Positions 1-64,000 of a DNA stretch of 64,000 nt are shown here, piece after piece. The notes under the pieces are model-generated. The model was not told the origin of the DNA. It saw nothing but the letters and a program-made list of their open reading frames with translations, and did not search any database. Every line of letters begins with the position of its first letter. Position 1 is the first letter of the stretch. The position numbers and the translations under genes are program-made. Source of the stretch: Leucothrix mucor DSM 2157 (lineage in GTDB: Bacteria; Pseudomonadota; Gammaproteobacteria; Thiotrichales; Thiotrichaceae); NCBI RefSeq assembly GCF_000419525.1, contig NZ_ATTE01000001.1, forward strand, positions 806,001 through 870,000, written 5' to 3'.

Positions 1-300
1 CTGGTATTGCTGGGCGGAATGCGGGAAGTGATCGGCAGCGGCACCTTATTTGCCGATGCTTCGGTGATGTTTGGCGAGTCCGCACGCGGCTTGACCTTGC
101 AGCTATTTGATAAAGATTATCCCGGCTTCTTGCTGGCAGTATTGCCACCCGGTGCCTTTCTGGGCTTGGGGCTGATTATCGCCATTAAAAACATGATCGA
201 TGCGCATTTAGAAAAAGGGCGCGCGGCAAAACGCTTGGAAGAAAAACAAGCGGCAGAAGCGGCGAGCCGCGTGATCGGAGGCGTGCCACAAAGTGAATAA
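1..300 (+). CDS. rnfE: Electron transport complex subunit RnfE/RsxE, C-terminal part
   Basis: Partial gene: the frame is open from the first base, so the start lies outside the window. About 99 codons remain. The segment GMREVIGSGTLF and the later LPPGAFLGLGLIIA match the end of RnfE/RsxE, an inner-membrane subunit of the Rnf/Rsx complex that couples NADH:ferredoxin electron transfer to ion movement or reduces SoxR. The last membrane helix (about window residues 40-65) is followed by a basic, Lys/Ala/Glu-rich cytoplasmic tail. It overlaps nth by 8 bases, the usual rnf-nth arrangement of gammaproteobacteria, which supports both calls. Confidence 0.93.
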   Translation: MVLLGGMREVIGSGTLFADASVMFGESARGLTLQLFDKDYPGFLLAVLPPGAFLGLGLIIAIKNMIDAHLEKGRAAKRLEEKQAAEAASRVIGGVPQSE

Positions 301-925
301 AGAAAAGCGCTATGAAATCTTCCGACGCTGGCGAGAAGCCAATCCGCACCCGACCACTGAGCTGAACTTTGCCAACCCGTTTGAGCTGTTGGTGGCGGTC
401 ACCTTATCCGCGCAATCCACTGATAAGGGCGTGAATAAAGCCACCGACAAACTGTTTAAAGTCGCCAATACGCCGCAAGCCATTTTAGATCTCGGGCTGG
501 AAGGCCTGCGCGATTACATCAAAACCATCGGCCTGTATAACAACAAAGCCAAGAATGTGTACGCAACCTGCGAGATTTTGGTGGAGAAGCATGGTGGCGA
601 AGTGCCGGATGATCGTGAAGCGTTGGAAGCCTTACCGGGCGTTGGGCGCAAGACGGCAAATGTAGTGCTGAATACGGCCTTTGGCCATCCTACAATGGCG
701 GTAGACACGCATATATTCCGGCTGGCTAATCGTACGGGGATTGCTAAAGGTAAGAATGTGGTGGAAGTCGAGAAGGGCTTGCTGCGACATATCCCTAAAG
801 AGTTTATGGTCGATGCGCATCATTGGTTGATCTTGCATGGGCGGTATATTTGTGTGGCTAGGAAGCCTAGGTGTGCTGCGTGTTTGATTAGTGATTTGTG
901 TGATTTTAAAGAGAAAGAGCTTTAG
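293..925 (+). CDS. nth: Endonuclease III (DNA glycosylase/AP lyase)
   Basis: 210 residues, normal length for Nth. It removes oxidised pyrimidines from DNA and cleaves the abasic site in base excision repair. The helix-hairpin-helix motif LPGVGRKTANVVLN carries the catalytic lysine, and the catalytic aspartate is in AVDTHIFR. The C-terminus has the four-cysteine iron-sulfur loop, spaced C-x6-C-x2-C-x5-C (YICVARKPRCAACLISDLC). The start is GTG, inside the end of rnfE, implying translational coupling. Codon use shifts from balanced to AT-rich right after this gene, marking the edge of the accessory patch that follows. Confidence 0.97.
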   Translation: MNKEKRYEIFRRWREANPHPTTELNFANPFELLVAVTLSAQSTDKGVNKATDKLFKVANTPQAILDLGLEGLRDYIKTIGLYNNKAKNVYATCEILVEKHGGEVPDDREALEALPGVGRKTANVVLNTAFGHPTMAVDTHIFRLANRTGIAKGKNVVEVEKGLLRHIPKEFMVDAHHWLILHGRYICVARKPRCAACLISDLCDFKEKEL

Positions 926-1036
926 AGTATCAGTATCAAGAGTTAACGAGCCTATAGTAACATAGATAAAGCCAAATTTAGGGTTTATAATAATATGCAG
1001 CTATTCATTTATTAAGATAGTAAATAAATATTCCAT

Positions 1037-1936
1037 ATGAGCAAATGTAAAAATAGTGTTTCTTATTATATTCATAGAATCATCCCAAGAAGCAAGGGTG
1101 ATCAGCCGAATATTTATGTAGATCAGCAAAATTATTTATCTCGACTTGCGAATTTAAAATCAAAGTATATAGGTGTTGAGCATAGAAAAGAACAGTGGGA
1201 TTTCTATACTTCTAGTCACTTAAAGGAAATAAATGCAAAGACGTTTTATAGCTTAAAACCTTCGAGTTTATCTGAGTTACCAGAAGGCTCCGTTGTGACA
1301 AGAAGCTTTAAATATAGAGATATTAGACTGGAAAATGAATTCCAAGCGATCATATACTCAATTAGCAGTGCGCTCTCGGCACTAACTTATGTGATAACGT
1401 CCTTTGTAAAAGGTAGTCAGAGCTTGCATAGCCATACTAAACTAATAAAAATCCTGCTAAAGACGTCAGACAACTCTATCCTTTCTAGGTTAATAATTGA
1501 AAGCGGAGAAAGTTGGTATGATGAACTTAAAGTCCGCAGGGATACAGGAACATATTACGTTTCTTTGTTACTAAAGTCTACCTTAGAACATACAATTCTT
1601 GATGGTGAAGAGTTTTTCGAAACTAAGAGCATATTAAGTTTAATGAAGTATCCAGTAAAAAAGAATTTTTTGTTATTGGATGATATACCACTTCTTGATG
1701 GTTCAGAAATGAAAAGTAAGTCCAGCGTAATTAATGGTAAAGTTGAGCTTGAAGAACAAGTACTAGATATAAATAAACAGGTTGTCTATCAAAGTAACTC
1801 ACAAAAAATTGATCCAATTGATCCAATTGATCCAATTGAGTTGATTGACGGGATTTCTTATATAAACAATATTTGTTTTGAGCTAGAGTCTTATGTTATA
1901 AAGGTATTGGAAGAACTAAATAAAAAAATAATCTAA
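1037..1936 (+). CDS. Hypothetical protein, AT-rich accessory gene
   Basis: 299 residues; no family recognised. The sequence is rich in Lys, Ser, Ile and Leu and looks soluble and largely helical. A run of hydrophobic residues near 107-125 (IIYSISSALSALTYVITSF) could be a buried helix or a membrane segment. Near the C-terminus a 9-base unit is repeated three times (bases 1808-1834), giving an Ile-Asp-Pro repeat. No convincing Shine-Dalgarno sequence precedes the ATG. It is followed in the same direction by a DUF2971 gene 142 bases downstream. The AT-rich composition is unlike nth and the dgo genes, suggesting acquisition by transfer. Function unknown. Confidence 0.7.
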   Translation: MSKCKNSVSYYIHRIIPRSKGDQPNIYVDQQNYLSRLANLKSKYIGVEHRKEQWDFYTSSHLKEINAKTFYSLKPSSLSELPEGSVVTRSFKYRDIRLENEFQAIIYSISSALSALTYVITSFVKGSQSLHSHTKLIKILLKTSDNSILSRLIIESGESWYDELKVRRDTGTYYVSLLLKSTLEHTILDGEEFFETKSILSLMKYPVKKNFLLLDDIPLLDGSEMKSKSSVINGKVELEEQVLDINKQVVYQSNSQKIDPIDPIDPIELIDGISYINNICFELESYVIKVLEELNKKII

Positions 1937-2078
1937 AAATTATTTTTCGATAAGGCTTTAAAGAAAATAGGTGTGTCACTCTTAAGTTCATAGGGAGACT
2001 TTTTTTCAGTTTTTTGTTTTCTCAATTTTAGCCTGCTCAGTTTGAATTATAATGAGATTAATTAATAAGGAGCTAGCT

Positions 2079-2732
2079 TTGAAGTTATACAGATATAGGT
2101 CTGCTAACATTAATACGTTTTCTGAGATTTTAAATCGTTGTGCTTGGCACTCACGGTTAGATAAGTTAAATGACCCTTTCGAAGGTATATATGTCAATCG
2201 CTCAAATCTAACCGATATTGATAACCTAATAGAACAACTAAAAGTATGTTGCTTTAGTACAGACCACGAAAACCTCCTGCTTTGGGCTCACTACTCAGAT
2301 AATCATGAAGGTGTTTGTTTAGAGTATGATTTGACCGACGATGAGTTTAGGGGGCAGTTCTTTAAGGTCAAATATAGTAACCATCAACCAGTTTTAAATG
2401 ATATTAAGTATTTCCCCAAGGGACACCCCTCAGAAGGTTTTTTACATATCAATATTAATGATAAAAGTGCCAGTGTTTTTTTAACAAAAAGTTTGGACTG
2501 GGAGTATGAGCAAGAATGGAGAAAGTTCAGAATATCTGACAACAACGCTGTAGGTGAGATCGCAGAAGTTCCTGGTCGATTAAGTGCCGTGTATTTTGGT
2601 CTAAGGGCATCTAAGGCTACAAAGCAAATTATACATAAGCTATTGCCAAAACCTATAGACATTGATTTGTGGGAGTCATCTCTGGAAGCGGGCAGTTACA
2701 AACTAACTTTTAGTAAGTACTCGATTGACTAA
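2079..2732 (+). CDS. DUF2971 family protein
   Basis: About 217 residues from the start chosen here. Motifs of the DUF2971 family are visible in order: LYRYRS at the N-terminus, a Leu-Asn-Asp-Pro-Phe-Glu segment, CFSTDHENLLLWAHYSD followed by GVCLEYD, then LDWEYEQEWR and YFGLRAS. The first ATG is at 2052, but a clean AAGGAG (2067-2072) sits 6 bases before a TTG at 2079, giving Met-Lys-Leu-Tyr-Arg-Tyr, the typical family N-terminus, so TTG is preferred. The biochemical function of DUF2971 is not established to my knowledge; members are often seen in accessory and defence-rich regions. AT-rich like its upstream neighbour, with which it may form a unit. Confidence 0.85.
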   Translation: MKLYRYRSANINTFSEILNRCAWHSRLDKLNDPFEGIYVNRSNLTDIDNLIEQLKVCCFSTDHENLLLWAHYSDNHEGVCLEYDLTDDEFRGQFFKVKYSNHQPVLNDIKYFPKGHPSEGFLHININDKSASVFLTKSLDWEYEQEWRKFRISDNNAVGEIAEVPGRLSAVYFGLRASKATKQIIHKLLPKPIDIDLWESSLEAGSYKLTFSKYSID

Positions 2733-3199
2733 GGAAAGCAATTAAATAATTTACTACACCAAAATATATAGTGATGCATTAGATAACAATGTATAGATAT
2801 TGATTGTATTAATGTCATGGGATGGAGTAAAATCTTCGGTCATTATTCTGTGTGATGTTAAAGTTTAGGAAGGAATTAGCGTTTAGAATAGTGAAGTGTC
2901 GTATATTCGACTAGTCAGAGATTTATAACCTACAGCATTCAGCGTGCTGCTGTGTGTAGGATGTTTCACTTGAGATTTGAAGTGAATTTAATCATCACAC
3001 AGTCTGCGCATAAATATCCAGTCTCATTAAGTTTGACAAGCCACGTAAATACCAGCTGACCTCAAAGGGTTAGCCTTTCTGTTAGGTCTTAACTGCTTAT
3101 TCCAATATGTTCAACATACTCTATATGTTTCTTACTGTAAGCTAGACTTGTTTAATACTAGGCTACAGTAGTTATGCGCACAGTTTCTTTACAGAATCC
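2733..3199. other. Non-coding accessory stretch, no intact gene
   Basis: AT-rich sequence between the DUF2971 gene and the YoeB relic. No open frame with homology was seen on either strand. It holds an imperfect inverted repeat around 2931-2963 (CCTACA...TGTAGG) and a short palindrome TATGTT-C-AACATA at about 3105-3117. It looks like decayed mobile or toxin-antitoxin DNA, but nothing identifies it. Confidence 0.4.
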
Positions 3200-3397
3200 C
3201 GAAATAGCCTGAAATCTGTTCTTGATGGCGTGGTTAATGATGCAAAGCGTTGACCATTTGAAGGTACTTATAAGCCTGAGCCATTGAAGGAAAACTTAAC
3301 TGGTTTTTAGTAACGTAAGATCGATGATACCAATCGATTGTTCTACGCCGTTAATGACACACATTTGACGATAATTTTCTGTCGTTATCATTACTAG
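3200..3397 (+). pseudogene. Degenerate YoeB-family toxin gene
   Basis: Reading the frame that ends at the TAG of 3395-3397 gives a clear match to the C-terminal two thirds of YoeB, the mRNA interferase toxin of YefM-YoeB modules. PFEGTYKPEPLKENLTGF is followed, after two stops, by RKIDDTNRLFYAVND and the family-defining C-terminus CRYHY. Three in-frame stops break it (TGA at 3251, TAG at 3308, TAA at 3311); the last two replace the usual Trp-Ser of the GFWSRRI motif. The N-terminal part is poorly conserved, so the left boundary is approximate. No intact YefM antitoxin is visible upstream. This is a dead toxin gene. Confidence 0.85.
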
Positions 3398-3518
3398 CTT
3401 GAAATGCAGTTAGCAATTCAAACTACGAATCAGATATGGTGGGCGAGTTTGATGTCTTCGCTTGTGGTTGTGGTGGCCACAACAAAAAATTGAAGGGCCA
3501 TTGCAAAACACAAATAAA

Positions 3519-4127
3519 CTACCTTGATTTCATTTGCTGATAAACACTAACCAGCTCCTGCGCTCTTTGTGAAACCTCTTCGGCTGTACTCCCCGGCTTA
3601 TACAAAGAGCCACCAATACCAAAGCCATCAATACCCGCATCACACCAGTGTTGTAAATTATCGGAGGCGACTCCACCGACTGCAAATAGCTCGATTGTAT
3701 CGGGCAAAACTGCTCGAATGGCAGACACACCAGAGTAGCCAAGTGCAGAGGCAGGAAAAAGCTTAAGTCCATCAGCTCCCCAGTCCAGAGCCGAAAAGCA
3801 TTCTGTTGGCGTGAGTACGCCGGGGTACGACTGCATTTCAAGCGCTTTGGTTTCCCTGATAATCGCTTCATTACAATTTGGCGATACGACAAAAGAGCCA
3901 CCGGCACGCTTTACTTGCGATACATCCGCCAGCTTTACAACGGTTCCGGCACCGATATTTACCTGATCGCCAAACCGGTTAGCCATCACTTCAATCGATT
4001 TAAGTGCATTTGGAGAATTTAATGGCACCTCGATCCACGTGATACCACTATCAACCAAAGCGGCTGTGATGCTTTCGGCTTCATTAGGTTTTATACCACG
4101 TAATATAGCGATTAATTTTAGGGTCAT
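3519..4127 (-). CDS. dgoA: 2-dehydro-3-deoxy-6-phosphogalactonate aldolase
   Basis: 202 residues, the usual size of KDPG/KDPGal aldolases (class I, TIM barrel). It cleaves 2-keto-3-deoxy-6-phosphogalactonate into pyruvate and glyceraldehyde 3-phosphate. Visible features: LIAILRGI at the N-terminus, catalytic-region Glu33 in WIEVPLNSP, GAGTV for phosphate and substrate binding, Schiff-base Lys122 in DGLKLFPASALG, and the C-terminal VGGV and GIGGSLY phosphate-binding turns. The LNSP and FPAS-A segments match DgoA better than the gluconate-type Eda. It is the last gene of a five-gene minus-strand operon, 1 base after dgoK, and is the exit point of both sugar-acid branches in the locus. Confidence 0.93.
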   Translation of the reverse strand: MTLKLIAILRGIKPNEAESITAALVDSGITWIEVPLNSPNALKSIEVMANRFGDQVNIGAGTVVKLADVSQVKRAGGSFVVSPNCNEAIIRETKALEMQSYPGVLTPTECFSALDWGADGLKLFPASALGYSGVSAIRAVLPDTIELFAVGGVASDNLQHWCDAGIDGFGIGGSLYKPGSTAEEVSQRAQELVSVYQQMKSR

Positions 4128-4128
4128 T

Positions 4129-5037
4129 TTAATTTCCTTGAGAATCAGAAAGGCTTTGGTACGCTTTAATCAGGCCTGCTAGTGTCATTGCCTTCGGGTC
4201 GTAAGTTTTTGAATCAACATCCAACAACGCTAATGCATTGGCATAAAGTGTTGTCAGAAACGGGTCACCTATAATGGCGACCCGTTGTGATTGCCAATAG
4301 CGCTTAGAGCCGGAGAGTTCAGCGCCAATCAATAAGCCAGATAAATGAGAGCGGGCCATCTCGGGAGGGAAGTCATTGAGTAAGTAGCGAGCCCTTAATC
4401 TGAAGCAATTGGATATCAAGTTTTCAGGGTGCTCTATGCCAGACTTTGCGCCTTCTAAAAATGCATTGTCATTCCAACCGCCTTTAGATGTGCTGTGGCG
4501 CAAGATAGACTGTTCAGATAGCAGGGAAAACATTTCTCCCGTCATGCTCGTGGTGAAATGGTCAACCGTTCCATCTTTCAGTGATACCCACTTGCTATGC
4601 GTACCAGGCAGGCACACAGCGCTAAAAGCATCTGACTCGATAGCTATCAATCCTGCAATTTGGGTTTCCTCTCCACGCATAACGTCAGCGGGTTCAGCCT
4701 GACTAATACCCGGCAAAATATGAACCTTGATGCGTGCATTGTGGGTGTCGACCTGAATGCTATGTTGTATTGAAAAAGGTTCACAAGGAGCTGAACGATA
4801 AGGTGCTTCAGCCCACCCCTGACGTGCTCCGACCATCCCGCAGGCTAGCACTGGAATAATGCGAGCTTCCGGCAGCCAGCTTTGGATAAGCTCCATTAAA
4901 GCGGGTTCAAATGCATCCGGTGTGAGCACTCCCATGCCGTTGCTTGAGCTGGCTTCATCGATCACCTGATTATCTTCACTCATTGCGTAGGCACGTAAAT
5001 GTGTCGTACCCCAATCAACTGCAATCCATGTAATCAT
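4129..5037 (-). CDS. dgoK: 2-dehydro-3-deoxygalactonokinase
   Basis: 302 residues, slightly longer than Escherichia coli DgoK. It phosphorylates 2-keto-3-deoxygalactonate to the 6-phosphate that DgoA cleaves. The N-terminus WIAVDWGTTHLRAYAM is the signature of the family (ASKHA-type phosphate-binding loop with DWGTT). Other DgoK-like segments are LACGMVGARQGWAEAPY, PGI near residue 114, GEETQIAGL and LPGTHSKWV. It lies between the enolase-superfamily gene and dgoA in the operon with only 1 base before dgoA, so the kinase and aldolase are co-translated. Confidence 0.95.
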   Translation of the reverse strand: MITWIAVDWGTTHLRAYAMSEDNQVIDEASSSNGMGVLTPDAFEPALMELIQSWLPEARIIPVLACGMVGARQGWAEAPYRSAPCEPFSIQHSIQVDTHNARIKVHILPGISQAEPADVMRGEETQIAGLIAIESDAFSAVCLPGTHSKWVSLKDGTVDHFTTSMTGEMFSLLSEQSILRHSTSKGGWNDNAFLEGAKSGIEHPENLISNCFRLRARYLLNDFPPEMARSHLSGLLIGAELSGSKRYWQSQRVAIIGDPFLTTLYANALALLDVDSKTYDPKAMTLAGLIKAYQSLSDSQGN

Positions 5038-5061
5038 CAGTTTAAGACCCCTCCAGTGGTT

Positions 5062-6228
5062 TTAATTAATGCGGAATTTTTTGATAAAATCTCGATCAGG
5101 TTCAACACCTAAGCCTGGACCGTCGGGAATGCTTACATACCCTGAATTGGTGGCGACTTGTGCTTGAATATTGAGTGGCTCTAGTAAAAGCTCGTCTCTA
5201 AACAGATTGTGTGTGGTATCAAATTCCAACATCGGCTCGCGTGGGAATAAACCTCCCGGCATCGGTGGCATTGCTGCCAGTAGGTGTAGATTTGTGGCGA
5301 TAGCAACTGCCGAGCCCCAAACGTGATTAACCACTGGGGTAAAATGTGCGTGTGCTAAAGCCAGCACTTTTAGGTACTCCGATATTCCGCCCACCGCGCA
5401 GACTTCAGGTTGAGCGATATCGACGCAACGACCTTCTAGTAAATGACGCCAGCCCCAGCGAGTAAACTCAGCTTCACCGCCAGCAATGTTAGTTTTTAGC
5501 TTGTTACGTAATTCGCGGTAACCCTCGTAATCTTCAGGTGCGATTGGCTCTTCGAACCAATAAGCATTCAGCTCATCAAGTGCATAACCGACGTGCAGGG
5601 CATCACTGGTGGTATAGCAGTGGTTAGCATCGACCATAAAAGGGAAGTCATCACCAACCGCCTCACGGACTGCTTCGGCGAGGCGGATATCATCTTTCAC
5701 ACCAAGTCCGACCTTCATTTTGGTCGCGGCAAATCCCGCGTCTTTAATCGCGGCAGCCTCATCTTTAAAGCGGGCGACATGTGAATTGGTATCTTCCCGA
5801 CATAGCATCATGCCGTAACCATAAACCGGCACCTTGTCCCTAAAGTGTCCACCAACCAGTTTAGACAGTGGCAGATTGGCTATTTTCCCAAATAGATCCC
5901 AGAGCGCTATATCAACGCCAGACAATGCCTGAAGTGGCATACCTTTCTGGCCATGATCGCGTAGTAGGTTATAGACGTGATGCCAGATGGCTTCCCGATC
6001 GAGGGGGTCTTTGCCAAGAATCATGGGTTGAATAACTTGCTCGACGATGGTTTTATTTGCAATTGCCACATTGCCCGGACCAAAACATTCACCCCAGCCG
6101 GTTAGACCTTCATCGGTTGTTATCTCAACGAGATGCGTTGAACGTTTCGCGTAATATTGTTGGGAATATCCCAGTTCTTTGGGTAAGTCGTATTGCAATA
6201 TATGGCTTTTAATGGATGTGATTTTCAT
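5062..6228 (-). CDS. Enolase-superfamily sugar-acid cycloisomerase (Gci / anhydrogalactonate cycloisomerase-like)
   Basis: 388 residues, mandelate racemase subgroup. Catalytic and metal residues are in place: K170-M-K172, Asp200 in MVDANH, the Glu pair in WFEEP (226-227), Glu252 in AGGE, and His302 in NHVWGS. Whole-length resemblance is strongest, from memory, to galactarolactone cycloisomerase (Gci) of Agrobacterium, the clade that includes 3,6-anhydrogalactonate cycloisomerases of agar and carrageenan degraders. Those open the ring to 2-keto-3-deoxygalactonate, exactly the DgoK substrate. The start ATG overlaps the ALDH stop by one base (TAATG), so the two are coupled, which fits consecutive steps. 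D- versus L-stereochemistry of the substrate cannot be read from the sequence. Confidence 0.8.
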   Translation of the reverse strand: MKITSIKSHILQYDLPKELGYSQQYYAKRSTHLVEITTDEGLTGWGECFGPGNVAIANKTIVEQVIQPMILGKDPLDREAIWHHVYNLLRDHGQKGMPLQALSGVDIALWDLFGKIANLPLSKLVGGHFRDKVPVYGYGMMLCREDTNSHVARFKDEAAAIKDAGFAATKMKVGLGVKDDIRLAEAVREAVGDDFPFMVDANHCYTTSDALHVGYALDELNAYWFEEPIAPEDYEGYRELRNKLKTNIAGGEAEFTRWGWRHLLEGRCVDIAQPEVCAVGGISEYLKVLALAHAHFTPVVNHVWGSAVAIATNLHLLAAMPPMPGGLFPREPMLEFDTTHNLFRDELLLEPLNIQAQVATNSGYVSIPDGPGLGVEPDRDFIKKFRIN

Positions 6229-7667
6229 TAGGATTTATTCAAACCTCGGCTGATGCGTTTCAGGATAAGGTAGTCGTGTAAGGCAAGGGTTGAGCAGTCA
6301 TGGCCAATGCCCGATTGACCGATTCCACCATGCGGTAAATCGATATCATATTTAACACCGTTGATTTGTATCTCTCCGTACCGCAAGTCTGCAGCCCACT
6401 GCTCAGCTAAGTCGAGATTACGGGTAAAGACGTAAGCCGTTAAGCCGCCTTCGCCACAGTCATTGGCCATACGCTTAAGGTCGGTATCGTCGTCAAAGGG
6501 GATAATGCTGAGGATAGGGCCAAAGTTCTCTTGTCGGTACAGAGCCATGCTTTCCGTGACATCGGTCAGTACTGTTGGCGCTAAAAAGTGTCCTTGTTTT
6601 AGTTCGGTAGGGCGATCTCCTCCGATGAGGCACTTTGCACCTTCTGTTACAGCGCCATCGATGAGCCCTTTGAGCCGAAGCCAGGCACGGCCATCAACCA
6701 CGGGGCCAGTCAGGATGTCAGCATGTTTGTCCCAGCCGACCTTAGTCGCTGCTGCTCTGGCGACGATCTTGTCGGTGACTTCATCGAGTACTTTACGATG
6801 AACAAACACGCGATTGGGAGAAACACAAATCTGCCCCGCATTGCTGAACTTGACGCCGCAGGCAATATCCGCAGCCAAATCCGTATCGGCGTCGGGGAAG
6901 ATAAGCATCGGTGCATTGCCACCAAGCTCCATGGAGTAGCGCTTAATGGTGCTAGAGCCCGTTCGCATGATGTGCTTGCCGGTATTGGTTGATCCAATCA
7001 AGGTGATCAGTGATGGAATAGGTGAGGCAGACAGGTGATCCGCGACATCATAGCCATCAGTAGAAAGAATCTGAACCACGCCCGCTGGTAAACCGATCTG
7101 GTGGCAAAGTTCTCCCACCGCATAGGCAGAAATAGGTGTCAATTCGGATGGCCTGATGATGATAGGACAGCCTGCTGCCATTGCCGGGCCAATTTTGAAA
7201 GCAAGATTGAGCAGCGGGAAATTCCAGGCAATAAAAGCCAGTGCGACTCCGGTTGATTCATGTACCAAGCGATGCGTGTGCGTACCGGTACGGTCAGGAA
7301 GTATCGTGTCTTGGACTCGGGCGATTTCCTCGGCATAAAATGCTAAAGAATTCTTGAGACTGTCGAAATCCTCCTGCGTGCTTGCCCAAGGTTTCCCCAT
7401 CTCATGGTGGATACAGTCGCGTAGATGCTCTTCGTTTTCGATAACGGCATCGCGTAATTTGCTCATCCACTGTTGCCGCTCTGCAATACTAGTGCGTGAC
7501 CAGCTTGGCAAAGCATCGCTTGCTGCTTTTAGTGCGCGGTCTGCATCTGCTATCCCAGCTGAGGGAACGGTAGCAACCTTTTCGTCATTGGCTGGGTTGA
7601 ATACGTCAATCGTGCCCGTACCGTCAACCAACTCTCCGGCGATGTACATTTTCTTAGAAAAACTCAT
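6228..7667 (-). CDS. NAD(P)-dependent aldehyde dehydrogenase, probable 3,6-anhydrogalactose dehydrogenase
   Basis: 479 residues, normal ALDH-superfamily length. The Rossmann-type cofactor domain has AWNFPLLN (Asn149) and GSTNTGKHI, the general base is Glu247 in MELGGNAP, and the nucleophile is Cys281 in NAGQICVSPNRVFVH. The usual KPSE cofactor motif reads RPSE here, with Arg replacing the common Lys at about 172. ALDHs paired with a Gci-like cycloisomerase, DgoK and DgoA are the hallmark of 3,6-anhydrogalactose oxidation, so that role is inferred from context; succinate-semialdehyde-type activity cannot be excluded by sequence alone. It is translationally coupled to the cycloisomerase gene downstream. 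Confidence 0.8.
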   Translation of the reverse strand: MSFSKKMYIAGELVDGTGTIDVFNPANDEKVATVPSAGIADADRALKAASDALPSWSRTSIAERQQWMSKLRDAVIENEEHLRDCIHHEMGKPWASTQEDFDSLKNSLAFYAEEIARVQDTILPDRTGTHTHRLVHESTGVALAFIAWNFPLLNLAFKIGPAMAAGCPIIIRPSELTPISAYAVGELCHQIGLPAGVVQILSTDGYDVADHLSASPIPSLITLIGSTNTGKHIMRTGSSTIKRYSMELGGNAPMLIFPDADTDLAADIACGVKFSNAGQICVSPNRVFVHRKVLDEVTDKIVARAAATKVGWDKHADILTGPVVDGRAWLRLKGLIDGAVTEGAKCLIGGDRPTELKQGHFLAPTVLTDVTESMALYRQENFGPILSIIPFDDDTDLKRMANDCGEGGLTAYVFTRNLDLAEQWAADLRYGEIQINGVKYDIDLPHGGIGQSGIGHDCSTLALHDYLILKRISRGLNKS

Positions 7668-7741
7668 TCTAAGCTGCTCCTATAAAAATCAGATTTTAGT
7701 TGTGCGAGTGTCACAAAGGACTTTGGTCAATTGGGTGTGTT

Positions 7742-8962
7742 TTACCAGTTAGTCACTGAGCCATCTGGCCTGACGAGGTGAGGGCATTCAGCAGGTGTCG
7801 GAATGGAAGCGCGCAAAGCATCTTCATCAACCTCAATCCCAAGTCCCGGAGAGTCAGGTACAACATAAACAGCGCCTTCCAGCTCAAGCTGTACCGGGAA
7901 AATACTCTTATCATGAAAGCCAAGGTTTTCAACGGGGGACTGCCTTGTCTCCAACCAGGATAGGTTGGGGACCGCAGCAGACATATGTACGCTAGCTGCT
8001 GTACAAATAGGACCGAGTGGATTATGGGGCATCAAGTCAATGTAGTGCTGTTCACTCCAGCCGGCTACCTTCATGGCTTCGGTGAAGCCTCCAACATTCG
8101 ATATATCAAACCGCATGTATTGGGTGAGTCCCTGCTCTATAAACGGAGCAGCCTGCCACTTCGAGGAGAACTCCTCACCAACTGCAAACGGAATATTTGT
8201 TAGTTTTCTAAGGGCAGCATAAGCTTCAGGGCTTTCAGATCGAATGGGTTCCTCAAGAAAATCCAGCGTTCCCGCGGGCATCATATTGGAAAAGCTTGCG
8301 ATCTCAGCAGGCGTGTAACGGTGATGTAGATCGATACCGATACAAAGGTTGTGTCCAAACTCTTCACGCATGGCAATCAGATGTTGGGCGGTACCGGCAA
8401 GCGTTGAGCGAGGGTTGAAAACGGTATTATCAAAGCCACTGGGGTAGATACGAACGCAATCCCAACCTGCCTCAATGAGCGTTCTGGTGTCGTTCAGTGT
8501 CTGTTCGATGTTGTCAGCCATGAAGCTGGCAAAGGTAGGGATGACATCTCTCTGTTTACCGCCCAAAAGCTGGTAAACCGGCACGCCTAAGCGTTTACCA
8601 AGTAGGTCATATAACGCGATGTCGATTGCGGATATCGCGGCGGTAATGACGCGTCCACCTTCAAAGTACTGACTCCGGTAGCACTCTTGCCATATACGGC
8701 CGATTTGTCGTGAATCCTGTCCGATAAGAAATGTAGTGAAATGATCGACCATAGCAACCACTGCATTTTCTCTGGTCGAGAGCCCGGACTCTCCCCATCC
8801 GACAAGACCGTCTCTGGTTTCAATACGAATCACTAGCTGGTTACGAAGACCGACTTTAGCTGGGATGGCTTCAATAGAAGTGATTTCAGCGGATCGCGAT
8901 TGCTTCAGCGGCGGTAGCTCCTCTGCTTGAGTTTGGTAAGTTTTAGTATGATTTCCTGACAC
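7742..8962 (-). CDS. Enolase-superfamily dehydratase, D-galactonate dehydratase-like
   Basis: 406 residues, mandelate racemase subgroup. Metal and acid-base residues are visible: Asp211 and His213 in GIDLHHRYT, Glu at 237-238 in FLEEP, Glu at 263-264 in VGEEF, and His313 in MPHNPLGPI. The D-x-H motif plus the H-x-PLGPI segment are typical of galactonate dehydratase (DgoD/GalD) and relatives. It would convert galactonate to 2-keto-3-deoxygalactonate for DgoK. Translation starts at GTG with GGGAG 7 bases upstream. It is the first gene of the dgo operon, and its promoter region is shared with the divergent sulfatase gene. A related sugar acid as substrate is possible. Confidence 0.78.
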   Translation of the reverse strand: MSGNHTKTYQTQAEELPPLKQSRSAEITSIEAIPAKVGLRNQLVIRIETRDGLVGWGESGLSTRENAVVAMVDHFTTFLIGQDSRQIGRIWQECYRSQYFEGGRVITAAISAIDIALYDLLGKRLGVPVYQLLGGKQRDVIPTFASFMADNIEQTLNDTRTLIEAGWDCVRIYPSGFDNTVFNPRSTLAGTAQHLIAMREEFGHNLCIGIDLHHRYTPAEIASFSNMMPAGTLDFLEEPIRSESPEAYAALRKLTNIPFAVGEEFSSKWQAAPFIEQGLTQYMRFDISNVGGFTEAMKVAGWSEQHYIDLMPHNPLGPICTAASVHMSAAVPNLSWLETRQSPVENLGFHDKSIFPVQLELEGAVYVVPDSPGLGIEVDEDALRASIPTPAECPHLVRPDGSVTNW

Positions 8963-9020
8963 GGCGACACTCCCAAATTTTAGTATTTTGACGCTGCGGT
9001 TGTCACAGCACAGCCATAAT

Positions 9021-9050
9021 AGTACACTATTATTTTAAAATAATGTATGG
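9021..9050. promoter_or_regulatory. Candidate operator A between dehydratase operon and sulfatase
   Basis: The 151-base divergent gap holds a perfect 16-base palindrome at 9029-9044 (ATTATTTTAAAATAAT), flanked by AGTACACTAT on the left and AATGTATGG on the right. These flanks resemble the ATCGTACATTAT-type half-sites found at three other upstream regions of the locus (11306-11350, 17188-17220, 19070-19102). Proposed binding site for the GntR regulator encoded at 10595-11266. Confidence 0.45.
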
Positions 9051-9113
9051 TTTTATTCTTGATGGAGTTAACCTTAAGAATTTAGCACTTAAAATTTAGC
9101 TTAGGAGATTGAG

Positions 9114-10523
9114 ATGAATACCCGCAAAAACATGCTGCTCTTTGTTACGGATCAATGGCGATGGGATACGCTTAATCTTCCGGGCCATCCGGCAAAGCTG
9201 CCAAACCTGCACGCTTTTGCCAGTGAAGCGACACAATTCACTAACGCATTTACCACTGTGCCGTTGTGTACTCCAGCACGTGGAAGCCTGTTTACGGGTA
9301 AGCTTCCTCACCAACATGGCTCTACAGATAATGTTCAAGGCAAGTCTTTTTACCCTTTTGGAAAACTACACCCTTCTCAGGTCACTTACCTTGAGCGGTT
9401 GGCTGCTGAAGGTTATGACGTTGCCTTTATTGGTAAATGGCACCTTGGTGATGGGACGGTAATCGAAAGAGGAATTAGCGATGTGACGCTGAGTGATGGG
9501 GGAGAGGTTCCTTTAATGGATACTGCCGATGTTACGTTTGATGGGCCCAGAAAGTCGCCTTATTACGGCACCATTGTCGAAGGTAAAACCTTAGATGATC
9601 AACGGGTCGATAAGGCGATTGAAAAACTAGCGGGGCTCGCTGCCTCCGAGCGTCCCTTTTGCCTGGTCGTCTGCTTGCACGGTCCACACTTTCCGCATCA
9701 TGTGCCCAAGGAGTTTGTGGATCTCTACGATGATCTTCCCGAAGATTATGTGCCGGAGAATTGGTGCGAGCAGTTTTCAGAAAGCGGCAAACCACTTGCG
9801 CAAAGTGCCTTTTATTGGCCATGTCAGGACACCTCCCACATGAGCCAACAGGACTGGCGACGCACTGCACAGCATTATTGGGGGTTCTGTTCGCATATTG
9901 ACAGTATGTTTGGTCGTTTGAGAAACGCTATGACCACTTACGGGCTCGATGATAATACGGTGTTAACTTTCACGGCTGATCATGGAGAAATGCTGGGTTC
10001 TCACGGCTGGTTCGATAAGGGGCCATTCTTCTACGAAGAGGTGATGCGTATTCCAATGTTAGTGCGTGATCCTGGCAATAGTCACGGTGAGTCTTGTGAG
10101 ACTTATGTCAACCTTCGCGATCTCTTTCCAACGGTTATAGAGCGAGCTGGCGGGGTGGATATGCTGGATGATGACGAGTTGGGGCGAAGCTATTGGAAGT
10201 CCGACGCAAACTATGCTTTCTATGTTTATGATGCTTACCAAGGGCGACAATTTCGTTTTAGAGGCATACGAGGAGAGCGCTATAAATATGCTTGGAGTCC
10301 ACACGATATTGAGGAGCTGTATGACCTTGAAGCGGATCCGGGGGAACGTGTAAATCGTGCGGGTGATCCTGAGCTTAGAGCGATACAGAGCGATTTAAAG
10401 GCGCGACTTTTCCAATGGATGGAAGCGGAAGGCGATTGGCTGGCTGGCCCTGGTCATCATCAGCCGGTCGGTAGTTATATTGATGGTCGCGACCGCAGCG
10501 AGCAACATGTCCACCCAGCCTGA
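9114..10523 (+). CDS. S1-family sulfatase, no signal peptide
   Basis: 469 residues. Type I sulfatase with the formylglycine signature CTPARGSLFTG, in which Cys52 would be converted to formylglycine. Metal-binding Asp-Gln (13-14, TDQ), the GKWHLG segment and ADHGEMLGSHGW are all present. The protein starts MNTRKNMLLFVTDQ, so the catalytic domain begins immediately and there is no export signal; it should act in the cytoplasm on an imported sulfated sugar. SD-like AGGAG lies shortly before the ATG. It is divergent from the dgo operon and presumably co-regulated. The exact sulfate ester cannot be assigned; no maturase (FGE or anSME) gene is in the window. Confidence 0.92.
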   Translation: MNTRKNMLLFVTDQWRWDTLNLPGHPAKLPNLHAFASEATQFTNAFTTVPLCTPARGSLFTGKLPHQHGSTDNVQGKSFYPFGKLHPSQVTYLERLAAEGYDVAFIGKWHLGDGTVIERGISDVTLSDGGEVPLMDTADVTFDGPRKSPYYGTIVEGKTLDDQRVDKAIEKLAGLAASERPFCLVVCLHGPHFPHHVPKEFVDLYDDLPEDYVPENWCEQFSESGKPLAQSAFYWPCQDTSHMSQQDWRRTAQHYWGFCSHIDSMFGRLRNAMTTYGLDDNTVLTFTADHGEMLGSHGWFDKGPFFYEEVMRIPMLVRDPGNSHGESCETYVNLRDLFPTVIERAGGVDMLDDDELGRSYWKSDANYAFYVYDAYQGRQFRFRGIRGERYKYAWSPHDIEELYDLEADPGERVNRAGDPELRAIQSDLKARLFQWMEAEGDWLAGPGHHQPVGSYIDGRDRSEQHVHPA

Positions 10524-10537
10524 TGTTTTGAATTTCC

Positions 10538-10562
10538 TGCGGCTGTTATGGTTGCAGCCGCA
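10538..10562. terminator. Hairpin between convergent sulfatase and GntR genes
   Basis: Perfect 8-base inverted repeat TGCGGCTG (10538-10545) and CAGCCGCA (10555-10562) with a 9-base loop, placed 15 bases after the sulfatase stop and before the end of the convergent gntR gene. No T-run follows on either strand, so termination is plausible from position rather than proven. Confidence 0.45.
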
Positions 10563-10594
10563 CGGAGTTATTAGTGCGATTCAATAGCCGCTGA

Positions 10595-11266
10595 CTATGT
10601 TCGGGACGCTCGTGCTTGCTTAATTTTTAGTTGATCTGCAAGGTGACTTCCAGCATCGCCGATATGTTCTCTTAATACTTTAAGCGCGAGCTCCACGTCC
10701 TGTGAACGTATAGCCTCTATTAGTTTCCGATGCTCTTTTAAGATTGCTTCCTGTCGTCCAAGTGCAATCGGAATACGGGCACTAATTGAACCAATGATTT
10801 CACGATGCTGCTTCCATAGTCCAAACGCAACTTGGTTGTAATGCCGCTCATACATAAATTCGTGGAAGGCATGGTTTAGTTTGGTGTGTTGACGAGCATC
10901 TTTAAAGTTTAGTGCCTCGATTTCATCCTGTATCGCTTCGAGGGCATCGATATCTTCAGTGCTTGCCGTTTCGATAAACAAGCGCATCAAGTAGGGCTCT
11001 AATTGATAACCAACTTCTGCGACATCGCGCACATAATCCGTGTCTATGGGGCGAACCCGCGCACCTTGGTTTTGCGTGAATAAAACCAGCCCTTCACCAC
11101 GCAGCTGCTGCAATGCCTCGCGTACCGGATTGGTTGAGGTTTCATATCGTCTGGCCAGTTCGGAAATTTTTAGGCGTACATTGGCTTCGAGAGCATCGGA
11201 CAAAATGTCATGTCTGATACGCTCGTAGATCGAGCCTGATGGGGAAACGGGATTATTAATATTCAT
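10595..11266 (-). CDS. GntR-family regulator, FadR (FCD) subfamily
   Basis: 223 residues from the start preferred here (ATG at 11266, MNINNPV). An upstream ATG at 11347 would add 27 residues but lacks a ribosome site. N-terminal winged helix-turn-helix: YERIRHDIL, then LARRYETSTNPVREALQQLRGEGLV. The C-terminal helical FCD ligand domain begins about residue 75, with the His of FHEFM and HRKLIEAI near conserved metal/ligand positions. It lies between the two halves of the sugar locus and is divergent from the SMP-30 gene. It probably represses the locus and is released by a sugar acid; this is inferred from position and shared sites. Confidence 0.88.
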   Translation of the reverse strand: MNINNPVSPSGSIYERIRHDILSDALEANVRLKISELARRYETSTNPVREALQQLRGEGLVLFTQNQGARVRPIDTDYVRDVAEVGYQLEPYLMRLFIETASTEDIDALEAIQDEIEALNFKDARQHTKLNHAFHEFMYERHYNQVAFGLWKQHREIIGSISARIPIALGRQEAILKEHRKLIEAIRSQDVELALKVLREHIGDAGSHLADQLKIKQARASRT

Positions 11267-11305
11267 ATAGGAATTGTCCTGCTTTTTTGTGCTCCGATCA
11301 AGTCT

Positions 11306-11350
11306 ATTATCGTGCACTTGATACTCTATATTGTTAAAATAGCACATTAT
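11306..11350. promoter_or_regulatory. Candidate operator B between gntR and lactonase genes
   Basis: ATTATCGTGCA at 11306-11316 is identical to 19088-19098 upstream of the Opp-type transporter, and continues as a near-palindrome TATC-GTGCAC-TT-GATA. A second element, ATAGCACATTATAT, follows around 11339-11352. Placement between divergent regulator and lactonase genes suggests autoregulation. Confidence 0.5.
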
Positions 11351-11370
11351 ATAAGGGCGGAGTACAACTT

Positions 11371-12228
11371 ATGAAAAAACCAGTGTGTGTCGATACTGCT
11401 AAAGCGGGTTGTGGAGAAGGGCTAGTTTGGGATGTAAGACGTGCTTGTCTTTGGTGGGTCGATATTTCAGGAGAGGTTTTGCACCGATTTGATCCGTCAA
11501 CGGGACAAGGAACTCGGATTAAAATGCCATACCTGATCAGTGCCGTGGCGCTGCATCATGACGGTCGCTTGATCATCGCAACGGCCGAGGGGCTTGGGAT
11601 TGTTGATGAGAGCAACGGAGTCATTAAGATCATCATGCATCCCGAACGTTATCTTTCTGGCAACCGTCTGAATGATATCGTTGCAGCTCCAGATGGTAAC
11701 CTATGGGCAGGAACCATGTCTGAAGGTGCTAAAGCGGCCACTGGAGCCTTGTATCGTATCGGTTTGGGAGGCGTCGATAAGATGATGGAAAATACCACCA
11801 TTTCAAACGGCATGGACTGGAGCCCTGATGGCACTAAGCTGTATTTCATCGACAGCGTGCCGGGCGTCCTTTATGTCTTTTCCGATAATGAATGGCGGGT
11901 TTTATTTCGCTTTGATGAAACAGTTGGTCGGCCTGATGGCTTATGTGTTGATTCTGCGGGAATGCTCTGGGTTGCCATTTGTGATAGGGGGCAGGTTATT
12001 GGAATGACGCCTGATGGAAAGATTACCGAGCAGATTGAGCTTCCGTGTGAGATCGTGACCAATTGTGCTTTTGGTGGATCTGATCTTAAAACGCTTTATG
12101 TAACAACTGGGACATTCAGTATGAGCGAGGCTGAGAAGCTTGAAAACCCATTGGCAGGTGGTTTGTTTGCGGTGGAAATGGGTGTGGCTGGTAAAGCTGC
12201 GTATTTCCTTGAGTGGCCTGCAAGCTGA
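11371..12228 (+). CDS. SMP-30/gluconolactonase-family lactonase
   Basis: 285 residues, a six-bladed propeller of the SMP-30/gluconolaconase/regucalcin family. Metal ligands are recognisable: Glu16 in GEGLVW, Asn in SNGMDWSPDG, and Asp in GRPDGLCVD. GNRLNDIVAAPDGNLWAGTM is the typical central motif. It should hydrolyse a sugar lactone; in this locus the likely substrate is galactonolactone from the SDR dehydrogenase, giving galactonate for the dehydratase at 7742-8962. GGGCGGAG lies upstream of the ATG. No signal peptide, so cytoplasmic. Confidence 0.88.
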   Translation: MKKPVCVDTAKAGCGEGLVWDVRRACLWWVDISGEVLHRFDPSTGQGTRIKMPYLISAVALHHDGRLIIATAEGLGIVDESNGVIKIIMHPERYLSGNRLNDIVAAPDGNLWAGTMSEGAKAATGALYRIGLGGVDKMMENTTISNGMDWSPDGTKLYFIDSVPGVLYVFSDNEWRVLFRFDETVGRPDGLCVDSAGMLWVAICDRGQVIGMTPDGKITEQIELPCEIVTNCAFGGSDLKTLYVTTGTFSMSEAEKLENPLAGGLFAVEMGVAGKAAYFLEWPAS

Positions 12229-12242
12229 TCATGATTAATTCA

Positions 12243-12277
12243 AAGTGCAGTGCGGTAGTATTAACCGCACTGCACTT
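12243..12277. terminator. Long hairpin between convergent genes
   Basis: Perfect 14-base stem AAGTGCAGTGCGGT (12243-12256) and its complement (12264-12277) with a 7-base loop, filling the 52-base gap between the convergent lactonase and ABC ATPase genes. No U-tract on either side; its symmetry suits bidirectional termination or protection of 3' ends. Confidence 0.6.
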
Positions 12278-12280
12278 GAG

Positions 12281-13366
12281 CTAGCGGATACGGAGGCCAG
12301 ACTCTGTATCAAACAATAATAGTGAAGCAGTGTCGACGCCTACGGTTATATTCTTACCTTCAACCGGGGGGATCTTATTTCGCCATTCCACCACTACCGG
12401 CAGCTCCTCCTCAGCTACGGTCGTATAGACATAGGAAACGCCACCCAAGTTTTCAACCACATCAACGGGCAGTTCTGCCTTGATTTCACTGTCAGGGTCA
12501 AAGTGCTCAGGGCGGATACCAACCGTCACGGATGAGCCAACAGCGGGGGTAGACGCTATTGCGAACTGAACCTCAATGCCGCTCAAGCCAGGTAAGGTCA
12601 CACCGACTTTTCCCTCATCCACTCGGCTAACATTGCCTTTAAAAAAGTTCATCCTTGGACTGCCGATAAAGCCTGCGACGAATAGATTATCAGGGTCTTC
12701 ATACAGCGTTATCGGTGGCCCTACTTGCTCAATGATGCCATCTCGCAGTACGACTATTTTATCTGCCATGGTCATCGCTTCGACCTGATCATGAGTCACA
12801 TAAATCATGGTAGCTTTGAGCTTTTTGTGTAAGCGCGCAATCTCCACCCGCATTTCCACACGCAGCTCGGCGTCGAGATTTGAGAGTGGTTCGTCGAATA
12901 AAAACACCTCTGGCTGGCGTACGATCGCCCGACCGATAGCCACTCGCTGACGCTGTCCGCCCGACAGTGCTTTAGGCTTTCGATCCATTAAGGCATTAAG
13001 CTTCAGAATATTGGCGGCAGCGTTAACTTTCTCCTCGATCACTGATTTTTCTGCGCCGCTAATCTTTAGTCCAAAGCTCATATTTTCGCGGACGGTCATG
13101 TGGGGGTAGAGCGCATAAGTTTGGAACACCATCGATACCCCGCGCTTAGCGGGGTCAGTGTGGGTCACGTCACGGTCTCCGATGGCTATGCGACCCTCGG
13201 TGGTTACTTCAAGGCCTGCGATCATACGTAATAAGGTGGACTTGCCACAGCCGGAAGGTCCGACAAAAACACAGAACTCCCCATCATCAACGGTCAAGTC
13301 TACGCCTTTGATGACCTCGATCTGACCGAAGCGCTTAACGACATTGTTGATTACCAGCTTAGCCAT
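12281..13366 (-). CDS. Sugar ABC transporter ATPase (MalK/UgpC/MsmX type)
   Basis: 361 residues from ATG 13366 (MAKLVINN), preceded by AGGAG 8 bases away; an earlier ATG at 13387 is inside the SDR gene. Walker [11 protein letters not shown]-loop [13 protein letters not shown], signature [15 protein letters not shown], Walker [13 protein letters not shown] and switch His in [14 protein letters not shown] are intact. A C-terminal MalK-like TOBE domain follows from about residue 240. It energises import by the two permeases and binding protein upstream in the same operon. MsmX-type ATPases can serve several transporters. Confidence 0.94.
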
Positions 13367-14126
13367 TTTGTTTTCTCCTCGTATCATTTACACCCAATAG
13401 GTTTGACATTGCCCGGTCTGCCACCAGATCAGCTCCGTTCATTGCACTGGAAGCCGCTGATAGCAGGAAAACTGCGGCATCGCCGATTTCTTCAACAGTG
13501 CTAACCTCATTATCGGCTGCCCATGAGCGGAAGTTTGCAGCATTGGCTGGGTCTTTCATGGCCTCAATAACGACTTCTGTTTGAGTCATTCCCGGGCTTA
13601 ATGAATTCACACGAATTCCATAGGGCGCAAGAGACCAAGCCATGGCTCGTGTCATTGAGACAATAGCCCCCTTTGTTCCGGCGTAGCCTTCATGACCAGG
13701 GTTTGTTGCCGAGGCATGGTTTGAGGCAATGTTTACAATCACTCCACTGCCTGCTTCAGCCATGATTCGTCCAGCCACCTGGGAGCCGAAAAGTACTGAG
13801 CGTTGGTTGACGTTCCAAAGTGTTTCCATCTGCTTTCTGGTCATTTCAAGAAAGGGGACCTTGATGGTGACGCCGGCATTATTCACCAGTCCGTCAAGCT
13901 GACCGAAGTGCTCATGAGCGTCAAGAATGGCTGCTTCAAAGGCATCCAAGTCGCTGACATCAGCCTGAGTAAACCGAGCACCCATCCCCAGCAGTTTCGC
14001 TTCACCGACGGCGTTCACATCAATGCCCGTTACATCGGCTCCCGCTGCCCGACATTGTCGGGCGATGCCGAGGCCAATGCCAGCACCAGCACCGGTTACA
14101 ACAATATGTTTTCCAGTTAGGTTCAT
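13359..14126 (-). CDS. Short-chain dehydrogenase, probable galactose-type sugar 1-dehydrogenase
   Basis: 255 residues, classical SDR. Cofactor motif [12 protein letters not shown] (residues 11-22), NNAGV, a catalytic Ser in NIASNHAS, and the YAGTK (Tyr-x3-Lys) active site are all present. Embedded between permease and ATPase genes of a sugar ABC operon, with 4-base and short overlaps, and together with a lactonase and galactonate dehydratase it most likely oxidises galactose (or a related aldose) to the lactone, the first De Ley-Doudoroff step. Asp at the end of strand 2 (GIDVN) suggests NAD preference. The substrate is inferred from context. Confidence 0.82.
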
Positions 14127-15001
14127 TTAACGGCTCCTGCTGTCGCGCCAGCCATAATTTTACGTTGAAAAGCTGCAAACATTAGCAGTAGTGGCAATGA
14201 GCCTAGTACTGCGGCTGGGAAGAGCTTGGTTGGATCGATGCCGGTATTGCCGACGAATTTGTAGACTGCGATCATGACAGTGAGCTTGTCCTTATCGGTT
14301 AGAAGCAGTAGTGGATAGATGAAGTCGTTCCAGACCATAATCATGATGAACAATGATAGCGTTGCTGTGACCGGAGCCAGAAGGGGTCGAATAACGTGCC
14401 AGAAAACCTGTAGGTTAGTACAGCCATCAAGCCGTGCAGCTTCTTCTAGTTCGATCGGAATGGCAGCAATGAAACTGGTGTAAAAGAATACGGCTAAAGG
14501 TAGCTTCAATGCAGCAAACGCGAGTATGACGCCGAGGTAGCTATCCAGCAGGCCAATGTCACGAAAGATGACGTAGATCGGAGTGATGGTTACAAAGCCG
14601 GGGGTAGCCAGCCCTAGCGCCATGATCATGACTATGGTTCTACTGAGTCTGTTTTGAATCCGTGCTAGCGGATAGGCCGCCATGGCACCTGCAAACACTA
14701 CAATAACAATGACCGAGACGGTGATGCCAAGCGAGTTCAACACGGAGCGCACATAGCCCATGGATGACAGCGTGGCCATGTAATTTCCCCAATACAAACT
14801 TGTGGGCAAACCCAGCGGATCCTGAGCAATCTCTGTTGCGGTCTTGAAGGACATCATGACCATATAGAACAAAGGCAGCAGCATGATCATCACAAGCAGC
14901 AGCACGATGCTATGTGCAAAGACTGATTTTCCTTGTCGCCTGATTCGATCCCAATCAGGTGACGGTCTGCGAGAGGCATCTTGAACGGTGGAAGTACTCA
15001 T
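14123..15001 (-). CDS. Sugar ABC transporter permease (MalG/UgpE type)
   Basis: 292 residues with about six membrane helices. The EAA loop for ATPase contact reads EEAARLDGCTNLQVFWHVIRP. It has a 40-residue cytoplasmic N-terminus and the C-terminal helix typical of MalG-type permeases. It overlaps the MalF-type permease gene upstream and the SDR gene downstream by 4 bases each, so the operon is tightly coupled. Carbohydrate-uptake-1 class. Confidence 0.93.
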   Translation of the reverse strand: MSTSTVQDASRRPSPDWDRIRRQGKSVFAHSIVLLLVMIMLLPLFYMVMMSFKTATEIAQDPLGLPTSLYWGNYMATLSSMGYVRSVLNSLGITVSVIVIVVFAGAMAAYPLARIQNRLSRTIVMIMALGLATPGFVTITPIYVIFRDIGLLDSYLGVILAFAALKLPLAVFFYTSFIAAIPIELEEAARLDGCTNLQVFWHVIRPLLAPVTATLSLFIMIMVWNDFIYPLLLLTDKDKLTVMIAVYKFVGNTGIDPTKLFPAAVLGSLPLLLMFAAFQRKIMAGATAGAVK

Positions 15002-15867
15002 GTGTTGTTCTCCCGATTACGTAGTATTTTGTTCTGAACGAAGGCAACCAACAGTACAAGAATCAACATAATGATCGACAATGCCGAGGCAAAACCAAAT
15101 TTGTACTGACCAAACAGGTTGTCAATAATCTCTAGTGACAACATGCGTGTGGCGCCATCTGGCCCTCCATTGGTGAGAATGAATGGCAGTTCAAAGGTTT
15201 GCAGTGTTCCGATGGTCGTTAATACCACGGAAACTGTGATCGAGGGCGCGAGCAGTGGTAACTCGATATCGCGGAATATTTGCCAGGATGAGGCACCCTC
15301 CAATTTAGCAGCCTCTCCAATTTCTTCAGAAATTCCTGCAAAACCTGCCAGAAAAATGGCGCAGGTAAAGCCCGTGAACATCCATATTTGAGTGAAGGCA
15401 ACGGAGTAGAGTGCAAGTGATGGATCGCCTAACCAATTCTGTTCCCAACTACTCAGACCGATATCCCGCAGGGCGGTATTAATCCCGCCATTGATAGGAG
15501 AGTAGAGAAATTGCCAAACGTACCCGACGACAACGAATGACATCATGGCAGGGGTGTATAGTGCAGCACGACTGAAATTTCGAATCAGCGGCATGCGGTG
15601 TAACACGGCGGCAAAAAACAGTCCGGATATGGTCAGGGACGATACTACTACCACAGTATACCAGAGGGTGATCCAGAGTTCTCTTAGGTAGCGGTCTCTT
15701 GAGAAAATTCGTTCATAGTTCCGCCAGCCAACCTCTTTGGCTTCACCAATACCTTGAAAGCTGGTGAAGCTCATGTCGATAGTCAGAAAAATGGGGTGAA
15801 TGAAAAAGATCCCAAGCACCAAGAGGGCGGGTATTGTAAAAATATATAAGGAAAATCTCGTTTGCAT
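14998..15867 (-). CDS. Sugar ABC transporter permease (MalF/UgpA type)
   Basis: 289 residues from ATG 15867 (MQTRFSLYIF), with GGAG 9 bases upstream; a longer frame to 15921 lacks a ribosome site. Six predicted helices and the EAA loop GEAAKLEGASSWQIFRDIELPLL. Partner of the MalG-type permease with which it overlaps 4 bases. Members of this class import mono- and oligosaccharides, glycerol phosphate and polyols. Confidence 0.92.
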   Translation of the reverse strand: MQTRFSLYIFTIPALLVLGIFFIHPIFLTIDMSFTSFQGIGEAKEVGWRNYERIFSRDRYLRELWITLWYTVVVVSSLTISGLFFAAVLHRMPLIRNFSRAALYTPAMMSFVVVGYVWQFLYSPINGGINTALRDIGLSSWEQNWLGDPSLALYSVAFTQIWMFTGFTCAIFLAGFAGISEEIGEAAKLEGASSWQIFRDIELPLLAPSITVSVVLTTIGTLQTFELPFILTNGGPDGATRMLSLEIIDNLFGQYKFGFASALSIIMLILVLLVAFVQNKILRNRENNT

Positions 15868-15935
15868 TGTCGGTTTCTCCAAGCAACGATGGATTTGAGA
15901 ATCAGAACCCGGCGCCAGCACGCCGGGTCTTTAGG

Positions 15936-17159
15936 TCAGATGCTATCTTCAACCGTTTCGTCCCAACGTATCAGCGTCTTCTCGTTGGGTGCATCCAAGT
16001 TGAGCAGGAAACCAGTCAGGCTATTTTCCCATTCGGATTGCAGTGGTTTAGGGAACTCCATGGTTGAGAACGGCCATAATATGAGGCTGTTCTTATCACG
16101 TGCTTGCGTGTAGGGCTTAGCAAGATCAGGCATATTGTTTCCAGCATTCTCGTAAGGGCTGTAAGCACCTTCAGCTTTCAGGAATACATTTAAATTTTCC
16201 TTATCGGCAAAGAAGTTGATCCACTTAGTGGCTGCCTCAGCGTTCTTGGATTCAGTTGGAATCGCCCAACCTGGTCCAATGAGGTCAAGTGCTAAGCCAT
16301 CTTCAGTATAAGCCGATGGCATGGGGGCAAACTGGAAGTTCAGACCTTGTACCGCAGAAAATCCACCGATGTTCCAGGCTCCCTGTGGCAAGATTGCGAC
16401 ATTACCTGCGCGGAATTCTTGTGGTGCGGTTGCCCAAGGATCAAGCCCTGCCTGCAGTTTAGGGTCGAAGCAATTAGCCTTTACTAGGTCTCGGACGCTG
16501 TCTAGCGATGCGTTGAAGTTCTTATCATCCTCAAATTTACGCTCACCAGAACCGTATTCTGCGGGTGAAATACCCTTTGGGTCGATGCCGTTTGCCCCAA
16601 CGTATAGCATGGCAGAGAAACCACCGGAGAAAATCATTGGTGAAATATCTTTGGCCGCCAGTGCCTGGCAGGCTGTCTTGAGCTCGTCTAGCGTCACCGG
16701 TGCTTTGTCAATGCCCACTTTTGCAAGCAGGTCCATATTGACGAAATTCCCCATACCGATCACTTCTAGTGGGAAGATCACGATCTTGTCATCTTTAGTC
16801 ATGAGGTCACGTACTGCCGGAACCATCTCTTTATACCAAGAGCTGTCAGTACCAAGGTCGGATAAAAGTCCGGCCCCACCCCAGAGCTCAACCAATGAGC
16901 TATCGACCATAGTGACATCAGGTGGGTTTCCACCCTGGAGGCGGGGCGGAATAACCTTATCGACATCTTTACGTGCGACATAGGTCAACTCGACATCAAT
17001 ATCAGGGTTTTCGGCTTCGAATTTTTTAATCAGTTGAGGGAGTCCGGCTGGCTCGGCGTCGTTACCTTTCCAGGCTACGACGTCCAGAACGACTTGAGCT
17101 TGCGCCACTGTTGCCAGACTGAGTGAAATAGCGGTTACTACAAAAAGTTTACGTATCAT
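15936..17159 (-). CDS. Family 1 extracellular sugar-binding protein
   Basis: 407 residues. Signal peptide MIRKLFVVTAISLSLATVAQA with a likely cut after Ala-Gln-Ala. The mature part begins with a solute-binding-protein fold (VVAWKGNDAEPAGLPQLIKKFEAENPDIDVEL) typical of family 1 carbohydrate binders. First gene of the transporter operon that continues with two permeases, the SDR and the ATPase. Its promoter region contains operator C. The ligand is probably a galactose-type mono- or disaccharide, possibly sulfated; this is inferred from the locus. Confidence 0.92.
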   Translation of the reverse strand: MIRKLFVVTAISLSLATVAQAQVVLDVVAWKGNDAEPAGLPQLIKKFEAENPDIDVELTYVARKDVDKVIPPRLQGGNPPDVTMVDSSLVELWGGAGLLSDLGTDSSWYKEMVPAVRDLMTKDDKIVIFPLEVIGMGNFVNMDLLAKVGIDKAPVTLDELKTACQALAAKDISPMIFSGGFSAMLYVGANGIDPKGISPAEYGSGERKFEDDKNFNASLDSVRDLVKANCFDPKLQAGLDPWATAPQEFRAGNVAILPQGAWNIGGFSAVQGLNFQFAPMPSAYTEDGLALDLIGPGWAIPTESKNAEAATKWINFFADKENLNVFLKAEGAYSPYENAGNNMPDLAKPYTQARDKNSLILWPFSTMEFPKPLQSEWENSLTGFLLNLDAPNEKTLIRWDETVEDSI

Positions 17160-17187
17160 GGGTGATTTCTCCTCTGAAACAGAGGAA

Positions 17188-17220
17188 ATCGTACATTATA
17201 TTTTTAATGTTGTACACGAT
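17188..17220. promoter_or_regulatory. Candidate operator C between binding-protein operon and second sulfatase
   Basis: ATCGTACATTAT (17188-17199) faces AATGTTGTACACGAT (17206-17220), an imperfect inverted repeat. The first arm is identical, as its reverse complement, to 19070-19081 upstream of the Opp-type transporter. The site lies in the divergent gap 17160-17286, so it can control both transcripts. Confidence 0.55.
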
Positions 17221-17286
17221 TTATTTGTATTGCATACTTGTTCTCAGTTCAACCACAGCAAACGTTTCATTAAAAAGGGACAAACG

Positions 17287-18822
17287 ATGAATATGAAAAA
17301 AAAGCCGAATGTCATCCTGATCTCAACCGATCAGCATCGCGGAGACTGCATTGGTCCAGAGGGACGGGGGGTATTTACACCAAATATAGATCGCATTGGT
17401 GAAAAGGGCGTTCGATTTACGACGTGTATCACGCCAAACCCGATGTGTCAGCCTGCTCGTGCATCAATCTTGACCGGAAAGCTGCCGTACAGTCATGGCG
17501 TACGCGATAATGGGCGTGATTTAGAAGAGGCATTAGGTGAGTCTGGCCTGGGTGGTTCGTTTTCAAAAGCAGGTTATGACACTTATTTTATCGGGAAAGC
17601 GCACCTTTCCAGTCAACAGACTTTTGAGCCTTCGGGACGTCCGGAGTGTTATAAGAGTGCGAAGGACTACCCACCAGAATGGCGTGGTAAGTATATGGGT
17701 TTTGATGATGTTCAGATCATGCTTCGTCCCCATCATCATACTCAGTGGAGTGAGCCCCCTGAAGCACTCAACTACGAATACTGGCTTAATCAGAATGGCC
17801 AAGGCCAAGCGCGTTGGGATCTTGCCAAAGTTCACTTGGATCCCGAGACTGCACATTTTCAAACCTGGCGATCAGCACTGGATGAGGAGTGGCACTCATC
17901 CCCTTGGATCGGCAACCGTGCCGTTGAAATGATCGAGAACAAGGGTGAAGAACCCTTAATGGCCTGGCTCTCATTTCCCGATCCGCACCCACCGTTTCTT
18001 GCGCCTAAACCTTGGTGTGATATGTATTCTAGAGATGATGTGGCCATTGCTAAGCACTCAGAGTTGGATCTCGATAAACGCCCTTGGTGGCATAAAGCCT
18101 TCGTAGAAGATCGTGCTAAACCGATCAAGCAGGGTGCTGAACATAATGCGGGCGGGGTTGATTGGGGTCAGAAGGGGGACTTAAACGAGAGCGCCTTGCG
18201 CGACATTACTGCGATTTACTTCGGCATGATTTCTGCTGTCGATCATCAGGTTGGACGAATTCTTGATGCGCTTGAGGCTAAAGGTGAGCTGGACAATACC
18301 TATATTATCTTCACCAGCGACCATGGTGAATGGCTTGGTGATCATGGCCTGCTATTGAAAGGACCAATGCTCTATGACGGCTTGTTACGAGTCCCTTGTT
18401 TAATTCAGGGGCCGGGCATTCCTGCCGGGCAAGTGATTCAGGACCCGATCAGTACTGTTGATGTGTTAGCGACGGCGGCTGATCTTGCGGGTATTGAGCT
18501 GCCAGAGTCTCATGGACAATCGTGGCGTGGGCTTTGGGATGGCTCAGAGATCCGCGACTTCGCGCTTGCGGAGTATGAAGTGGACTCCATTCGCTCGGCG
18601 GTCGATATGGACTTGATGACGGTTCGAAGTAAGCGTTATCGGATGTCGGTCGATCTGCGCACGAACACCGGTGAGTTGTATGATATGCAGGAAGACCCTG
18701 AAGAAATGATCAACCTGTTCGATGATCCGGGTTATCGATCAATACGGTCTGAGCACATGGATATGATACGTTCCAGGCCTGACGATATGATTCCAGTTTC
18801 GCCGCGCGTTGGATGGCACTAA
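17287..18822 (+). CDS. S1-family sulfatase, no signal peptide
   Basis: 511 residues from ATG 17287 (MNMKKKPNVI), with GGGA just upstream; a longer frame back to 17158 would run through the operator region and is unlikely. Formylglycine signature CQPARASILTG with Cys54; STDQHRGD near the N-terminus and TSDHGEWLGDHGLLLKG are the metal-binding segments. Catalytic domain begins at residue 7, so there is no export signal and it should be cytoplasmic. It is clearly different in sequence from the sulfatase at 9114-10523, so the two probably remove sulfate from different positions. Confidence 0.92.
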   Translation: MNMKKKPNVILISTDQHRGDCIGPEGRGVFTPNIDRIGEKGVRFTTCITPNPMCQPARASILTGKLPYSHGVRDNGRDLEEALGESGLGGSFSKAGYDTYFIGKAHLSSQQTFEPSGRPECYKSAKDYPPEWRGKYMGFDDVQIMLRPHHHTQWSEPPEALNYEYWLNQNGQGQARWDLAKVHLDPETAHFQTWRSALDEEWHSSPWIGNRAVEMIENKGEEPLMAWLSFPDPHPPFLAPKPWCDMYSRDDVAIAKHSELDLDKRPWWHKAFVEDRAKPIKQGAEHNAGGVDWGQKGDLNESALRDITAIYFGMISAVDHQVGRILDALEAKGELDNTYIIFTSDHGEWLGDHGLLLKGPMLYDGLLRVPCLIQGPGIPAGQVIQDPISTVDVLATAADLAGIELPESHGQSWRGLWDGSEIRDFALAEYEVDSIRSAVDMDLMTVRSKRYRMSVDLRTNTGELYDMQEDPEEMINLFDDPGYRSIRSEHMDMIRSRPDDMIPVSPRVGWH

Positions 18823-19069
18823 ACGGTATTTGCCTTTAGATGGAGGGATTGGTTTCATCCTTTCCTCTCCCCCTAGTGCCTCTACCGTCTGCAACTAGTC
18901 GAGCTATTGCAGTAGGTTTCACCGCCCATTGCACACGCTTTTTTGTCATGCTGCTTAGCTAACTTCTCTGTAAAAAGGCTGCCACGACCATGGCTGTAGA
19001 GCAGTAATCTCTTACAAAAAAGCTTACTCCCTAGAGACTTTTTAAAAAATACTACATATTATTTAATAA
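18823..19069. other. Intergenic, no gene seen
   Basis: About 250 bases between the sulfatase stop and operator D. No open frame with recognisable product and no strong hairpin was seen. It probably contains the end of the sulfatase transcript and upstream promoter DNA of the following transporter operon; the last 50 bases are very AT-rich. Confidence 0.4.
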
Positions 19070-19102
19070 ATAATGTACGATATTGAAATTATCGTGCAAT
19101 AT
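19070..19102. promoter_or_regulatory. Candidate operator D upstream of Opp-type transporter operon
   Basis: ATAATGTACGAT (19070-19081) and ATCGTGCAATAT (19091-19102) form an inverted pair. The left arm is the exact reverse complement of the arm at 17188-17199; the right includes an 11-base match to 11306-11316. Sits 90-120 bases before the binding-protein start, where a repressor site could act. Confidence 0.55.
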
Positions 19103-19191
19103 GTAAGATGACTCACATGAACAAAACAGATCGTTCAGTCATTAACTAATGGCAATGATAATTGACGAAATAGGACGGAGGATAAAAGGAA

Positions 19192-21135
19192 ATGAAAAAT
19201 ATGATACATCCAAGTAAAAAATGGATTGTAAGCCTTGCGGTCATTGGTTCCGTAGCCCTAGGTGTGGCATCAGCCTATGCACAGGACTATCAGCAAGCTC
19301 CCATGCTAGACCCATTAGTTAAATCCGGCGATTTACCACCCTTGAGTGAGCGCCTACCAAACAATCCACTGGTTTTCGAAACACTTGATTCAATTGGTGA
19401 ATATGGCGGCACCATGCGTCGTGCGATTCTAGGGGGTGGAGATCAACATAATATCGTGCGTACGATTGGGCATGAAAACCTGGTTCGCTGGAGTGCAGAC
19501 TGGACAGAAATAAAGCCGAACATTGCTGAAAGTTGGACCGTATCCGAGGATGCAACGACGTTTACCTTTAAATTGCGATCGGGTATGAAATGGTCGGATG
19601 GTGCACCGTTTAGTGCTGATGACGTGATGTTCTGGTATGAAGTCTTTTCAGACAAGCGTTTGACCCCATCAAAACACGCAATTTACGTTGGTCCAAATGG
19701 CCCGGTAAAAGTATCGAAAATTGATGATCTAACTGTTGAATTTAAATTTGATACACCGAACGGTCTGTTCATTCCTAATATAGCCTACGGCTTTGGTTAT
19801 TACCCTGTTAACTATCCAAAACATTACCTCAGTCAGTTTCACGAAAAATACAACCCTGATGGGATTCAAAAGCTCGTTGATGCAGAGCCTGCAGCAGCAG
19901 ACTGGGTGTCATTATTTACTTTGAAAGCTGCTCCGATGCATACCCCATCGTTTTGGCAAAATGTAGATCGGCCAACGCTACATCCCTGGAAGCTACAGAA
20001 TGCCTATGGTTCTTCAGACCGAGTGGTTGCCGAGCGTAATCCGTACTTCTGGAAGGTCGATGGTGAGGGCAATCAATTGCCGTACTTTGACCGCATTACC
20101 TGGGATCAGGTAGAAGATCCGGAGACGATTCTGTTAAAAGCCTTTAATGGTGAAATCGACTACATGAACCGCCACTTGGGTCGCCCTGCGAACCGTGCAG
20201 TTCTGACCGATAATATGGAACGTGGAAAGTTTCACTTTTTCGACACCAATGACCTGCCTTCTAATGGGGCGATCCTGATGTTGAACCTAAATAATCCTGA
20301 TCCAATCAAAAACAAGATTGTTAATAACAAAGACTTCAGGATAGGCCTTAGTCATGCGGTCAATCGACAGGAGATTATCGATCTTATCTATTTCGGTTCA
20401 GGCCGTCCTGCCCAGACTGCACCACAACCTGTGTCACCGCTCTATAACAAGCGAATGGCGACTCAATTCACTGAGTACAATCCGAAACTGGCCAATGAAT
20501 ATTTGGATAAAGCGGGCTTAACTGAGCGTGATAGTGAAGGTTTTCGTAAAGACCCTACTGGAAAACGCTTCACACTGGTCTTCTTAACAGCCGATGTTTT
20601 TGGTGCTCAATTTCCGGATGTCTTGGAGCTGGTTGCAGAATATGCCCGCAAGGTCGGGTTAGATCTACAGGTTCGCATGAGTGACCGTGCACGTTTACAA
20701 GAAATAGCCGCTTCATCACAGCATGATGCCTATATCTGGAATTGTGCGGGTGGTCAGTCAGATGCTTATACCTCTCCTGAGTGTTACCTGCCTTTTGGCT
20801 CAGCAGTTTACTGGGCACCTGAGTGGACAAAGTGGGGGAGTGATCCTGAAACCGGTATTGAGCCACCAGAGGCGATCAAAGCCTTGTTTACTCAATACAA
20901 TTTAGTAAAGGCTGCGCCGACTACCGAGCAGCGTAAGAAAATGATGGAAAAGCTGCTTGAGATGTCTGCCGATCAACTGCTTACGATTGGTCTGGTTCAG
21001 AGTGATCCGGCGTTTGGTGTCGCGCGCAACAACGTGATGAATGCCCCTGATCCTTTGCCCATGTCTGGACAGCTTTGGTACCCATCTCCATACGTTAGTC
21101 AGATGTACTACAAAGGTGGCAAGTCTTTGCCATAA
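19192..21135 (+). CDS. Family 5 (Opp/Dpp-type) periplasmic substrate-binding protein
   Basis: 647 residues, long for the family. Signal peptide with basic N-terminus (MKNMIHPSKKW), hydrophobic core, and likely cut near SAYAQ. Mature segments match SBP_bac_5: IAESWTVSEDATTFTFKLRSGMKWSDGAPFSADDV is the usual lobe-I motif. Strong start signal GGAGGATAAAAGGAA before ATG. Large family-5 proteins of this kind include binders of oligosaccharides as well as peptides; position between a sulfatase and the rest of the locus suggests a sugar ligand here. First gene of a five-gene transporter operon. Confidence 0.9.
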   Translation: MKNMIHPSKKWIVSLAVIGSVALGVASAYAQDYQQAPMLDPLVKSGDLPPLSERLPNNPLVFETLDSIGEYGGTMRRAILGGGDQHNIVRTIGHENLVRWSADWTEIKPNIAESWTVSEDATTFTFKLRSGMKWSDGAPFSADDVMFWYEVFSDKRLTPSKHAIYVGPNGPVKVSKIDDLTVEFKFDTPNGLFIPNIAYGFGYYPVNYPKHYLSQFHEKYNPDGIQKLVDAEPAAADWVSLFTLKAAPMHTPSFWQNVDRPTLHPWKLQNAYGSSDRVVAERNPYFWKVDGEGNQLPYFDRITWDQVEDPETILLKAFNGEIDYMNRHLGRPANRAVLTDNMERGKFHFFDTNDLPSNGAILMLNLNNPDPIKNKIVNNKDFRIGLSHAVNRQEIIDLIYFGSGRPAQTAPQPVSPLYNKRMATQFTEYNPKLANEYLDKAGLTERDSEGFRKDPTGKRFTLVFLTADVFGAQFPDVLELVAEYARKVGLDLQVRMSDRARLQEIAASSQHDAYIWNCAGGQSDAYTSPECYLPFGSAVYWAPEWTKWGSDPETGIEPPEAIKALFTQYNLVKAAPTTEQRKKMMEKLLEMSADQLLTIGLVQSDPAFGVARNNVMNAPDPLPMSGQLWYPSPYVSQMYYKGGKSLP

Positions 21136-21144
21136 AAACCCTTT

Positions 21145-21169
21145 CGGCAGAGGGATAGTGCCTCTGCCG
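21145..21169 (+). terminator. Intercistronic hairpin between binding-protein and permease genes
   Basis: Perfect 9-base stem CGGCAGAGG / CCTCTGCCG with a 7-base loop, followed by TATTTTGCTTTT. It lies 9 bases after the binding-protein stop and 32 before the permease start. It would stabilise or partly terminate the transcript so that the binding protein is made in excess over the membrane subunits. Confidence 0.7.
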
Positions 21170-21201
21170 TATTTTGCTTTTAGGTCTAACTAGGAAAGAC
21201 G

Positions 21202-22185
21202 ATGCTTGGATTTATCTATCGCCGTATTCTCTACATGATCCCGACCGTTATTATGGTTTCGATCGTGACCTTTATAATCATCCAGCTTCCGCCTGGTGAT
21301 TATTTGGATACACTCGCTGCGGAATTAAGTGACTCAGGAGGCTTGGACTCTGGCACGATGCAGTCGCTTCGCGACCAATACGGTCTCGGTCAACCGATAT
21401 ACGTACAGTACTGGAAGTGGATCACTGGCATTGTGTTTGAAGGTGACTTTGGCCTTTCATTCGAGAAAAATCTTCCTGTGGGTGACTTGATTTGGGACCG
21501 CTTAGGCTGGACGTTCGGAATCTCGTTGCTAACACTGTTGTTTATTTGGATTACCGCATTACCTATCGGTATTTATTCGGCGGTACGCAAATATTCCTTT
21601 GGTGACTATGCCGCTACTTTTTTTGGCTTTTTGGGGCTTGCCGTTCCCAATTTCTTGCTTGCCTTAGTGATGATGTACGTCACCTTCAAGTATTTCGGTC
21701 AGAGTGTTGGTGGCTTGGTCAGCCCTGAATATATCGGTGAACCGTGGACGTTTGATAAGTTCATCGATCTGTTAAAACATATCTGGATGCCTATCGTAGT
21801 CGTCGGTACCTCAGGCGCAGCGGCGCTCATTCGTATTATGCGTGCCAATCTGCTAGATGAGCTATATCGCCCCTATGTGGTTACGGCTCGTGCCAAAGGT
21901 ATGTCGGAATTTCAGTTGCTAATGAGATACCCAGTTCGTGTTGCACTGAATCCGTTTATTTCAACGATTGGTTGGATACTCCCGACACTGGTATCGGGCG
22001 AAATTATTGTAGCCGTCGTTATGAACCTTCCCACCACAGGCCCCATGCTGCTGCGCGCGCTACTGGTGCAGGACATGTATTTGGCAGGCTCGCTTATTTT
22101 AATTGTGAGCTTACTGACAGTGCTCGGCACACTGATCTCAGACCTGCTTCTAGCCTGGATTGATCCAAGGATTCGTTACCAATGA
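21202..22185 (+). CDS. Opp/Dpp-type ABC transporter permease (DppB-like)
   Basis: 327 residues. N-terminal helix (FIYRRILYMIPTVIMVSIVTFII), then a periplasmic loop with LRDQYGLGQPIYVQYWKWI, and five further helices. The inner-membrane binding-protein-dependent transport motif RIMRANLLDELYRPYVVTARAKGMSE is intact. Overlaps the next permease by 4 bases (ATGA). Family PepT; substrate here probably an oligosaccharide. Confidence 0.93.
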   Translation: MLGFIYRRILYMIPTVIMVSIVTFIIIQLPPGDYLDTLAAELSDSGGLDSGTMQSLRDQYGLGQPIYVQYWKWITGIVFEGDFGLSFEKNLPVGDLIWDRLGWTFGISLLTLLFIWITALPIGIYSAVRKYSFGDYAATFFGFLGLAVPNFLLALVMMYVTFKYFGQSVGGLVSPEYIGEPWTFDKFIDLLKHIWMPIVVVGTSGAAALIRIMRANLLDELYRPYVVTARAKGMSEFQLLMRYPVRVALNPFISTIGWILPTLVSGEIIVAVVMNLPTTGPMLLRALLVQDMYLAGSLILIVSLLTVLGTLISDLLLAWIDPRIRYQ

Positions 22186-23348
22186 ACCTATCTAACGCAA
22201 GTACAAATGGCGCTGCGAATAGCCCGAAAGAGGCCGCGGAAAACGATGTGGCTATGCCCGAATTATTGGGCCCACGGTCTCTGATGTGGCGTAAATTTAA
22301 ACGACACCGGATTGGCTATATCAGTCTTTGGATTATCGGACTGGTCTATTTGATGGCACTGTTCGGTGAGTTCGTAACCACTAGCAACATTGGCGAAACC
22401 AATAGGAAGGCACCTTTTGCCCCTCCAATGGGAATTCATCTTTTTGTAGAAAACGAGACGGGTGAGTCTAGATTCCAACTGCATGCCAAGGGACTGACAC
22501 TAAAGCTAAACCGTGAAGAAAGACGTCGTACCTTTGTGGAAGACCCCGATAAAATTATTCCGCTTGGTTTTTTCGTAGAGGGATATGAGTACAAATTACT
22601 TGGGTTAATTCCCATGAATCGGCACTTATTTGGCCCGGTGAATGCGGAAGATCGTGTGTATTTCTTTGGTGCTGACCGCTTAGGGCGGGATATTTTTAGC
22701 CGTATCGTTATGGGGACACGCATCTCCATGTCTATTGGACTTATCGGCGTCATTGTGTCTTTGTTTATCGGCGTTTCTCTGGGTGGTATATCAGGCTTCT
22801 ATGGGGGCTGGATAGATAATTCCATTCAAAGACTGATTGAGTTTATTCGCTCGATTCCAACAATACCGTTGTGGATGGGATTGGCCGCTGCAATACCTCT
22901 AGGGTGGCCGCCGTTACGAACCTACTTTGTAGTCACGCTTATTGTTTCAATGATTGGCTGGACAAGTCTTGCCAGAGAAGTCAGAGGGAAGTTTCTGTCG
23001 TTACGCAACGAGGATTATATTATCGCAGCACGGCTGGATGGTCTGACCGACTGGGAAGTAATTTGGAAGCACATGGTGCCGTCCTTTTCGAGTCATATTA
23101 TTGCCTCACTCACCTTAGCCGTGCCACTGATGATTCTGGCTGAAACCTCCTTATCATTTTTGGGGATTGGCTTACAGCCACCGACAGTTTCTTGGGGAAC
23201 CTTGCTCAAAGAAGCCCAAAACATCCGAACGATTATTCAAGCGCCGTGGCTGCTAATCGCACCAGGATCAATGATTGTAATGACAGTCCTCGCACTCAAC
23301 TTTTTAGGAGATGGAATTCGTGATGCAGCAGACCCATCAACACACTGA
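22182..23348 (+). CDS. Opp/Dpp-type ABC transporter permease (DppC-like, with periplasmic insert)
   Basis: 388 residues, about 90 longer than DppC. After the first helix (IGYISLWIIGLVYLMALFGEF) there is an extra periplasmic region of roughly 110 residues before FGADRLGRDIFSRIVMG, the usual DppC motif. EAA-type loop: AARLDGLTDWEVIWKHMVPS. The insertion is seen in permeases that accompany large family-5 binding proteins. It overlaps both neighbouring genes. Confidence 0.92.
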   Translation: MNLSNASTNGAANSPKEAAENDVAMPELLGPRSLMWRKFKRHRIGYISLWIIGLVYLMALFGEFVTTSNIGETNRKAPFAPPMGIHLFVENETGESRFQLHAKGLTLKLNREERRRTFVEDPDKIIPLGFFVEGYEYKLLGLIPMNRHLFGPVNAEDRVYFFGADRLGRDIFSRIVMGTRISMSIGLIGVIVSLFIGVSLGGISGFYGGWIDNSIQRLIEFIRSIPTIPLWMGLAAAIPLGWPPLRTYFVVTLIVSMIGWTSLAREVRGKFLSLRNEDYIIAARLDGLTDWEVIWKHMVPSFSSHIIASLTLAVPLMILAETSLSFLGIGLQPPTVSWGTLLKEAQNIRTIIQAPWLLIAPGSMIVMTVLALNFLGDGIRDAADPSTH

Positions 23349-24348
23349 CCCACTGGTCGAGATTCGCAATCTTAAAACGCACTTTTTCACTGATGACGGG
23401 GTGGTCAAGGCAGTCGACGGTGTTGATCTTGATGTCTATGCCAACCGTACCTTATGTGTTCTTGGTGAAAGCGGTTGTGGCAAATCCATCATGGCTCGAT
23501 CGATATTGCGGATTCTGGATTCCCCAGGGAAAATAGTGGACGGCAATATCATCTACCACAACGATCATGGCCAGAGTATTGATCTGGCCACCGTCCAACA
23601 TGGTTCTAAAGAGCTTCGAAGTATTCGGGGCCAGGATATTGCCATGATATTTCAGGAGCCGATGACGTCGCTTGGCCCTATTCAGAAGGTTGGTAAGCAA
23701 ATTACCGAGACGATTCTCCTCCACCGAAAAATGTCTAAGGCAGAGGCCAAAGAAACGGCCATTGAAATGCTTGACCGTGTTGGTATTCCAAAGCCGGCAG
23801 AACGGTATAACGCTTACCCATTCGAGTTATCTGGCGGTATGCGACAGCGGGTTATGATTGCCATGGCACTATCGTGTCAGCCGCGTTTATTAATCGCAGA
23901 CGAGCCGACAACAGCACTCGATGTGACTACGCAAGCTCAAATTCTAGATCTCATTGCGGAATTGAAAGATGAGTTTAAGATGGGGGTGATGCTAATTACG
24001 CATGACCTTGGTGTGGTTGCGGAAGTGGCCGAGGATGTAGCGGTTATGTATATGGGTAAAGTGGTTGAGAAAGGGGATGTCTACTCCATTTTTGAAAACC
24101 CTCAGCACCCATACACGCAGGCTCTTTTGGAGTCTGTACCACGCATAGGTTCTGCCCGGCGAAAACGCCTTCCCGCTATTCGAGGTATGGTTCCTCACCC
24201 TCTAGCGCGACCTTCAGGTTGCACCTTTCGGACACGCTGTGACAAATTCATGCCCGGAGTCTGTGATCAAGGTGAGCCACCGATGGTTTCTGTCGGTAAC
24301 AGTGAGAGCGCCTGCTTTATTCACACGCTGGGGGTAGCACATGGCTAA
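23323..24348 (+). CDS. Opp/Dpp-type ABC transporter ATPase (DppD-like)
   Basis: 341 residues from ATG 23323. AGGAG at 23306-23310 abuts an ATG at 23311, so the start is more likely GTG 23320 or ATG 23323. Walker A GESGCGKSI, Q-loop FQEPMTSLGP, signature LSGGMRQRVMIAMAL, Walker B LLIADEPTTALD, and switch His in THDLGVVAEVAEDV. The C-terminal oligopeptide-transport extension has four cysteines (GCTFRTRC, then VCDQ and the Cys in SACF), as in DppD proteins that carry an iron-sulfur cluster. It overlaps genes on both sides. Confidence 0.93.
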   Translation: MQQTHQHTDPLVEIRNLKTHFFTDDGVVKAVDGVDLDVYANRTLCVLGESGCGKSIMARSILRILDSPGKIVDGNIIYHNDHGQSIDLATVQHGSKELRSIRGQDIAMIFQEPMTSLGPIQKVGKQITETILLHRKMSKAEAKETAIEMLDRVGIPKPAERYNAYPFELSGGMRQRVMIAMALSCQPRLLIADEPTTALDVTTQAQILDLIAELKDEFKMGVMLITHDLGVVAEVAEDVAVMYMGKVVEKGDVYSIFENPQHPYTQALLESVPRIGSARRKRLPAIRGMVPHPLARPSGCTFRTRCDKFMPGVCDQGEPPMVSVGNSESACFIHTLGVAHG

Positions 24349-25324
24349 GACTATTCTTGAAATTCGTGAGCTGGATATGCACTTTTCCATCGGTGGAGGC
24401 TTCTTTAAAAAGTCTACTGATGTGGTACGAGCAGTAGATAATATCTCTTTCGATGTTTATCGGGGGGAGACTTTCGGTGTAGTTGGTGAGAGTGGAAGTG
24501 GCAAGACGACGCTTGGGCGCTGCATTATGCAGATTCTGAGCCCGACCAGTGGATCCATTCATTTTAAGGCAGCTGATCAGCCCGAAGTGCAGTTGGTTGG
24601 TGCGGAACAACATGTTCTTCGCGATATGTGGAAAAAAATACGCATGGTGTTTCAGGACCCACAGTCATCCTTAAACCCTAAGCTTAGGGTAATTGATTTG
24701 GTCGGCCAATGCTTACGCAAATCTGAAGGGCTTTCCGGGCAGGAACTCGCCGATAGAGTATCGGTGCTGCTGGAGCAAGTAGGTCTGCGTAAAGAGTTTC
24801 TACTTCGATACCCTAATGCATTTTCCGGTGGCCAAAGACAACGGCTTGGTATTGCGCGTGCTCTCGCCACAAATCCTGAATTGATTATTGCTGATGAAGC
24901 AGTTTCAGCGCTGGATGTTTCGATACAAGCGCAGACTCTAAACTTACTACAAGACTTACAAGATAAACTGGGATTGACCTATGTCTTCATTACTCACGAT
25001 TTAGCCGTAGTCGAGCACGTTTGCGACCGTATTGCAGTCATGTATCTCGGCCAAATAGTGGAGCTATCAACAACAGAGGAGCTATTTAGAGCACCTAAGC
25101 ACCCTTACACCCGGGCGTTACTTGATGCTGTACCCATGCCTGACCCACGGAAACGGCGGGGTAAACGAAAACCCGTTGTTATAAGTGATGGCTCAACATC
25201 GAAAAATGCTTGTCATTTTGCTTCGCGTTGCCCTCATGTCACAGCTGTATGCCGGGAAACAAAACCGCCGAAGCGGACTATTAATGGCGCAGACGTGTTG
25301 TGTCATTTTGCAGGAGAGATTTGA
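24341..25324 (+). CDS. Opp/Dpp-type ABC transporter ATPase (DppF-like)
   Basis: 327 residues. Walker A GESGSGKTT, Q-loop FQDPQSSLNP, signature FSGGQRQRLGIARAL, Walker B LIIADEAVSALD and switch His in THDLAVVEHVC. C-terminal extension contains CHFASRCPHVTAVC. Starts 8 bases inside the DppD-like gene. Last gene of the operon; with it both nucleotide-binding domains of a heterodimeric importer are present. Confidence 0.93.
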   Translation: MAKTILEIRELDMHFSIGGGFFKKSTDVVRAVDNISFDVYRGETFGVVGESGSGKTTLGRCIMQILSPTSGSIHFKAADQPEVQLVGAEQHVLRDMWKKIRMVFQDPQSSLNPKLRVIDLVGQCLRKSEGLSGQELADRVSVLLEQVGLRKEFLLRYPNAFSGGQRQRLGIARALATNPELIIADEAVSALDVSIQAQTLNLLQDLQDKLGLTYVFITHDLAVVEHVCDRIAVMYLGQIVELSTTEELFRAPKHPYTRALLDAVPMPDPRKRRGKRKPVVISDGSTSKNACHFASRCPHVTAVCRETKPPKRTINGADVLCHFAGEI

Positions 25325-25358
25325 TAGCTGCTGTTGTGAAGTTTATTTAGTGAGTTGT

Positions 25359-25374
25359 CCCCAATTTGTTGGGG
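25359..25374 (+). terminator. Short hairpin after the transporter operon
   Basis: CCCCAA-TTTG-TTGGGG, 6-base stem, 35 bases after the DppF-like stop. The base following is G-rich and there is no T-run. Marks a plausible 3' end of the locus. Confidence 0.35.
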
Positions 25375-25464
25375 GCGCTTCATGTACGCTTTACAGGGAA
25401 GCATTGCTTACAGCGTTGTGTTAGATTCATTGTTGTTGATATTTTTGCGTAATGAGACTGAATA

Positions 25465-25800
25465 ATGGCGCTAGATTTTCACATAGGAAATAATCAAGAA
25501 GAAGCATCCTATAACCATTCAGATGCTTCATTTGACTTACAGTCCCATAGACTAATCTTCAACCGCCTAGCTCTAGCTAATGACAAATTTCCCTTATTCA
25601 AGAAGCTAGAGAATTACTACGAAGACACAAACTACAGTGCTGAGGAATTAGCCAACCTTATCGATGAAGTACGCCAAATTAAAGAACTGCTCTCTGAGAA
25701 CAAAGAATTAGCCAGTCAACTAAATGAGCTATTGATTACTTGCGATAAGGCTTTAAAGAGGGGCTTAGTATCTGGGTGTTTTGTGACTGAGCTACGATGA
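25465..25800 (+). CDS. Hypothetical protein
   Basis: 111 residues; no family recognised. Acidic, no signal peptide or membrane helix. Residues 55-95 (SAEELANLIDEVRQIKEL, then ENKELASQLNELL) look like amphipathic helices, perhaps a coiled coil. It sits just downstream of the sugar locus with AT-rich composition, followed by another unknown gene in the same direction 78 bases later. The two may belong together, but nothing links them functionally. Confidence 0.6.
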   Translation: MALDFHIGNNQEEASYNHSDASFDLQSHRLIFNRLALANDKFPLFKKLENYYEDTNYSAEELANLIDEVRQIKELLSENKELASQLNELLITCDKALKRGLVSGCFVTELR

Positions 25801-25878
25801 CTAATTAGCTTCATCATAAAAACTGCTCACTTGCTCGCGCATTTCTTCTCAGACTAAATAAACCATCGGAAATTAAAA

Positions 25879-26565
25879 ATGAGTATAATAATTTTCAGTC
25901 TGCTTATACTGGCCTTAGTGGCGTTTTTCTTCTACAAAGCTAAAAGCTTACTTCCTGCAAGTAAAAATACTTTAAAGAAGGGGAGTCATCCGGCTAAAGT
26001 GACTCAGCTCGCTAAAAAAGGCGATGATACCATTCTGATCAGAAGTACGAAGTTTAAGCTGGATGAGTTGCAAAGTGGCTACACTAAGCTTTCTGGATTA
26101 TTAATTCATAGCTGCTCTGTTGAAACTGTAGATGGGTTGTTTTCCTCGATTTCAGAGGTTAAATCTAAAGAGATAAAGCCTTCTGATCAAGGGCTTCATT
26201 ATTTACTTGAGTTATTAAATCTGGATATGAAAGGCGAGTGCTTCTATTTCTTTAGCTTGGACTGGAAAGCTGGAGTAGATGATTTGCATCACCACATACA
26301 GAAGCGTTTATCCCTAAATGGGATTAATGCTAGCTTACCTAACGTAACAAATTATCCTGACAGTGCCACGGTTAGCCATAAGGATGTCTTTAAGGACTAC
26401 ACTTACGCATTGAACCAGGCTGGGCTGGGCTTAGGGTTTGTTAGAAACCCAACCGATACGTATATTCTGTTTATATACCGCCTTGATGAGTCTGACTCGG
26501 TCTACTGGGCGCTAAGCCATGTAGGGTTAAACATAGAGCCCTACAGGGTTGAGTGGGATGACTAA
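25879..26565 (+). CDS. Hypothetical protein with N-terminal membrane anchor
   Basis: 228 residues. One N-terminal helix (IIIFSLLILALVAFFFY) then a basic linker and a soluble domain. No family recognised with confidence. The soluble part has a Trp/Phe-rich middle (ECFYFFSLDWKAG) followed by HHHIQKRL. The N-in/C-out or reverse topology cannot be decided from the sequence. Same direction as the 111-residue gene before it. Confidence 0.65.
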   Translation: MSIIIFSLLILALVAFFFYKAKSLLPASKNTLKKGSHPAKVTQLAKKGDDTILIRSTKFKLDELQSGYTKLSGLLIHSCSVETVDGLFSSISEVKSKEIKPSDQGLHYLLELLNLDMKGECFYFFSLDWKAGVDDLHHHIQKRLSLNGINASLPNVTNYPDSATVSHKDVFKDYTYALNQAGLGLGFVRNPTDTYILFIYRLDESDSVYWALSHVGLNIEPYRVEWDD

Positions 26566-26592
26566 GACCTACCAAGGCGATTAAAGTGGTCG

Positions 26593-27045
26593 TCAGAGTT
26601 CCGGTATTGCCGGCAAATTCGAGGCAACTGTCCGTCTATCTGTGCAGTATCTTTTACCCGATTCTCCAATCAAGCAGTCTGTACTTTCTTCTGCTACCAA
26701 GCCTGTATGCCACTGGTGATAAGCACTTCCGATGTTTTCTATAATGGTGTTGCCCGTATCATCAGAAACCGTCGTTTCAGACGTGTCGAATTTCAATACT
26801 GAGTTAAAGCTTTTGCCTTGGAGGCTAACTTGGCTTAATGGGCCAACCAGTTCAGTGACCGTCGTTGTGGTGAGGTTTGCGTAACCTAAAAACTCAGGCG
26901 CACCGTCAACACATTGATAGGCAGGGGAGTGTATATCCCAAGCGACAGTGAGTTTATCGCCAGGCTGCCAGTATCCATTTGATATATAGCGGGAGAACTC
27001 GCCCAAAGAGCTGCGATTCTCAGAGCATGGATCAGCGTAATGTAG
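26593..27045 (-). pseudogene. Truncated ORF, N-terminus missing
   Basis: A frame open from about 27045 to a stop at 26593, around 150 codons, with no ATG or GTG at its head; the first candidate start is a TTG at 27006 without ribosome site. The preserved sequence (ADPCSENRSSLGEFSRY, GYWQPGDKLTVAWDIH, HQWHTGLVAEESTDC) has the look of a once-secreted beta-rich protein with several cysteines, and it remains coherent upstream of the TTG, so I read it as the C-terminal remnant of a larger gene. Family not recognised. An intact short protein is possible but less likely. Confidence 0.5.
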
Positions 27046-27065
27046 TTAAGCGGTAGCGTTCTACC

Positions 27066-27093
27066 GTCCGGAGGTGTACTAATTCCTCCGGAC
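27066..27093. terminator. Perfect hairpin between convergent-looking units
   Basis: GTCCGGAGG (27066-27074) and CCTCCGGAC (27085-27093), a 9-base perfect stem with a 10-base loop, between the truncated ORF and the SDR gene, both on the minus strand. No T-run. Could be the terminator of the SDR transcript or a repeat element; only one copy was noticed. Confidence 0.4.
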
Positions 27094-27142
27094 TAGGTGA
27101 GAGGCCAGATGCAGGGCTCTGAACGCCTCCAATATTTAATAT

Positions 27143-27751
27143 TTACGCATCAACGGTGATAACCTGACCGGTAATAAATCCGTCAACAGAGCGCGCAAAT
27201 GCCTTACCCACCATGCTTCCCGGAACAGGATGAAAGCCTGACATCATCTCACCATACACATCCCATGCTTCTTCAATGACGGTTGGATTAATCGAATTGA
27301 TGCGGATTCCTCTTGGAAGTTCATAGGCCACGCATTTAACAAAAGTATCAATTGCGCCGCTTGTTGTTGCATCAGCAATGGCCATTGGAATTGCTTTTGA
27401 ACTAAGGATGCCGGTAATCAGAGAGAATGACCCACGCTCATTGATATATTCCTGACCGATACGAACCAAATTGATCTGCCCCATCATTTTACTGAGTACG
27501 GTCGTCATCCATTGACTCTCGGTCATATCGACAAAATCCGCATATTCACACAGGCCCACGGTATTGACGACGGCATCAAACGAGCCGACTGTCTCGAAGA
27601 GCTGCCTAATAGAAGACTCACTACCAATGTCTACTTGATGATCGCATCCCTTGCCTGAATAGCTGGCGGTGACCACTTCATGATGTTGCAATCCGCTTAA
27701 TGCCGCTTGGCCAATTTTTCCTGATGCTCCAATTACAATAACCTTCTTCAT
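27143..27751 (-). CDS. Atypical short-chain dehydrogenase lacking the Tyr-x3-Lys motif
   Basis: 202 residues, short for an SDR. The cofactor motif GASGKIGQAAL and the VNTVGL segment (in place of NNAG) are present. Where the active site Tyr-x3-Lys should be, the sequence reads Ala-Asp-Ala-Thr-Thr-Ser-Gly, so both catalytic residues are replaced. A family of such short, divergent SDRs beside LysR regulators exists in proteobacteria; their activity is unclear. It is divergent from a LysR gene 99 bases away, which probably controls it. Confidence 0.85.
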   Translation of the reverse strand: MKKVIVIGASGKIGQAALSGLQHHEVVTASYSGKGCDHQVDIGSESSIRQLFETVGSFDAVVNTVGLCEYADFVDMTESQWMTTVLSKMMGQINLVRIGQEYINERGSFSLITGILSSKAIPMAIADATTSGAIDTFVKCVAYELPRGIRINSINPTVIEEAWDVYGEMMSGFHPVPGSMVGKAFARSVDGFITGQVITVDA

Positions 27752-27809
27752 ACCTACCTCTTTAGTTTAAGTTGCTTTGTTACTTGAGTAGTTATGGTAG
27801 TTATCGAGT

Positions 27810-27850
27810 GATACAATTGGAAACAGTTACACCTTGTAAGAGATACAATT
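27810..27850 (+). promoter_or_regulatory. Direct repeats in the SDR-LysR divergent promoter
   Basis: GATACAATT occurs at 27810-27818 and again at 27842-27850, 32 bases apart (three helical turns), the second copy ending at the base before the LysR start codon. The spacing and location suit binding by the LysR regulator to both promoters. Confidence 0.45.
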
Positions 27851-28726
27851 ATGAAAGGTATTGATCGGCTGGAAATAAAACAGTTAAGGATATTTCAAGC
27901 CTTACTCAGGGAGAGAAATGTCTCTCGGGTTGCTGAGCAGGTTGGCTTAACACAGCAAGCCGTCAGCGGCCAATTGAGTAAGCTAAGAGAGGCTTTTAAT
28001 GATCGGCTGTTCGTTAGAAAAAGCAACGGGCTGGTACCGACACCTTATGCTGAGAGTTTAAGTGGAAAGGTTGATCAGGTTCTACAAGGTTTCGAGCAAC
28101 TACTGGAGCCTGATTCATTTGAACCTAAGCTGGTAGAGGGCACCTATGTGATCGCGGCAACGGACTATGCCCAGCAAGTCGTATTACCTGAAGTTATCGC
28201 TAAAATTCGGCAACAAGCACCAAACTTAAAAATTATTATTCAAGATTTGGATATTGATAATTTAAGAGATGCACTGACCACTGGCCAAATAAACTTAGTG
28301 ATAGCCTTTCCAGACTTTGTTCCAGGTAACTTTCCCAGTAAGACGTTGTTTTCTGAGTACCATGTTTGCGTGGCAGCTAAGGGCTCTCCGTTAGCCAACA
28401 AGAAATTACGTATCCATGATATAGCGGATTATCCTCAGATTGTTGCCTCACCTTCCAGACCTAATTTTCGGGGGTCTATCGATACTTGGTTCGAAGAGCA
28501 TGGTTTAAAGCGAAATACTGTAATTTCTGCACCTTGTTTCTCTATCGTTCCCCTTTATCTGGAAACAACGGAAACCATTGCCTTTCTGCCATCTAGGGCA
28601 CTAAGAGGCGATAACTTAATTACCCTTGATCTATCAGATAGTCCTTTGAGTTTTGAGGTGATTGCGGCTTGGCACCCCCGTTCCAGTAAAGATGCATTAC
28701 ATAACTGGGTTGTTGATTTTTTATAA
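27851..28726 (+). CDS. LysR-family transcriptional regulator
   Basis: 291 residues, typical length. N-terminal helix-turn-helix: LRIFQALLRERNVSRVAEQVGLTQQAVSGQLSKL, followed by FNDRLFVRKSNGLVPTPYA. From about residue 90 a periplasmic-binding-protein-like effector domain. Divergent from the atypical SDR gene, the classic arrangement of a LysR regulator and its target. Effector unknown. Confidence 0.93.
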   Translation: MKGIDRLEIKQLRIFQALLRERNVSRVAEQVGLTQQAVSGQLSKLREAFNDRLFVRKSNGLVPTPYAESLSGKVDQVLQGFEQLLEPDSFEPKLVEGTYVIAATDYAQQVVLPEVIAKIRQQAPNLKIIIQDLDIDNLRDALTTGQINLVIAFPDFVPGNFPSKTLFSEYHVCVAAKGSPLANKKLRIHDIADYPQIVASPSRPNFRGSIDTWFEEHGLKRNTVISAPCFSIVPLYLETTETIAFLPSRALRGDNLITLDLSDSPLSFEVIAAWHPRSSKDALHNWVVDFL

Positions 28727-28912
28727 TTGATCAACCGTCTGGTTCTAGCGGATGAAAATTTCAGCATGTTGAATGTTGCCAATATTTAATATCAAGATAA
28801 GGCGATTACCTCGTGATTTAAGGCTTTTTATCTTAATGTGCTTACTTTGATGTAACATCTTTGCCAGTAGATAGAATCCAATTTTTGACCAACTCACAGA
28901 GACATAAACCTT

Positions 28913-29647
28913 ATGACCCTGCATCCGGCCAACCAATCTCCCGACTCATCTCAGCCCGCCACTGTTGTCGATCTCCGGCAGTTAAGCTTTTCTTACACCA
29001 TGCAAGACTCCACGCTGGACGTGTTGATCGACGTTGATCTAACGCTGCAGCAAGGCGAAACTGTGGCGATATTAGGTCCGTCGGGCTCTGGTAAAACCTC
29101 GCTGTTATTGTTGCTTGCCGGTTTGGAGCAGCCCACTAGCGGCTCGATTCTATTGGATAATAAAGACCTCGCCAGCTTGGATTCGGATGCATTGGCAGAT
29201 CTTCGCCGCGATAGTCTGGGGGTTGTATTTCAGTCATTCCATCTGGTCCCGAGTTTAACGGCTTTGGGGAATGTTATGTTGCCGCTGGAAATTGCAGAAC
29301 GTGACAATGCCCGCCAAACCGCAACGGCGATGCTGGAGCGGGTCGGGCTGGCCGAGCGGGCAGGGCATTATCCAACACAGTTATCAGGGGGCGAGCAGCA
29401 ACGAGTGGCCCTTGCGCGTGCTTTAGTCCACCAGCCACGCTTATTATTGGCCGATGAGCCAACCGGTAACCTCGATGCCAAAACCGGTGAGCGTATTATC
29501 GAATTACTGTTTGGCTTAAACCGGGAAAGTGGCTCGACCATGATTTTGGTGACGCATGATGAAGACATCGCAGCGCAGTGCCAGCGGGTGTTTCGTCTAC
29601 AGCAAGGTAAATTAGTGGAGGATGCCCCCAATGCGCTTCCTGCTTAG
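28913..29647 (+). CDS. ybbA: ABC transporter ATPase YbbA (LolD/MacB-type)
   Basis: 244 residues. Walker A GPSGSGKTS, Q-loop FQSFHLVPSLTALGNVMLPLE, signature LSGGEQQRVALARAL, Walker B LLLADEPTGNLDAKTG, switch His THDEDIA. Belongs to the LolD/MacB branch and, with the 848-residue FtsX-type permease directly downstream, matches the YbbA-YbbP pair of gammaproteobacteria. The physiological cargo of YbbAP is not firmly known; an export or lipid-related extraction role is proposed. The usual tesA neighbour is absent here. Confidence 0.9.
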   Translation: MTLHPANQSPDSSQPATVVDLRQLSFSYTMQDSTLDVLIDVDLTLQQGETVAILGPSGSGKTSLLLLLAGLEQPTSGSILLDNKDLASLDSDALADLRRDSLGVVFQSFHLVPSLTALGNVMLPLEIAERDNARQTATAMLERVGLAERAGHYPTQLSGGEQQRVALARALVHQPRLLLADEPTGNLDAKTGERIIELLFGLNRESGSTMILVTHDEDIAAQCQRVFRLQQGKLVEDAPNALPA

Positions 29648-32177
29648 TTTAGCTTGGCGTGACTTGCGAGCCAGCGGTCGTTCGCTGTGGATTTTTTGTG
29701 CCTGTTTGGTGTTGGGCGTTACTTTAGTCTCAGCCAGTGGCAGCTTGTATCGCTTGGTCAGTGATGGTTTATTGTCGGATACACGCCAGTTATTAGGTGG
29801 AGACTTACAGGTAAGTTCCAATCAGCCACGACCACTACCCGATGAGGCGCTGGATTGGATGAGGCAAAACGGCAAGGTCTCGCAACTTATCGAACTGCGT
29901 ACTATGCTCGGAACGCCACAAGATGATTTTGTGCTGATCGAGCTGCAAAGTGTTGACGATTTGTATCCGCTGTATGGCAGTCTGCAACTCGAACCCGAGG
30001 AGCCGTTATCCGAGCTGATCAGTAATCAGGAAGGGCGCTGGGGCGTGGCTATCGACAATTCGCTAGCGGTGCGTTACGACCTAAATGTCGGCGACTCGGT
30101 GTCGATCGGTAGCCTGCAAATGGACGTGCGCGCACTCATCAAAAAACAGCCGGATCGTAATCTAACAGCGGATTGGCGCGGTTCTCCGGTACTAATTTCC
30201 CCGCAAGCAATCAGCGATGCGCAGTTACTCCAGCCCGGATCACGGGTTGAGTACGATTACCGAGTGGCGACCGAAATGCCAGCGGCAACTTGGAAGACAC
30301 TTTTCTATCAGCAATTCCCCGATCGCGGTTGGGAAGTGCGAACCTTTGAAGACCGCAGTGAGCGCATTTCTGAAAGACTAGGGCAGATTGCATCAGGTTT
30401 ATTGGTGATAGGCTTTAGCACGCTATTTATTGGCGGCTTGGGCGTGTTTAGCAGTATTCAATCCTATTTGCAGAGTAAGCTAAAAACTATTGCCACCTTA
30501 CGCTCGCTAGGTTTGCGTAACCGACGTATTGCAGCGGTTTATTTGCTGCAGGTTGGAATAATGGGCGGCGGCGCAAGTCTCGTAGGCTGCTTGATTGGGG
30601 TGTCACTTGCCTTATTAGGCGGCACTGTCGTAGCTGCTGAAATTCCAATCAGTACGACTTTTGCGGCTTTGCCAGCACCATTTCTAAGTGCCTTTATCTT
30701 TGGCTTGCTGACGGCATTTTGTTTTGCTTTGCCTGCCATTGGTTCTGCTTTATCCGTGTCACCGGCTAGCCTGTTTCGGGATTCTGCCGGCGGAGCGCTT
30801 AATATCCCCCGTAACTGGGCGATAGCCACAGCGGTATGTGCTGGCGGTATTATCAGCTTAATCCTAATCAGTGTACCGTCGCTGCTGTTTGGTGCTGGGT
30901 TTATCTTGGTCGTAGCGCTATTGCTAGGGTTATTAGAAATCACCCTACGCTTAATCCGACGCGGTGCGCAGCGTATCGAGGGTATGCAGGGATTACGTAC
31001 CGGGCTGGCGTTTCGTTTAGCACTGGCGAATTTATACCGCCCAGCCACGCCACTGCGCAGCTCTTTATTATCATTGGGATCAGCGCTGACTTTACTGGTG
31101 GTTTGTACCCTGGTAGTGGTTTCTTTACAGCGCACCATCCAAGCAACCATTCCGGAAGAAGCTCCTGCATTGGTGCTCTATGATATTAGCCCCAATCAAG
31201 TTGAAGATGTCAAAAAAGCCATACAAGAAACCTCGACTGAAGCACGAGCAGAGTTAGCTCCTTTGGTGCAAGGCCGTATCGTGGCAGTGAATGGCGAGAC
31301 AGTCGCTAGCTTACTCGCCGATGGCGCAGGTGACTCCGAAAGGGCTGAAGACCTTCGCGATACGCTAAACGACGACCATAAGCTCAGTTATCGAGGCGGT
31401 AATGTGGATGGTATTGAGCTAGTTGACGGCAGTTGGTGGGCTGACGATCAGGACCAATCAATCCCAAGCATGTCACTTGAAGATAGAGAGGCTCGGCGCA
31501 TTGGCGTGAGTGTAGGTGATCGCATTAGCTATGCAGTTGCGGGTAACACGCTGGAATTCAAAATAGCCGCTATCCACCGCCAAAAAGGCGTGCAAACTCG
31601 CTTTTGGTTTGAGGGGATTGTCGCTGAAGATGTGCTGGAGGGCTCAGTCGGGCGTTATGTCGGCGCGGCTTGGATGAATGATGACCTAGCCTTGCAAGCA
31701 CAAAAGCGCATTGCGGCGGTCGCTCCAAATGTGGTGACAGTACGCACAGCGCGCATTCTGGCCAGTGCCCGTGAGTTACTCGGTCAAGCAACTAGTGGCT
31801 TGTTGGTGGTTGCGGTGATTAGCTTTCTCGCCAGTTTGTTGGTGTTATTCAGTGTGATTGCCGCGAGTCGGGTGCGTCAAGTTTACGATGCATCTGTATT
31901 GCATGCGTTGGGCGTGCGTTTATCCGTGATCCGTAAAAGCCTGTATCTGGAGTTTCTACTGATCGCTTTGGTGACGGCATTGTTTGCCGTCGTGCTCGGC
32001 TCAGCGATTGCCATACCGCTGTTAGAGTGGCGAATGAAATTACCTTCATTTGATCTGATTTGGGTGGGCTTAGTTACGGCATTGCTGGTGAGTGTATCGA
32101 CGCTAGTGATTGGTGCGCAGTATTTAAACCGGCGAATGAATGTGCGGCCGGCCATTTTATTGCGCAATACGGGGTAG
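29631..32177 (+). CDS. ybbP: ABC transporter permease YbbP, FtsX-type
   Basis: 848 residues from ATG 29631; GGAGG (29617-29621) abuts an earlier ATG at 29622 but is 9 bases from this one. N-terminal helix, a long periplasmic domain (about 50-240), then a first FtsX domain with three helices, four central helices, a second periplasmic domain (about 490-690) and a second FtsX domain. Ten helices in all, as in YbbP-type permeases. It overlaps ybbA by 17 bases, so subunits are co-translated. Confidence 0.9.
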   Translation: MRFLLSLAWRDLRASGRSLWIFCACLVLGVTLVSASGSLYRLVSDGLLSDTRQLLGGDLQVSSNQPRPLPDEALDWMRQNGKVSQLIELRTMLGTPQDDFVLIELQSVDDLYPLYGSLQLEPEEPLSELISNQEGRWGVAIDNSLAVRYDLNVGDSVSIGSLQMDVRALIKKQPDRNLTADWRGSPVLISPQAISDAQLLQPGSRVEYDYRVATEMPAATWKTLFYQQFPDRGWEVRTFEDRSERISERLGQIASGLLVIGFSTLFIGGLGVFSSIQSYLQSKLKTIATLRSLGLRNRRIAAVYLLQVGIMGGGASLVGCLIGVSLALLGGTVVAAEIPISTTFAALPAPFLSAFIFGLLTAFCFALPAIGSALSVSPASLFRDSAGGALNIPRNWAIATAVCAGGIISLILISVPSLLFGAGFILVVALLLGLLEITLRLIRRGAQRIEGMQGLRTGLAFRLALANLYRPATPLRSSLLSLGSALTLLVVCTLVVVSLQRTIQATIPEEAPALVLYDISPNQVEDVKKAIQETSTEARAELAPLVQGRIVAVNGETVASLLADGAGDSERAEDLRDTLNDDHKLSYRGGNVDGIELVDGSWWADDQDQSIPSMSLEDREARRIGVSVGDRISYAVAGNTLEFKIAAIHRQKGVQTRFWFEGIVAEDVLEGSVGRYVGAAWMNDDLALQAQKRIAAVAPNVVTVRTARILASARELLGQATSGLLVVAVISFLASLLVLFSVIAASRVRQVYDASVLHALGVRLSVIRKSLYLEFLLIALVTALFAVVLGSAIAIPLLEWRMKLPSFDLIWVGLVTALLVSVSTLVIGAQYLNRRMNVRPAILLRNTG

Positions 32178-32189
32178 GGCGTTAACGCC

Positions 32190-32834
32190 TTATTGACCAG
32201 GCTCTGAAAAGCTACCGGTATCCAAAAAGTTGCCCACTAGATGGGCGATTTTTTGTGAAAAGATCATGCCGGTATGTGACACATCCAGAATGATATGTTC
32301 TTTAAGCATTGGGTGTTGAGTTTCGCTAAGCAGCACTGTGCCATCGCTTTTGCCCGGTAAGCCACCAATGACTAAGCCTAAGCCTGCATTGCTACTGCCA
32401 GCGATCATGCCAACGTCACGACCAAGTGAGTTCGGTGGTAATGATTGCCCATCCAAGCCATCCGCCATACTGTTTTCCAGTAAGCGATTGACCAACGGCC
32501 AGTTCATCAGGCGCTTGGCAATATAGCTACCATTTAAAGGCGTACCCAGCATAACCACGCGGCCACTGGGTAGGTCAGGGTATTGCTGTAGTAACCGCAT
32601 CGCCATAATGCCACCCAAACTGTGCGCGACAATGTGTAGCTCAGGCAAATTCAGCGAAGCAACTTTCTGGTGCAGAAGGCGGGTATTTTCAGCGATATTT
32701 CGTCGTACAGACGCGTAATGCATACTGTGAACGGTAAAGCCCTGATGGCTTAGTTGCCGCTCCAGATAAAGCATCTCCACGGTATTCATTAAAACACCGT
32801 GGAGTAGCAAAACGTCCGGTTTAGTCTTCGACAC
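32190..32834 (-). CDS. Alpha/beta-hydrolase, lipase-like
   Basis: About 214 residues from a GTG at 32834 that lies inside the end of ygfZ; an upstream frame to 32909 has no ribosome site. Starts with PDVLLLHGVLMN (oxyanion region), nucleophile Ser in VAHSLGGIMAM (G-x-S-x-G class with Ala-His before Ser), Asp probably in GKSDGTV and His in DVSHTGM. Small cytoplasmic esterase/lipase of the PGAP1/triacylglycerol-lipase kind. Convergent with ybbP. Substrate unknown. Confidence 0.82.
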   Translation of the reverse strand: MSKTKPDVLLLHGVLMNTVEMLYLERQLSHQGFTVHSMHYASVRRNIAENTRLLHQKVASLNLPELHIVAHSLGGIMAMRLLQQYPDLPSGRVVMLGTPLNGSYIAKRLMNWPLVNRLLENSMADGLDGQSLPPNSLGRDVGMIAGSSNAGLGLVIGGLPGKSDGTVLLSETQHPMLKEHIILDVSHTGMIFSQKIAHLVGNFLDTGSFSEPGQ

Positions 32835-33852
32835 TATAAGGCAGTTCGAGCAGACTAACCGCCGGGCCTTCTGGTGAGTCCAGAAATAGCGGGTTTTCAG
32901 TATCAGCAATTTTCAAGACTGCCAGACACTCAATCACATCATCCGGATTCAGCACTGCGTTGAGTACTTTACCGGCTTCGGTGCCATCTGCCGTAACAAT
33001 ACTGGCATTGCAGGCCGGAACCTTGTCAGTCTCGAATTGCAGGTGGAACATGCGGCGCTTGCTCTTGCCTAAATACTTCAGGCGGGCAACCACTTCCTGT
33101 CCGGGGTAGCAGCCTTTTTTGAAGTCGACGCCATCAACATAAGTCAGATTCAGCATTTGCGGAATCCAAGCTTCAGTGCTTTCAGCGGTCACCACCGGGC
33201 GACCAGCACGAATGTTCATGAAGTCCCACGCTTGGCTACTCACCGGCGCGGCACGCACATTGCACTTCGACCACAGATCACTACAGGAGCTAATATCGCC
33301 AAACACTTCAAAGCGCGGGGTTTCACCCGGCAATCTTAAAATGCTCAGGTTACCCAACTGCAGTGTTTCATTGGGTGCGGTCGGCACATAATCCAGAATG
33401 CGGGTTAAATCCTGCTCCGCATTCTCACCGGCATAACCAAAGTGCACCAGCATATCGGTGGCATCAGTAATGGTGACCTTCGACATCATCACGTAGCGGC
33501 TAAGCTTAGGCAGCACCGTTTCAATCAGATCCTTTGATAAAATCAGAAAGATACTTTCGCCACGCATAAATGCCCGGAAATTCGCAATGACACGGCCTTT
33601 GGGATTGCACCATGCAGTGAGCTGATGTGTCTTCGGGTCAATTTTAGTGATGTCATTAGTCAGTTGGTTTTGCAGAAAACTCACTGCATCAGCCCCACTG
33701 ACTTCCAGCAAACCGCGATCTGACAGGTTCGACAACACAGCACCTTGCGGCGAAATGCGACGTTCCATATTCGGGTTGCCAAAGGAGACTAGGCGGTCGT
33801 TTTCAAACTCGGCCCCCTGATCTACAAGAAACGCTTTCCAGGCAGATTTCAT
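32821..33852 (-). CDS. ygfZ: YgfZ, folate-dependent iron-sulfur maintenance protein
   Basis: 343 residues from ATG 33852 (MKSAWKAFL), just after the stop of the peptidyl-prolyl isomerase gene, with GGAA upstream. GcvT-like fold; the family signature K-G-C-Y-x-G-Q-E is present as KKGCYPGQEVVARLKYLGKSKRR. YgfZ uses tetrahydrofolate to help mature or repair some iron-sulfur enzymes, including MiaB. The preceding domain has FLQNQLTNDI and QLTAWCNPKGRV as in YgfZ. Confidence 0.92.
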   Translation of the reverse strand: MKSAWKAFLVDQGAEFENDRLVSFGNPNMERRISPQGAVLSNLSDRGLLEVSGADAVSFLQNQLTNDITKIDPKTHQLTAWCNPKGRVIANFRAFMRGESIFLILSKDLIETVLPKLSRYVMMSKVTITDATDMLVHFGYAGENAEQDLTRILDYVPTAPNETLQLGNLSILRLPGETPRFEVFGDISSCSDLWSKCNVRAAPVSSQAWDFMNIRAGRPVVTAESTEAWIPQMLNLTYVDGVDFKKGCYPGQEVVARLKYLGKSKRRMFHLQFETDKVPACNASIVTADGTEAGKVLNAVLNPDDVIECLAVLKIADTENPLFLDSPEGPAVSLLELPYSVED

Positions 33853-33856
33853 AGGC

Positions 33857-34759
33857 TTATTCCGTTTTCCCAGCTTCAGTAGTGTCCGCTGCTGCATCGG
33901 CTGCCGGCGCTTTTACTTCTGGCAGCATGACTTTAATGTCAGCGGTCTCTTTCATTGTTTCCATGTATTCCATCATCTTCTGCTGCGCGATCATACGCTT
34001 CAGCTGTGGCTTCAGAGAATCCATTGGTGGCAGTTTAGCCGGACGCATATCTTCCAGCTTAATGACGTGCCAGCCGAAATCAGTCTTCACTGGCTCGGCA
34101 GAGACATCGCCTTTCTTCATGCCTTTAACCGCATCGGAGAATGGCTTAACCATCGACGCGGATTTAAACCAACCCAAGTCACCGCCGTTAGAAGCAGAAG
34201 GGCCAGTGGATTTAGCGGCTGCAACTTTAGCGAAATCGCCACCGTCGGCCAGCTCTTTAATCACGGCTTTCGCATCGTCTTCAGTTTTCAGCAGAATGTG
34301 ACGGGCTTTAAATTCGTCATCGGCATCTTTCTTCACACGCTCATCATAAAGCGTCTGGATTTCAGCATCCGGAATATCAAAGCCTTCAACTTTTTCTTTG
34401 GTCCAAGTGGTTAGCAAGATATTGCGAGTGAAATCTTCAATGCGTTGCTTTACATCATCGCGCGATAAAATATCGGTTTTTCCTGCTTCTTGCAGGGCCA
34501 ACTCAGTCGCAATCAAATCATCCAGCGCGGCGCGAGGATCATTTTTAGCCGGATTCTCGGAGCGCTGAACCACACCTAAGTAGTTCGACAGCAAATCCTG
34601 AGTAATGTTCTTGCCATTAACGACTGCAACCACCGCGTCTTTAGCGTCTGGTTTTGCTTCCGCGTGAGAATCTGCAAATGCAGCCTGAGAGATTGATAAA
34701 GCTAATCCAAGACTAATGCCCGCAACGAGTATTTTTTTATTAATGGTCATGTTTTTCAT
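33857..34759 (-). CDS. Periplasmic parvulin-type peptidyl-prolyl isomerase
   Basis: 300 residues from ATG 34759. Signal peptide with hydrophobic core (ILVAGISLGLALSISQAAFA) cut near AFA. A SurA/PrsA-like N-terminal helical domain includes VVAVVNGKNITQDLL, then a parvulin domain from about residue 155: ARHILLKTEDDA, NGGDLGWF, and TDFGWHVIKL, the usual substrate-binding motifs. Alanine-rich acidic tail at the C-terminus. Likely assists folding of exported proteins. Directly downstream of a YciI gene, with only 13 bases between. Confidence 0.92.
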   Translation of the reverse strand: MKNMTINKKILVAGISLGLALSISQAAFADSHAEAKPDAKDAVVAVVNGKNITQDLLSNYLGVVQRSENPAKNDPRAALDDLIATELALQEAGKTDILSRDDVKQRIEDFTRNILLTTWTKEKVEGFDIPDAEIQTLYDERVKKDADDEFKARHILLKTEDDAKAVIKELADGGDFAKVAAAKSTGPSASNGGDLGWFKSASMVKPFSDAVKGMKKGDVSAEPVKTDFGWHVIKLEDMRPAKLPPMDSLKPQLKRMIAQQKMMEYMETMKETADIKVMLPEVKAPAADAAADTTEAGKTE

Positions 34760-34772
34760 GGTCCTGATTTTA

Positions 34773-35072
34773 TTAGGGTAATACTTTTTTGAATGGTTTA
34801 ACGGTAACGCTTTCGTAAACGCCAGCTGGCACATAAGGGTCTGCATCAGCCCATGCTTGTGCCGCTTCCAGCGAGTCAAATTCCGCAACGATCAAACTGC
34901 CTGTGAAGCCTGCAGCGCCAGGGTCCTGGCTATCGATGGCTGGGTGTGGGCCTGCTAATACTAAGCGGCCAGCGTCTTTTAATGCCTGTAAACGGTCAAG
35001 ATGAGCAGGGCGCGCCTGAGCTCTTTTTGAGGTGCTGTCAGCTACATCCTGAGAAATTACCGCGTATAGCAT
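34773..35072 (-). CDS. YciI-family protein
   Basis: 99 residues from ATG 35072 (MLYAVISQD) with GGAG 7 bases before. Dimeric ferredoxin-like YCII fold: [19 protein letters not shown] and a C-terminal [17 protein letters not shown] match YciI, in which a His/Asp pair lines a pocket. Biological role of the family is uncertain. Divergent from yciO. Confidence 0.9.
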
Positions 35073-35150
35073 AAATGATCTCCACATTAATCATACAATC
35101 ATAAAAATTCCTAGTGTAGAATAACTGATTTTCACGCACTTGGCAGTTTA

Positions 35151-35777
35151 ATGAGCGAGTATTTTCTTATTCATCCGGACAATCCACAGCATCGCTTAAT
35201 CGCGAAAGCCGTCGAAATAGTACACAAGGGTGGTGTAATCGTCTATCCAACGGATTCGAGCTACGCCATAGGCTGTTTATTGGGTAACAAGCGTGGAGCA
35301 GAGCGTATTCGCCGTATCCGCCAGCTCGATAAAGACCACAACTTCACCCTGATGTGCCGTGATTTATCTGATATTTCGCAGTATTCTAGAGTAGATAATA
35401 TTAACTACAGATTACTCAAAGCCCAAACACCTGGGGCATATACCTTTATTTTACCCGCTACGGGCGAGGTGCCGCGCCGCTTGCAAAACCCGCGCCGGCG
35501 TACCATTGGCTTGCGAATCCCCGATAATCTCATCGCACAGGCGTTATTAGCGGAACTTGGCGAGCCATTGATGTCTAGTACCCTGATTATGCCAGATGAA
35601 GACTTTCCAATGACCGATCCGTATCAAATTCGGTTACAATTAGAACACCATGTCGATTTAATTATTGATGGCGGTTACAGCGGCCACCAGCCAACCACGG
35701 TGATAGATCTCACCGATGATGAGCCTGTGTTGCTGCGTGAAGGTAAGGGTGACGTCGACTGGTTAGTCCGTCACTAA
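35151..35777 (+). CDS. yciO: YciO, Sua5/YrdC-family protein
   Basis: 208 residues. YrdC fold: GGVIVYPTDSSYAIGC near the N-terminus, RIRRIRQLDKDHNFTLMC (the K-x-R substrate motif region), and TPGAYTFILPATGEVPRR. YciO is a paralogue of the threonylcarbamoyl-AMP synthase TsaC/Sua5, here close to trpS and scpAB as in other gammaproteobacteria. Whether it can replace TsaC cannot be told from the sequence. Confidence 0.92.
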   Translation: MSEYFLIHPDNPQHRLIAKAVEIVHKGGVIVYPTDSSYAIGCLLGNKRGAERIRRIRQLDKDHNFTLMCRDLSDISQYSRVDNINYRLLKAQTPGAYTFILPATGEVPRRLQNPRRRTIGLRIPDNLIAQALLAELGEPLMSSTLIMPDEDFPMTDPYQIRLQLEHHVDLIIDGGYSGHQPTTVIDLTDDEPVLLREGKGDVDWLVRH

Positions 35778-35826
35778 GCCATATTTTACGATACCGAACT
35801 ATTTAAAAAACTAAGAGAGCAATTCC

Positions 35827-37041
35827 TTGAGTACCAATTCTACGCAAAATGAACGTGTCGTTTCCGGCATGCGTCCTACCGGTCGTTTACACCTTGGGCA
35901 TTACCACGGTGTTATTAAGAACTGGGTAGAAATGCAGCTGAACTATGAGTGTTTCTTTTTTGTGGCTGACTGGCACGCGCTGACGACCCATTATGAAGAC
36001 CCAAGTCGGACGCCAGACCATGTAGAAGAAATGGTGATTGACTGGTTGGCCGCGGGTATTAGCCCCAGTTCAGCGACCATCTTCTTGCAATCAATGGTAC
36101 CGGAGCATGCTGAATTGCACTTGCTGCTGTCGATGATCACTCCGCTAGGCTGGCTTGAGCGGGTGCCAACATACAAAGATCAGCAGGAAAAATTGCGTGA
36201 GAAAGATTTGGCGACTTACGGATTTTTGGGCTATCCATTGCTCCAGTCCGCTGACATTCTGATGTACAAAGCGGACTTTGTGCCGGTTGGTGAAGATCAG
36301 ATTTCGCACATCGAATTAACGCGTGAAGTGGCGCGTCGTTTTAACTACTTATACGGCCGTGAGCCTGATTTTGAAAAGCGTGCTGAAGAAGCTGTGGCCA
36401 AAATGGGTAAGAAGAACGCTAAGGCTTATCGCAACTACCGCAAAGCTTATCAAGAGCAGGGCGATTCTGAAGCCTTGACCGTGGCGCAGGCGCTGCTTAA
36501 CTCTCAGCAAAATATTTCACTGGGTGATAAAGAGCGTTTGTTTGGCTACTTGGAAGGCATTAGTAAGATCATTCTGCCAGAGCCTCAGGCACGCTTGACG
36601 CCAGCCTCTAAAATGCCAGGATTAGACGGCCAGAAAATGTCTAAGTCCTACGGCAACACCATTGCGCTACGTGAAGAGCCTGATGATGTGGTTCAGAAGT
36701 TGCGTAAAATGCCAACTGATCCAGCGCGTGTTCGCAGAACTGATCCCGGCGATCCGGCGAAATGTCCGGTCTGGCAGTTGCACGAAGTGTATTCTAATGA
36801 CTCGACCAAAGAGTGGGTTATCGAAGGCTGTAAATCAGCGGGTATTGGTTGCTTGGATTGCAAACAACCAGTGATCGATGGCGTATTAGCGGAGTTAGCT
36901 CCAATGCGTGCGCGTGGACTGGAGTTTGAAAAAGATCGCCAGTTAGTTCGCGATATTATTACCGATGGTAGCGAGGCGGCACGCAATGTGGCGCGCGAAA
37001 CCTTGGACGATGTGGTTGAAGCCATGCGTTTTTCACGCTAA
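35827..37041 (+). CDS. trpS: Tryptophanyl-tRNA synthetase, long form
   Basis: 404 residues. Class I aminoacyl-tRNA synthetase; HIGH-type motif HLGHY and KMSKS in QKMSKSYGN. It is about 70 residues longer than E. coli TrpS because of a Lys/Glu/Ala-rich insertion (about 180-235) between the tRNA-binding region and the KMSKS loop, as in the long TrpS of Pseudomonas and relatives. The start is TTG; no in-frame ATG occurs before the catalytic Rossmann core. Followed 17 bases later by scpA. Confidence 0.95.
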   Translation: MSTNSTQNERVVSGMRPTGRLHLGHYHGVIKNWVEMQLNYECFFFVADWHALTTHYEDPSRTPDHVEEMVIDWLAAGISPSSATIFLQSMVPEHAELHLLLSMITPLGWLERVPTYKDQQEKLREKDLATYGFLGYPLLQSADILMYKADFVPVGEDQISHIELTREVARRFNYLYGREPDFEKRAEEAVAKMGKKNAKAYRNYRKAYQEQGDSEALTVAQALLNSQQNISLGDKERLFGYLEGISKIILPEPQARLTPASKMPGLDGQKMSKSYGNTIALREEPDDVVQKLRKMPTDPARVRRTDPGDPAKCPVWQLHEVYSNDSTKEWVIEGCKSAGIGCLDCKQPVIDGVLAELAPMRARGLEFEKDRQLVRDIITDGSEAARNVARETLDDVVEAMRFSR

Positions 37042-37058
37042 TCATTGCGTGAATTTTA

Positions 37059-37922
37059 ATGCCTGAAACCGCAGAGTTAACCGGTGCATTGCCGGTTCAG
37101 CAGGAGCTGCCCCTTGCCATTGTGCAAGGTGAAAAAGTCACCGCGTTTCCGGAGGATTTATACATTCCTCCGGATGCGTTGGAAGTTATTCTGGAGAGCT
37201 TCGAAGGCCCGCTGGATTTACTCCTCTACCTGATTCGACGTCAAAACCTCAATATTCTCGATATTCCAATTGCTGAAATTACCAAGCAATACATGGCGTA
37301 TGTTGAGGTAATGCATCATCACAACCTCGATTTGGCGGCAGAATATTTGGTGATGGCGGCGCTGCTGGCTGAGATCAAATCCCGAATGCTATTACCGCAA
37401 CGCGCCAGTGCTGAAGAGGATGCGGATGATCCGCGTGCTGATTTGGTCAGGCGTTTGCAAGAGTACGAGCGCTTTAAGCAAGCGGCGGAAGATGTCGATA
37501 ACTTGCCACGCTGCGAACGCGATTTACAAGTTAGCCAAGTGACGCCGATACGCGCTGATAAAACCGTGACGCATCCAGAGATTAGCTTGCAAGAGCTGCT
37601 GAATGTATTTAACGAAGTGTTGCAGCGGGTTGATCTTAAAACACATCACCAGATTCGTCGGGAAACAATTTCCGTTCGCGCCAGAATGACGCAGGTCTTG
37701 AGTGCCTTAAAAGCAGGACGCTTTGTCTCCTTTGAAACCTTGTTGTTAGACGGTCAGGGGCGATTAGGCGTGGTGGTAACCTTTTTGGCGGTGTTGGAAT
37801 TGCTCAAAAGCCGGGTGATTGATTTAACCCAAACCGACCCGTTCGGGCCAATCTTTGTGAAGCCGGTTGGCGCATCGGAAGAGAGTGAAAATGGAACAGA
37901 AGAAACTACTCTGCATACTTGA
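37059..37922 (+). CDS. scpA: Segregation and condensation protein A (kleisin)
   Basis: 287 residues. Kleisin of the SMC-ScpAB condensin. Hallmark FEGPLDLLLYLIRRQNLNILDIPIAEIT near residue 45, then YLVMAALLAEIKSRMLLP. An extra 35-residue N-terminal extension precedes the core. Overlaps scpB by 32 bases. Whether SMC itself is nearby cannot be seen here. Confidence 0.95.
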   Translation: MPETAELTGALPVQQELPLAIVQGEKVTAFPEDLYIPPDALEVILESFEGPLDLLLYLIRRQNLNILDIPIAEITKQYMAYVEVMHHHNLDLAAEYLVMAALLAEIKSRMLLPQRASAEEDADDPRADLVRRLQEYERFKQAAEDVDNLPRCERDLQVSQVTPIRADKTVTHPEISLQELLNVFNEVLQRVDLKTHHQIRRETISVRARMTQVLSALKAGRFVSFETLLLDGQGRLGVVVTFLAVLELLKSRVIDLTQTDPFGPIFVKPVGASEESENGTEETTLHT

Positions 37923-38547
37923 AGCAATCCTGATTAGTGCTGAAAAGCCTTTATCGGTTGAACGCCTGATGCAATATTTCCCGCCGGAGCAGGAGATCAA
38001 TAAAGGCCGCTTACGCGATGCCTTGTCGGAGCTGGCGGGTCGTTGCTATGAGCGGGGCTTTGAACTGCGGCAAGTGGCTGGCGGCTATCGCTTCCAAACG
38101 CGCGAAGAATATAAAGAGTGGGTTTCCCGCCATTGGGATGAGCGCCCACCGCGTTATTCCCGTGCCTTGTTGGAAATTTTAGCGCTGATTATGTATCGCC
38201 AGCCGATTACTCGTGCCGAGATTGAAGAGGTTCGTGGGGTGGCGGTGAGCTCTAATATCATTCGCACCTTGCAAGAGCGTGATTGGATTAAAGTGATTGG
38301 CCATAAAGAAGTACCGGGGCGTCCTGAGATGTTTGGAACCACGCCGGAATTGCTGAATTACTTTAATCTCAGCTCACTGGATGAGTTGCCGGATTTGGCG
38401 GCAATCAGGAATCTGGATGAGATTTATCCGGACTTGCCCGCAATGACCAAAGCGAAAATTACACCGGAAGCAGGCACTGAAGATGATGCGGACGCTGAGG
38501 CCAAAACAGGCACTACTGACGACGAAGATGCTGACTTATACGCCTGA
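37891..38547 (+). CDS. scpB: Segregation and condensation protein B
   Basis: 218 residues from ATG 37891 (MEQKKLLCILEAIL), inside the end of scpA. Two winged-helix domains: LEAILISAEKPLSVERLMQYF, and later LLEILALIMYRQPITRAEIEEVRGVAVSSNIIRTL with RPEMFGTTPELLNYF, the ScpB signature. The C-terminal tail is strongly acidic (EDDADAEAK and DDEDADLYA). Partner of ScpA. Confidence 0.95.
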   Translation: MEQKKLLCILEAILISAEKPLSVERLMQYFPPEQEINKGRLRDALSELAGRCYERGFELRQVAGGYRFQTREEYKEWVSRHWDERPPRYSRALLEILALIMYRQPITRAEIEEVRGVAVSSNIIRTLQERDWIKVIGHKEVPGRPEMFGTTPELLNYFNLSSLDELPDLAAIRNLDEIYPDLPAMTKAKITPEAGTEDDADAEAKTGTTDDEDADLYA

Positions 38548-38667
38548 GCCATGGTGCTCTGATAAGAAATTTATTCAATGTTCATAGAAAACATCAAATA
38601 GCGATTTGTAAACTTTGCGGTTAACTTGAAGTCTAATTTTTAGTTGTAATTGGCTTTGAGTCAATAA

Positions 38668-38681
38668 TGACCAATTGGTCA
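38668..38681. promoter_or_regulatory. 14-base perfect palindrome upstream of secreted-protein gene
   Basis: TGACCAATTGGTCA lies 75 bases before the start at 38756 and resembles the operators of TetR-family repressors. It is followed by a hairpin AGCGTTT...AAACGCT (38681-38702). No regulator gene is next to it, so the factor is unknown. Confidence 0.45.
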
Positions 38682-38755
38682 GCGTTTTAAGGAAGAAACG
38701 CTGCGACCGATTGTAGGACCACAATTTTGTTTGCAACAGTGACAAGGATGACACT

Positions 38756-39205
38756 ATGAAAACAGTAATGCTGATGACCTTACTCGCAGCCGTTGGAATT
38801 AACAGTGCTAGCGCCGACTTGGTCAATACCCGCTTAAATCCGAATGATGTTAAGGACCGCTACTTTATCCCCGTGAACACTGAGGTGATCGCTGGCCGTA
38901 ACATGCGAGTCAATGGCACCAACTCCTGCCGTATTACACTCACTGGTCGTTGGACTAGCAATAGCGAAAATGCCACGGCGGTGATTATGTTACCGAATGG
39001 CGCACGCTTGCTAAATGTCCGCATTATCGAGTCGACCCCGGTGGTGGGGCGCTGTGCTAAGACCTATTCGGCAAGTGCTGAAAATGCGGTACAATGCCAA
39101 TTGTCCGGCATTGTCCGTAACCAAAAAATAACCCTGCAAGCCCGCTATCATCAGGCGATTCCTAATGATGGGGAGTGCTCGGCTTATCTGGGTGGAGGCC
39201 GCTGA
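38756..39205 (+). CDS. Small secreted cysteine-containing protein, unknown
   Basis: 149 residues. Signal peptide MKTVMLMTLLAAVGINSASA with a clear Ala-Ser-Ala cut, then a 129-residue mature domain rich in beta-type sequence with four cysteines (SCRITL, GRCAKTY, QCQLSG, ECSAYL) that could form two disulfides. No family recognised. Same strand as the DUF1704 gene 27 bases later, with which it may be co-transcribed. Confidence 0.75.
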   Translation: MKTVMLMTLLAAVGINSASADLVNTRLNPNDVKDRYFIPVNTEVIAGRNMRVNGTNSCRITLTGRWTSNSENATAVIMLPNGARLLNVRIIESTPVVGRCAKTYSASAENAVQCQLSGIVRNQKITLQARYHQAIPNDGECSAYLGGGR

Positions 39206-39232
39206 CACCAATATAATAAAATAGGTGGGTTT

Positions 39233-40522
39233 ATGAGTCTGGAACAAGAACAGCAACGCATCAGTAATTTATCCAACCTGTTATATCAGGCATCCAAACC
39301 CCTTCGATTGCTAACGCATATTGGCTGGGATCATTCGATTAAGGATCGCTTTTTTGCGAATAAAGCCAAAGAGCTTCCGGTCGTTAGTTATCCCAAACAT
39401 GATCCCAGCCAAACCTTAGCAATATTAGAAACGGTGCGCTCCCAGCTCAAACGCGGCACGCGCATTGATAACTGGCTACTGGATACCGCTCAGGATCTGG
39501 AAACCACCGCCAAATTGCTGCAGCACTGCGGCACATCTGATTTCTTCAAATACTCCCAAGATCTGTACGGCTCACCCACCAGCACGCTCATTGATGAAAA
39601 CAATACCTCCTTTGGCTTGGCGACTCAGTTAACGGACTTATTCGGCAGCTTTAACTCCATTGATTTAGGTGTGGCTGAGGCGGCCGATATCAGTGCAGAT
39701 ACTGTGGCTGATCGAATGCGCCGCGCCTCTCGCCAGATGTTTGGTACTGATGCCCCTGAAGTCATGGTTGTAGATAATCTCTCGGCCAATGCTTTAGCGG
39801 GTGCCAGCCGCATCCGAATTCGTCGCGGTGCGCGCTTTAGCAGTAACGATATCCAGCAATTAATTCATCACGAAGCCTATATTCATGTGGCAACAGCGCT
39901 GAATGGGCGCGAACAAAAGCATTTACGAATCCTCGGAGCTAGTCATCCCGGTACCACCAAAACGCAGGAAGGATTGGCGGTATTCGCCGAGTTTATTACC
40001 GGCTCCATGGATATTGACCGCATGCACCGCTTGGCTGATCGGGTTATCGCTATTCAAATGGCAGTGGAGGGCGCGGACTTTCTGCAAGTGTATGATTACT
40101 TCCTGCAACGCATCGGTAACGAAGGCCAAGCCTTTGAAAATACCCGTCGCGTATTTCGGGGCGGTACACTCACGGGCGGCGCACCGTTTACCAAAGACAT
40201 TGTGTATTTAGATGGCTTGCTGCGGGTGCATAATTTCTTGCGCTCAATTGTGGCCAGCAAGCGCACCGATGTTTTACGGATGCTATTTTGCGGCAAGCTG
40301 GATATTGAAGACATTCCGGTACTTTGCGAATTGGCGAGTTTAGGCTTGTGCCAACCTGCGCATTATTTACCGCCTTGGGCTTCTGATTTGCGCTTTTTAC
40401 TGGCCTATCTCACGTACTCCAGCTTCCTCAATAAAATTGACCTCACGCAAGTGAATGCGCATTACCGCAAGCTGCTGCACGATGCGCCGCACGTGACGAT
40501 TCCCGGAGTGCGCGAGCGCTAA
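39233..40522 (+). CDS. DUF1704 (QEGLA-motif) putative metallopeptidase
   Basis: 429 residues. The zinc-binding HHEAYIH (about 212-218) and the family motif QEGLAVFAEF (about 244-253) are visible, with a helical N-terminal part. DUF1704 is often annotated as a flavohemoglobin-expression-modulating protein, and eukaryotic relatives (MATCAP) are tubulin tyrosine carboxypeptidases, so a carboxypeptidase-like function is possible. No signal peptide. Context gives no substrate. Confidence 0.88.
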   Translation: MSLEQEQQRISNLSNLLYQASKPLRLLTHIGWDHSIKDRFFANKAKELPVVSYPKHDPSQTLAILETVRSQLKRGTRIDNWLLDTAQDLETTAKLLQHCGTSDFFKYSQDLYGSPTSTLIDENNTSFGLATQLTDLFGSFNSIDLGVAEAADISADTVADRMRRASRQMFGTDAPEVMVVDNLSANALAGASRIRIRRGARFSSNDIQQLIHHEAYIHVATALNGREQKHLRILGASHPGTTKTQEGLAVFAEFITGSMDIDRMHRLADRVIAIQMAVEGADFLQVYDYFLQRIGNEGQAFENTRRVFRGGTLTGGAPFTKDIVYLDGLLRVHNFLRSIVASKRTDVLRMLFCGKLDIEDIPVLCELASLGLCQPAHYLPPWASDLRFLLAYLTYSSFLNKIDLTQVNAHYRKLLHDAPHVTIPGVRER

Positions 40523-40640
40523 TCGCCTTAGCCAAGGTAATCACGCAGACATCGAAAATATTTAGAGTGGCGCGGTGAGTTACAGTTAAAAGCGTTATAC
40601 AATGGCGGGCTTCGAACCACAGAAATCAGGGTCTTCCATT

Positions 40641-42596
40641 ATGTCATCAGCGAACAACTCCCTCCTCTGGACGCCTTCTCCCGAGACTATTGCCAATACC
40701 AATATGCAGCATTTCATCGAGTGGGTGAATCAGCAGTACGGTTTGGCGCTGGAAGATTACGCGGCGCTGCATCAGTGGTCGGTGACGCAGACGGCTGATT
40801 TTTGGAATGCGATTTGGGATTTCTGTGGGGTGATTGCCAGCGAGCGTGGTGAGATTACGCTGGAACATGCAACGCCAATGATCGAGGCACAATTTTTCCC
40901 ACAAGCTCGCCTGAACTTTGCAGAAAACCTATTGCGTCGTAATGATGATAGCGAAGCCGTGGTGTTTCGTGGCGAAGACAAGTTGGAATATCGCCTGAGC
41001 TGGGCGGATTTGCATGCGCAGACTTCTTCACTGGCGCAGTGTTTACAAGCCAGTGGTGTAGGTGAGGGCGACCGTGTTGCGGCGATGATTCCAAATATGC
41101 CGGAAGCGATTATCGGCATGTTAGCGACTAGCTCGATCGGTGGCGTGTGGGCTTCTTGCTCACCGGAGTTTGGCGCACAAGGATTGCTGGATCGTTTTGG
41201 CCAGATTGAGCCAACCGTATTGATCGTTTGTGATGGCTATTACTACAACGGCAAAGTGATTGATGTGCGCGAGAAAGCGGCAGAGTTAGCCGCTGCCATG
41301 CCATCAGTTAAACAGGTTATCTATGTGCCTTATGTCAAGCTGGAAGCCTTGCCTGCGATGGGTATTAGCTGGTCAGAGATATTAGAAAAGTATCCTGCCA
41401 AGCCGCTTAGTTTTGCGCAGCTGCCATTTAATCACCCGCTGTATATTCTGTTTTCTAGTGGTACGACCGGCAAGCCAAAGTGCATTGTGCATGGCGCGGG
41501 TGGCACCTTATTGCAGCACTTAAAAGAGCATAAATTACACAGCGATGCCAAGCCCGGCGATCGCGTTTTCTACTTCACGACCTGTACGTGGATGATGTGG
41601 AATTGGTTAGTTTCTGCATTGGCAGCAGAAGCCACGGTATTGCTTTATGATGGCTCGCCCTTTGCGCCTGAAAAAACAGCGGTGCTGGACTATCTTCAAG
41701 CTGAAAAAGCGACATTCTTTGGTACTTCAGCTAAGTATATTGATGAGCTGAAAAAATCTGGCCTTAGCCCTAAAGACACGCATGATTTAAGTACGGTTCG
41801 CACCATTGCCTCTACCGGCTCGCCGCTAATGCCAGATAGTTTTGATTATGTGTATGACCATATCAAATCTGATGTGTGTTTGGCTTCGATTGCAGGTGGT
41901 ACGGATATCGTATCGTGCTTTGTATTGGGTAATCCAACAGGGCCGGTTTATCGCGGTGAGATTCAATGTCGTGGTTTGGGTATGGCGGTTGAAGTCTGGG
42001 ATGACGATGGCAAGCCAGCTGCTGATAATAAAGGCGAGTTAGTGTGCTCCGTGGCATTCCCTTGTATGCCCGTTGGCTTTTGGAATGATGATGACAATTC
42101 ACGTTATCAAGCAGCGTATTTTGATAAATTTCCGGGCTTTTGGGCACATGGCGATTTAGCTGAAATTACTGAAACCGGCGGCGTGATTATTCATGGCCGT
42201 TCAGATGCGACATTAAATCCTGGTGGCGTGCGCATCGGTACTGCTGAGATTTACCGTCAGGTAGAGGTATTTCCTGAAGTTAAAGAGGCAATGGCAATTG
42301 GCCAGCAGTTCGATGGTGATGTGCGGGTGATTTTGTTTGTGGTGCTGACTAATGATGGCACTTTGAACGATGACTTTGTGAAAACCCTGAAAACAGCCAT
42401 CCGCACCGGTGCAAGCCCTCGCCATGTGCCGGCTAAAATTATTCAAGTTGCCGAATTACCGCGGACTGCAAGTGGTAAAATCGTGGAACTGGCGGTGCGC
42501 GATGTTGTGCATGGCCGCGAAGTGAAAAACAAAACTGCGCTGGCTAATCCAGAAGCGCTCGATTTATTTAAAGACCTACCGGAGCTACAAGCTTAG
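40641..42596 (+). CDS. Acetoacetyl-CoA ligase (acetoacetate--CoA synthetase)
   Basis: 651 residues from ATG 40641. ANL-superfamily adenylate-forming enzyme; P-loop SSGTTGKPKCIVHGAGG, WMMWNWLVSAL, AGGTDIVSCFV and the C-terminal TASGKIVELAVR hinge/lysine region are typical of acetoacetyl-CoA synthetases. Activates acetoacetate with ATP and CoA, serving ketone-body or polyhydroxybutyrate metabolism. rlmG follows immediately after its stop (TAG-ATG). Confidence 0.92.
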   Translation: MSSANNSLLWTPSPETIANTNMQHFIEWVNQQYGLALEDYAALHQWSVTQTADFWNAIWDFCGVIASERGEITLEHATPMIEAQFFPQARLNFAENLLRRNDDSEAVVFRGEDKLEYRLSWADLHAQTSSLAQCLQASGVGEGDRVAAMIPNMPEAIIGMLATSSIGGVWASCSPEFGAQGLLDRFGQIEPTVLIVCDGYYYNGKVIDVREKAAELAAAMPSVKQVIYVPYVKLEALPAMGISWSEILEKYPAKPLSFAQLPFNHPLYILFSSGTTGKPKCIVHGAGGTLLQHLKEHKLHSDAKPGDRVFYFTTCTWMMWNWLVSALAAEATVLLYDGSPFAPEKTAVLDYLQAEKATFFGTSAKYIDELKKSGLSPKDTHDLSTVRTIASTGSPLMPDSFDYVYDHIKSDVCLASIAGGTDIVSCFVLGNPTGPVYRGEIQCRGLGMAVEVWDDDGKPAADNKGELVCSVAFPCMPVGFWNDDDNSRYQAAYFDKFPGFWAHGDLAEITETGGVIIHGRSDATLNPGGVRIGTAEIYRQVEVFPEVKEAMAIGQQFDGDVRVILFVVLTNDGTLNDDFVKTLKTAIRTGASPRHVPAKIIQVAELPRTASGKIVELAVRDVVHGREVKNKTALANPEALDLFKDLPELQA

Positions 42597-43736
42597 ATGG
42601 AAATTCTACAGTCGCCATTTGGTGATGCGCAACTCATACGCTGGCCTATTCGTAAGCAAGAAACCTTAAGAGCCTGGGACGCCGCAGATGAATATCTGCT
42701 GCAACATTTGTCTGAAAAACCGGAGTTGTTTGAAGGCAAATCCCCTCGCATTTTATTGGTGAATGACGCGTTTGGTGCTTTAAGCGTATCCCTGCGCGAG
42801 TACCAACCGGTGAGCTGGTCGGACTCCAGCCTGAGCCATTTGGCGGCTGAGGAAAATCTGCGCCAGAATGAAGCAGCGCATCCTTTGCAGGTATTATGCT
42901 CGACGGAAGAACCTGAAGGCACCTTTGATATTGTGCTGATTAAGATTCCGAAAACCACGGCATTATTGGATGACCAGCTGGCGCATTTACGCGCACACAT
43001 TACAGCGGAGACTGTGATTGTTGGTGCGGGTATGGTCAAGCATTTGCAACGCTCTGCCTTCCAGAGCTTTGAAAAATTTATCGGTCCACTGACTACTTCA
43101 TTGGCTCAGAAAAAGGCGCGTTTGATTTTCTGCCAGCTTGATCCGGCGTTAAAGGCACCTAAATCGCCGTATCCCTCGACTTATACCGATCCTGAAATAG
43201 CGATGCCGCTAATCAATCACGCCAATTTGTTCTCTCGTGAGCATTTGGACCTGGGTGCGCGCTTTTTCTTGTCTCAGCTTTCATCTATTCCAGCCGCGCA
43301 GCAGATTATCGATCTGGCCTGTGGTAATGGCGTGTTAGGGCTCAAGCTACAACAGCAACAGCCAAACGCACAGCTGCGTTTTTTAGATGAGTCGTATATG
43401 GCGATTGCCTCAGCCGAGACGAATTATCTGAAAGCCTTCCCTGAGAATTTGAATGACGCGAGCTTTGAAGTCGCAGATGGTTTGAAAACCACGGCTGAAA
43501 AATCGGCGGATTTAATTGTGTGTAATCCACCGTTTCATCAGCAGCATGTGATTGGTGATCAGATCGCGTTGGAGATGTTTCAGGATAGTCGCAATTGTTT
43601 GGTTAAAGGCGGCCAGCTTTGGATTGTGGCGAATCGTCATCTGGACTATGTCGACAAGCTTAAGCGCATTTTTGGTAACTGCCGAACGGTGACCTCTAAT
43701 AAGAAATTCCTGATCTTAAGTGCAGTTCGTCGTTAA
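42597..43736 (+). CDS. rlmG: 23S rRNA (guanine-N2) methyltransferase RlmG
   Basis: 379 residues, the length of RlmG. It has an N-terminal RsmC/RlmG domain (LNDAFGALS-like VNDAFGALSVSL) and a C-terminal SAM-dependent methyltransferase with IDLACGNGVLGLKL, FLDESYMAI and the catalytic NPPFHQQHV motif (about 310). RlmG methylates G1835 of 23S rRNA (E. coli numbering). The ending RHLDYVDKLKRIFGNC matches RlmG better than RsmC. Confidence 0.93.
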   Translation: MEILQSPFGDAQLIRWPIRKQETLRAWDAADEYLLQHLSEKPELFEGKSPRILLVNDAFGALSVSLREYQPVSWSDSSLSHLAAEENLRQNEAAHPLQVLCSTEEPEGTFDIVLIKIPKTTALLDDQLAHLRAHITAETVIVGAGMVKHLQRSAFQSFEKFIGPLTTSLAQKKARLIFCQLDPALKAPKSPYPSTYTDPEIAMPLINHANLFSREHLDLGARFFLSQLSSIPAAQQIIDLACGNGVLGLKLQQQQPNAQLRFLDESYMAIASAETNYLKAFPENLNDASFEVADGLKTTAEKSADLIVCNPPFHQQHVIGDQIALEMFQDSRNCLVKGGQLWIVANRHLDYVDKLKRIFGNCRTVTSNKKFLILSAVRR

Positions 43737-43827
43737 TTATCTGACAAACTATTAGAAGATCCGGTGCTTTTCGTAGGCTTTGCTATACTGATGGTGTAGA
43801 GACTTATCCCAATCAAGTGGTTAATAA

Positions 43828-45528
43828 ATGACAATATTAGGTGTTGACCTGGGTACCACAAACAGTGCCTGCGGTGTCTGGCGAAACGAAAAAGCAGAAC
43901 TAATCCCCAATGCACTTGGGGATTTTTTAACCCCTTCAGTCGTGTATATCGACCCTGACAATCAGGTGCATGTTGGTAAGGTGGCACAAGAGCGCTCGAT
44001 TACCGAGCCGCAAGCCACTGCCAGCGTGTTTAAGCGATATATGGGCACCCACAAGTCGCTCACCCTGCGTGGTAAGGATTACACGGCGGTTGAGCTATCT
44101 GCGTTTATTTTATCGAGGCTCAAGGAAGACGCTGAAAAATTCCTAGGTGAAACGGTGACTCAGGCAGTGATTAGCGTGCCGGCGTATTTTAACGATACGC
44201 AGCGCAAAGCCACCAAGCAAGCTGGTGAAATGGCAGGCTTGACCGTAGAGCGTTTGGTGAATGAGCCGACAGCGGCAGCGATTGCCTATGGCTTGCACGA
44301 AAAGCCGGAACACGCGCAGTTTATGGTGCTGGATTTGGGCGGCGGCACCTTCGATGTCTCGATCATGGAATATTTCTCCGGCGTGCTGGAAGTGCATGCC
44401 TCCTCCGGTGATAATTTCCTGGGTGGAGAGGACTTTCTGGAAGTGCTGGTTAACCATTACCTAGAGGCTGCCAGTCTTAATCGTAAACAATTAAGCCATA
44501 GTGAATTGCAGAAAATTCGCAGCAAACTGGAACAGGTAAAACGCCAGTTTAATACCGTGGAATCCGTCACCATTGAGCCTATTCTGCACTCGCAAACGGA
44601 TAAGGTCACGGTGAGTCGTGAGCAATTTACTAAGCTTAGCGAGCATTTACTGCACCGAATTCAGCAGCCGATCGAAACCACTTTGCGTGATGCAAATTTA
44701 CGCCCGTCAGACTTAGATGATGTGATTCTGGTTGGTGGCGCAACCCGTATGCAAAGCCTGCGCTCGGCTGTGGCGAAAATGTTTAGACGTTTGCCGATGG
44801 CGAATATTGATCCTGACTTGGTTGTCGCTATGGGCGCTGCCATTCAGGCCGGTTTAAAAGCGCGCGATCAAGCGCTGGATGATGTGGTACTGACCGATGT
44901 CTGTCCGTATACCTTGGGCACTGGCGTATTAAATGAAGCGGATACTGCCGGACTTCAGGGCGATTTATTTAGCCCGATTTTGGAGCGTAACTCCGTGGTG
45001 CCAGCCAGTCGGGTAGCGAGCTATTTTACCGTTTATGACAAGCAGCAAGAGCTGGAATTTACCATTTACCAAGGTGAAAGCCGGCTTGTAAAAAACAATA
45101 TTTCACTGGGCTCAATCACCGTAAAAGTCCCCAAAAGTAAGAAGGGCCATGAAGGCGCTGAAGTACGCTTTAGCTATGATATGAATGGCTTGCTGGAAGT
45201 GGATATTAAGGTATTAAGCACGGGCGAAACCTATTACAAAATGATTCAAAATGCGCCGGGTGAGCTTTCTGAAAAAGAGCTGGCCGCCTCGCGTGAAAAA
45301 CTCTCTAAACTAAAATTTCATCCGCGTGAAGAAGAGACCAATCAACTCTTGATTGCACGGGCTGAGCGCTTGTTTGAAAGCCGTCTATCAGAACAGCGGC
45401 AGATGATTCAGAGTAGCCTGAAATGGTTTGAAGGCGTGCTGGAAAAGCAAAATGCTCGGGATATTAGCAATGCGCAGGATGAGTTTTGTGTGTTTTTGGA
45501 TGATCTTGAACAAGACCGATTGTTCTAA
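43828..45528 (+). CDS. hscC: Hsp70-family chaperone HscC
   Basis: 566 residues. Actin-like ATPase domain with [28 protein letters not shown], and [14 protein letters not shown]; substrate-binding domain from about 370 ([22 protein letters not shown]). Length and motifs match HscC (Hsc62), a specialised Hsp70, not DnaK. Its stop overlaps the J-domain gene by one base (TAATG), so the J-protein is probably its dedicated partner. Confidence 0.93.
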
Positions 45529-46979
45529 TGGATTGCTGGAAAATACTCGGCATTGAGCCGAACTCAGATAAGAAAACCATTAAAATCGCTTATGCGAAGC
45601 AGTTAAAAACGACCCGGCCAGATGATGATGCTGAGGCGTTTCAACGACTGCATCAGGCTTATAAAACCGCATTGATTTGGGTGCCAGTTGAGTATCGTGA
45701 TGATGCTGAAAATGACTGGATGATCTCGCCACAAGCTCAACTGCGTGAAGCGTATGAGCGAGATATTGAGCCGCTGCAGGAAGATATTGAGCCGCTGCAG
45801 GAAGATATTGAACCGCTGAAGGAAGATAGTCGCTTACTGCAGCAAGATGCTGATTTGGCGGAAAGTGTTACTGCCGTTGAGTCAACGCCCGAAGACAGCA
45901 TTGATACATCTCATCCAAATCCACAAACAGAGCGGCAGGCGGAATCTCAAATTGCGCCTCGCTCAGAGCTTGCAGATACAGCAACCCAGCCTAAAGCTTT
46001 GCCTGATTCTGATTCTGATTCTGATTCTGATTCTGATTCTGAGTTAATTAATGAACGCGCTCAGCTTGCGGCGATGCTTCAATCAGTTATGTCGGATAGG
46101 TCGGATGACTCTGAAGACGCGCTAAAGCACTTCCCAAATCCTGCTCCCAGCGCCAATGACTTTAGCCCTGAAGAGCTACAATTGCTCGAAGATATTCGTA
46201 ATCAAGAGCATCACCTATCAGAAGATTGGGCGGTATTCTGCGAGAAGCTTGAAGAGATCATTGCATCACCTAAGCAAAGTGCGGAGCTTCAAAGCTGGAA
46301 GTTCATTGAGGAGCTATCATCATTTCGCGATCTGGAGTTTCGTAAAGCGATCTCTGATAAAGCCTTTGAGGCAGTGGCAGAGGCCAATGATGTTTCCTTA
46401 CAAAAGAAGCATTTATACATAAAACGACCCGTTTTAAATTACCTGAATGAGCTATTTGGCTGGGATAAAAAGTGGCAGGAATATGAGTATCATTACAGCC
46501 GCAGCCAGCTAAACGCGATTTTTCCGTATTTGGAGGAAGCTGAGCGGGTTAATAAGCGCAGTAAAATCAAACGTGAACTGTTTTACTATCGTCGCGGGGC
46601 GGCGTTTGCGATTGATATGGTCATCATGTTTCTTCCGCTGTTATTTATTAATCCCTTGGCCGAGCTGCTGGGGATGAAAGACATGGTCGGAGAGATGCTA
46701 GTGTGGTGGTTTGCGGCTTATGTTTTGTTGGCGATTCCACTGCAAGAGTCTTCAATTGCACAAGCGACCGTTGGCAAGCGAGTGATGGGGTTGATAGTGA
46801 TTGACCGACGGGGTGATAGGATTAGTTTTATCCATGCTTTATCACGCAGTATTGTGACGGCTTTTTGCGTGGTGATCTTTAAGCTAGTGGTGTTTATCAA
46901 TCTGATTCTGGCATGGTGGCGTTCGGAGATCTTGCAGGATCTGTTGACTCGCTCCTATGTTGTGCAAAGGCCTAAGTAG
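45528..46979 (+). CDS. J-domain protein with C-terminal RDD membrane domain
   Basis: 483 residues. N-terminal J domain (WKILGIEPNSDKKTIKIAYAKQLKTTRPDDDAEAFQRLHQAY); the usual HPD tripeptide is Arg30-Pro-Asp here. Then a low-complexity acidic linker with three 7-residue repeats Asp-Ile-Glu-Pro-Leu-Gln/Lys-Glu (coded by 21-base repeats at 45762-45824) and a six-fold Asp-Ser repeat (46005-46040). The C-terminus is an RDD domain with two to three helices (RRGAAFAIDMVIMFLP, GKRVMGLIV). Translationally coupled to hscC, so probably a membrane-tethered co-chaperone, as with DjlB/DjlC for HscC in E. coli. Confidence 0.85.
   Translation: MDCWKILGIEPNSDKKTIKIAYAKQLKTTRPDDDAEAFQRLHQAYKTALIWVPVEYRDDAENDWMISPQAQLREAYERDIEPLQEDIEPLQEDIEPLKEDSRLLQQDADLAESVTAVESTPEDSIDTSHPNPQTERQAESQIAPRSELADTATQPKALPDSDSDSDSDSDSELINERAQLAAMLQSVMSDRSDDSEDALKHFPNPAPSANDFSPEELQLLEDIRNQEHHLSEDWAVFCEKLEEIIASPKQSAELQSWKFIEELSSFRDLEFRKAISDKAFEAVAEANDVSLQKKHLYIKRPVLNYLNELFGWDKKWQEYEYHYSRSQLNAIFPYLEEAERVNKRSKIKRELFYYRRGAAFAIDMVIMFLPLLFINPLAELLGMKDMVGEMLVWWFAAYVLLAIPLQESSIAQATVGKRVMGLIVIDRRGDRISFIHALSRSIVTAFCVVIFKLVVFINLILAWWRSEILQDLLTRSYVVQRPK
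45762..45824 (+). repeat. Three 21-base tandem repeats in the J-protein gene
   Basis: Units 45762-45782 and 45783-45803 are identical; the third, 45804-45824, differs at two bases. The unit codes for Asp-Ile-Glu-Pro-Leu-Gln-Glu. In-frame copy-number change would only alter linker length. Confidence 0.9.
46005..46040 (+). repeat. Hexanucleotide repeat GATTCT x6 in the J-protein gene
   Basis: Six perfect GATTCT copies coding (Asp-Ser)6 in the acidic linker. As a 6-base unit, slippage keeps the frame. Confidence 0.9.
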
Positions 46980-46986
46980 ATTGCAG

Positions 46987-47241
46987 CTATACAATAGTGC
47001 AGCTTGGTACGGTTTTTTTGAAATTCTGTAGAATCATTTTTTCGACATTTTTTGTTAGACTCTTGTGTATGAGTTGTCTTGATTTTTGATTTACCTTGTT
47101 TTTATAAGTAACTCGTGAAATTTCAAAGCAAAGTTCGGAGTCATCTCGTCTTTTAAGGTCTTTCCCAAGTTCGCTGAAGAGAAAGCTAATCCTGCATGTC
47201 CCTTGATTAGCGTTATGGGTATAGCTGTAATTTATTTCCAT
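46987..47241 (-). CDS. Small hypothetical protein, possible third gene of the nuclease module
   Basis: 84 residues, AT-rich. Sequence begins MEINYSYTHNANQGTCRISFLFSELGKDLKRRD, apparently beta-rich then basic. It follows the 280-residue gene by 41 bases, in a different frame, and the open frame extends upstream a little beyond the ATG. It could be a separate small gene or the displaced C-terminus of that protein. No clear ribosome site. Function unknown. Confidence 0.5.
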   Translation of the reverse strand: MEINYSYTHNANQGTCRISFLFSELGKDLKRRDDSELCFEISRVTYKNKVNQKSRQLIHKSLTKNVEKMILQNFKKTVPSCTIV

Positions 47242-47282
47242 TTTAAGAATATAGTAATAATCATAGTAGCTGTGATCATTGA

Positions 47283-48125
47283 TTAAAATATATCATTAAT
47301 TCTGTCACCATCTATTTGAACTCTGCTGACCGTATTTTTCATCCAGGCAATCTGTGGTGTATCTGGAAGCTCAATACCATCTTTATTCAAGCTAACTTCT
47401 ATAGTGTTAACGTCGCCCAGAACTAGGTTTTTACCAAGACCGCCTGTCAGTCTTTTAAAGAACAAAATTCGCTGACTGTTGGTGAATAGGCCAAACGTAA
47501 TCTTTGCAGGCTCTGAGTTGCTTACAATGCCGCAGCTTTTTAGCTCTTTTGATAAGTGAGAAATAATTCGGCTGTTAATGATGCCCGTTTCCACTGAGGT
47601 ATGTTCCGATGAGACATAAAGTTTAAGGTTTTTGCCTGTTTTTTCAACTATTACCTCTCCATGAAATATCAAATCACGTTTAACCAAGTCTTGACTGATA
47701 TCCCTACGGTGAACTGTGTATTTTATAGTTGCTTTGCTTGGGCTGTTTACAACAAACCTTGGAAAGCTTTTGAAGTCTACATGCTCCATATCCACACATG
47801 GATCGAACTTATCCGGGTCAAAGGCTGACTTCAGCGGAGTTGTCCAATCGGAGTCGTTTTTACATAGGTCAAGGCTAGAAAATTTGTTTTTTGGCTTAGA
47901 TTCGCGGTCAAGTGATTTATCCAGTAGCTTTCTAAATTCAGTGTCAGTGATTAGGGTTGATGAAAGCAAGGGTACAGTGATGCTTTTACTTGAGTTGCCT
48001 ACATAGATTCCTTTGTCCTTTAGGGCTGAGTTGATCTCTCCATGAGAAATATGTGAACTGTTTAGTAAAGTACGAAGTTCTGAGCCAGTGGGTATGGTGT
48101 TACTAATGTCTAGATTATTAGGCAT
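47283..48125 (-). CDS. Hypothetical protein, partner of the nuclease-like gene
   Basis: 280 residues; no family recognised. The N-terminal 75 residues (SELRTLLNSSHISHGEINSALKDKGIYVG, then TDTEFRKLLDKSL) look like a repeated helical unit. The rest is beta-rich with charged segments. Starts 5 bases after the nuclease-like gene's stop, so the pair is co-transcribed. It may be the sensor or regulator of a two-component defence module, an inference from gene pairing only. Confidence 0.65.
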   Translation of the reverse strand: MPNNLDISNTIPTGSELRTLLNSSHISHGEINSALKDKGIYVGNSSKSITVPLLSSTLITDTEFRKLLDKSLDRESKPKNKFSSLDLCKNDSDWTTPLKSAFDPDKFDPCVDMEHVDFKSFPRFVVNSPSKATIKYTVHRRDISQDLVKRDLIFHGEVIVEKTGKNLKLYVSSEHTSVETGIINSRIISHLSKELKSCGIVSNSEPAKITFGLFTNSQRILFFKRLTGGLGKNLVLGDVNTIEVSLNKDGIELPDTPQIAWMKNTVSRVQIDGDRINDIF

Positions 48126-48130
48126 GATGG

Positions 48131-49072
48131 TTACTCTTGGACAAGGTCTAAAATAGATCTTCTTAGTGAAAAGGGGGTTACCGATTCATTTCTATCTTGA
48201 AATGCTAGACGAATTCTAGTTGCATCCTCCATGTCCTTAGTGGGATTGAAATTTGATATGCCTATTTTGATTGTGTCAATTAGGCCTCTTGAGAAGCTTA
48301 AACCATAGCCTATAAGCTTTTTATAGGAGTCATCACTGAACGGATCATTAGAGTAAAGGAACATCTCTTTTGTTTTGTCTTTTTGTACTATGGCGACTAC
48401 TAAGTCTGATGCAATCATTCCTAGAGGTAGGTATGAGCCCTTCGGCTCAGTGTCTACTGAAACAGCAGTTCCTAAGTTTGGATAGTAAAATTCATATTTT
48501 CCGGTTGTACTGCACTCTTTATCAAGGTGGTCAATTACTTGTAGAAGAAATGATGCACGAGCATTATCTATTAAATAGATAGGGGTACTGCTCGAGTTGT
48601 TCAGTCTCATGTTGGCAAGCGAGGGGCGAAGACTAGTCTCCAATTCATCAATGTGGTTACTCAAAAAAACTAATAAGCCTGAGTGTTTTTTGTATTTTTT
48701 GGGGTTTACCTGATCCTCTATGATGGAGAGTTCCTCACTGTACCTTGCACACTCAATAATTTCATGAAGTTCGTCCATATCCTCCTTAACTTTTTTCTTA
48801 ATTGCATCTTGGGTTGCTGGATAAGGGTTTTTTGTATTCTTGACTGAAACATGAACAAATTCAGTTACTTCATCATGAAAAGGATCGTCATAGACAAAAA
48901 TCTGGTCTTCTCCGTGGCTTTTTTTCTGGTTGTTGGATTCGTTCAAGTGGGTAGATGTATTGCATCGAATCGACACATTGTGCATTGATAATTTCCAGCC
49001 AATTTTATCAAGTAACTTCGATGCTATTTTTTCACCAATTTCGCCTGAGCTTTTAGATCCCTCACCACTCAT
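48131..49072 (-). CDS. Putative PD-(D/E)XK nuclease-like protein
   Basis: 313 residues, AT-rich. The N-terminal 80 residues carry a restriction-endonuclease-like pattern: a helix with Glu11 and Glu14 (GEIGEKIASKLLDKIGW), then Asp56 in HGEDQIFVY and, 19 residues later, the Ser-Val-Lys (76-78) of FVHVSVKNTK in place of (D/E)xK. The remainder is alpha/beta with no recognised domain. The first gene of a minus-strand pair facing the hscC side, bordered by a cobQ relic. Similar two-gene nuclease modules (for example GAPS4) are phage-defence systems; this match is a hypothesis. Confidence 0.55.
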   Translation of the reverse strand: MSGEGSKSSGEIGEKIASKLLDKIGWKLSMHNVSIRCNTSTHLNESNNQKKSHGEDQIFVYDDPFHDEVTEFVHVSVKNTKNPYPATQDAIKKKVKEDMDELHEIIECARYSEELSIIEDQVNPKKYKKHSGLLVFLSNHIDELETSLRPSLANMRLNNSSSTPIYLIDNARASFLLQVIDHLDKECSTTGKYEFYYPNLGTAVSVDTEPKGSYLPLGMIASDLVVAIVQKDKTKEMFLYSNDPFSDDSYKKLIGYGLSFSRGLIDTIKIGISNFNPTKDMEDATRIRLAFQDRNESVTPFSLRRSILDLVQE

Positions 49073-49245
49073 TTGTCAAATCCCATAATCATTAGATATT
49101 CAATTAGCCTTGTATTCTACGATATTTTAATGTTATTTAGGTTGAAATATTTACAAAATAGCCTTCACTCCTTAGTGCAGATCATTATCAAATGAATCAT
49201 ACGAGTCTTGCGATTTTTCCGAATATTTGCATACATTCACAGATC
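49073..49245. other. AT-rich upstream region of the nuclease module
   Basis: Leader and likely promoter of the minus-strand pair starting at 49072. No gene seen on either strand. Composition changes back to chromosomal values near 49240, where the cobQ relic begins. Confidence 0.4.
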
Positions 49246-49400
49246 CCAATAAGCTGGCATCGTTAGGGGATCTATTCAGGATAGGTCCTATGAGTGGCGT
49301 GCGATTATTTCCTGTTCAATGGCACCAAGTGCTTTGCCTAATAAGTGGGGAAGTGTGCCACCACAGTTAATATCAGGGGCTAGTAACATTCTTGCTGAAC
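49246..49400 (-). pseudogene. Degraded fragment of a cobyric acid synthase gene
   Basis: On the minus strand this reads ARMLLAPDINCGGTLPHLLG, aligning with residues near 161-180 of the intact CobQ encoded at 50513-51973 (AKVLLASDIDRGGAFAHLLG), then continues with diverged sequence, an in-frame stop, and DNA-level similarity to about codon 211 (shared TTATTCAGGATA and AAGCTGGC). It is a relic of a second or earlier cobQ copy, not functional. Confidence 0.8.
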
Positions 49401-49539
49401 TGTAAGGAATGAAAGCTATGACTGTTCGGTTGCTGCTATGGTGCTTTGCCGTGCAGCAATCGCGGTTGCTTTTTGTCGGTAAAAGTCCAAGAAAAAATAA
49501 ACTATCATTACGCCTAAATACTACGGTGGAAATCTATCT

Positions 49540-50430
49540 ATGTTCCAACATGCAAGCCTGTTAGCCGAGCTGAAAAAATGGTCGCTCACCAAACCTATTC
49601 GTAGCTCAGCAGTGTTTGTGTTGTTGGCGGTTATGATCATCGGTGGTTGCACAACAATCAATCGGGAATATAAGGACCGTGAGCCTGCTTGTACAACTGA
49701 GCTAAAATGCATAGGCCAGAAAATCTATAAAAACGAAACCGGTGGCAAGCTTGAGAATTTAATCTTCTGGAGTCCAAGCGAGGCCTTTCCATCGCTTGGA
49801 ATTGGTCACTTTATTTGGTATCCGGCAGCAGAAAAGCAGGGCTTTAAAGAGGCGTTTCCCGATCTAGTTCGCCATCTTCAGGCTAATGGTGCGCAAGTGC
49901 CTCTTTGGTTGTCTCGCCAGATTCAAATCGGCTCATTGTGGAATAGCAGAGAGCAGATGGAGCAGGACAGAGGCGGTCGAAGATTCCGGGAATTACAGCA
50001 GTTATTGTTGGATACCACCGACTTACAGACGACCTTCTTATTTGAACGCTTGGATAAGGCGCTGCCGACAATGCTCAGCGCAGTCAACCCTGAAAGCCGC
50101 GCTTTAATCACTAATCGCTTTAATACCATGAAGGCCAGCTCTGGTGGGCTGTATCCCTTAGTGGACTATGTGAATTTTAAGGGCGAAGGTACGGTAATGG
50201 CCGAGCGTTACAATGGCCAAGGCTGGGGCTTGCTGCAAGTGTTGGAAAATATGCAAGCAGTTCCGGCGGGGCAGCAGGCTTTGCAAGAGTTTTCCCGAGC
50301 TGCTGATTATGTTTTAAGTCGACGTGTGGAAAATGCAGCACCTGAGAAAAATGAGCAGCGTTGGTTACCCGGCTGGCGGGTGCGTTTGAATACATATCAT
50401 GTCGCTCCGGATAAGCCTAAGTGGCTATAG
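49540..50430 (+). CDS. Putative lipoprotein, conserved hypothetical
   Basis: 296 residues. N-terminal hydrophobic segment with lipobox-like IIGGC (Cys about 37), after a longer than usual 20-residue leader. Conserved motifs include CIGQKIYKNETGG, LIFWSPSEAFPSLGIGHFIWYP and YNGQGWGLLQVLE; these recur in unnamed gammaproteobacterial proteins that I recognise only as a family without known function. The Glu after NETGG and the His in GIGHF resemble a lysozyme-like active site arrangement, but this is only an impression. Alone between a cobQ relic and the intact cobQ. Confidence 0.75.
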   Translation: MFQHASLLAELKKWSLTKPIRSSAVFVLLAVMIIGGCTTINREYKDREPACTTELKCIGQKIYKNETGGKLENLIFWSPSEAFPSLGIGHFIWYPAAEKQGFKEAFPDLVRHLQANGAQVPLWLSRQIQIGSLWNSREQMEQDRGGRRFRELQQLLLDTTDLQTTFLFERLDKALPTMLSAVNPESRALITNRFNTMKASSGGLYPLVDYVNFKGEGTVMAERYNGQGWGLLQVLENMQAVPAGQQALQEFSRAADYVLSRRVENAAPEKNEQRWLPGWRVRLNTYHVAPDKPKWL

Positions 50431-50458
50431 CTGGAAGCCCTAAAATAAGCCTAAGTGG
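50411..50458 (+). repeat. Short direct repeat at the lipoprotein 3' end
   Basis: ATAAGCCTAAGTGG occurs at 50411-50424 and 50445-50458; the similarity continues loosely (TATAGCTGGAAG / TATAACTGGAAG). A 34-base tandem duplication that includes the stop codon of the gene. Confidence 0.7.
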
Positions 50459-50512
50459 TTATTTATAACTGGAAGTCATAAAGACAAACCGCTGCAACAT
50501 TGAGGGCTGGTA

Positions 50513-51973
50513 TTAGTCAATCAACCCAATGGCCCGATCAATTGCATTCATATCGCAATGGGTTTCCAAGTGCAGCGCCAGTGTATTCAACGCGGCATCA
50601 ACCTGATCACTCCACTCGCCACTTTCAGCCTCTACACCTAAGCGAGATAAAAAGGCCTGTCGATACACGCCATTATCAAATAGCCCATGCGCATACATTC
50701 CGGCAATATTGCCTTGCACATAGCCAATGACATCACCTTGCTGATTACGCAAATAGGGCTTAGTACCCGCGTCGGCAGTGGTTTTGCCATGATGGATTTC
50801 ATAGCCGGTAACTTGCGCGCCGGATTCAATCAAAGTCGCGCGAGTTTGTTGCGTGGTTTTAATGGCTTCCAGTGTGGTGCTTATGGCCAGTAACCCTAAT
50901 CCATCACTCGTATAACCACCTTCCAAACCATGCGGATCAAGTAAGGTTTTTCCAAGCATTTGCATGCCGCCACAAACCCCTAAAATCTGAGTACCTTGTG
51001 CCGCTAGCTGATGAATTTTTGCAGCAAAGCCTTGTTGCTTTAGAAAGTTTAAGTCATGGCTAACGTGCTTGGAGCCAGGCAGAATAACCGCCGCCACTTG
51101 GTTCAAATCACTCACTTCACGCACAAAATTAACCTGTACCGCAGGCTCATTCACTAACGCATCAAACTCATCGAAATTCGACATATAGGGCGTAATAATG
51201 ATCGCAATTTCAGGTTTGGTATTGTGGCTAACCACCGTTTTATGAGAATAGGCATCCTCATCCGGCAGCGGCAGATTGAGCATGGGCACAATGCCGAGTG
51301 TGGGAATCTGCGTTTTCTCTTCCAGCCACTCCATCGCATTGCCTAGTAAGCTGGCGTCGCCACGGAATTTATTCAGGATAAAACCAATCAGCTTAGCGCG
51401 CTCATTCTCCGCTAAGCAATGCCAGGTGCCTAATAGGTGGGCAAATGCGCCGCCACGGTCAATATCAGAGGCTAGCAGCACTTTAGCTTGTGCCTGCAGA
51501 GCGACGCTCATATTTACAATATCGCCTGCTCGCAGATTAATCTCGGCAGGACTGCCTGCGCCTTCGATAATCAGCAGATCGTAGCGGTCTTGCGTGAGTG
51601 CCAAGCTATCTTTAACCGTTTCCCAGAGATGCATTTTTCGCGATTGCCAAGGGATGGCTTGCAGCTTGGGGTTAGACTTGCCCAATACAATCACTTGCGA
51701 ACGTGAATCGGCTTCCGGCTTTAACAGCACCGGATTCATATGCACATCTGGCGCAATGCGAGCGGCTTGTGCCTGTAACAATTGCGCGCGGCCAATTTCG
51801 CCACCCTCTGGCGTCACACCGGCATTATTACTCATATTCTGCGCTTTAAATGGCGCAACGCGAATGCCACGGTTGGCGTACAAACGACAGAAGCCGGCAA
51901 CCAAATAGGATTTTCCGGCATCTGACGTACAGCCCTGAATCATCAGGGGAGAGAGGATTTTTGAACTAGGCAT
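50513..51973 (-). CDS. cobQ: Cobyric acid synthase
   Basis: 486 residues. N-terminal P-loop-like MIQGCTSDAGKSYLVAGFCR and FKAQNMSNNAG, central dethiobiotin-synthase-like region, and a C-terminal class I glutamine amidotransferase domain with Cys in GVCGGMQMLG and His in YEIHHGKT. It amidates four side chains of adenosylcobyrinic acid diamide in cobalamin synthesis. No other cob gene is in the window, so it is isolated from its pathway. Just downstream of a TDT-family transporter gene on the same strand. Confidence 0.95.
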   Translation of the reverse strand: MPSSKILSPLMIQGCTSDAGKSYLVAGFCRLYANRGIRVAPFKAQNMSNNAGVTPEGGEIGRAQLLQAQAARIAPDVHMNPVLLKPEADSRSQVIVLGKSNPKLQAIPWQSRKMHLWETVKDSLALTQDRYDLLIIEGAGSPAEINLRAGDIVNMSVALQAQAKVLLASDIDRGGAFAHLLGTWHCLAENERAKLIGFILNKFRGDASLLGNAMEWLEEKTQIPTLGIVPMLNLPLPDEDAYSHKTVVSHNTKPEIAIIITPYMSNFDEFDALVNEPAVQVNFVREVSDLNQVAAVILPGSKHVSHDLNFLKQQGFAAKIHQLAAQGTQILGVCGGMQMLGKTLLDPHGLEGGYTSDGLGLLAISTTLEAIKTTQQTRATLIESGAQVTGYEIHHGKTTADAGTKPYLRNQQGDVIGYVQGNIAGMYAHGLFDNGVYRQAFLSRLGVEAESGEWSDQVDAALNTLALHLETHCDMNAIDRAIGLID

Positions 51974-52039
51974 GCGCAGACAATACTGTGTGATGAGTTA
52001 GTGCCTGAGTGTGGGTGTTACTCCCAAATGAGTCAATAG

Positions 52040-53014
52040 TCAGTGCTCTTCGGTGCAGATCTCATGATGTGAAATGGCTAACAAAGTGCGCAGGGAGAGC
52101 AAGCCGACCAAACTACTTAATAAAATCAGCAAGCCACCGGCTATCCACACAAACATGACTTTCTCTGTTTGCTCATACATTGCAAAACTGGCAATCGTAA
52201 TCGCTGAAATCGGGAAGGAGTATGCCCACCACGCCAGCGAGAAGGGCAGTTTGATAAAGTGACGCAACTGAGTCAGTAGTAACAAGGTTAGAAATAAGCC
52301 GCCGTAATACAGAATTCTGGCGAATGAATCCAAACCGCCAGTGAGTTTCAGGTACGCCACAAAGCCAACCGCTGGTGGTGCGATCAAAATAAATAAGGTT
52401 GGCAGCAAGCGGGCTGGAATCGGGTCATGAAACAAAATCCGGTAAAACACGATGGTGAGTAAGATCACCCAGAACAGCATGCCGATACTGAAGAAGAACC
52501 ACGAGATCTCCACATAGCCCAGCGACATGCCCGTAATGGGTACGATCACATTGCCCACGGCCGGAATAAACCACGCGGGGCTCATGTGCTGGATCTGAAA
52601 CTGGCTTTGATGCATCCAAGTGCTAATCACATAGAGCACCATAATCAAATGCAACAAAGAACCTACCATCCACAATACTTGGGAAATACCAATATTAATG
52701 GGGATAAGCGCAATTGATAGTAGCAACAGACTTATTGATATCGTCGGGAAAAAACTTAATTTAACCGGATGCTGTAATTCAGCCATTACTGCCGTTTTAT
52801 ACTTAATGAATTTCTGTGAATACATCACAATTAAAATAACAAATACTAAGCTGGCAATACCTAGCAATATTTCTGATAGATAACCGAGGTGGACGCCCGA
52901 CACCTGTTGCGCCTTCTCCCATGCAATGGTTGTCCCAGCTAGTCCCATCACCACCGAGAAAAATGAAATCGGCATGTTCTTAAGTGAGGATTGCGCTTCC
53001 GACGGGGTGTTCAT
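52040..53014 (-). CDS. TDT/SLAC1-family membrane transporter (TehA-like)
   Basis: 324 residues with about ten membrane helices. Family segments: SPAWFIPAVGNVIVPITG, FFFSIGMLFWVILLTIVFYRILFH, and APPAVGFVAYLKLTGG, all typical of the TDT family (C4-dicarboxylate/malate carriers and SLAC1/TehA-type anion channels). The exported or channelled ion cannot be decided. It lies upstream of cobQ and divergent from the SulP gene. Confidence 0.88.
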   Translation of the reverse strand: MNTPSEAQSSLKNMPISFFSVVMGLAGTTIAWEKAQQVSGVHLGYLSEILLGIASLVFVILIVMYSQKFIKYKTAVMAELQHPVKLSFFPTISISLLLLSIALIPINIGISQVLWMVGSLLHLIMVLYVISTWMHQSQFQIQHMSPAWFIPAVGNVIVPITGMSLGYVEISWFFFSIGMLFWVILLTIVFYRILFHDPIPARLLPTLFILIAPPAVGFVAYLKLTGGLDSFARILYYGGLFLTLLLLTQLRHFIKLPFSLAWWAYSFPISAITIASFAMYEQTEKVMFVWIAGGLLILLSSLVGLLSLRTLLAISHHEICTEEH

Positions 53015-53224
53015 AGTGATTACTCAATTAGATTAAAGCTGGATGATACCGCGTGCTCCAAATGCGAAAATTGCGACAAATCAAAAACCGGAAAAAATTA
53101 GATAAATAATATTTAATCAAAAAATTCTCAACCGTGGACCATGCTTTATCTGTTTTTGGCACTTCTATATTTAATTAATTGGCGTAGACTAATCCAGCTT
53201 TACCGCCAAGCAATTACAATAATC

Positions 53225-55036
53225 ATGAACGCCTTGTTGCACTTCCTTTTTCCGTTCGCTTTATGGTTGCCGATTATTAATCGCAATACCTTAAAAGCAG
53301 ACATCATGGCCGGCATTACTGGTGCCGTTATCGTCCTCCCGCAGGGGGTCGCGTTTGCAACCATCGCAGGCTTACCGCCTGAGTATGGTCTGTATACGGC
53401 GATGGTAACGCCGATTATTGCGGCATTGTTTGGCTCATCCTTGCATCTGATTTCAGGGCCGACCACCGCTATCTCGATTGTTATTTTCTCCACTTTGAGT
53501 GCCAATGGGGTTGAGCCTGGCTCGCCGTTATACATTCAAAATGCGCTAACCATCACCTTCTTGGCGGGGGTATATCAGCTGGCGTTTGCACTGGCGCGAA
53601 TGGGTGTACTGGTTAACTTTGTCTCGCACACGGTCGTGGTTGGCTTTACGGCAGGTGCGGCGATTTTGATTGCCAGTAGCCAGATGAAATACGTGCTGGG
53701 GCTGGATTTGGCGCGTGGCGAGTCCTTTGTTTATACCTGGTTTGAGATCATTCACAAGCTGCCAGAGAGCAATCCCTATATTTTTGCGGTGAGTATGCTA
53801 ACGCTGGTGGTGGCAGTATTGCTGAAGTACTTTGTGCCCAGACTGCCGAATATGTTGATTGCGCTGGTGATCGGTTCGCTGGCGGCCATTGCGATTGGCG
53901 GCGAGAGTGTGGGCATTAACTTTGTGGCTGAAATTCCGGCGCAATTACCGCCGCTATCATCTCCTGATTTATCACTCAGTAGTCTTAAAACACTAGCTCC
54001 ACAAGCCTTTGCTGTGGCACTGCTGGGCTTGATTGAGGCGGTATCAATCAGCCGCGCGATTGCTTCAAAATCGCATCAGCGTATTGACGGAAACCAAGAG
54101 TTTTTTGGACAAGGTTTATCGAATGTTGTCGGTAGTTTCTTCTCCAGTTATGCAGGTTCCGGCTCTTTCACGCGTTCAGGGCTTAACTACGCTGCGGGCG
54201 CTAAAACTCCGCTGTCTGCGATTTTTGCAGCGGTTTTTCTGGCATTGATTATTCTGCTGGTTGCGCCTTTGACGGGTTATTTACCCACCGCTGCGATGGG
54301 CGGCATTATCTTGGTGGTGGCTTACAATCTGGTAAATATCGCGACCATTCGCAAGATCTTTGAAACCAGCCGCTCAGAAACCAGCATTTTACTAACGACC
54401 TTCTTTGCCACGTTGTTTCTGGAATTGGAGTTCGCGATTTATCTAGGTGTTTTACTCTCACTACTGATCTTCCTCGCCCGTACTTCCATTCCTGATGTAG
54501 TCAGCATGGCTCCAGATCGTGACCCAGATACTGGCAAGCGCACACTGGTACGTGACTCGCGTGCCAATCAATTGCAGGAATGCCCACAGCTAAAAGTGTT
54601 GCGTATTGACATGTCGGTCTACTTTGGCTCGGCCAATCACATTCAAAACCGTTTCCACTACATCAGTGAAAAGCAGGGCATTAAGCATATTTTGGTCATC
54701 GGAACCGGTATCAATTTTATCGATATGACTGGCGCGGAGATGATTGAGCAGGAATCCGACCGCTTACAAGAAAAGGGAGGCGGGCTGTATTTTGCTGAGC
54801 TAAAGCCAAAGGTAAATAACTTTATTCATCGTGGCCATTTCGATGAGCATATTGGTGGTCAGTACTTCTTTGATGAGAAAAAGACCGCCATTCAAAAGAT
54901 TACGACCGTGGCATTGGATCATGAAATTTGTCAGAACTGTCAGTTCCGGGTCTTTGATGAGTGTGAGTTGCCACCACTGAAGGGTGGTACGCCGCCGGTT
55001 GAAATTCCGCTGGAAGACTACAATAAGGAAGATTGA
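53225..55036 (+). CDS. SulP-family anion permease with STAS domain
   Basis: About 603 residues from ATG 53225; an upstream ATG at 53141 is possible, and neither has a clear ribosome site. Membrane part with SulP signature VLPQGVAFATIAGLPPEYGLYTA and GSFTRSGLNYAAGAKTPLSAI; STAS domain from about residue 460. After the STAS domain there is an unusual cysteine-bearing tail (ICQNCQFRVFDEC) that might bind metal. Could take up sulfate or bicarbonate; in an organism using sulfated sugars sulfate is one candidate but not shown. Confidence 0.9.
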   Translation: MNALLHFLFPFALWLPIINRNTLKADIMAGITGAVIVLPQGVAFATIAGLPPEYGLYTAMVTPIIAALFGSSLHLISGPTTAISIVIFSTLSANGVEPGSPLYIQNALTITFLAGVYQLAFALARMGVLVNFVSHTVVVGFTAGAAILIASSQMKYVLGLDLARGESFVYTWFEIIHKLPESNPYIFAVSMLTLVVAVLLKYFVPRLPNMLIALVIGSLAAIAIGGESVGINFVAEIPAQLPPLSSPDLSLSSLKTLAPQAFAVALLGLIEAVSISRAIASKSHQRIDGNQEFFGQGLSNVVGSFFSSYAGSGSFTRSGLNYAAGAKTPLSAIFAAVFLALIILLVAPLTGYLPTAAMGGIILVVAYNLVNIATIRKIFETSRSETSILLTTFFATLFLELEFAIYLGVLLSLLIFLARTSIPDVVSMAPDRDPDTGKRTLVRDSRANQLQECPQLKVLRIDMSVYFGSANHIQNRFHYISEKQGIKHILVIGTGINFIDMTGAEMIEQESDRLQEKGGGLYFAELKPKVNNFIHRGHFDEHIGGQYFFDEKKTAIQKITTVALDHEICQNCQFRVFDECELPPLKGGTPPVEIPLEDYNKED

Positions 55037-55163
55037 TTACTGAGGCGACATCCCTCATTGATAAGGTATGAATCAGCGAATTGTTTGACGAATATCAGTA
55101 CGCGGGCTGCGAGTTTAACCTACACTAAACTCGTTGCCTGTTTAAATGCAGTGGAGATGTAGC

Positions 55164-55601
55164 ATGTCAGAATCAAAACATTTGGTTTGCCCCGCCTGTG
55201 GTGCAACCAATCGGGTTCCAAACGCACGGTTATCCCAACAGCCCGTGTGTGGCAAGTGCAAGCAGCCTTTGTTTGCCGCCAAGCCACCAGAGCTTACTGA
55301 GCAATCCTTTGCCAAATTTATTGGAAATAATGATCTGCCGGTGGTTGTCGACTTTTGGGCAGACTGGTGTGGCCCGTGTAAAAGCATGGCGCCCGCATTC
55401 ACCGAAGCGGCCAAGTCCTTACACCCCAATGCGATTCTCGCCAAACTAAATACCGAAACCGCGCAAAGCGTGGCGGGTAATTATGCCATTCGTAGCATAC
55501 CGACCATGATCATGTTTAAGGGCGGTCGCGAGGTTGCCCGGCAATCCGGTGCCATGTCCTCATCTCAAATTGTCAATTGGGTTAATTCCCACGCTCATTA
55601 G
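55164..55601 (+). CDS. trxC: Thioredoxin 2 (zinc-binding)
   Basis: 145 residues from ATG 55164 (MSESKH), with GGAG 7 bases before; an earlier start at 55146 is less likely. N-terminal zinc ribbon CPACGATNRVPNAR...CGKCKQPLF, then a thioredoxin fold with active site WCGPC and cis-Pro in IRSIPTMIMF. Trx2 is a cytosolic disulfide reductase induced under oxidative stress. A short hairpin (55604-55618) follows. Confidence 0.94.
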   Translation: MSESKHLVCPACGATNRVPNARLSQQPVCGKCKQPLFAAKPPELTEQSFAKFIGNNDLPVVVDFWADWCGPCKSMAPAFTEAAKSLHPNAILAKLNTETAQSVAGNYAIRSIPTMIMFKGGREVARQSGAMSSSQIVNWVNSHAH

Positions 55602-55603
55602 TA

Positions 55604-55618
55604 AGCCTGTCACAGGCT
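55604..55618 (+). terminator. Short hairpin after trxC
   Basis: AGCCTG-TCA-CAGGCT immediately after the trxC stop. Stem 6 bases, no T-run; weak terminator or mRNA 3'-end structure. Confidence 0.3.
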
Positions 55619-55654
55619 ATGGAATCACACGATTAATCGTCAAGGAGTGAAGCA

Positions 55655-56509
55655 ATGTTTCAGTTTATACCCGTCAGAGAAGACAATATTTTCGCAGTCC
55701 GAGTATCTGGTCGCCTCACGCATAAGGAATATCAGGAATTTTTGCCAGAGCTGGAAAACCTTATCAAGCGCTATGGCAGTATTTCAGTGCTGATCGAGTT
55801 GGATAATTTTGAAGGTGCTGAACTGGTCGCGATGAAAGACGACTTCAATTTCGGCATGGAGAATCAGGAAAAATTTGAAAAGATTGCCGTGGTCGGCGAT
55901 AAAGCTTGGGAGCGCTGGGCGGTAGCCTTAGGTAAGCCCTTCGTTGAAGCTCAGGTCAAGTACTACGATAAGCGCGATATGAATGAGGCGTGGGATTGGT
56001 TGCGCAGTGATCAGTTGCTGGATACGGCCATTGAGCAGGCTGAAACAGAAGGCTATCAGAGTGTTCTGGTGGCGGTCGATTTCTCAAAGAATGCCCGTTT
56101 TGCCGCGCACCGAGCCAAAGCCATCGCCGATAAATTTGGTGCGGATTTGCGCTTGCTGCATATCGTCAATGAGGCAGTACTGAACGACTATTACTACCAG
56201 CCTATGGGGCTAGGCATTCAGGTGCCCGATGCTAATGAGCTACAAGTCAGTATGATTGAAAGTGGCGAGCAGCAAATGAAGACGCTATTAGATGAGTTAG
56301 AGCTGCCGGCAACCCAAGGTGAAGTCATTATGGGTACACCAATGTCTGGTATTGTAAGCTATGCGCAGGCGCAGAACGTGGACTTAATTGTGATTGGAAC
56401 CCGTAGCCGTCGAGGTATTGGTTCATTTATTGGCTCTACCACTAACTATGTTTCTTCTCACTCTAAGTGTGATGTGTTGGCCGTGCCAATGAATATTGCG
56501 GCTGAGTAA
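55655..56509 (+). CDS. Universal stress protein with N-terminal SpoIIAA-like domain
   Basis: 284 residues. The first 120 residues (FQFIPVREDNIFAVRVSGRLTHKEYQEFLPELENLI, KIAVVGDKAWERW) match the SpoIIAA-like (PF11964) domain; residues 135-280 form a Usp domain with VLVAVDFSKNARFA and the nucleotide motif GTRSRRGIGSFIGSTTNYV. The fusion is uncommon and suggests a single regulator combining lipid/ligand-binding and stress sensing. Alone on the plus strand, preceded by AAGGAG. Confidence 0.9.
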   Translation: MFQFIPVREDNIFAVRVSGRLTHKEYQEFLPELENLIKRYGSISVLIELDNFEGAELVAMKDDFNFGMENQEKFEKIAVVGDKAWERWAVALGKPFVEAQVKYYDKRDMNEAWDWLRSDQLLDTAIEQAETEGYQSVLVAVDFSKNARFAAHRAKAIADKFGADLRLLHIVNEAVLNDYYYQPMGLGIQVPDANELQVSMIESGEQQMKTLLDELELPATQGEVIMGTPMSGIVSYAQAQNVDLIVIGTRSRRGIGSFIGSTTNYVSSHSKCDVLAVPMNIAAE

Positions 56510-56917
56510 ATACCGCTTCTTACAACACCCGGAGCTGAGCTTATTTAGCATTTAGGCGTGATCTGAAAAGAGTTATCCGTTTTGATAAAGGCATTAAATC
56601 CTGTAATCAAAACAGCAGGGTAGCTCTTTTTTAGTTTCTGCTGCCAACCCAATGATCCAAGTACGCCGCCCATCGATAAGCAGACAGGCGGCAACAGTCG
56701 TTAACCCAAGGTTCACGCGCTTACTTCTACTGTACCCACCTGTGAAACATTGAAGAACACCCACCCCCAGGCGTTCTTCGAGCCGCATATCCAGTTAATT
56801 CACTTTAGACAAACAAAGCACAAAAATAAGCATCTAAACTCGCTTTGCACCTTGTTGTATGAATGTTATGCGCGTTAATCATTAAATAATAAAGCCCAGC
56901 TCTAATGAGGTAAATCG
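56510..56917. other. Intergenic, no supported gene
   Basis: 408 bases between the Usp fusion and the DUF1800 gene. A 64-codon minus-strand frame at 56594-56788 has no recognised product. No clear terminator or repeat. The last ~100 bases should contain the promoter of the DUF1800 operon. Confidence 0.4.
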
Positions 56918-58474
56918 TTGAATATCGATAACAATCCCCCAGTCGTTGCAGACCCGATGCAACTTCCTGAAATGCCATCCCGTCGCGCTTTTTTCGGTGG
57001 AAAATCTACCGCTGCGTTAGCTGCAACATCAGCCGTAATTGCCCCTGTAGTATCACAAGCTGCCGTGTCTGAGTCCGAAACTGATGACCTGTTACATGTC
57101 ATTAGTCGCTTAACGATGGGCGTTACGCCTGAGCTGCAGGATGAAGTCAGTACGATAGGGGTTGATGCCTTTATTGAGCAGCAGCTAGCTCCTTCTTTGC
57201 TGGATGACTCGGCAACCGATGAGATGATCAGCCTGTTTCCTACCGTGAACATGACCAGCGCCGAGTTATTAGTCCATAAAAAGCGGAATATCATTCGACG
57301 TGATCTGAATGGGGCAACCATTGTGCGTGCGGTTAAGAGTAAGCGGCAACTGCAAGAGGTAATGGTTGATTTTTGGAGTAACCACTTCAATGTGGATGTT
57401 GTAAAGAAAAAAACGGCCATGTTTAAAGCCGAGCAGGATAGAGGCTTCCGTGAGCTGGCATTGGGTAACTTCAGTGATCTGCTGATGTACTCGACTAAAA
57501 GCCCCGCAATGCTTGAGTACTTAGATAATCGCACCAGTCGTGCCGATCGAAATCGAGTACCTAATGAAAACTACGCCCGTGAATTAATGGAGCTGCATAC
57601 CTTGGGTGTGGATGGCGGTTACAACGAAGATGATGTCATCGCGGTATCTTACTTACTGAGTGGCTGGAGTATTCAGTATGACCAGTTTGCATTTAATGCG
57701 AGCCGCAATCGCTTAGGCCCTTTAGCCGACGGTGGCGATGTAATGGGCTGGGTGCCGTTTGCCGCGGAAGGCTCGATTGAAAATGGTGAGTCGTTTATTA
57801 ACTTCCTTGCCTATCAACCCGCTACTGCGCAGTTTATTTGTTGGAAGTTATGCCGCCACTTTATCAGCGATGATATTGCCATGACGGATTCCATTGTCCA
57901 GCGGGTCGCACAAGTGTTTATGGATAACGGCACTGAGATTGTTCCAACCTTAAGAGCGATTTTTGCATCAGATGCGTTTTACCAGTCCAAAGGGCAGAAG
58001 GTTAAGCGTAGCAATGAGCTGCTTTACTCAATCCTGAGATCTGCCAATGTGACATTCGATTTCGACCAGATCGGTCGCATAGGTGCTGTACTTCACCAGA
58101 AGCTGACTGACATGGATCACGCACTGTTTGAGTGTGAGCCGCCGACGGGTTACCCGAGCGCAGCAGCAGAGTACCTGAACACTAATATTATGGTGAATCG
58201 CTGGAATTTTGGATTTTCCTGTGCCGCCAATAAATTGGGTCAGTCTATTCGCGTTAGCTCAATGAGCTGGGTGAATAACCCCGAGACGATTGAGTCGTTA
58301 TTGGATCAGCTGGCAATAACCTTGATGGGTCGCAAACTTGATGAGTCTAGTAAACAAGCGCTCTATACACACCTTGGAAAAGGGCCGGAAAGTGCGGTTG
58401 CGCGCAGGGACTTGAAACAAATCAAGACGCTGGCTGGTTTAATCTTCTCATCACCTGCTTATCAGATCCGTTAA
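56918..58474 (+). CDS. DUF1800 protein, Tat-exported
   Basis: 518 residues. TTG start with GAGG 7 bases before. Twin-arginine signal PSRRAFFGGKS (Arg22-Arg23) then a hydrophobic segment ending VVSQAA. Family motifs DFWSNHFNVD, NENYARELMELHTLGVDGGYNEDDV and LSGWSIQ are characteristic of DUF1800. Function unknown, but it is nearly always paired with DUF1501, as here (14 bases apart). Exported to the periplasm in folded state. Confidence 0.92.
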   Translation: MNIDNNPPVVADPMQLPEMPSRRAFFGGKSTAALAATSAVIAPVVSQAAVSESETDDLLHVISRLTMGVTPELQDEVSTIGVDAFIEQQLAPSLLDDSATDEMISLFPTVNMTSAELLVHKKRNIIRRDLNGATIVRAVKSKRQLQEVMVDFWSNHFNVDVVKKKTAMFKAEQDRGFRELALGNFSDLLMYSTKSPAMLEYLDNRTSRADRNRVPNENYARELMELHTLGVDGGYNEDDVIAVSYLLSGWSIQYDQFAFNASRNRLGPLADGGDVMGWVPFAAEGSIENGESFINFLAYQPATAQFICWKLCRHFISDDIAMTDSIVQRVAQVFMDNGTEIVPTLRAIFASDAFYQSKGQKVKRSNELLYSILRSANVTFDFDQIGRIGAVLHQKLTDMDHALFECEPPTGYPSAAAEYLNTNIMVNRWNFGFSCAANKLGQSIRVSSMSWVNNPETIESLLDQLAITLMGRKLDESSKQALYTHLGKGPESAVARRDLKQIKTLAGLIFSSPAYQIR

Positions 58475-58488
58475 GGGAGTCACCTATT

Positions 58489-59718
58489 ATGTTTAATTCT
58501 AAATTTTCCCGCCGACAGTTTCTGAAAAGTGTTGCCGCCGCATCTGCTTTAACTGGCCTAGGTGGTTTGAGCAATATTGCTTTTGCCTCAAGTGGTCAAG
58601 CGAATCACACGGTTATCAATGTGTCGTTACGAGGCGGAATGGATAGCCTGAGCGCCATTGTTCCTTACACAGAACAAGCCTATTTTGATTCGCGCCCAAC
58701 GATTGCCATTCCGGAGGCTGGACGCACGCCGTTAAATGAACAATTTGCACTGCATACAGCCTTATCACCGCTGCTGCCTTTGTATAATCAGGGTGACTTA
58801 GCATTGGTGGTTGCAACCGGTCTTGGCGAAGCATCAAGCACGCGCAGTCACTTTGCCGCACGCCGCCGTATGGCAGCAGGGACTGATAACAAAGCGCAAG
58901 CCGATGGCTGGTTAGGTCGATATCTATCTGCGGATACCCATTCCAGCGCAATCTTTCGTGGCGTCGGCATGCCGGGCGTTCAGAAGTCACTGCAAGGCTA
59001 TGACACGGCATTAGGGTTTTCTAGCCTGAACGCCTTTAACATTGTAAATACAAACAGCCTCAATACGGATCGGGTACCGGAGACATTGAGAAACCTGTAT
59101 CAAGGTCAGGGTCATCCATTATTGGAAAGTGGCGCTACGCAAACTTTCTCTGCCTTGGATGTTGCCGCATCAAATGCACTGGGAACTACTGTTAAACCGG
59201 ATGCGTATGGTAATTCAAAGTTTGGAGCGACCATGCATCAACTGGCTGAGATCTTAAAAGCAGATATTGGTCTGGAAGCGGTTAATGTTGACTTGAATGG
59301 CTGGGATTTTCATCGTGAGATGGGGGCGTGGAATGATGGTGAGCAAAGCCTGAAATTTGACGAGCTAGCGACCGGCTTAGCCTCATTTTATAACGATATC
59401 GCCGGCTTGCAGAGCAAAGTCACTATCGTTGTTATGAGTGAGTTTGGCCGCCGGGTTCAGGAAAACCATAGTGGCGGTGCTGACCACGGTAAAGGCGGAG
59501 CCATGATGATTCTTGGTAGCGGCGTTGCCGGTGGGCAAATCTATGGCGAGTGGCCAGGGCTGTCGCCAGAGAATTTAAGTCGTGGCGATTTAGAGATCAC
59601 CACAGACTACCGTCAAGTACTGACCGAGTTGCTCGATAAGCGTTTAGGGCGTGTTGATTTGCTAAGCAATACATTCCCTGACTATGCAGCTGATGAGTAC
59701 TTAGGAGTCTTTGCTTAA
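58489..59718 (+). CDS. DUF1501 protein, Tat-exported
   Basis: 409 residues. Tat signal FSRRQFLKSVAAASALTGL (Arg8-Arg9). DUF1501 proteins have an alkaline-phosphatase-like fold; GGMDSLSAIVPY and SEFGRRVQENHSGGADHGKGGAMMILG are typical segments, the latter carrying presumed metal ligands. Together with DUF1800 it forms a two-gene exported unit of unknown role. Its stop overlaps the convergent kinase gene by 4 bases. Confidence 0.92.
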   Translation: MFNSKFSRRQFLKSVAAASALTGLGGLSNIAFASSGQANHTVINVSLRGGMDSLSAIVPYTEQAYFDSRPTIAIPEAGRTPLNEQFALHTALSPLLPLYNQGDLALVVATGLGEASSTRSHFAARRRMAAGTDNKAQADGWLGRYLSADTHSSAIFRGVGMPGVQKSLQGYDTALGFSSLNAFNIVNTNSLNTDRVPETLRNLYQGQGHPLLESGATQTFSALDVAASNALGTTVKPDAYGNSKFGATMHQLAEILKADIGLEAVNVDLNGWDFHREMGAWNDGEQSLKFDELATGLASFYNDIAGLQSKVTIVVMSEFGRRVQENHSGGADHGKGGAMMILGSGVAGGQIYGEWPGLSPENLSRGDLEITTDYRQVLTELLDKRLGRVDLLSNTFPDYAADEYLGVFA

Positions 59719-61346
59719 GCTTCCAGCTGCAGTCTGGCCGCCAGTTGCTTGGCATCAACCCTTTGCTCTGTATTGATAGTGCAGCGCGCTGCAGCTTCAT
59801 CATCAGCCAAGGGTTGCCACTGAGTCAGCTGGTACTCCAGAATGCTTAAATCAGCATCCGATACTCCTTTGGCTCGGGTTTGAATACGCCGGCGTAGCGT
59901 GTCTGCGCTGGCTTCAAACTCTAATATGCTAAAGCGGTATTGGTGTTGGTTAGCTAGTTCCTGAAAAGGTTTACGTTGTTCTTCCTTCAAAAATACCGCA
60001 TCAATAATCACATCAAAACCCGCAGCTAATACTGTTTCAGCAAGCGTTAGCAAATGCTGATAAGTCGCCTCAGAGGCTGCTGCCGTATACAAACCCGCCT
60101 CCGGTAAATCACTCGCCGATTGATCAGCACTCAGTTGATACAAACGCTTACGCTCAACATCAGAACGAATACGAATTGCCCCCAGCTCGGCAGCTAAGGG
60201 TTTGCTAATGGTACTTTTCCCCGAAGCCGACAAACCACGGGTAATCATCAAGTGTGGCGTACGTGGTTCGCTGTAGGCGCTGGCCAATTCCAGATAAGCA
60301 TGCAACTCGCGATCGGTTTCTGCAGTTTCTTGTGCATCTAATCCTGATTGATCATGACGCAGAGCATCCACTTTAGCGCGCACCAATGCCCGATAGGCTA
60401 AGTAATAGGGCAACAAGCGCAAGCCTGCATAGTCGCCAGTTTGCTGTAAATACTGATTCAGGCAACGATAGGCCAATGCAGATTGCTGACGGCTTTGTAA
60501 ATCCATAATCAGAAACGCGATTTCACACATGACATCGGTCCAGCGTAAATCGGCTTCAAACTCCAGACAGTCAAATGCCAGCGGCAGATCATCCATCCAA
60601 ATCATATTGCGTAAATGCAAATCGCCATGACACTCACGGATAAAGCCTGCTTGTTTGCGCTGAATAAAAGTGTCATTTAAGGCTTGGTTTTGTTGTTCGT
60701 TCCAGCGTTCTAGCGTGTTTAAAGTGTCTAGGCTAGCTGAGTCATCAGGATTATTACTGTGTTCAAAGAAATGATGCAGTACTTGAAAATTATCAGCATC
60801 TGGCTGGGTAACATGCACCACATCGCCGTAATGCATTGAAGCATCGGCAGGTGGCAATGACTCATGAAAATCCGCCAGCATGGCGCCAATGGCATCCATA
60901 TTTTCAGGTGTTAGTAGGCCTGCCTCAAGTCGCTCATCCAACTGTGCCGATTGCGGAAAACGGCGCATGCAGATGGCATAGTCAAGAATCTCTAAATCCG
61001 GTGGAATGCGAGCATTGCCATGATCTTCCGATGATTCAAGTGGGACCAATTCCGGAGAATTTATAGAGCCACAAATCGCGAACAAGCCAAGGTATAAATG
61101 CGCGGCTAACCGGCGATTCAGCCGTAATTCCTCTTCGCAAAACTGTTTGCGTTTAGCCAGCGTACTAAAGTCCAAAAAACCAAAGTCGACCGGTTTTTTA
61201 ATCTTATAAGCATGCTCATCAGTCAGTAAAACCCAAGAGATATGGGTTTCTACTAGCTTAATAGCATCTGCTTGAATGGCTGGGCAATGTCCCGCAAGCA
61301 AGGCATTAACCAGGTCGGAATCAGTACTGGGAGGCTGTGTATTCAT
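59715..61346 (-). CDS. APH-like phosphotransferase fused to P-loop kinase
   Basis: 543 residues. N-terminal aminoglycoside-phosphotransferase-like domain: KKPVDFGFLDFSTL and the catalytic loop ECHGDLHLRNMIW with FDCLEFEADLRWTDV; C-terminal P-loop kinase with Walker A GLSASGKST and a Zeta-toxin/gluconate-kinase-like core. The two-domain arrangement is common in bacteria and its substrate is unknown. No resistance role can be inferred. Confidence 0.9.
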   Translation of the reverse strand: MNTQPPSTDSDLVNALLAGHCPAIQADAIKLVETHISWVLLTDEHAYKIKKPVDFGFLDFSTLAKRKQFCEEELRLNRRLAAHLYLGLFAICGSINSPELVPLESSEDHGNARIPPDLEILDYAICMRRFPQSAQLDERLEAGLLTPENMDAIGAMLADFHESLPPADASMHYGDVVHVTQPDADNFQVLHHFFEHSNNPDDSASLDTLNTLERWNEQQNQALNDTFIQRKQAGFIRECHGDLHLRNMIWMDDLPLAFDCLEFEADLRWTDVMCEIAFLIMDLQSRQQSALAYRCLNQYLQQTGDYAGLRLLPYYLAYRALVRAKVDALRHDQSGLDAQETAETDRELHAYLELASAYSEPRTPHLMITRGLSASGKSTISKPLAAELGAIRIRSDVERKRLYQLSADQSASDLPEAGLYTAAASEATYQHLLTLAETVLAAGFDVIIDAVFLKEEQRKPFQELANQHQYRFSILEFEASADTLRRRIQTRAKGVSDADLSILEYQLTQWQPLADDEAAARCTINTEQRVDAKQLAARLQLEA

Positions 61347-61497
61347 ACCACTAATTATACGCCGTTTATGGCAAAATCGCAGTGAGAGTCATAAGATTTT
61401 CTAAGCCTAAAGGAGGGATTTAAAGGATTGACACCTCGGAGGTGGGTAAGCATCATTAGCCGCATCTTTTTACATACTCTCGCAGGAGAAATCGACC

Positions 61498-62373
61498 ATG
61501 AGCAAATTGATAGATGGGAAGGCATTTGCCGACCGTCTCTGTGACACATTGTCCTCAGAAATCGCATCGCTAAAACAAGCGCACCAGTTGTCACCCTGTA
61601 TCGCGGTTGTGTTAGTGGGTGAAGATCCAGCTAGTGCGACGTATGTTGGCGCTAAAGTGCGACGCTGTGAGCAGCTCGGAATCGATTCACGTTCACACCA
61701 TTTGCCAGCGACCACCAGTGAAGCGGATTTGTTGGCCTTGATCGAGCAATTAAATACTGATCCTGAAGTACACGGTATTTTAGTGCAGCTGCCAGTGCCT
61801 AAGCATATCGACAGCAATTCGGTGATCAATGCGATTAATCCAGATAAAGATGTTGATGGCTTCCACATCAGCAATGCCGGTGCATTAGCGGTTGGCCAGA
61901 ACAATATGGTGCCTTGTACGCCACTGGGTTCATTGATGTTGCTACAGGATGAGCTGGGTGATTTAAGTGGTCTGAACGCTGTAGTGGTTGGTCGTTCTAA
62001 TATCGTTGGAAAGCCAATGGCAGCGCTGTTATTGCAGCAAAGCTGCACCGTTACTGTTGCACATTCCCGGACTAAGGATTTGCCAGCGGTTTGCCGTGAA
62101 GCGGATATCTTAGTGGCGGCGGTTGGTATTCCTCACTTTATTCAAGGTGACTGGATTAAGCCTGGCGCGACGGTAATTGATGTGGGTATTAACCGCATTC
62201 AAGACTCTGAGACAGGTAAGAATCGTTTGGTGGGTGATGTTGATTTCGCTGCGGCGAAAGATGTTGCGGGTGCCATTACACCAGTACCGGGTGGCGTTGG
62301 TCCAATGACGATTGCTTGCTTGATGTACAATACAGTACGTGCAGCAAAAAATCAGGCCGGTATTAAAGATTAA
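61498..62373 (+). CDS. folD: Bifunctional methylenetetrahydrofolate dehydrogenase/cyclohydrolase
   Basis: 291 residues. [30 protein letters not shown] contains the catalytic Tyr and Lys, [10 protein letters not shown] and [11 protein letters not shown] follow, and [17 protein letters not shown] is the NADP site; ending [15 protein letters not shown]. Interconverts folate one-carbon units. AGGAGA precedes the ATG. Terminated by a strong hairpin at 62467-62507 shared with tupA. Confidence 0.96.
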
Positions 62374-62466
62374 TGAGTGCAGGGTGGGGAATGGCTGATT
62401 GAGTCATTCTCGACTTAGTACTTTTAAGGCTAGTTAGTGCGTTGAATTAATGTATCTGACGGCCAC

Positions 62467-62507
62467 AAAAAAGCGGGCTAGCTGTTAAAGGCTAAGCCCG
62501 CTTTTTT
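62467..62507. terminator. Bidirectional rho-independent terminator between folD and tupA
   Basis: AAAAAAGCGGGCT (62467-62479) pairs with AGCCCGCTTTTTT (62495-62507), a GC core flanked by A-run and T-run, so it can stop transcription of both convergent genes. Loop of 15 bases. Confidence 0.9.
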
Positions 62508-62558
62508 ATGCAACTGCATTGTTTAGAACAATGCAGCGCTTAACAAAACAAGTTGCGC

Positions 62559-63383
62559 TTATTCTGCTTTTGCTGCGCTTGGGATAAATAACTGCTTATC
62601 GTTGATCTTAAAGTCAGCAATCATTTTTTGGCCAGCATCCGAGACAATCCAATCAATAAATGCTTGTGCACCTTTATTGTTAATGTCTGGGTAGCGTTTA
62701 GGGCTGACCGCGATAATGCCATATGGGTTAAACATCACTTCATCGCCTTCCAGCACGACTTTAAGTGGTGATTTAGACTCATAAGCCAACCAAGTGCCAC
62801 GGTCTGCCATGGTGTAACCGCCCAACTCGCCCGCCATTTGCAGTACTTTGCCCATGCCTTGGCCTGCTTCGCGATACCATTTACCTTCAGGTGTCACTTC
62901 CGCCGCTGCCCACAATTGCTTCTCTTTTTTGTGAGTACCGGAGTCATCACCGCGAGAGACAAAGTCCGCTTCTGCTTCAGCCACTTTCTTTAGCGCTTCG
63001 GCGGCTGTTTTAACGGTTTTAACGCCTGCTGGGTCGGCTTCTGGACCCACTAAGACAAAGTCGTTATACATCACATCGTAACGCTTATCGCCATAGCCTT
63101 CGGCAACAAACTTATCTTCGGCAGCGCGGGCGTGAACTAAAACTACATCCACATCGCCATCCATACCCATTTTCAGAGCTTTACCGGTACCCACTGCAAT
63201 GACTTGCACTTCGTAGCCTGACTCTTCCTGAAAGCTTGGCAGAATGGCTTTTAGCAAACCGGAATTATCCGTGCTGGTCGTGGTTGCCATCTTTAATATT
63301 GGGTTTTCAGGAGCAGGGGTAGCCGCCTGTGCTGTGCCAAATAAAGCAGCAGATAATAACAGTGTAGAGAATAGCTTTTTCAC
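62559..63383 (-). CDS. tupA: Tungstate-type ABC transporter binding protein TupA
   Basis: 274 residues. GTG start with GAGGAA upstream. Signal peptide MKKLFSTLLLSAALFGTAQA cut after Ala-Gln-Ala. Mature protein has the TupA motifs ATTTSTDNSGLL (oxyanion-binding Thr/Ser) and SRGDDSGTHKKE. Binds tungstate (possibly molybdate) in the periplasm. No tupB or tupC permease/ATPase gene lies next to it in this window: the next gene on one side is convergent folD and on the other a divergent response regulator. Confidence 0.93.
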   Translation of the reverse strand: MKKLFSTLLLSAALFGTAQAATPAPENPILKMATTTSTDNSGLLKAILPSFQEESGYEVQVIAVGTGKALKMGMDGDVDVVLVHARAAEDKFVAEGYGDKRYDVMYNDFVLVGPEADPAGVKTVKTAAEALKKVAEAEADFVSRGDDSGTHKKEKQLWAAAEVTPEGKWYREAGQGMGKVLQMAGELGGYTMADRGTWLAYESKSPLKVVLEGDEVMFNPYGIIAVSPKRYPDINNKGAQAFIDWIVSDAGQKMIADFKINDKQLFIPSAAKAE

Positions 63384-63506
63384 GGTGATTTTTCCTCGGG
63401 TTTAGTTACGTAACCGTTTGTCAGCAAAATTGATGCCAGAGGAATAATGTCTAGAAAAAACAGTAAATTAAACCATTGTTAAGTGGGTAAAAAAGCAATT
63501 TCGGTC

Positions 63507-63532
63507 TATAATGACTCATAATTCTGTGAGTC
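63507..63532 (+). promoter_or_regulatory. -10 element with overlapping inverted repeat before response regulator gene
   Basis: TATAAT at 63507-63512 is followed by GACTCA (63513-63518) and TGAGTC (63527-63532), an 8-base-spaced inverted repeat that could be an operator over the transcription start. No clear -35 was found. Confidence 0.4.
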
Positions 63533-63549
63533 GATGAGACAATTTGTCC

Positions 63550-64000
63550 ATGAAGTCAATATTAGTACTAGATGATGAACCGGGCATTTTGTCCTTTTTA
63601 CAACGAGGCTTGGGTCATCATTATGGAATGGTCGAAACGGCGGGCGATTTATCGCAAGCTGATGAATTAATTGATCGCTGCCATTTTGATTTAATTATCT
63701 CCGATATTCGTCTGCCGGATGGCTCGGGCGTGGAGTGGCTGACCAAAATCCGCGAGCAAGGTCATCAAACCCCCGTTATCTTTATGACGGCTTATGCTGA
63801 TTTGCAAACGGCCATCGAAGCGCTGCGGGTTGGGGCGGTTGATTTCTTAATGAAGCCATTTCGCTTGGAGCAAATGCAGACGGCGGTTGACCGTTGCTTG
63901 CAATACGAGCAACTGCGCCGAGAAAATTATGTATTTCGCCGCCAGTTAGAGCAGGAATTTAATGGCTCAATCATGATCGGCGAGTGCAAAGAAATTCTGA
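63550..64000 (+). CDS. NtrC-type (sigma-54) response regulator, N-terminal part
   Basis: Open to the window end, about 150 codons. Receiver domain MKSILVLDDEPGILSFL with phosphoacceptor Asp in LIISDIRLPDGSG and Lys in FLMKPFRLEQ; then a helical linker and SIMIGECKEI, the start of a sigma-54 AAA+ activator domain. The partner kinase is not visible. The Walker and DNA-binding parts lie outside the window. Confidence 0.9.
   Translation, partial: MKSILVLDDEPGILSFLQRGLGHHYGMVETAGDLSQADELIDRCHFDLIISDIRLPDGSGVEWLTKIREQGHQTPVIFMTAYADLQTAIEALRVGAVDFLMKPFRLEQMQTAVDRCLQYEQLRRENYVFRRQLEQEFNGSIMIGECKEIL

Follow-up and report, generated by a model that had tools for sequence, protein, structure and literature searches.

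An AT-rich unit occupies the minus strand at positions 46987-49072 of the window, the whole 64-kb stretch of Leucothrix mucor DNA analysed here. The GC content of the unit is 0.380, versus 0.472 for the window. A value this low occurs in 19 of 620 equal-length windows, and the 12 lowest of these start at 501-1701, in a separate AT-rich stretch. Three open reading frames make up the unit, as the sequence-only reading of this DNA had described. The first, gapS4a (48131-49072, minus strand), specifies a 313-residue protein that family match (NF047933), an alignment of relatives (A3), and a structure model all point to as a predicted PD-(D/E)XK-type nuclease. The downstream gene, gapS4b, follows after 5 nucleotides and is read in two pieces: an N-terminal part (47283-48125, minus strand; 280 residues, in the first frame) that closes at an early stop, and a C-terminal part (46987-47289, minus strand) that lies in a different frame. 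This second frame is open from about 47289 and contains an 84-residue ORF whose ATG is at 47241 (46987-47241). None of the three ORFs has a Pfam match, even at an E-value of 10.

Assignment of the genes comes from NCBIfam. Specifically, GapS4a scores 303.3 bits against NF047933 (cut-off 270), the match covers profile positions 1-301 of 302, and no damage is seen in the gene. The N-terminal part of gapS4b matches NF047934 at 251.7 bits (E 9e-75; profile 1-268 of 355), under the cut-off of 300, and the C-terminal part matches profile positions 284-355 of the same model at 52 bits (E 4.8e-14). Searching all six frames of the genome with the GapS4b model likewise returns two pieces in different frames, at 249.7 and 66.9 bits, the C-terminal piece spanning profile positions 268-355 in an open frame of 101 codons. 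When the L. mucor genome is searched with an intact GapS4b relative, these two pieces alone are found. Because the profile pieces, the six-frame search, and the search with a relative concur, the small third frame encodes the C-terminus of gapS4b, shifted out of frame. The sequence-only reading had counted that frame as a possible third gene and had placed the partner in no known family; the first proposal is ruled out by the match to the C-terminus of the GapS4b profile, and the second gives way to the NF047934 assignment. Other matches were set aside as lying at chance level, namely PDC-S49 to the N-terminal part (E 0.036), and TIGR04402 (E 0.029) and TIGR03187 (E 0.079) to the C-terminal part.

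On these family assignments, the locus is very probably a divergent form of GAPS4, a known anti-phage system of two genes, with a broken gapS4b. The earlier suggestion that the layout recalls GAPS4 pairs is upheld, and the label "unknown type" is not, since both genes match NCBIfam GapS4a and GapS4b. We file the locus as GAPS4 with a broken gapS4b because the second gene is not one intact frame scoring above the cut-off. The likeness to GAPS4 extends to both gene families, gene order, tight linkage, and the motif residues; the differences are the broken gapS4b and the divergence of GapS4a, which shares no more than 29% identity with any of the 11 other aligned members. That GAPS4 protects against phage is presumed here from the NCBIfam names antiphage_GapS4a/b and from its reported description by Mahata et al. 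2024 (Nat Microbiol 9:3268), where GAPS4 is reportedly one of the defence systems assigned to Gamma-Mobile-Trio islands; among the papers listed in a literature search by name, none was on the GAPS4 system, and none contained GapS4a or GapS4b. The L. mucor copy lies between core genes, and no recombinase was noticed by eye among the window ORFs of at least 120 residues.

Motif and predicted folds of the two proteins

Alignment A3 contains 12 GapS4a proteins, the L. mucor protein included. All 12 rows match GapS4a alone, and all 12 rows of alignment A4 match GapS4b alone (E 1e-5). Gly10-Glu11, Gly13-Glu14, His53-Gly54, Asp56, Ser76, Lys78, and Glu107 are invariant in 12/12 GapS4a sequences. This set includes every residue of the PD-(D/E)XK-like pattern (Glu11/14, Asp56, Ser76-x-Lys78) that had been picked out by inspection, and because the residues are invariant throughout A3, the motif is conserved across phyla. 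The E...D...xK order of PD-(D/E)XK nucleases is present (E11, E14, D56, K78), with Ser, not D/E, at residue 76. Aligned by eye, at a point where the hhalign alignment is gapped, the Hp1 proteins of two plasmids (L009 and L010) carry T-D-L-K opposite the V-S-V-K of GapS4a. The Asp-x-Lys of Hp1 stands opposite Ser76-x-Lys78 and therefore supports the latter as the (D/E)xK element. A sequence search of the PDB found no relative of GapS4a or GapS4b, and a tblastn search of 50,697 phage records with GapS4a found none at E 1e-5.

The AlphaFold2 model of GapS4a (mean pLDDT 77, pTM 0.78) proceeds through a helix (4-23), three strands (28-33, 56-62, 69-80), and a second helix (88-110). Residues about 1-222 match, at Z 5.9-8.1, XisH-family proteins (8.1 and 7.4) and the nuclease domains of McrC (7.7), HamA (7.4; 143 residues, 18% identity), and Shedu (5.9). 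Residues about 170-313 match RNA polymerase chain E, which we take to be Rpb5-type, together with EcoT38I, PaqCI, Can2, and Cap4 (Z 6.1-9.7). Most of the GapS4a matches fall below Z 8, middling by the tool's own scale, and unrelated carboxylases also appear at Z 5.3-5.8. Of 934 Foldseek matches, only two reach E ≤0.001, EcoT38I (probability 1.00, TM 0.22) and Mre11 (probability 0.20); carboxylases and other unrelated proteins rank next. In the structural comparison, EcoT38I aligns with the motif-less C-terminal domain and not with the N-terminal one. Residue 218, in the motif-less second domain, is Gly in the L. mucor protein versus Glu in the 11 other members.

The helix-strand-strand-strand-helix order and the XisH-family, McrC, HamA, and Shedu matches lend moderate support to a restriction-endonuclease-like fold in the motif-bearing N-terminal domain, and the nuclease fold anticipated from the motif is accordingly probable on the model. 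We infer that GapS4a consists of two tandem endonuclease-like domains, with catalytic residues in the first alone. As modelled, the first domain has the fold of HamA (Hachiman), McrC, and Shedu, but its partner protein is a different one. Helicase and AAA+ partners are features of Hachiman and McrBC; the L. mucor locus has no helicase or AAA+ partner. A HamA family search gives a match in 1 of 185 genomes.

For GapS4b, the intact protein of a relative, L015, was modelled (pLDDT 84.4, pTM 0.78). Four N-terminal helices open the model, consistent with the repeated N-terminal helical unit proposed earlier for the partner, and we read the region beyond the helices as two predicted alpha/beta lobes. 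The best structural match is Iml3 (Z 9.9, rmsd 3.9, 186 residues; 9.5 and 8.7 in kinetochore complexes). RdgC is matched at Z 7.5 (rmsd 5.8, 224 residues) and again at Z 7.0, chain L of human inner kinetochore complexes at Z 7.2-7.6, and CENP-N, in the last row, at Z 5.9. Interspersed with these are matches confined to one lobe, to phosphoglucomutases (about 95 residues, Z up to 8.3) and to KA1 and PR-10 domains. Iml3 and RdgC are absent among the 50 matches listed by Foldseek, and an RdgC profile of 13 proteins gives no match to GapS4b (hhalign probability 0.1%). Because Foldseek does not name RdgC and the profile does not match, the likeness between GapS4b and RdgC is one of fold only. In a viral structure library, 4 entries match the GapS4b model with E ≤0.001; they include an uncharacterised protein of a Caudovirales phage (probability 1.00, TM 0.29) and a fragment that carries an Iridovirus label, and a TATA-box-binding-like protein stands further down the list.

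According to excerpts of one paper, lambda RexA, RdgC, Iml3, and Chl4 form one DNA-binding fold group, and the C-terminal half of Iml3 matches the RexA dimerisation domain (PMC11077077). An excerpt of another describes Chl4/Iml3 as resembling RdgC and TBP (eLife, PMC4080450). RexA is absent among the matches listed for GapS4b by Foldseek, by the structural comparison, and in the viral structure library. The modelled two-lobed fold of GapS4b would resemble that of the RdgC/RexA/Iml3-Chl4 group; unlike the members of the group, GapS4b has an extra N-terminal helical part and a nuclease partner.

Insertion site and distribution

To the left of the unit lies a gene for a protein with DnaJ and RDD domains (45528-46979, plus strand; Pfam PF00226 and PF06271). 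To the right lie a gene for a 296-residue protein (49540-50430, plus strand) that has no Pfam or NCBIfam match at E 0.001, and an intact cobQ (50513-51973, minus strand), encoding a cobyric acid synthase of 486 residues (TIGR00313, 451.5 bits). The dnaJ/RDD gene and cobQ converge on an interval that differs within the genus. From the dnaJ/RDD stop to the cobQ end, it measures 13 nt in genome G006, 159 nt in G005, and 3972 nt, with other genes, in G003; in L. mucor it measures 3533 nt (46980-50512) and holds GAPS4, a cobQ relic, and the gene for the 296-residue protein. The earlier view that the unit is an insertion between core genes holds. The interval is a possible insertion hotspot, and the GAPS4 copy was probably horizontally acquired. 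The 296-residue protein has matches in 56 of the 60 genomes of the family sample; in G003 and G006 it is encoded elsewhere in the genome.

The cobQ relic (49241-49401, minus strand) corresponds to CobQ residues 161-212. A tblastn search of the 467-base spacer alone recovers it at E 1e-7, and positions 49250-49396 share 69% DNA identity with part of the intact cobQ, so the adjoining relic noted from the sequence is real. The CobQ 161-212 pieces of the relic lie in two frames. The make-up of the interval points to a recombinational exchange in which a foreign cobQ region took part. Mobile-element ends were not found, the repeats in 46900-50600 being short families of 2 or 3 copies, and no tRNA gene lies within the 64-kb window. 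At the other end of the window, positions 1037-2732 form its most AT-rich stretch (the lowest 2086-base window has 33% GC). This stretch holds a 299-residue ORF with no Pfam or NCBIfam match and a 226-residue DUF2971 protein, preceded by a gene that we take to be nth-like, and is probably a further small insertion.

GAPS4 is rare. It occurs in 2 of 369 sampled genomes of the class, L. mucor included, and in 1 of 57 relatives, which is L. mucor itself. A genome-contig scan with a single GapS4a protein found no relative; the same scan with alignment A1 found 13 GapS4a loci in the species-genome collection, of which nine come from Gammaproteobacteria, two from Desulfobacterota bins, and two from Bacteroidota. 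GapS4a-like matches also occur in 16 plasmid records, 4 of which were examined. Two of the four (L007, L008) carry GAPS4, with both families above their cut-offs; L010 carries 3HP according to PADLOC, and L009 is 3HP-like by eye. L009 is a Vibrio cidicii plasmid and L010 an Enterobacter roggenkampii plasmid, each with a 3HP-like gene trio. In a Desulfobacteraceae bin (L019), a 611-residue protein (2583-4418), whose start we take to resemble DUF4062-type proteins, adjoins gapS4a-gapS4b.

Proposed mechanism, the frame break, and rival explanations

The most likely reading is that the two proteins form a DNA-sensing nuclease and that GapS4b is interrupted in L. mucor, by mutation or by assembly error. 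GapS4a would be a metal-dependent DNase with its active site (Glu11/Glu14, Asp56, Lys78) in the first endonuclease-like domain, and the motif-less second domain would have a structural or DNA-binding role. GapS4b, with its N-terminal helices and its RdgC/Iml3-like two-lobed body, would bind or clamp DNA. The idea is that GapS4b directs or licenses GapS4a onto invading DNA, which GapS4a would then cut.

The first frame of gapS4b ends at a point that corresponds to residue 277 of the 372-residue L015 protein. If the RdgC/Iml3-like fold predicted for GapS4b holds, the break takes off the last three strands and a helix, most of the second lobe. Because the frame change removes this much of GapS4b, GAPS4 as assembled is probably inactive. 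Beyond the break, the C-terminal frame contains no stop; a first-order Markov simulation puts the chance of 95 open codons at about 0.002. Because the frame is still open past the break, the break is either recent or an assembly error. We lean toward a real mutation. A serious contender, to which we give somewhat less credence, is that the frame break arose in sequencing or assembly and that the GAPS4 of this strain is intact and working. An error would account for a C-terminal part with no further stop (101 codons, 66.9 bits) beside an undamaged gapS4a, and the frame change sits in a short A/T-rich stretch. However, the assembly consists of 2 contigs only, and neither a nearby dnaK-like gene nor cobQ shows a break when aligned over its whole length with its G006 counterpart.

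The pair could also serve DNA processing other than defence, for example recombination or control of the host's own elements. The RdgC-like fold predicted for GapS4b would suit such work, and because the L. mucor genome encodes a true RdgC elsewhere, the fold has a DNA-processing role in this organism. We nevertheless consider a non-defence role quite improbable: the patchy distribution (2/369; 1/57) and the presence on plasmids fit defence better.

We regard as very improbable a natural split variant, in which GapS4b works as two chains or through programmed frameshifting. In the L015 model, the portion lost comprises three strands and the final helix, which could fold as a compact piece of their own. 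The positions of the break and of the new start argue otherwise: the break falls inside predicted helix 273-280, and the ATG of the C-terminal ORF aligns with residue 293 of relatives, inside predicted strand 288-300. By eye, AAGAG precedes the gapS4b start, but no ribosome-binding site precedes the ATG of the C-terminal ORF and no classical slippery heptamer is present at the junction. Moreover, gapS4b is a single frame in 13/13 examined relatives with a complete second gene, comprising 2 plasmids and 11 of the 13 genome loci (369-397 residues, counting from the earliest possible start; contig ends truncate the 2 remaining loci).

That the locus is a 3HP-type or other Hp1-related module instead of GAPS4 is scarcely credible: GapS4a does match PADLOC Hp1 (E 1.3e-6), and when 12 GapS4a proteins are compared as a profile with the Enterobacter Hp1 of L010, hhalign gives a probability of 97.1% over 212 columns, but GapS4a scores 26.3 bits against PADLOC Hp1 versus 143.1 for the Enterobacter Hp1 itself, PADLOC detects neither Hp2 nor Hp3 in the three unit ORFs, and NCBIfam assigns the genes to GapS4a and GapS4b. 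Hp1 and GapS4a are remote homologues, whereas 3HP has three genes (Hp1-Hp2-Hp3). Of four GapS4a proteins scanned, those of L. mucor and L007 match PADLOC Hp1 and those of L005 and L008 do not. Between the partners, Hp2 against GapS4b is marginal at most (hhalign probability 8.5%), and the L010 Hp2 has no match to the GapS4b models. From these sequence comparisons, the GAPS4 and 3HP nucleases may be of common ancestry.

The preferred reading, an interrupted DNA-sensing nuclease, can be carried further, to a version that we offer as speculation and consider rather unlikely as a whole. GapS4b would be an RdgC/RexA/CENP-L-like DNA clamp that recognises invading DNA by its topology or its state of replication and brings in GapS4a, a protein of two tandem endonuclease-fold domains, one active and the other dead; a single superfamily of clamp-guided nucleases would have GAPS4 and 3HP as branches; and this strain would be a natural loss-of-clamp mutant that tolerates unpartnered GapS4a. 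If so, the tolerance of unpartnered GapS4a would mean that GapS4b is an activator, not an antitoxin.

For two proteins with no sequence relative in the PDB, the predicted folds provide leads, in the form of a DNA-clamp-like partner and a motif-less second endonuclease-like domain. The sequence link between GapS4a and the Hp1 protein of 3HP is a further lead, and the gene count of the module is corrected to two. Finally, if the break is real, L. mucor offers a natural experiment on whether GapS4a does any harm when full-length GapS4b is missing.
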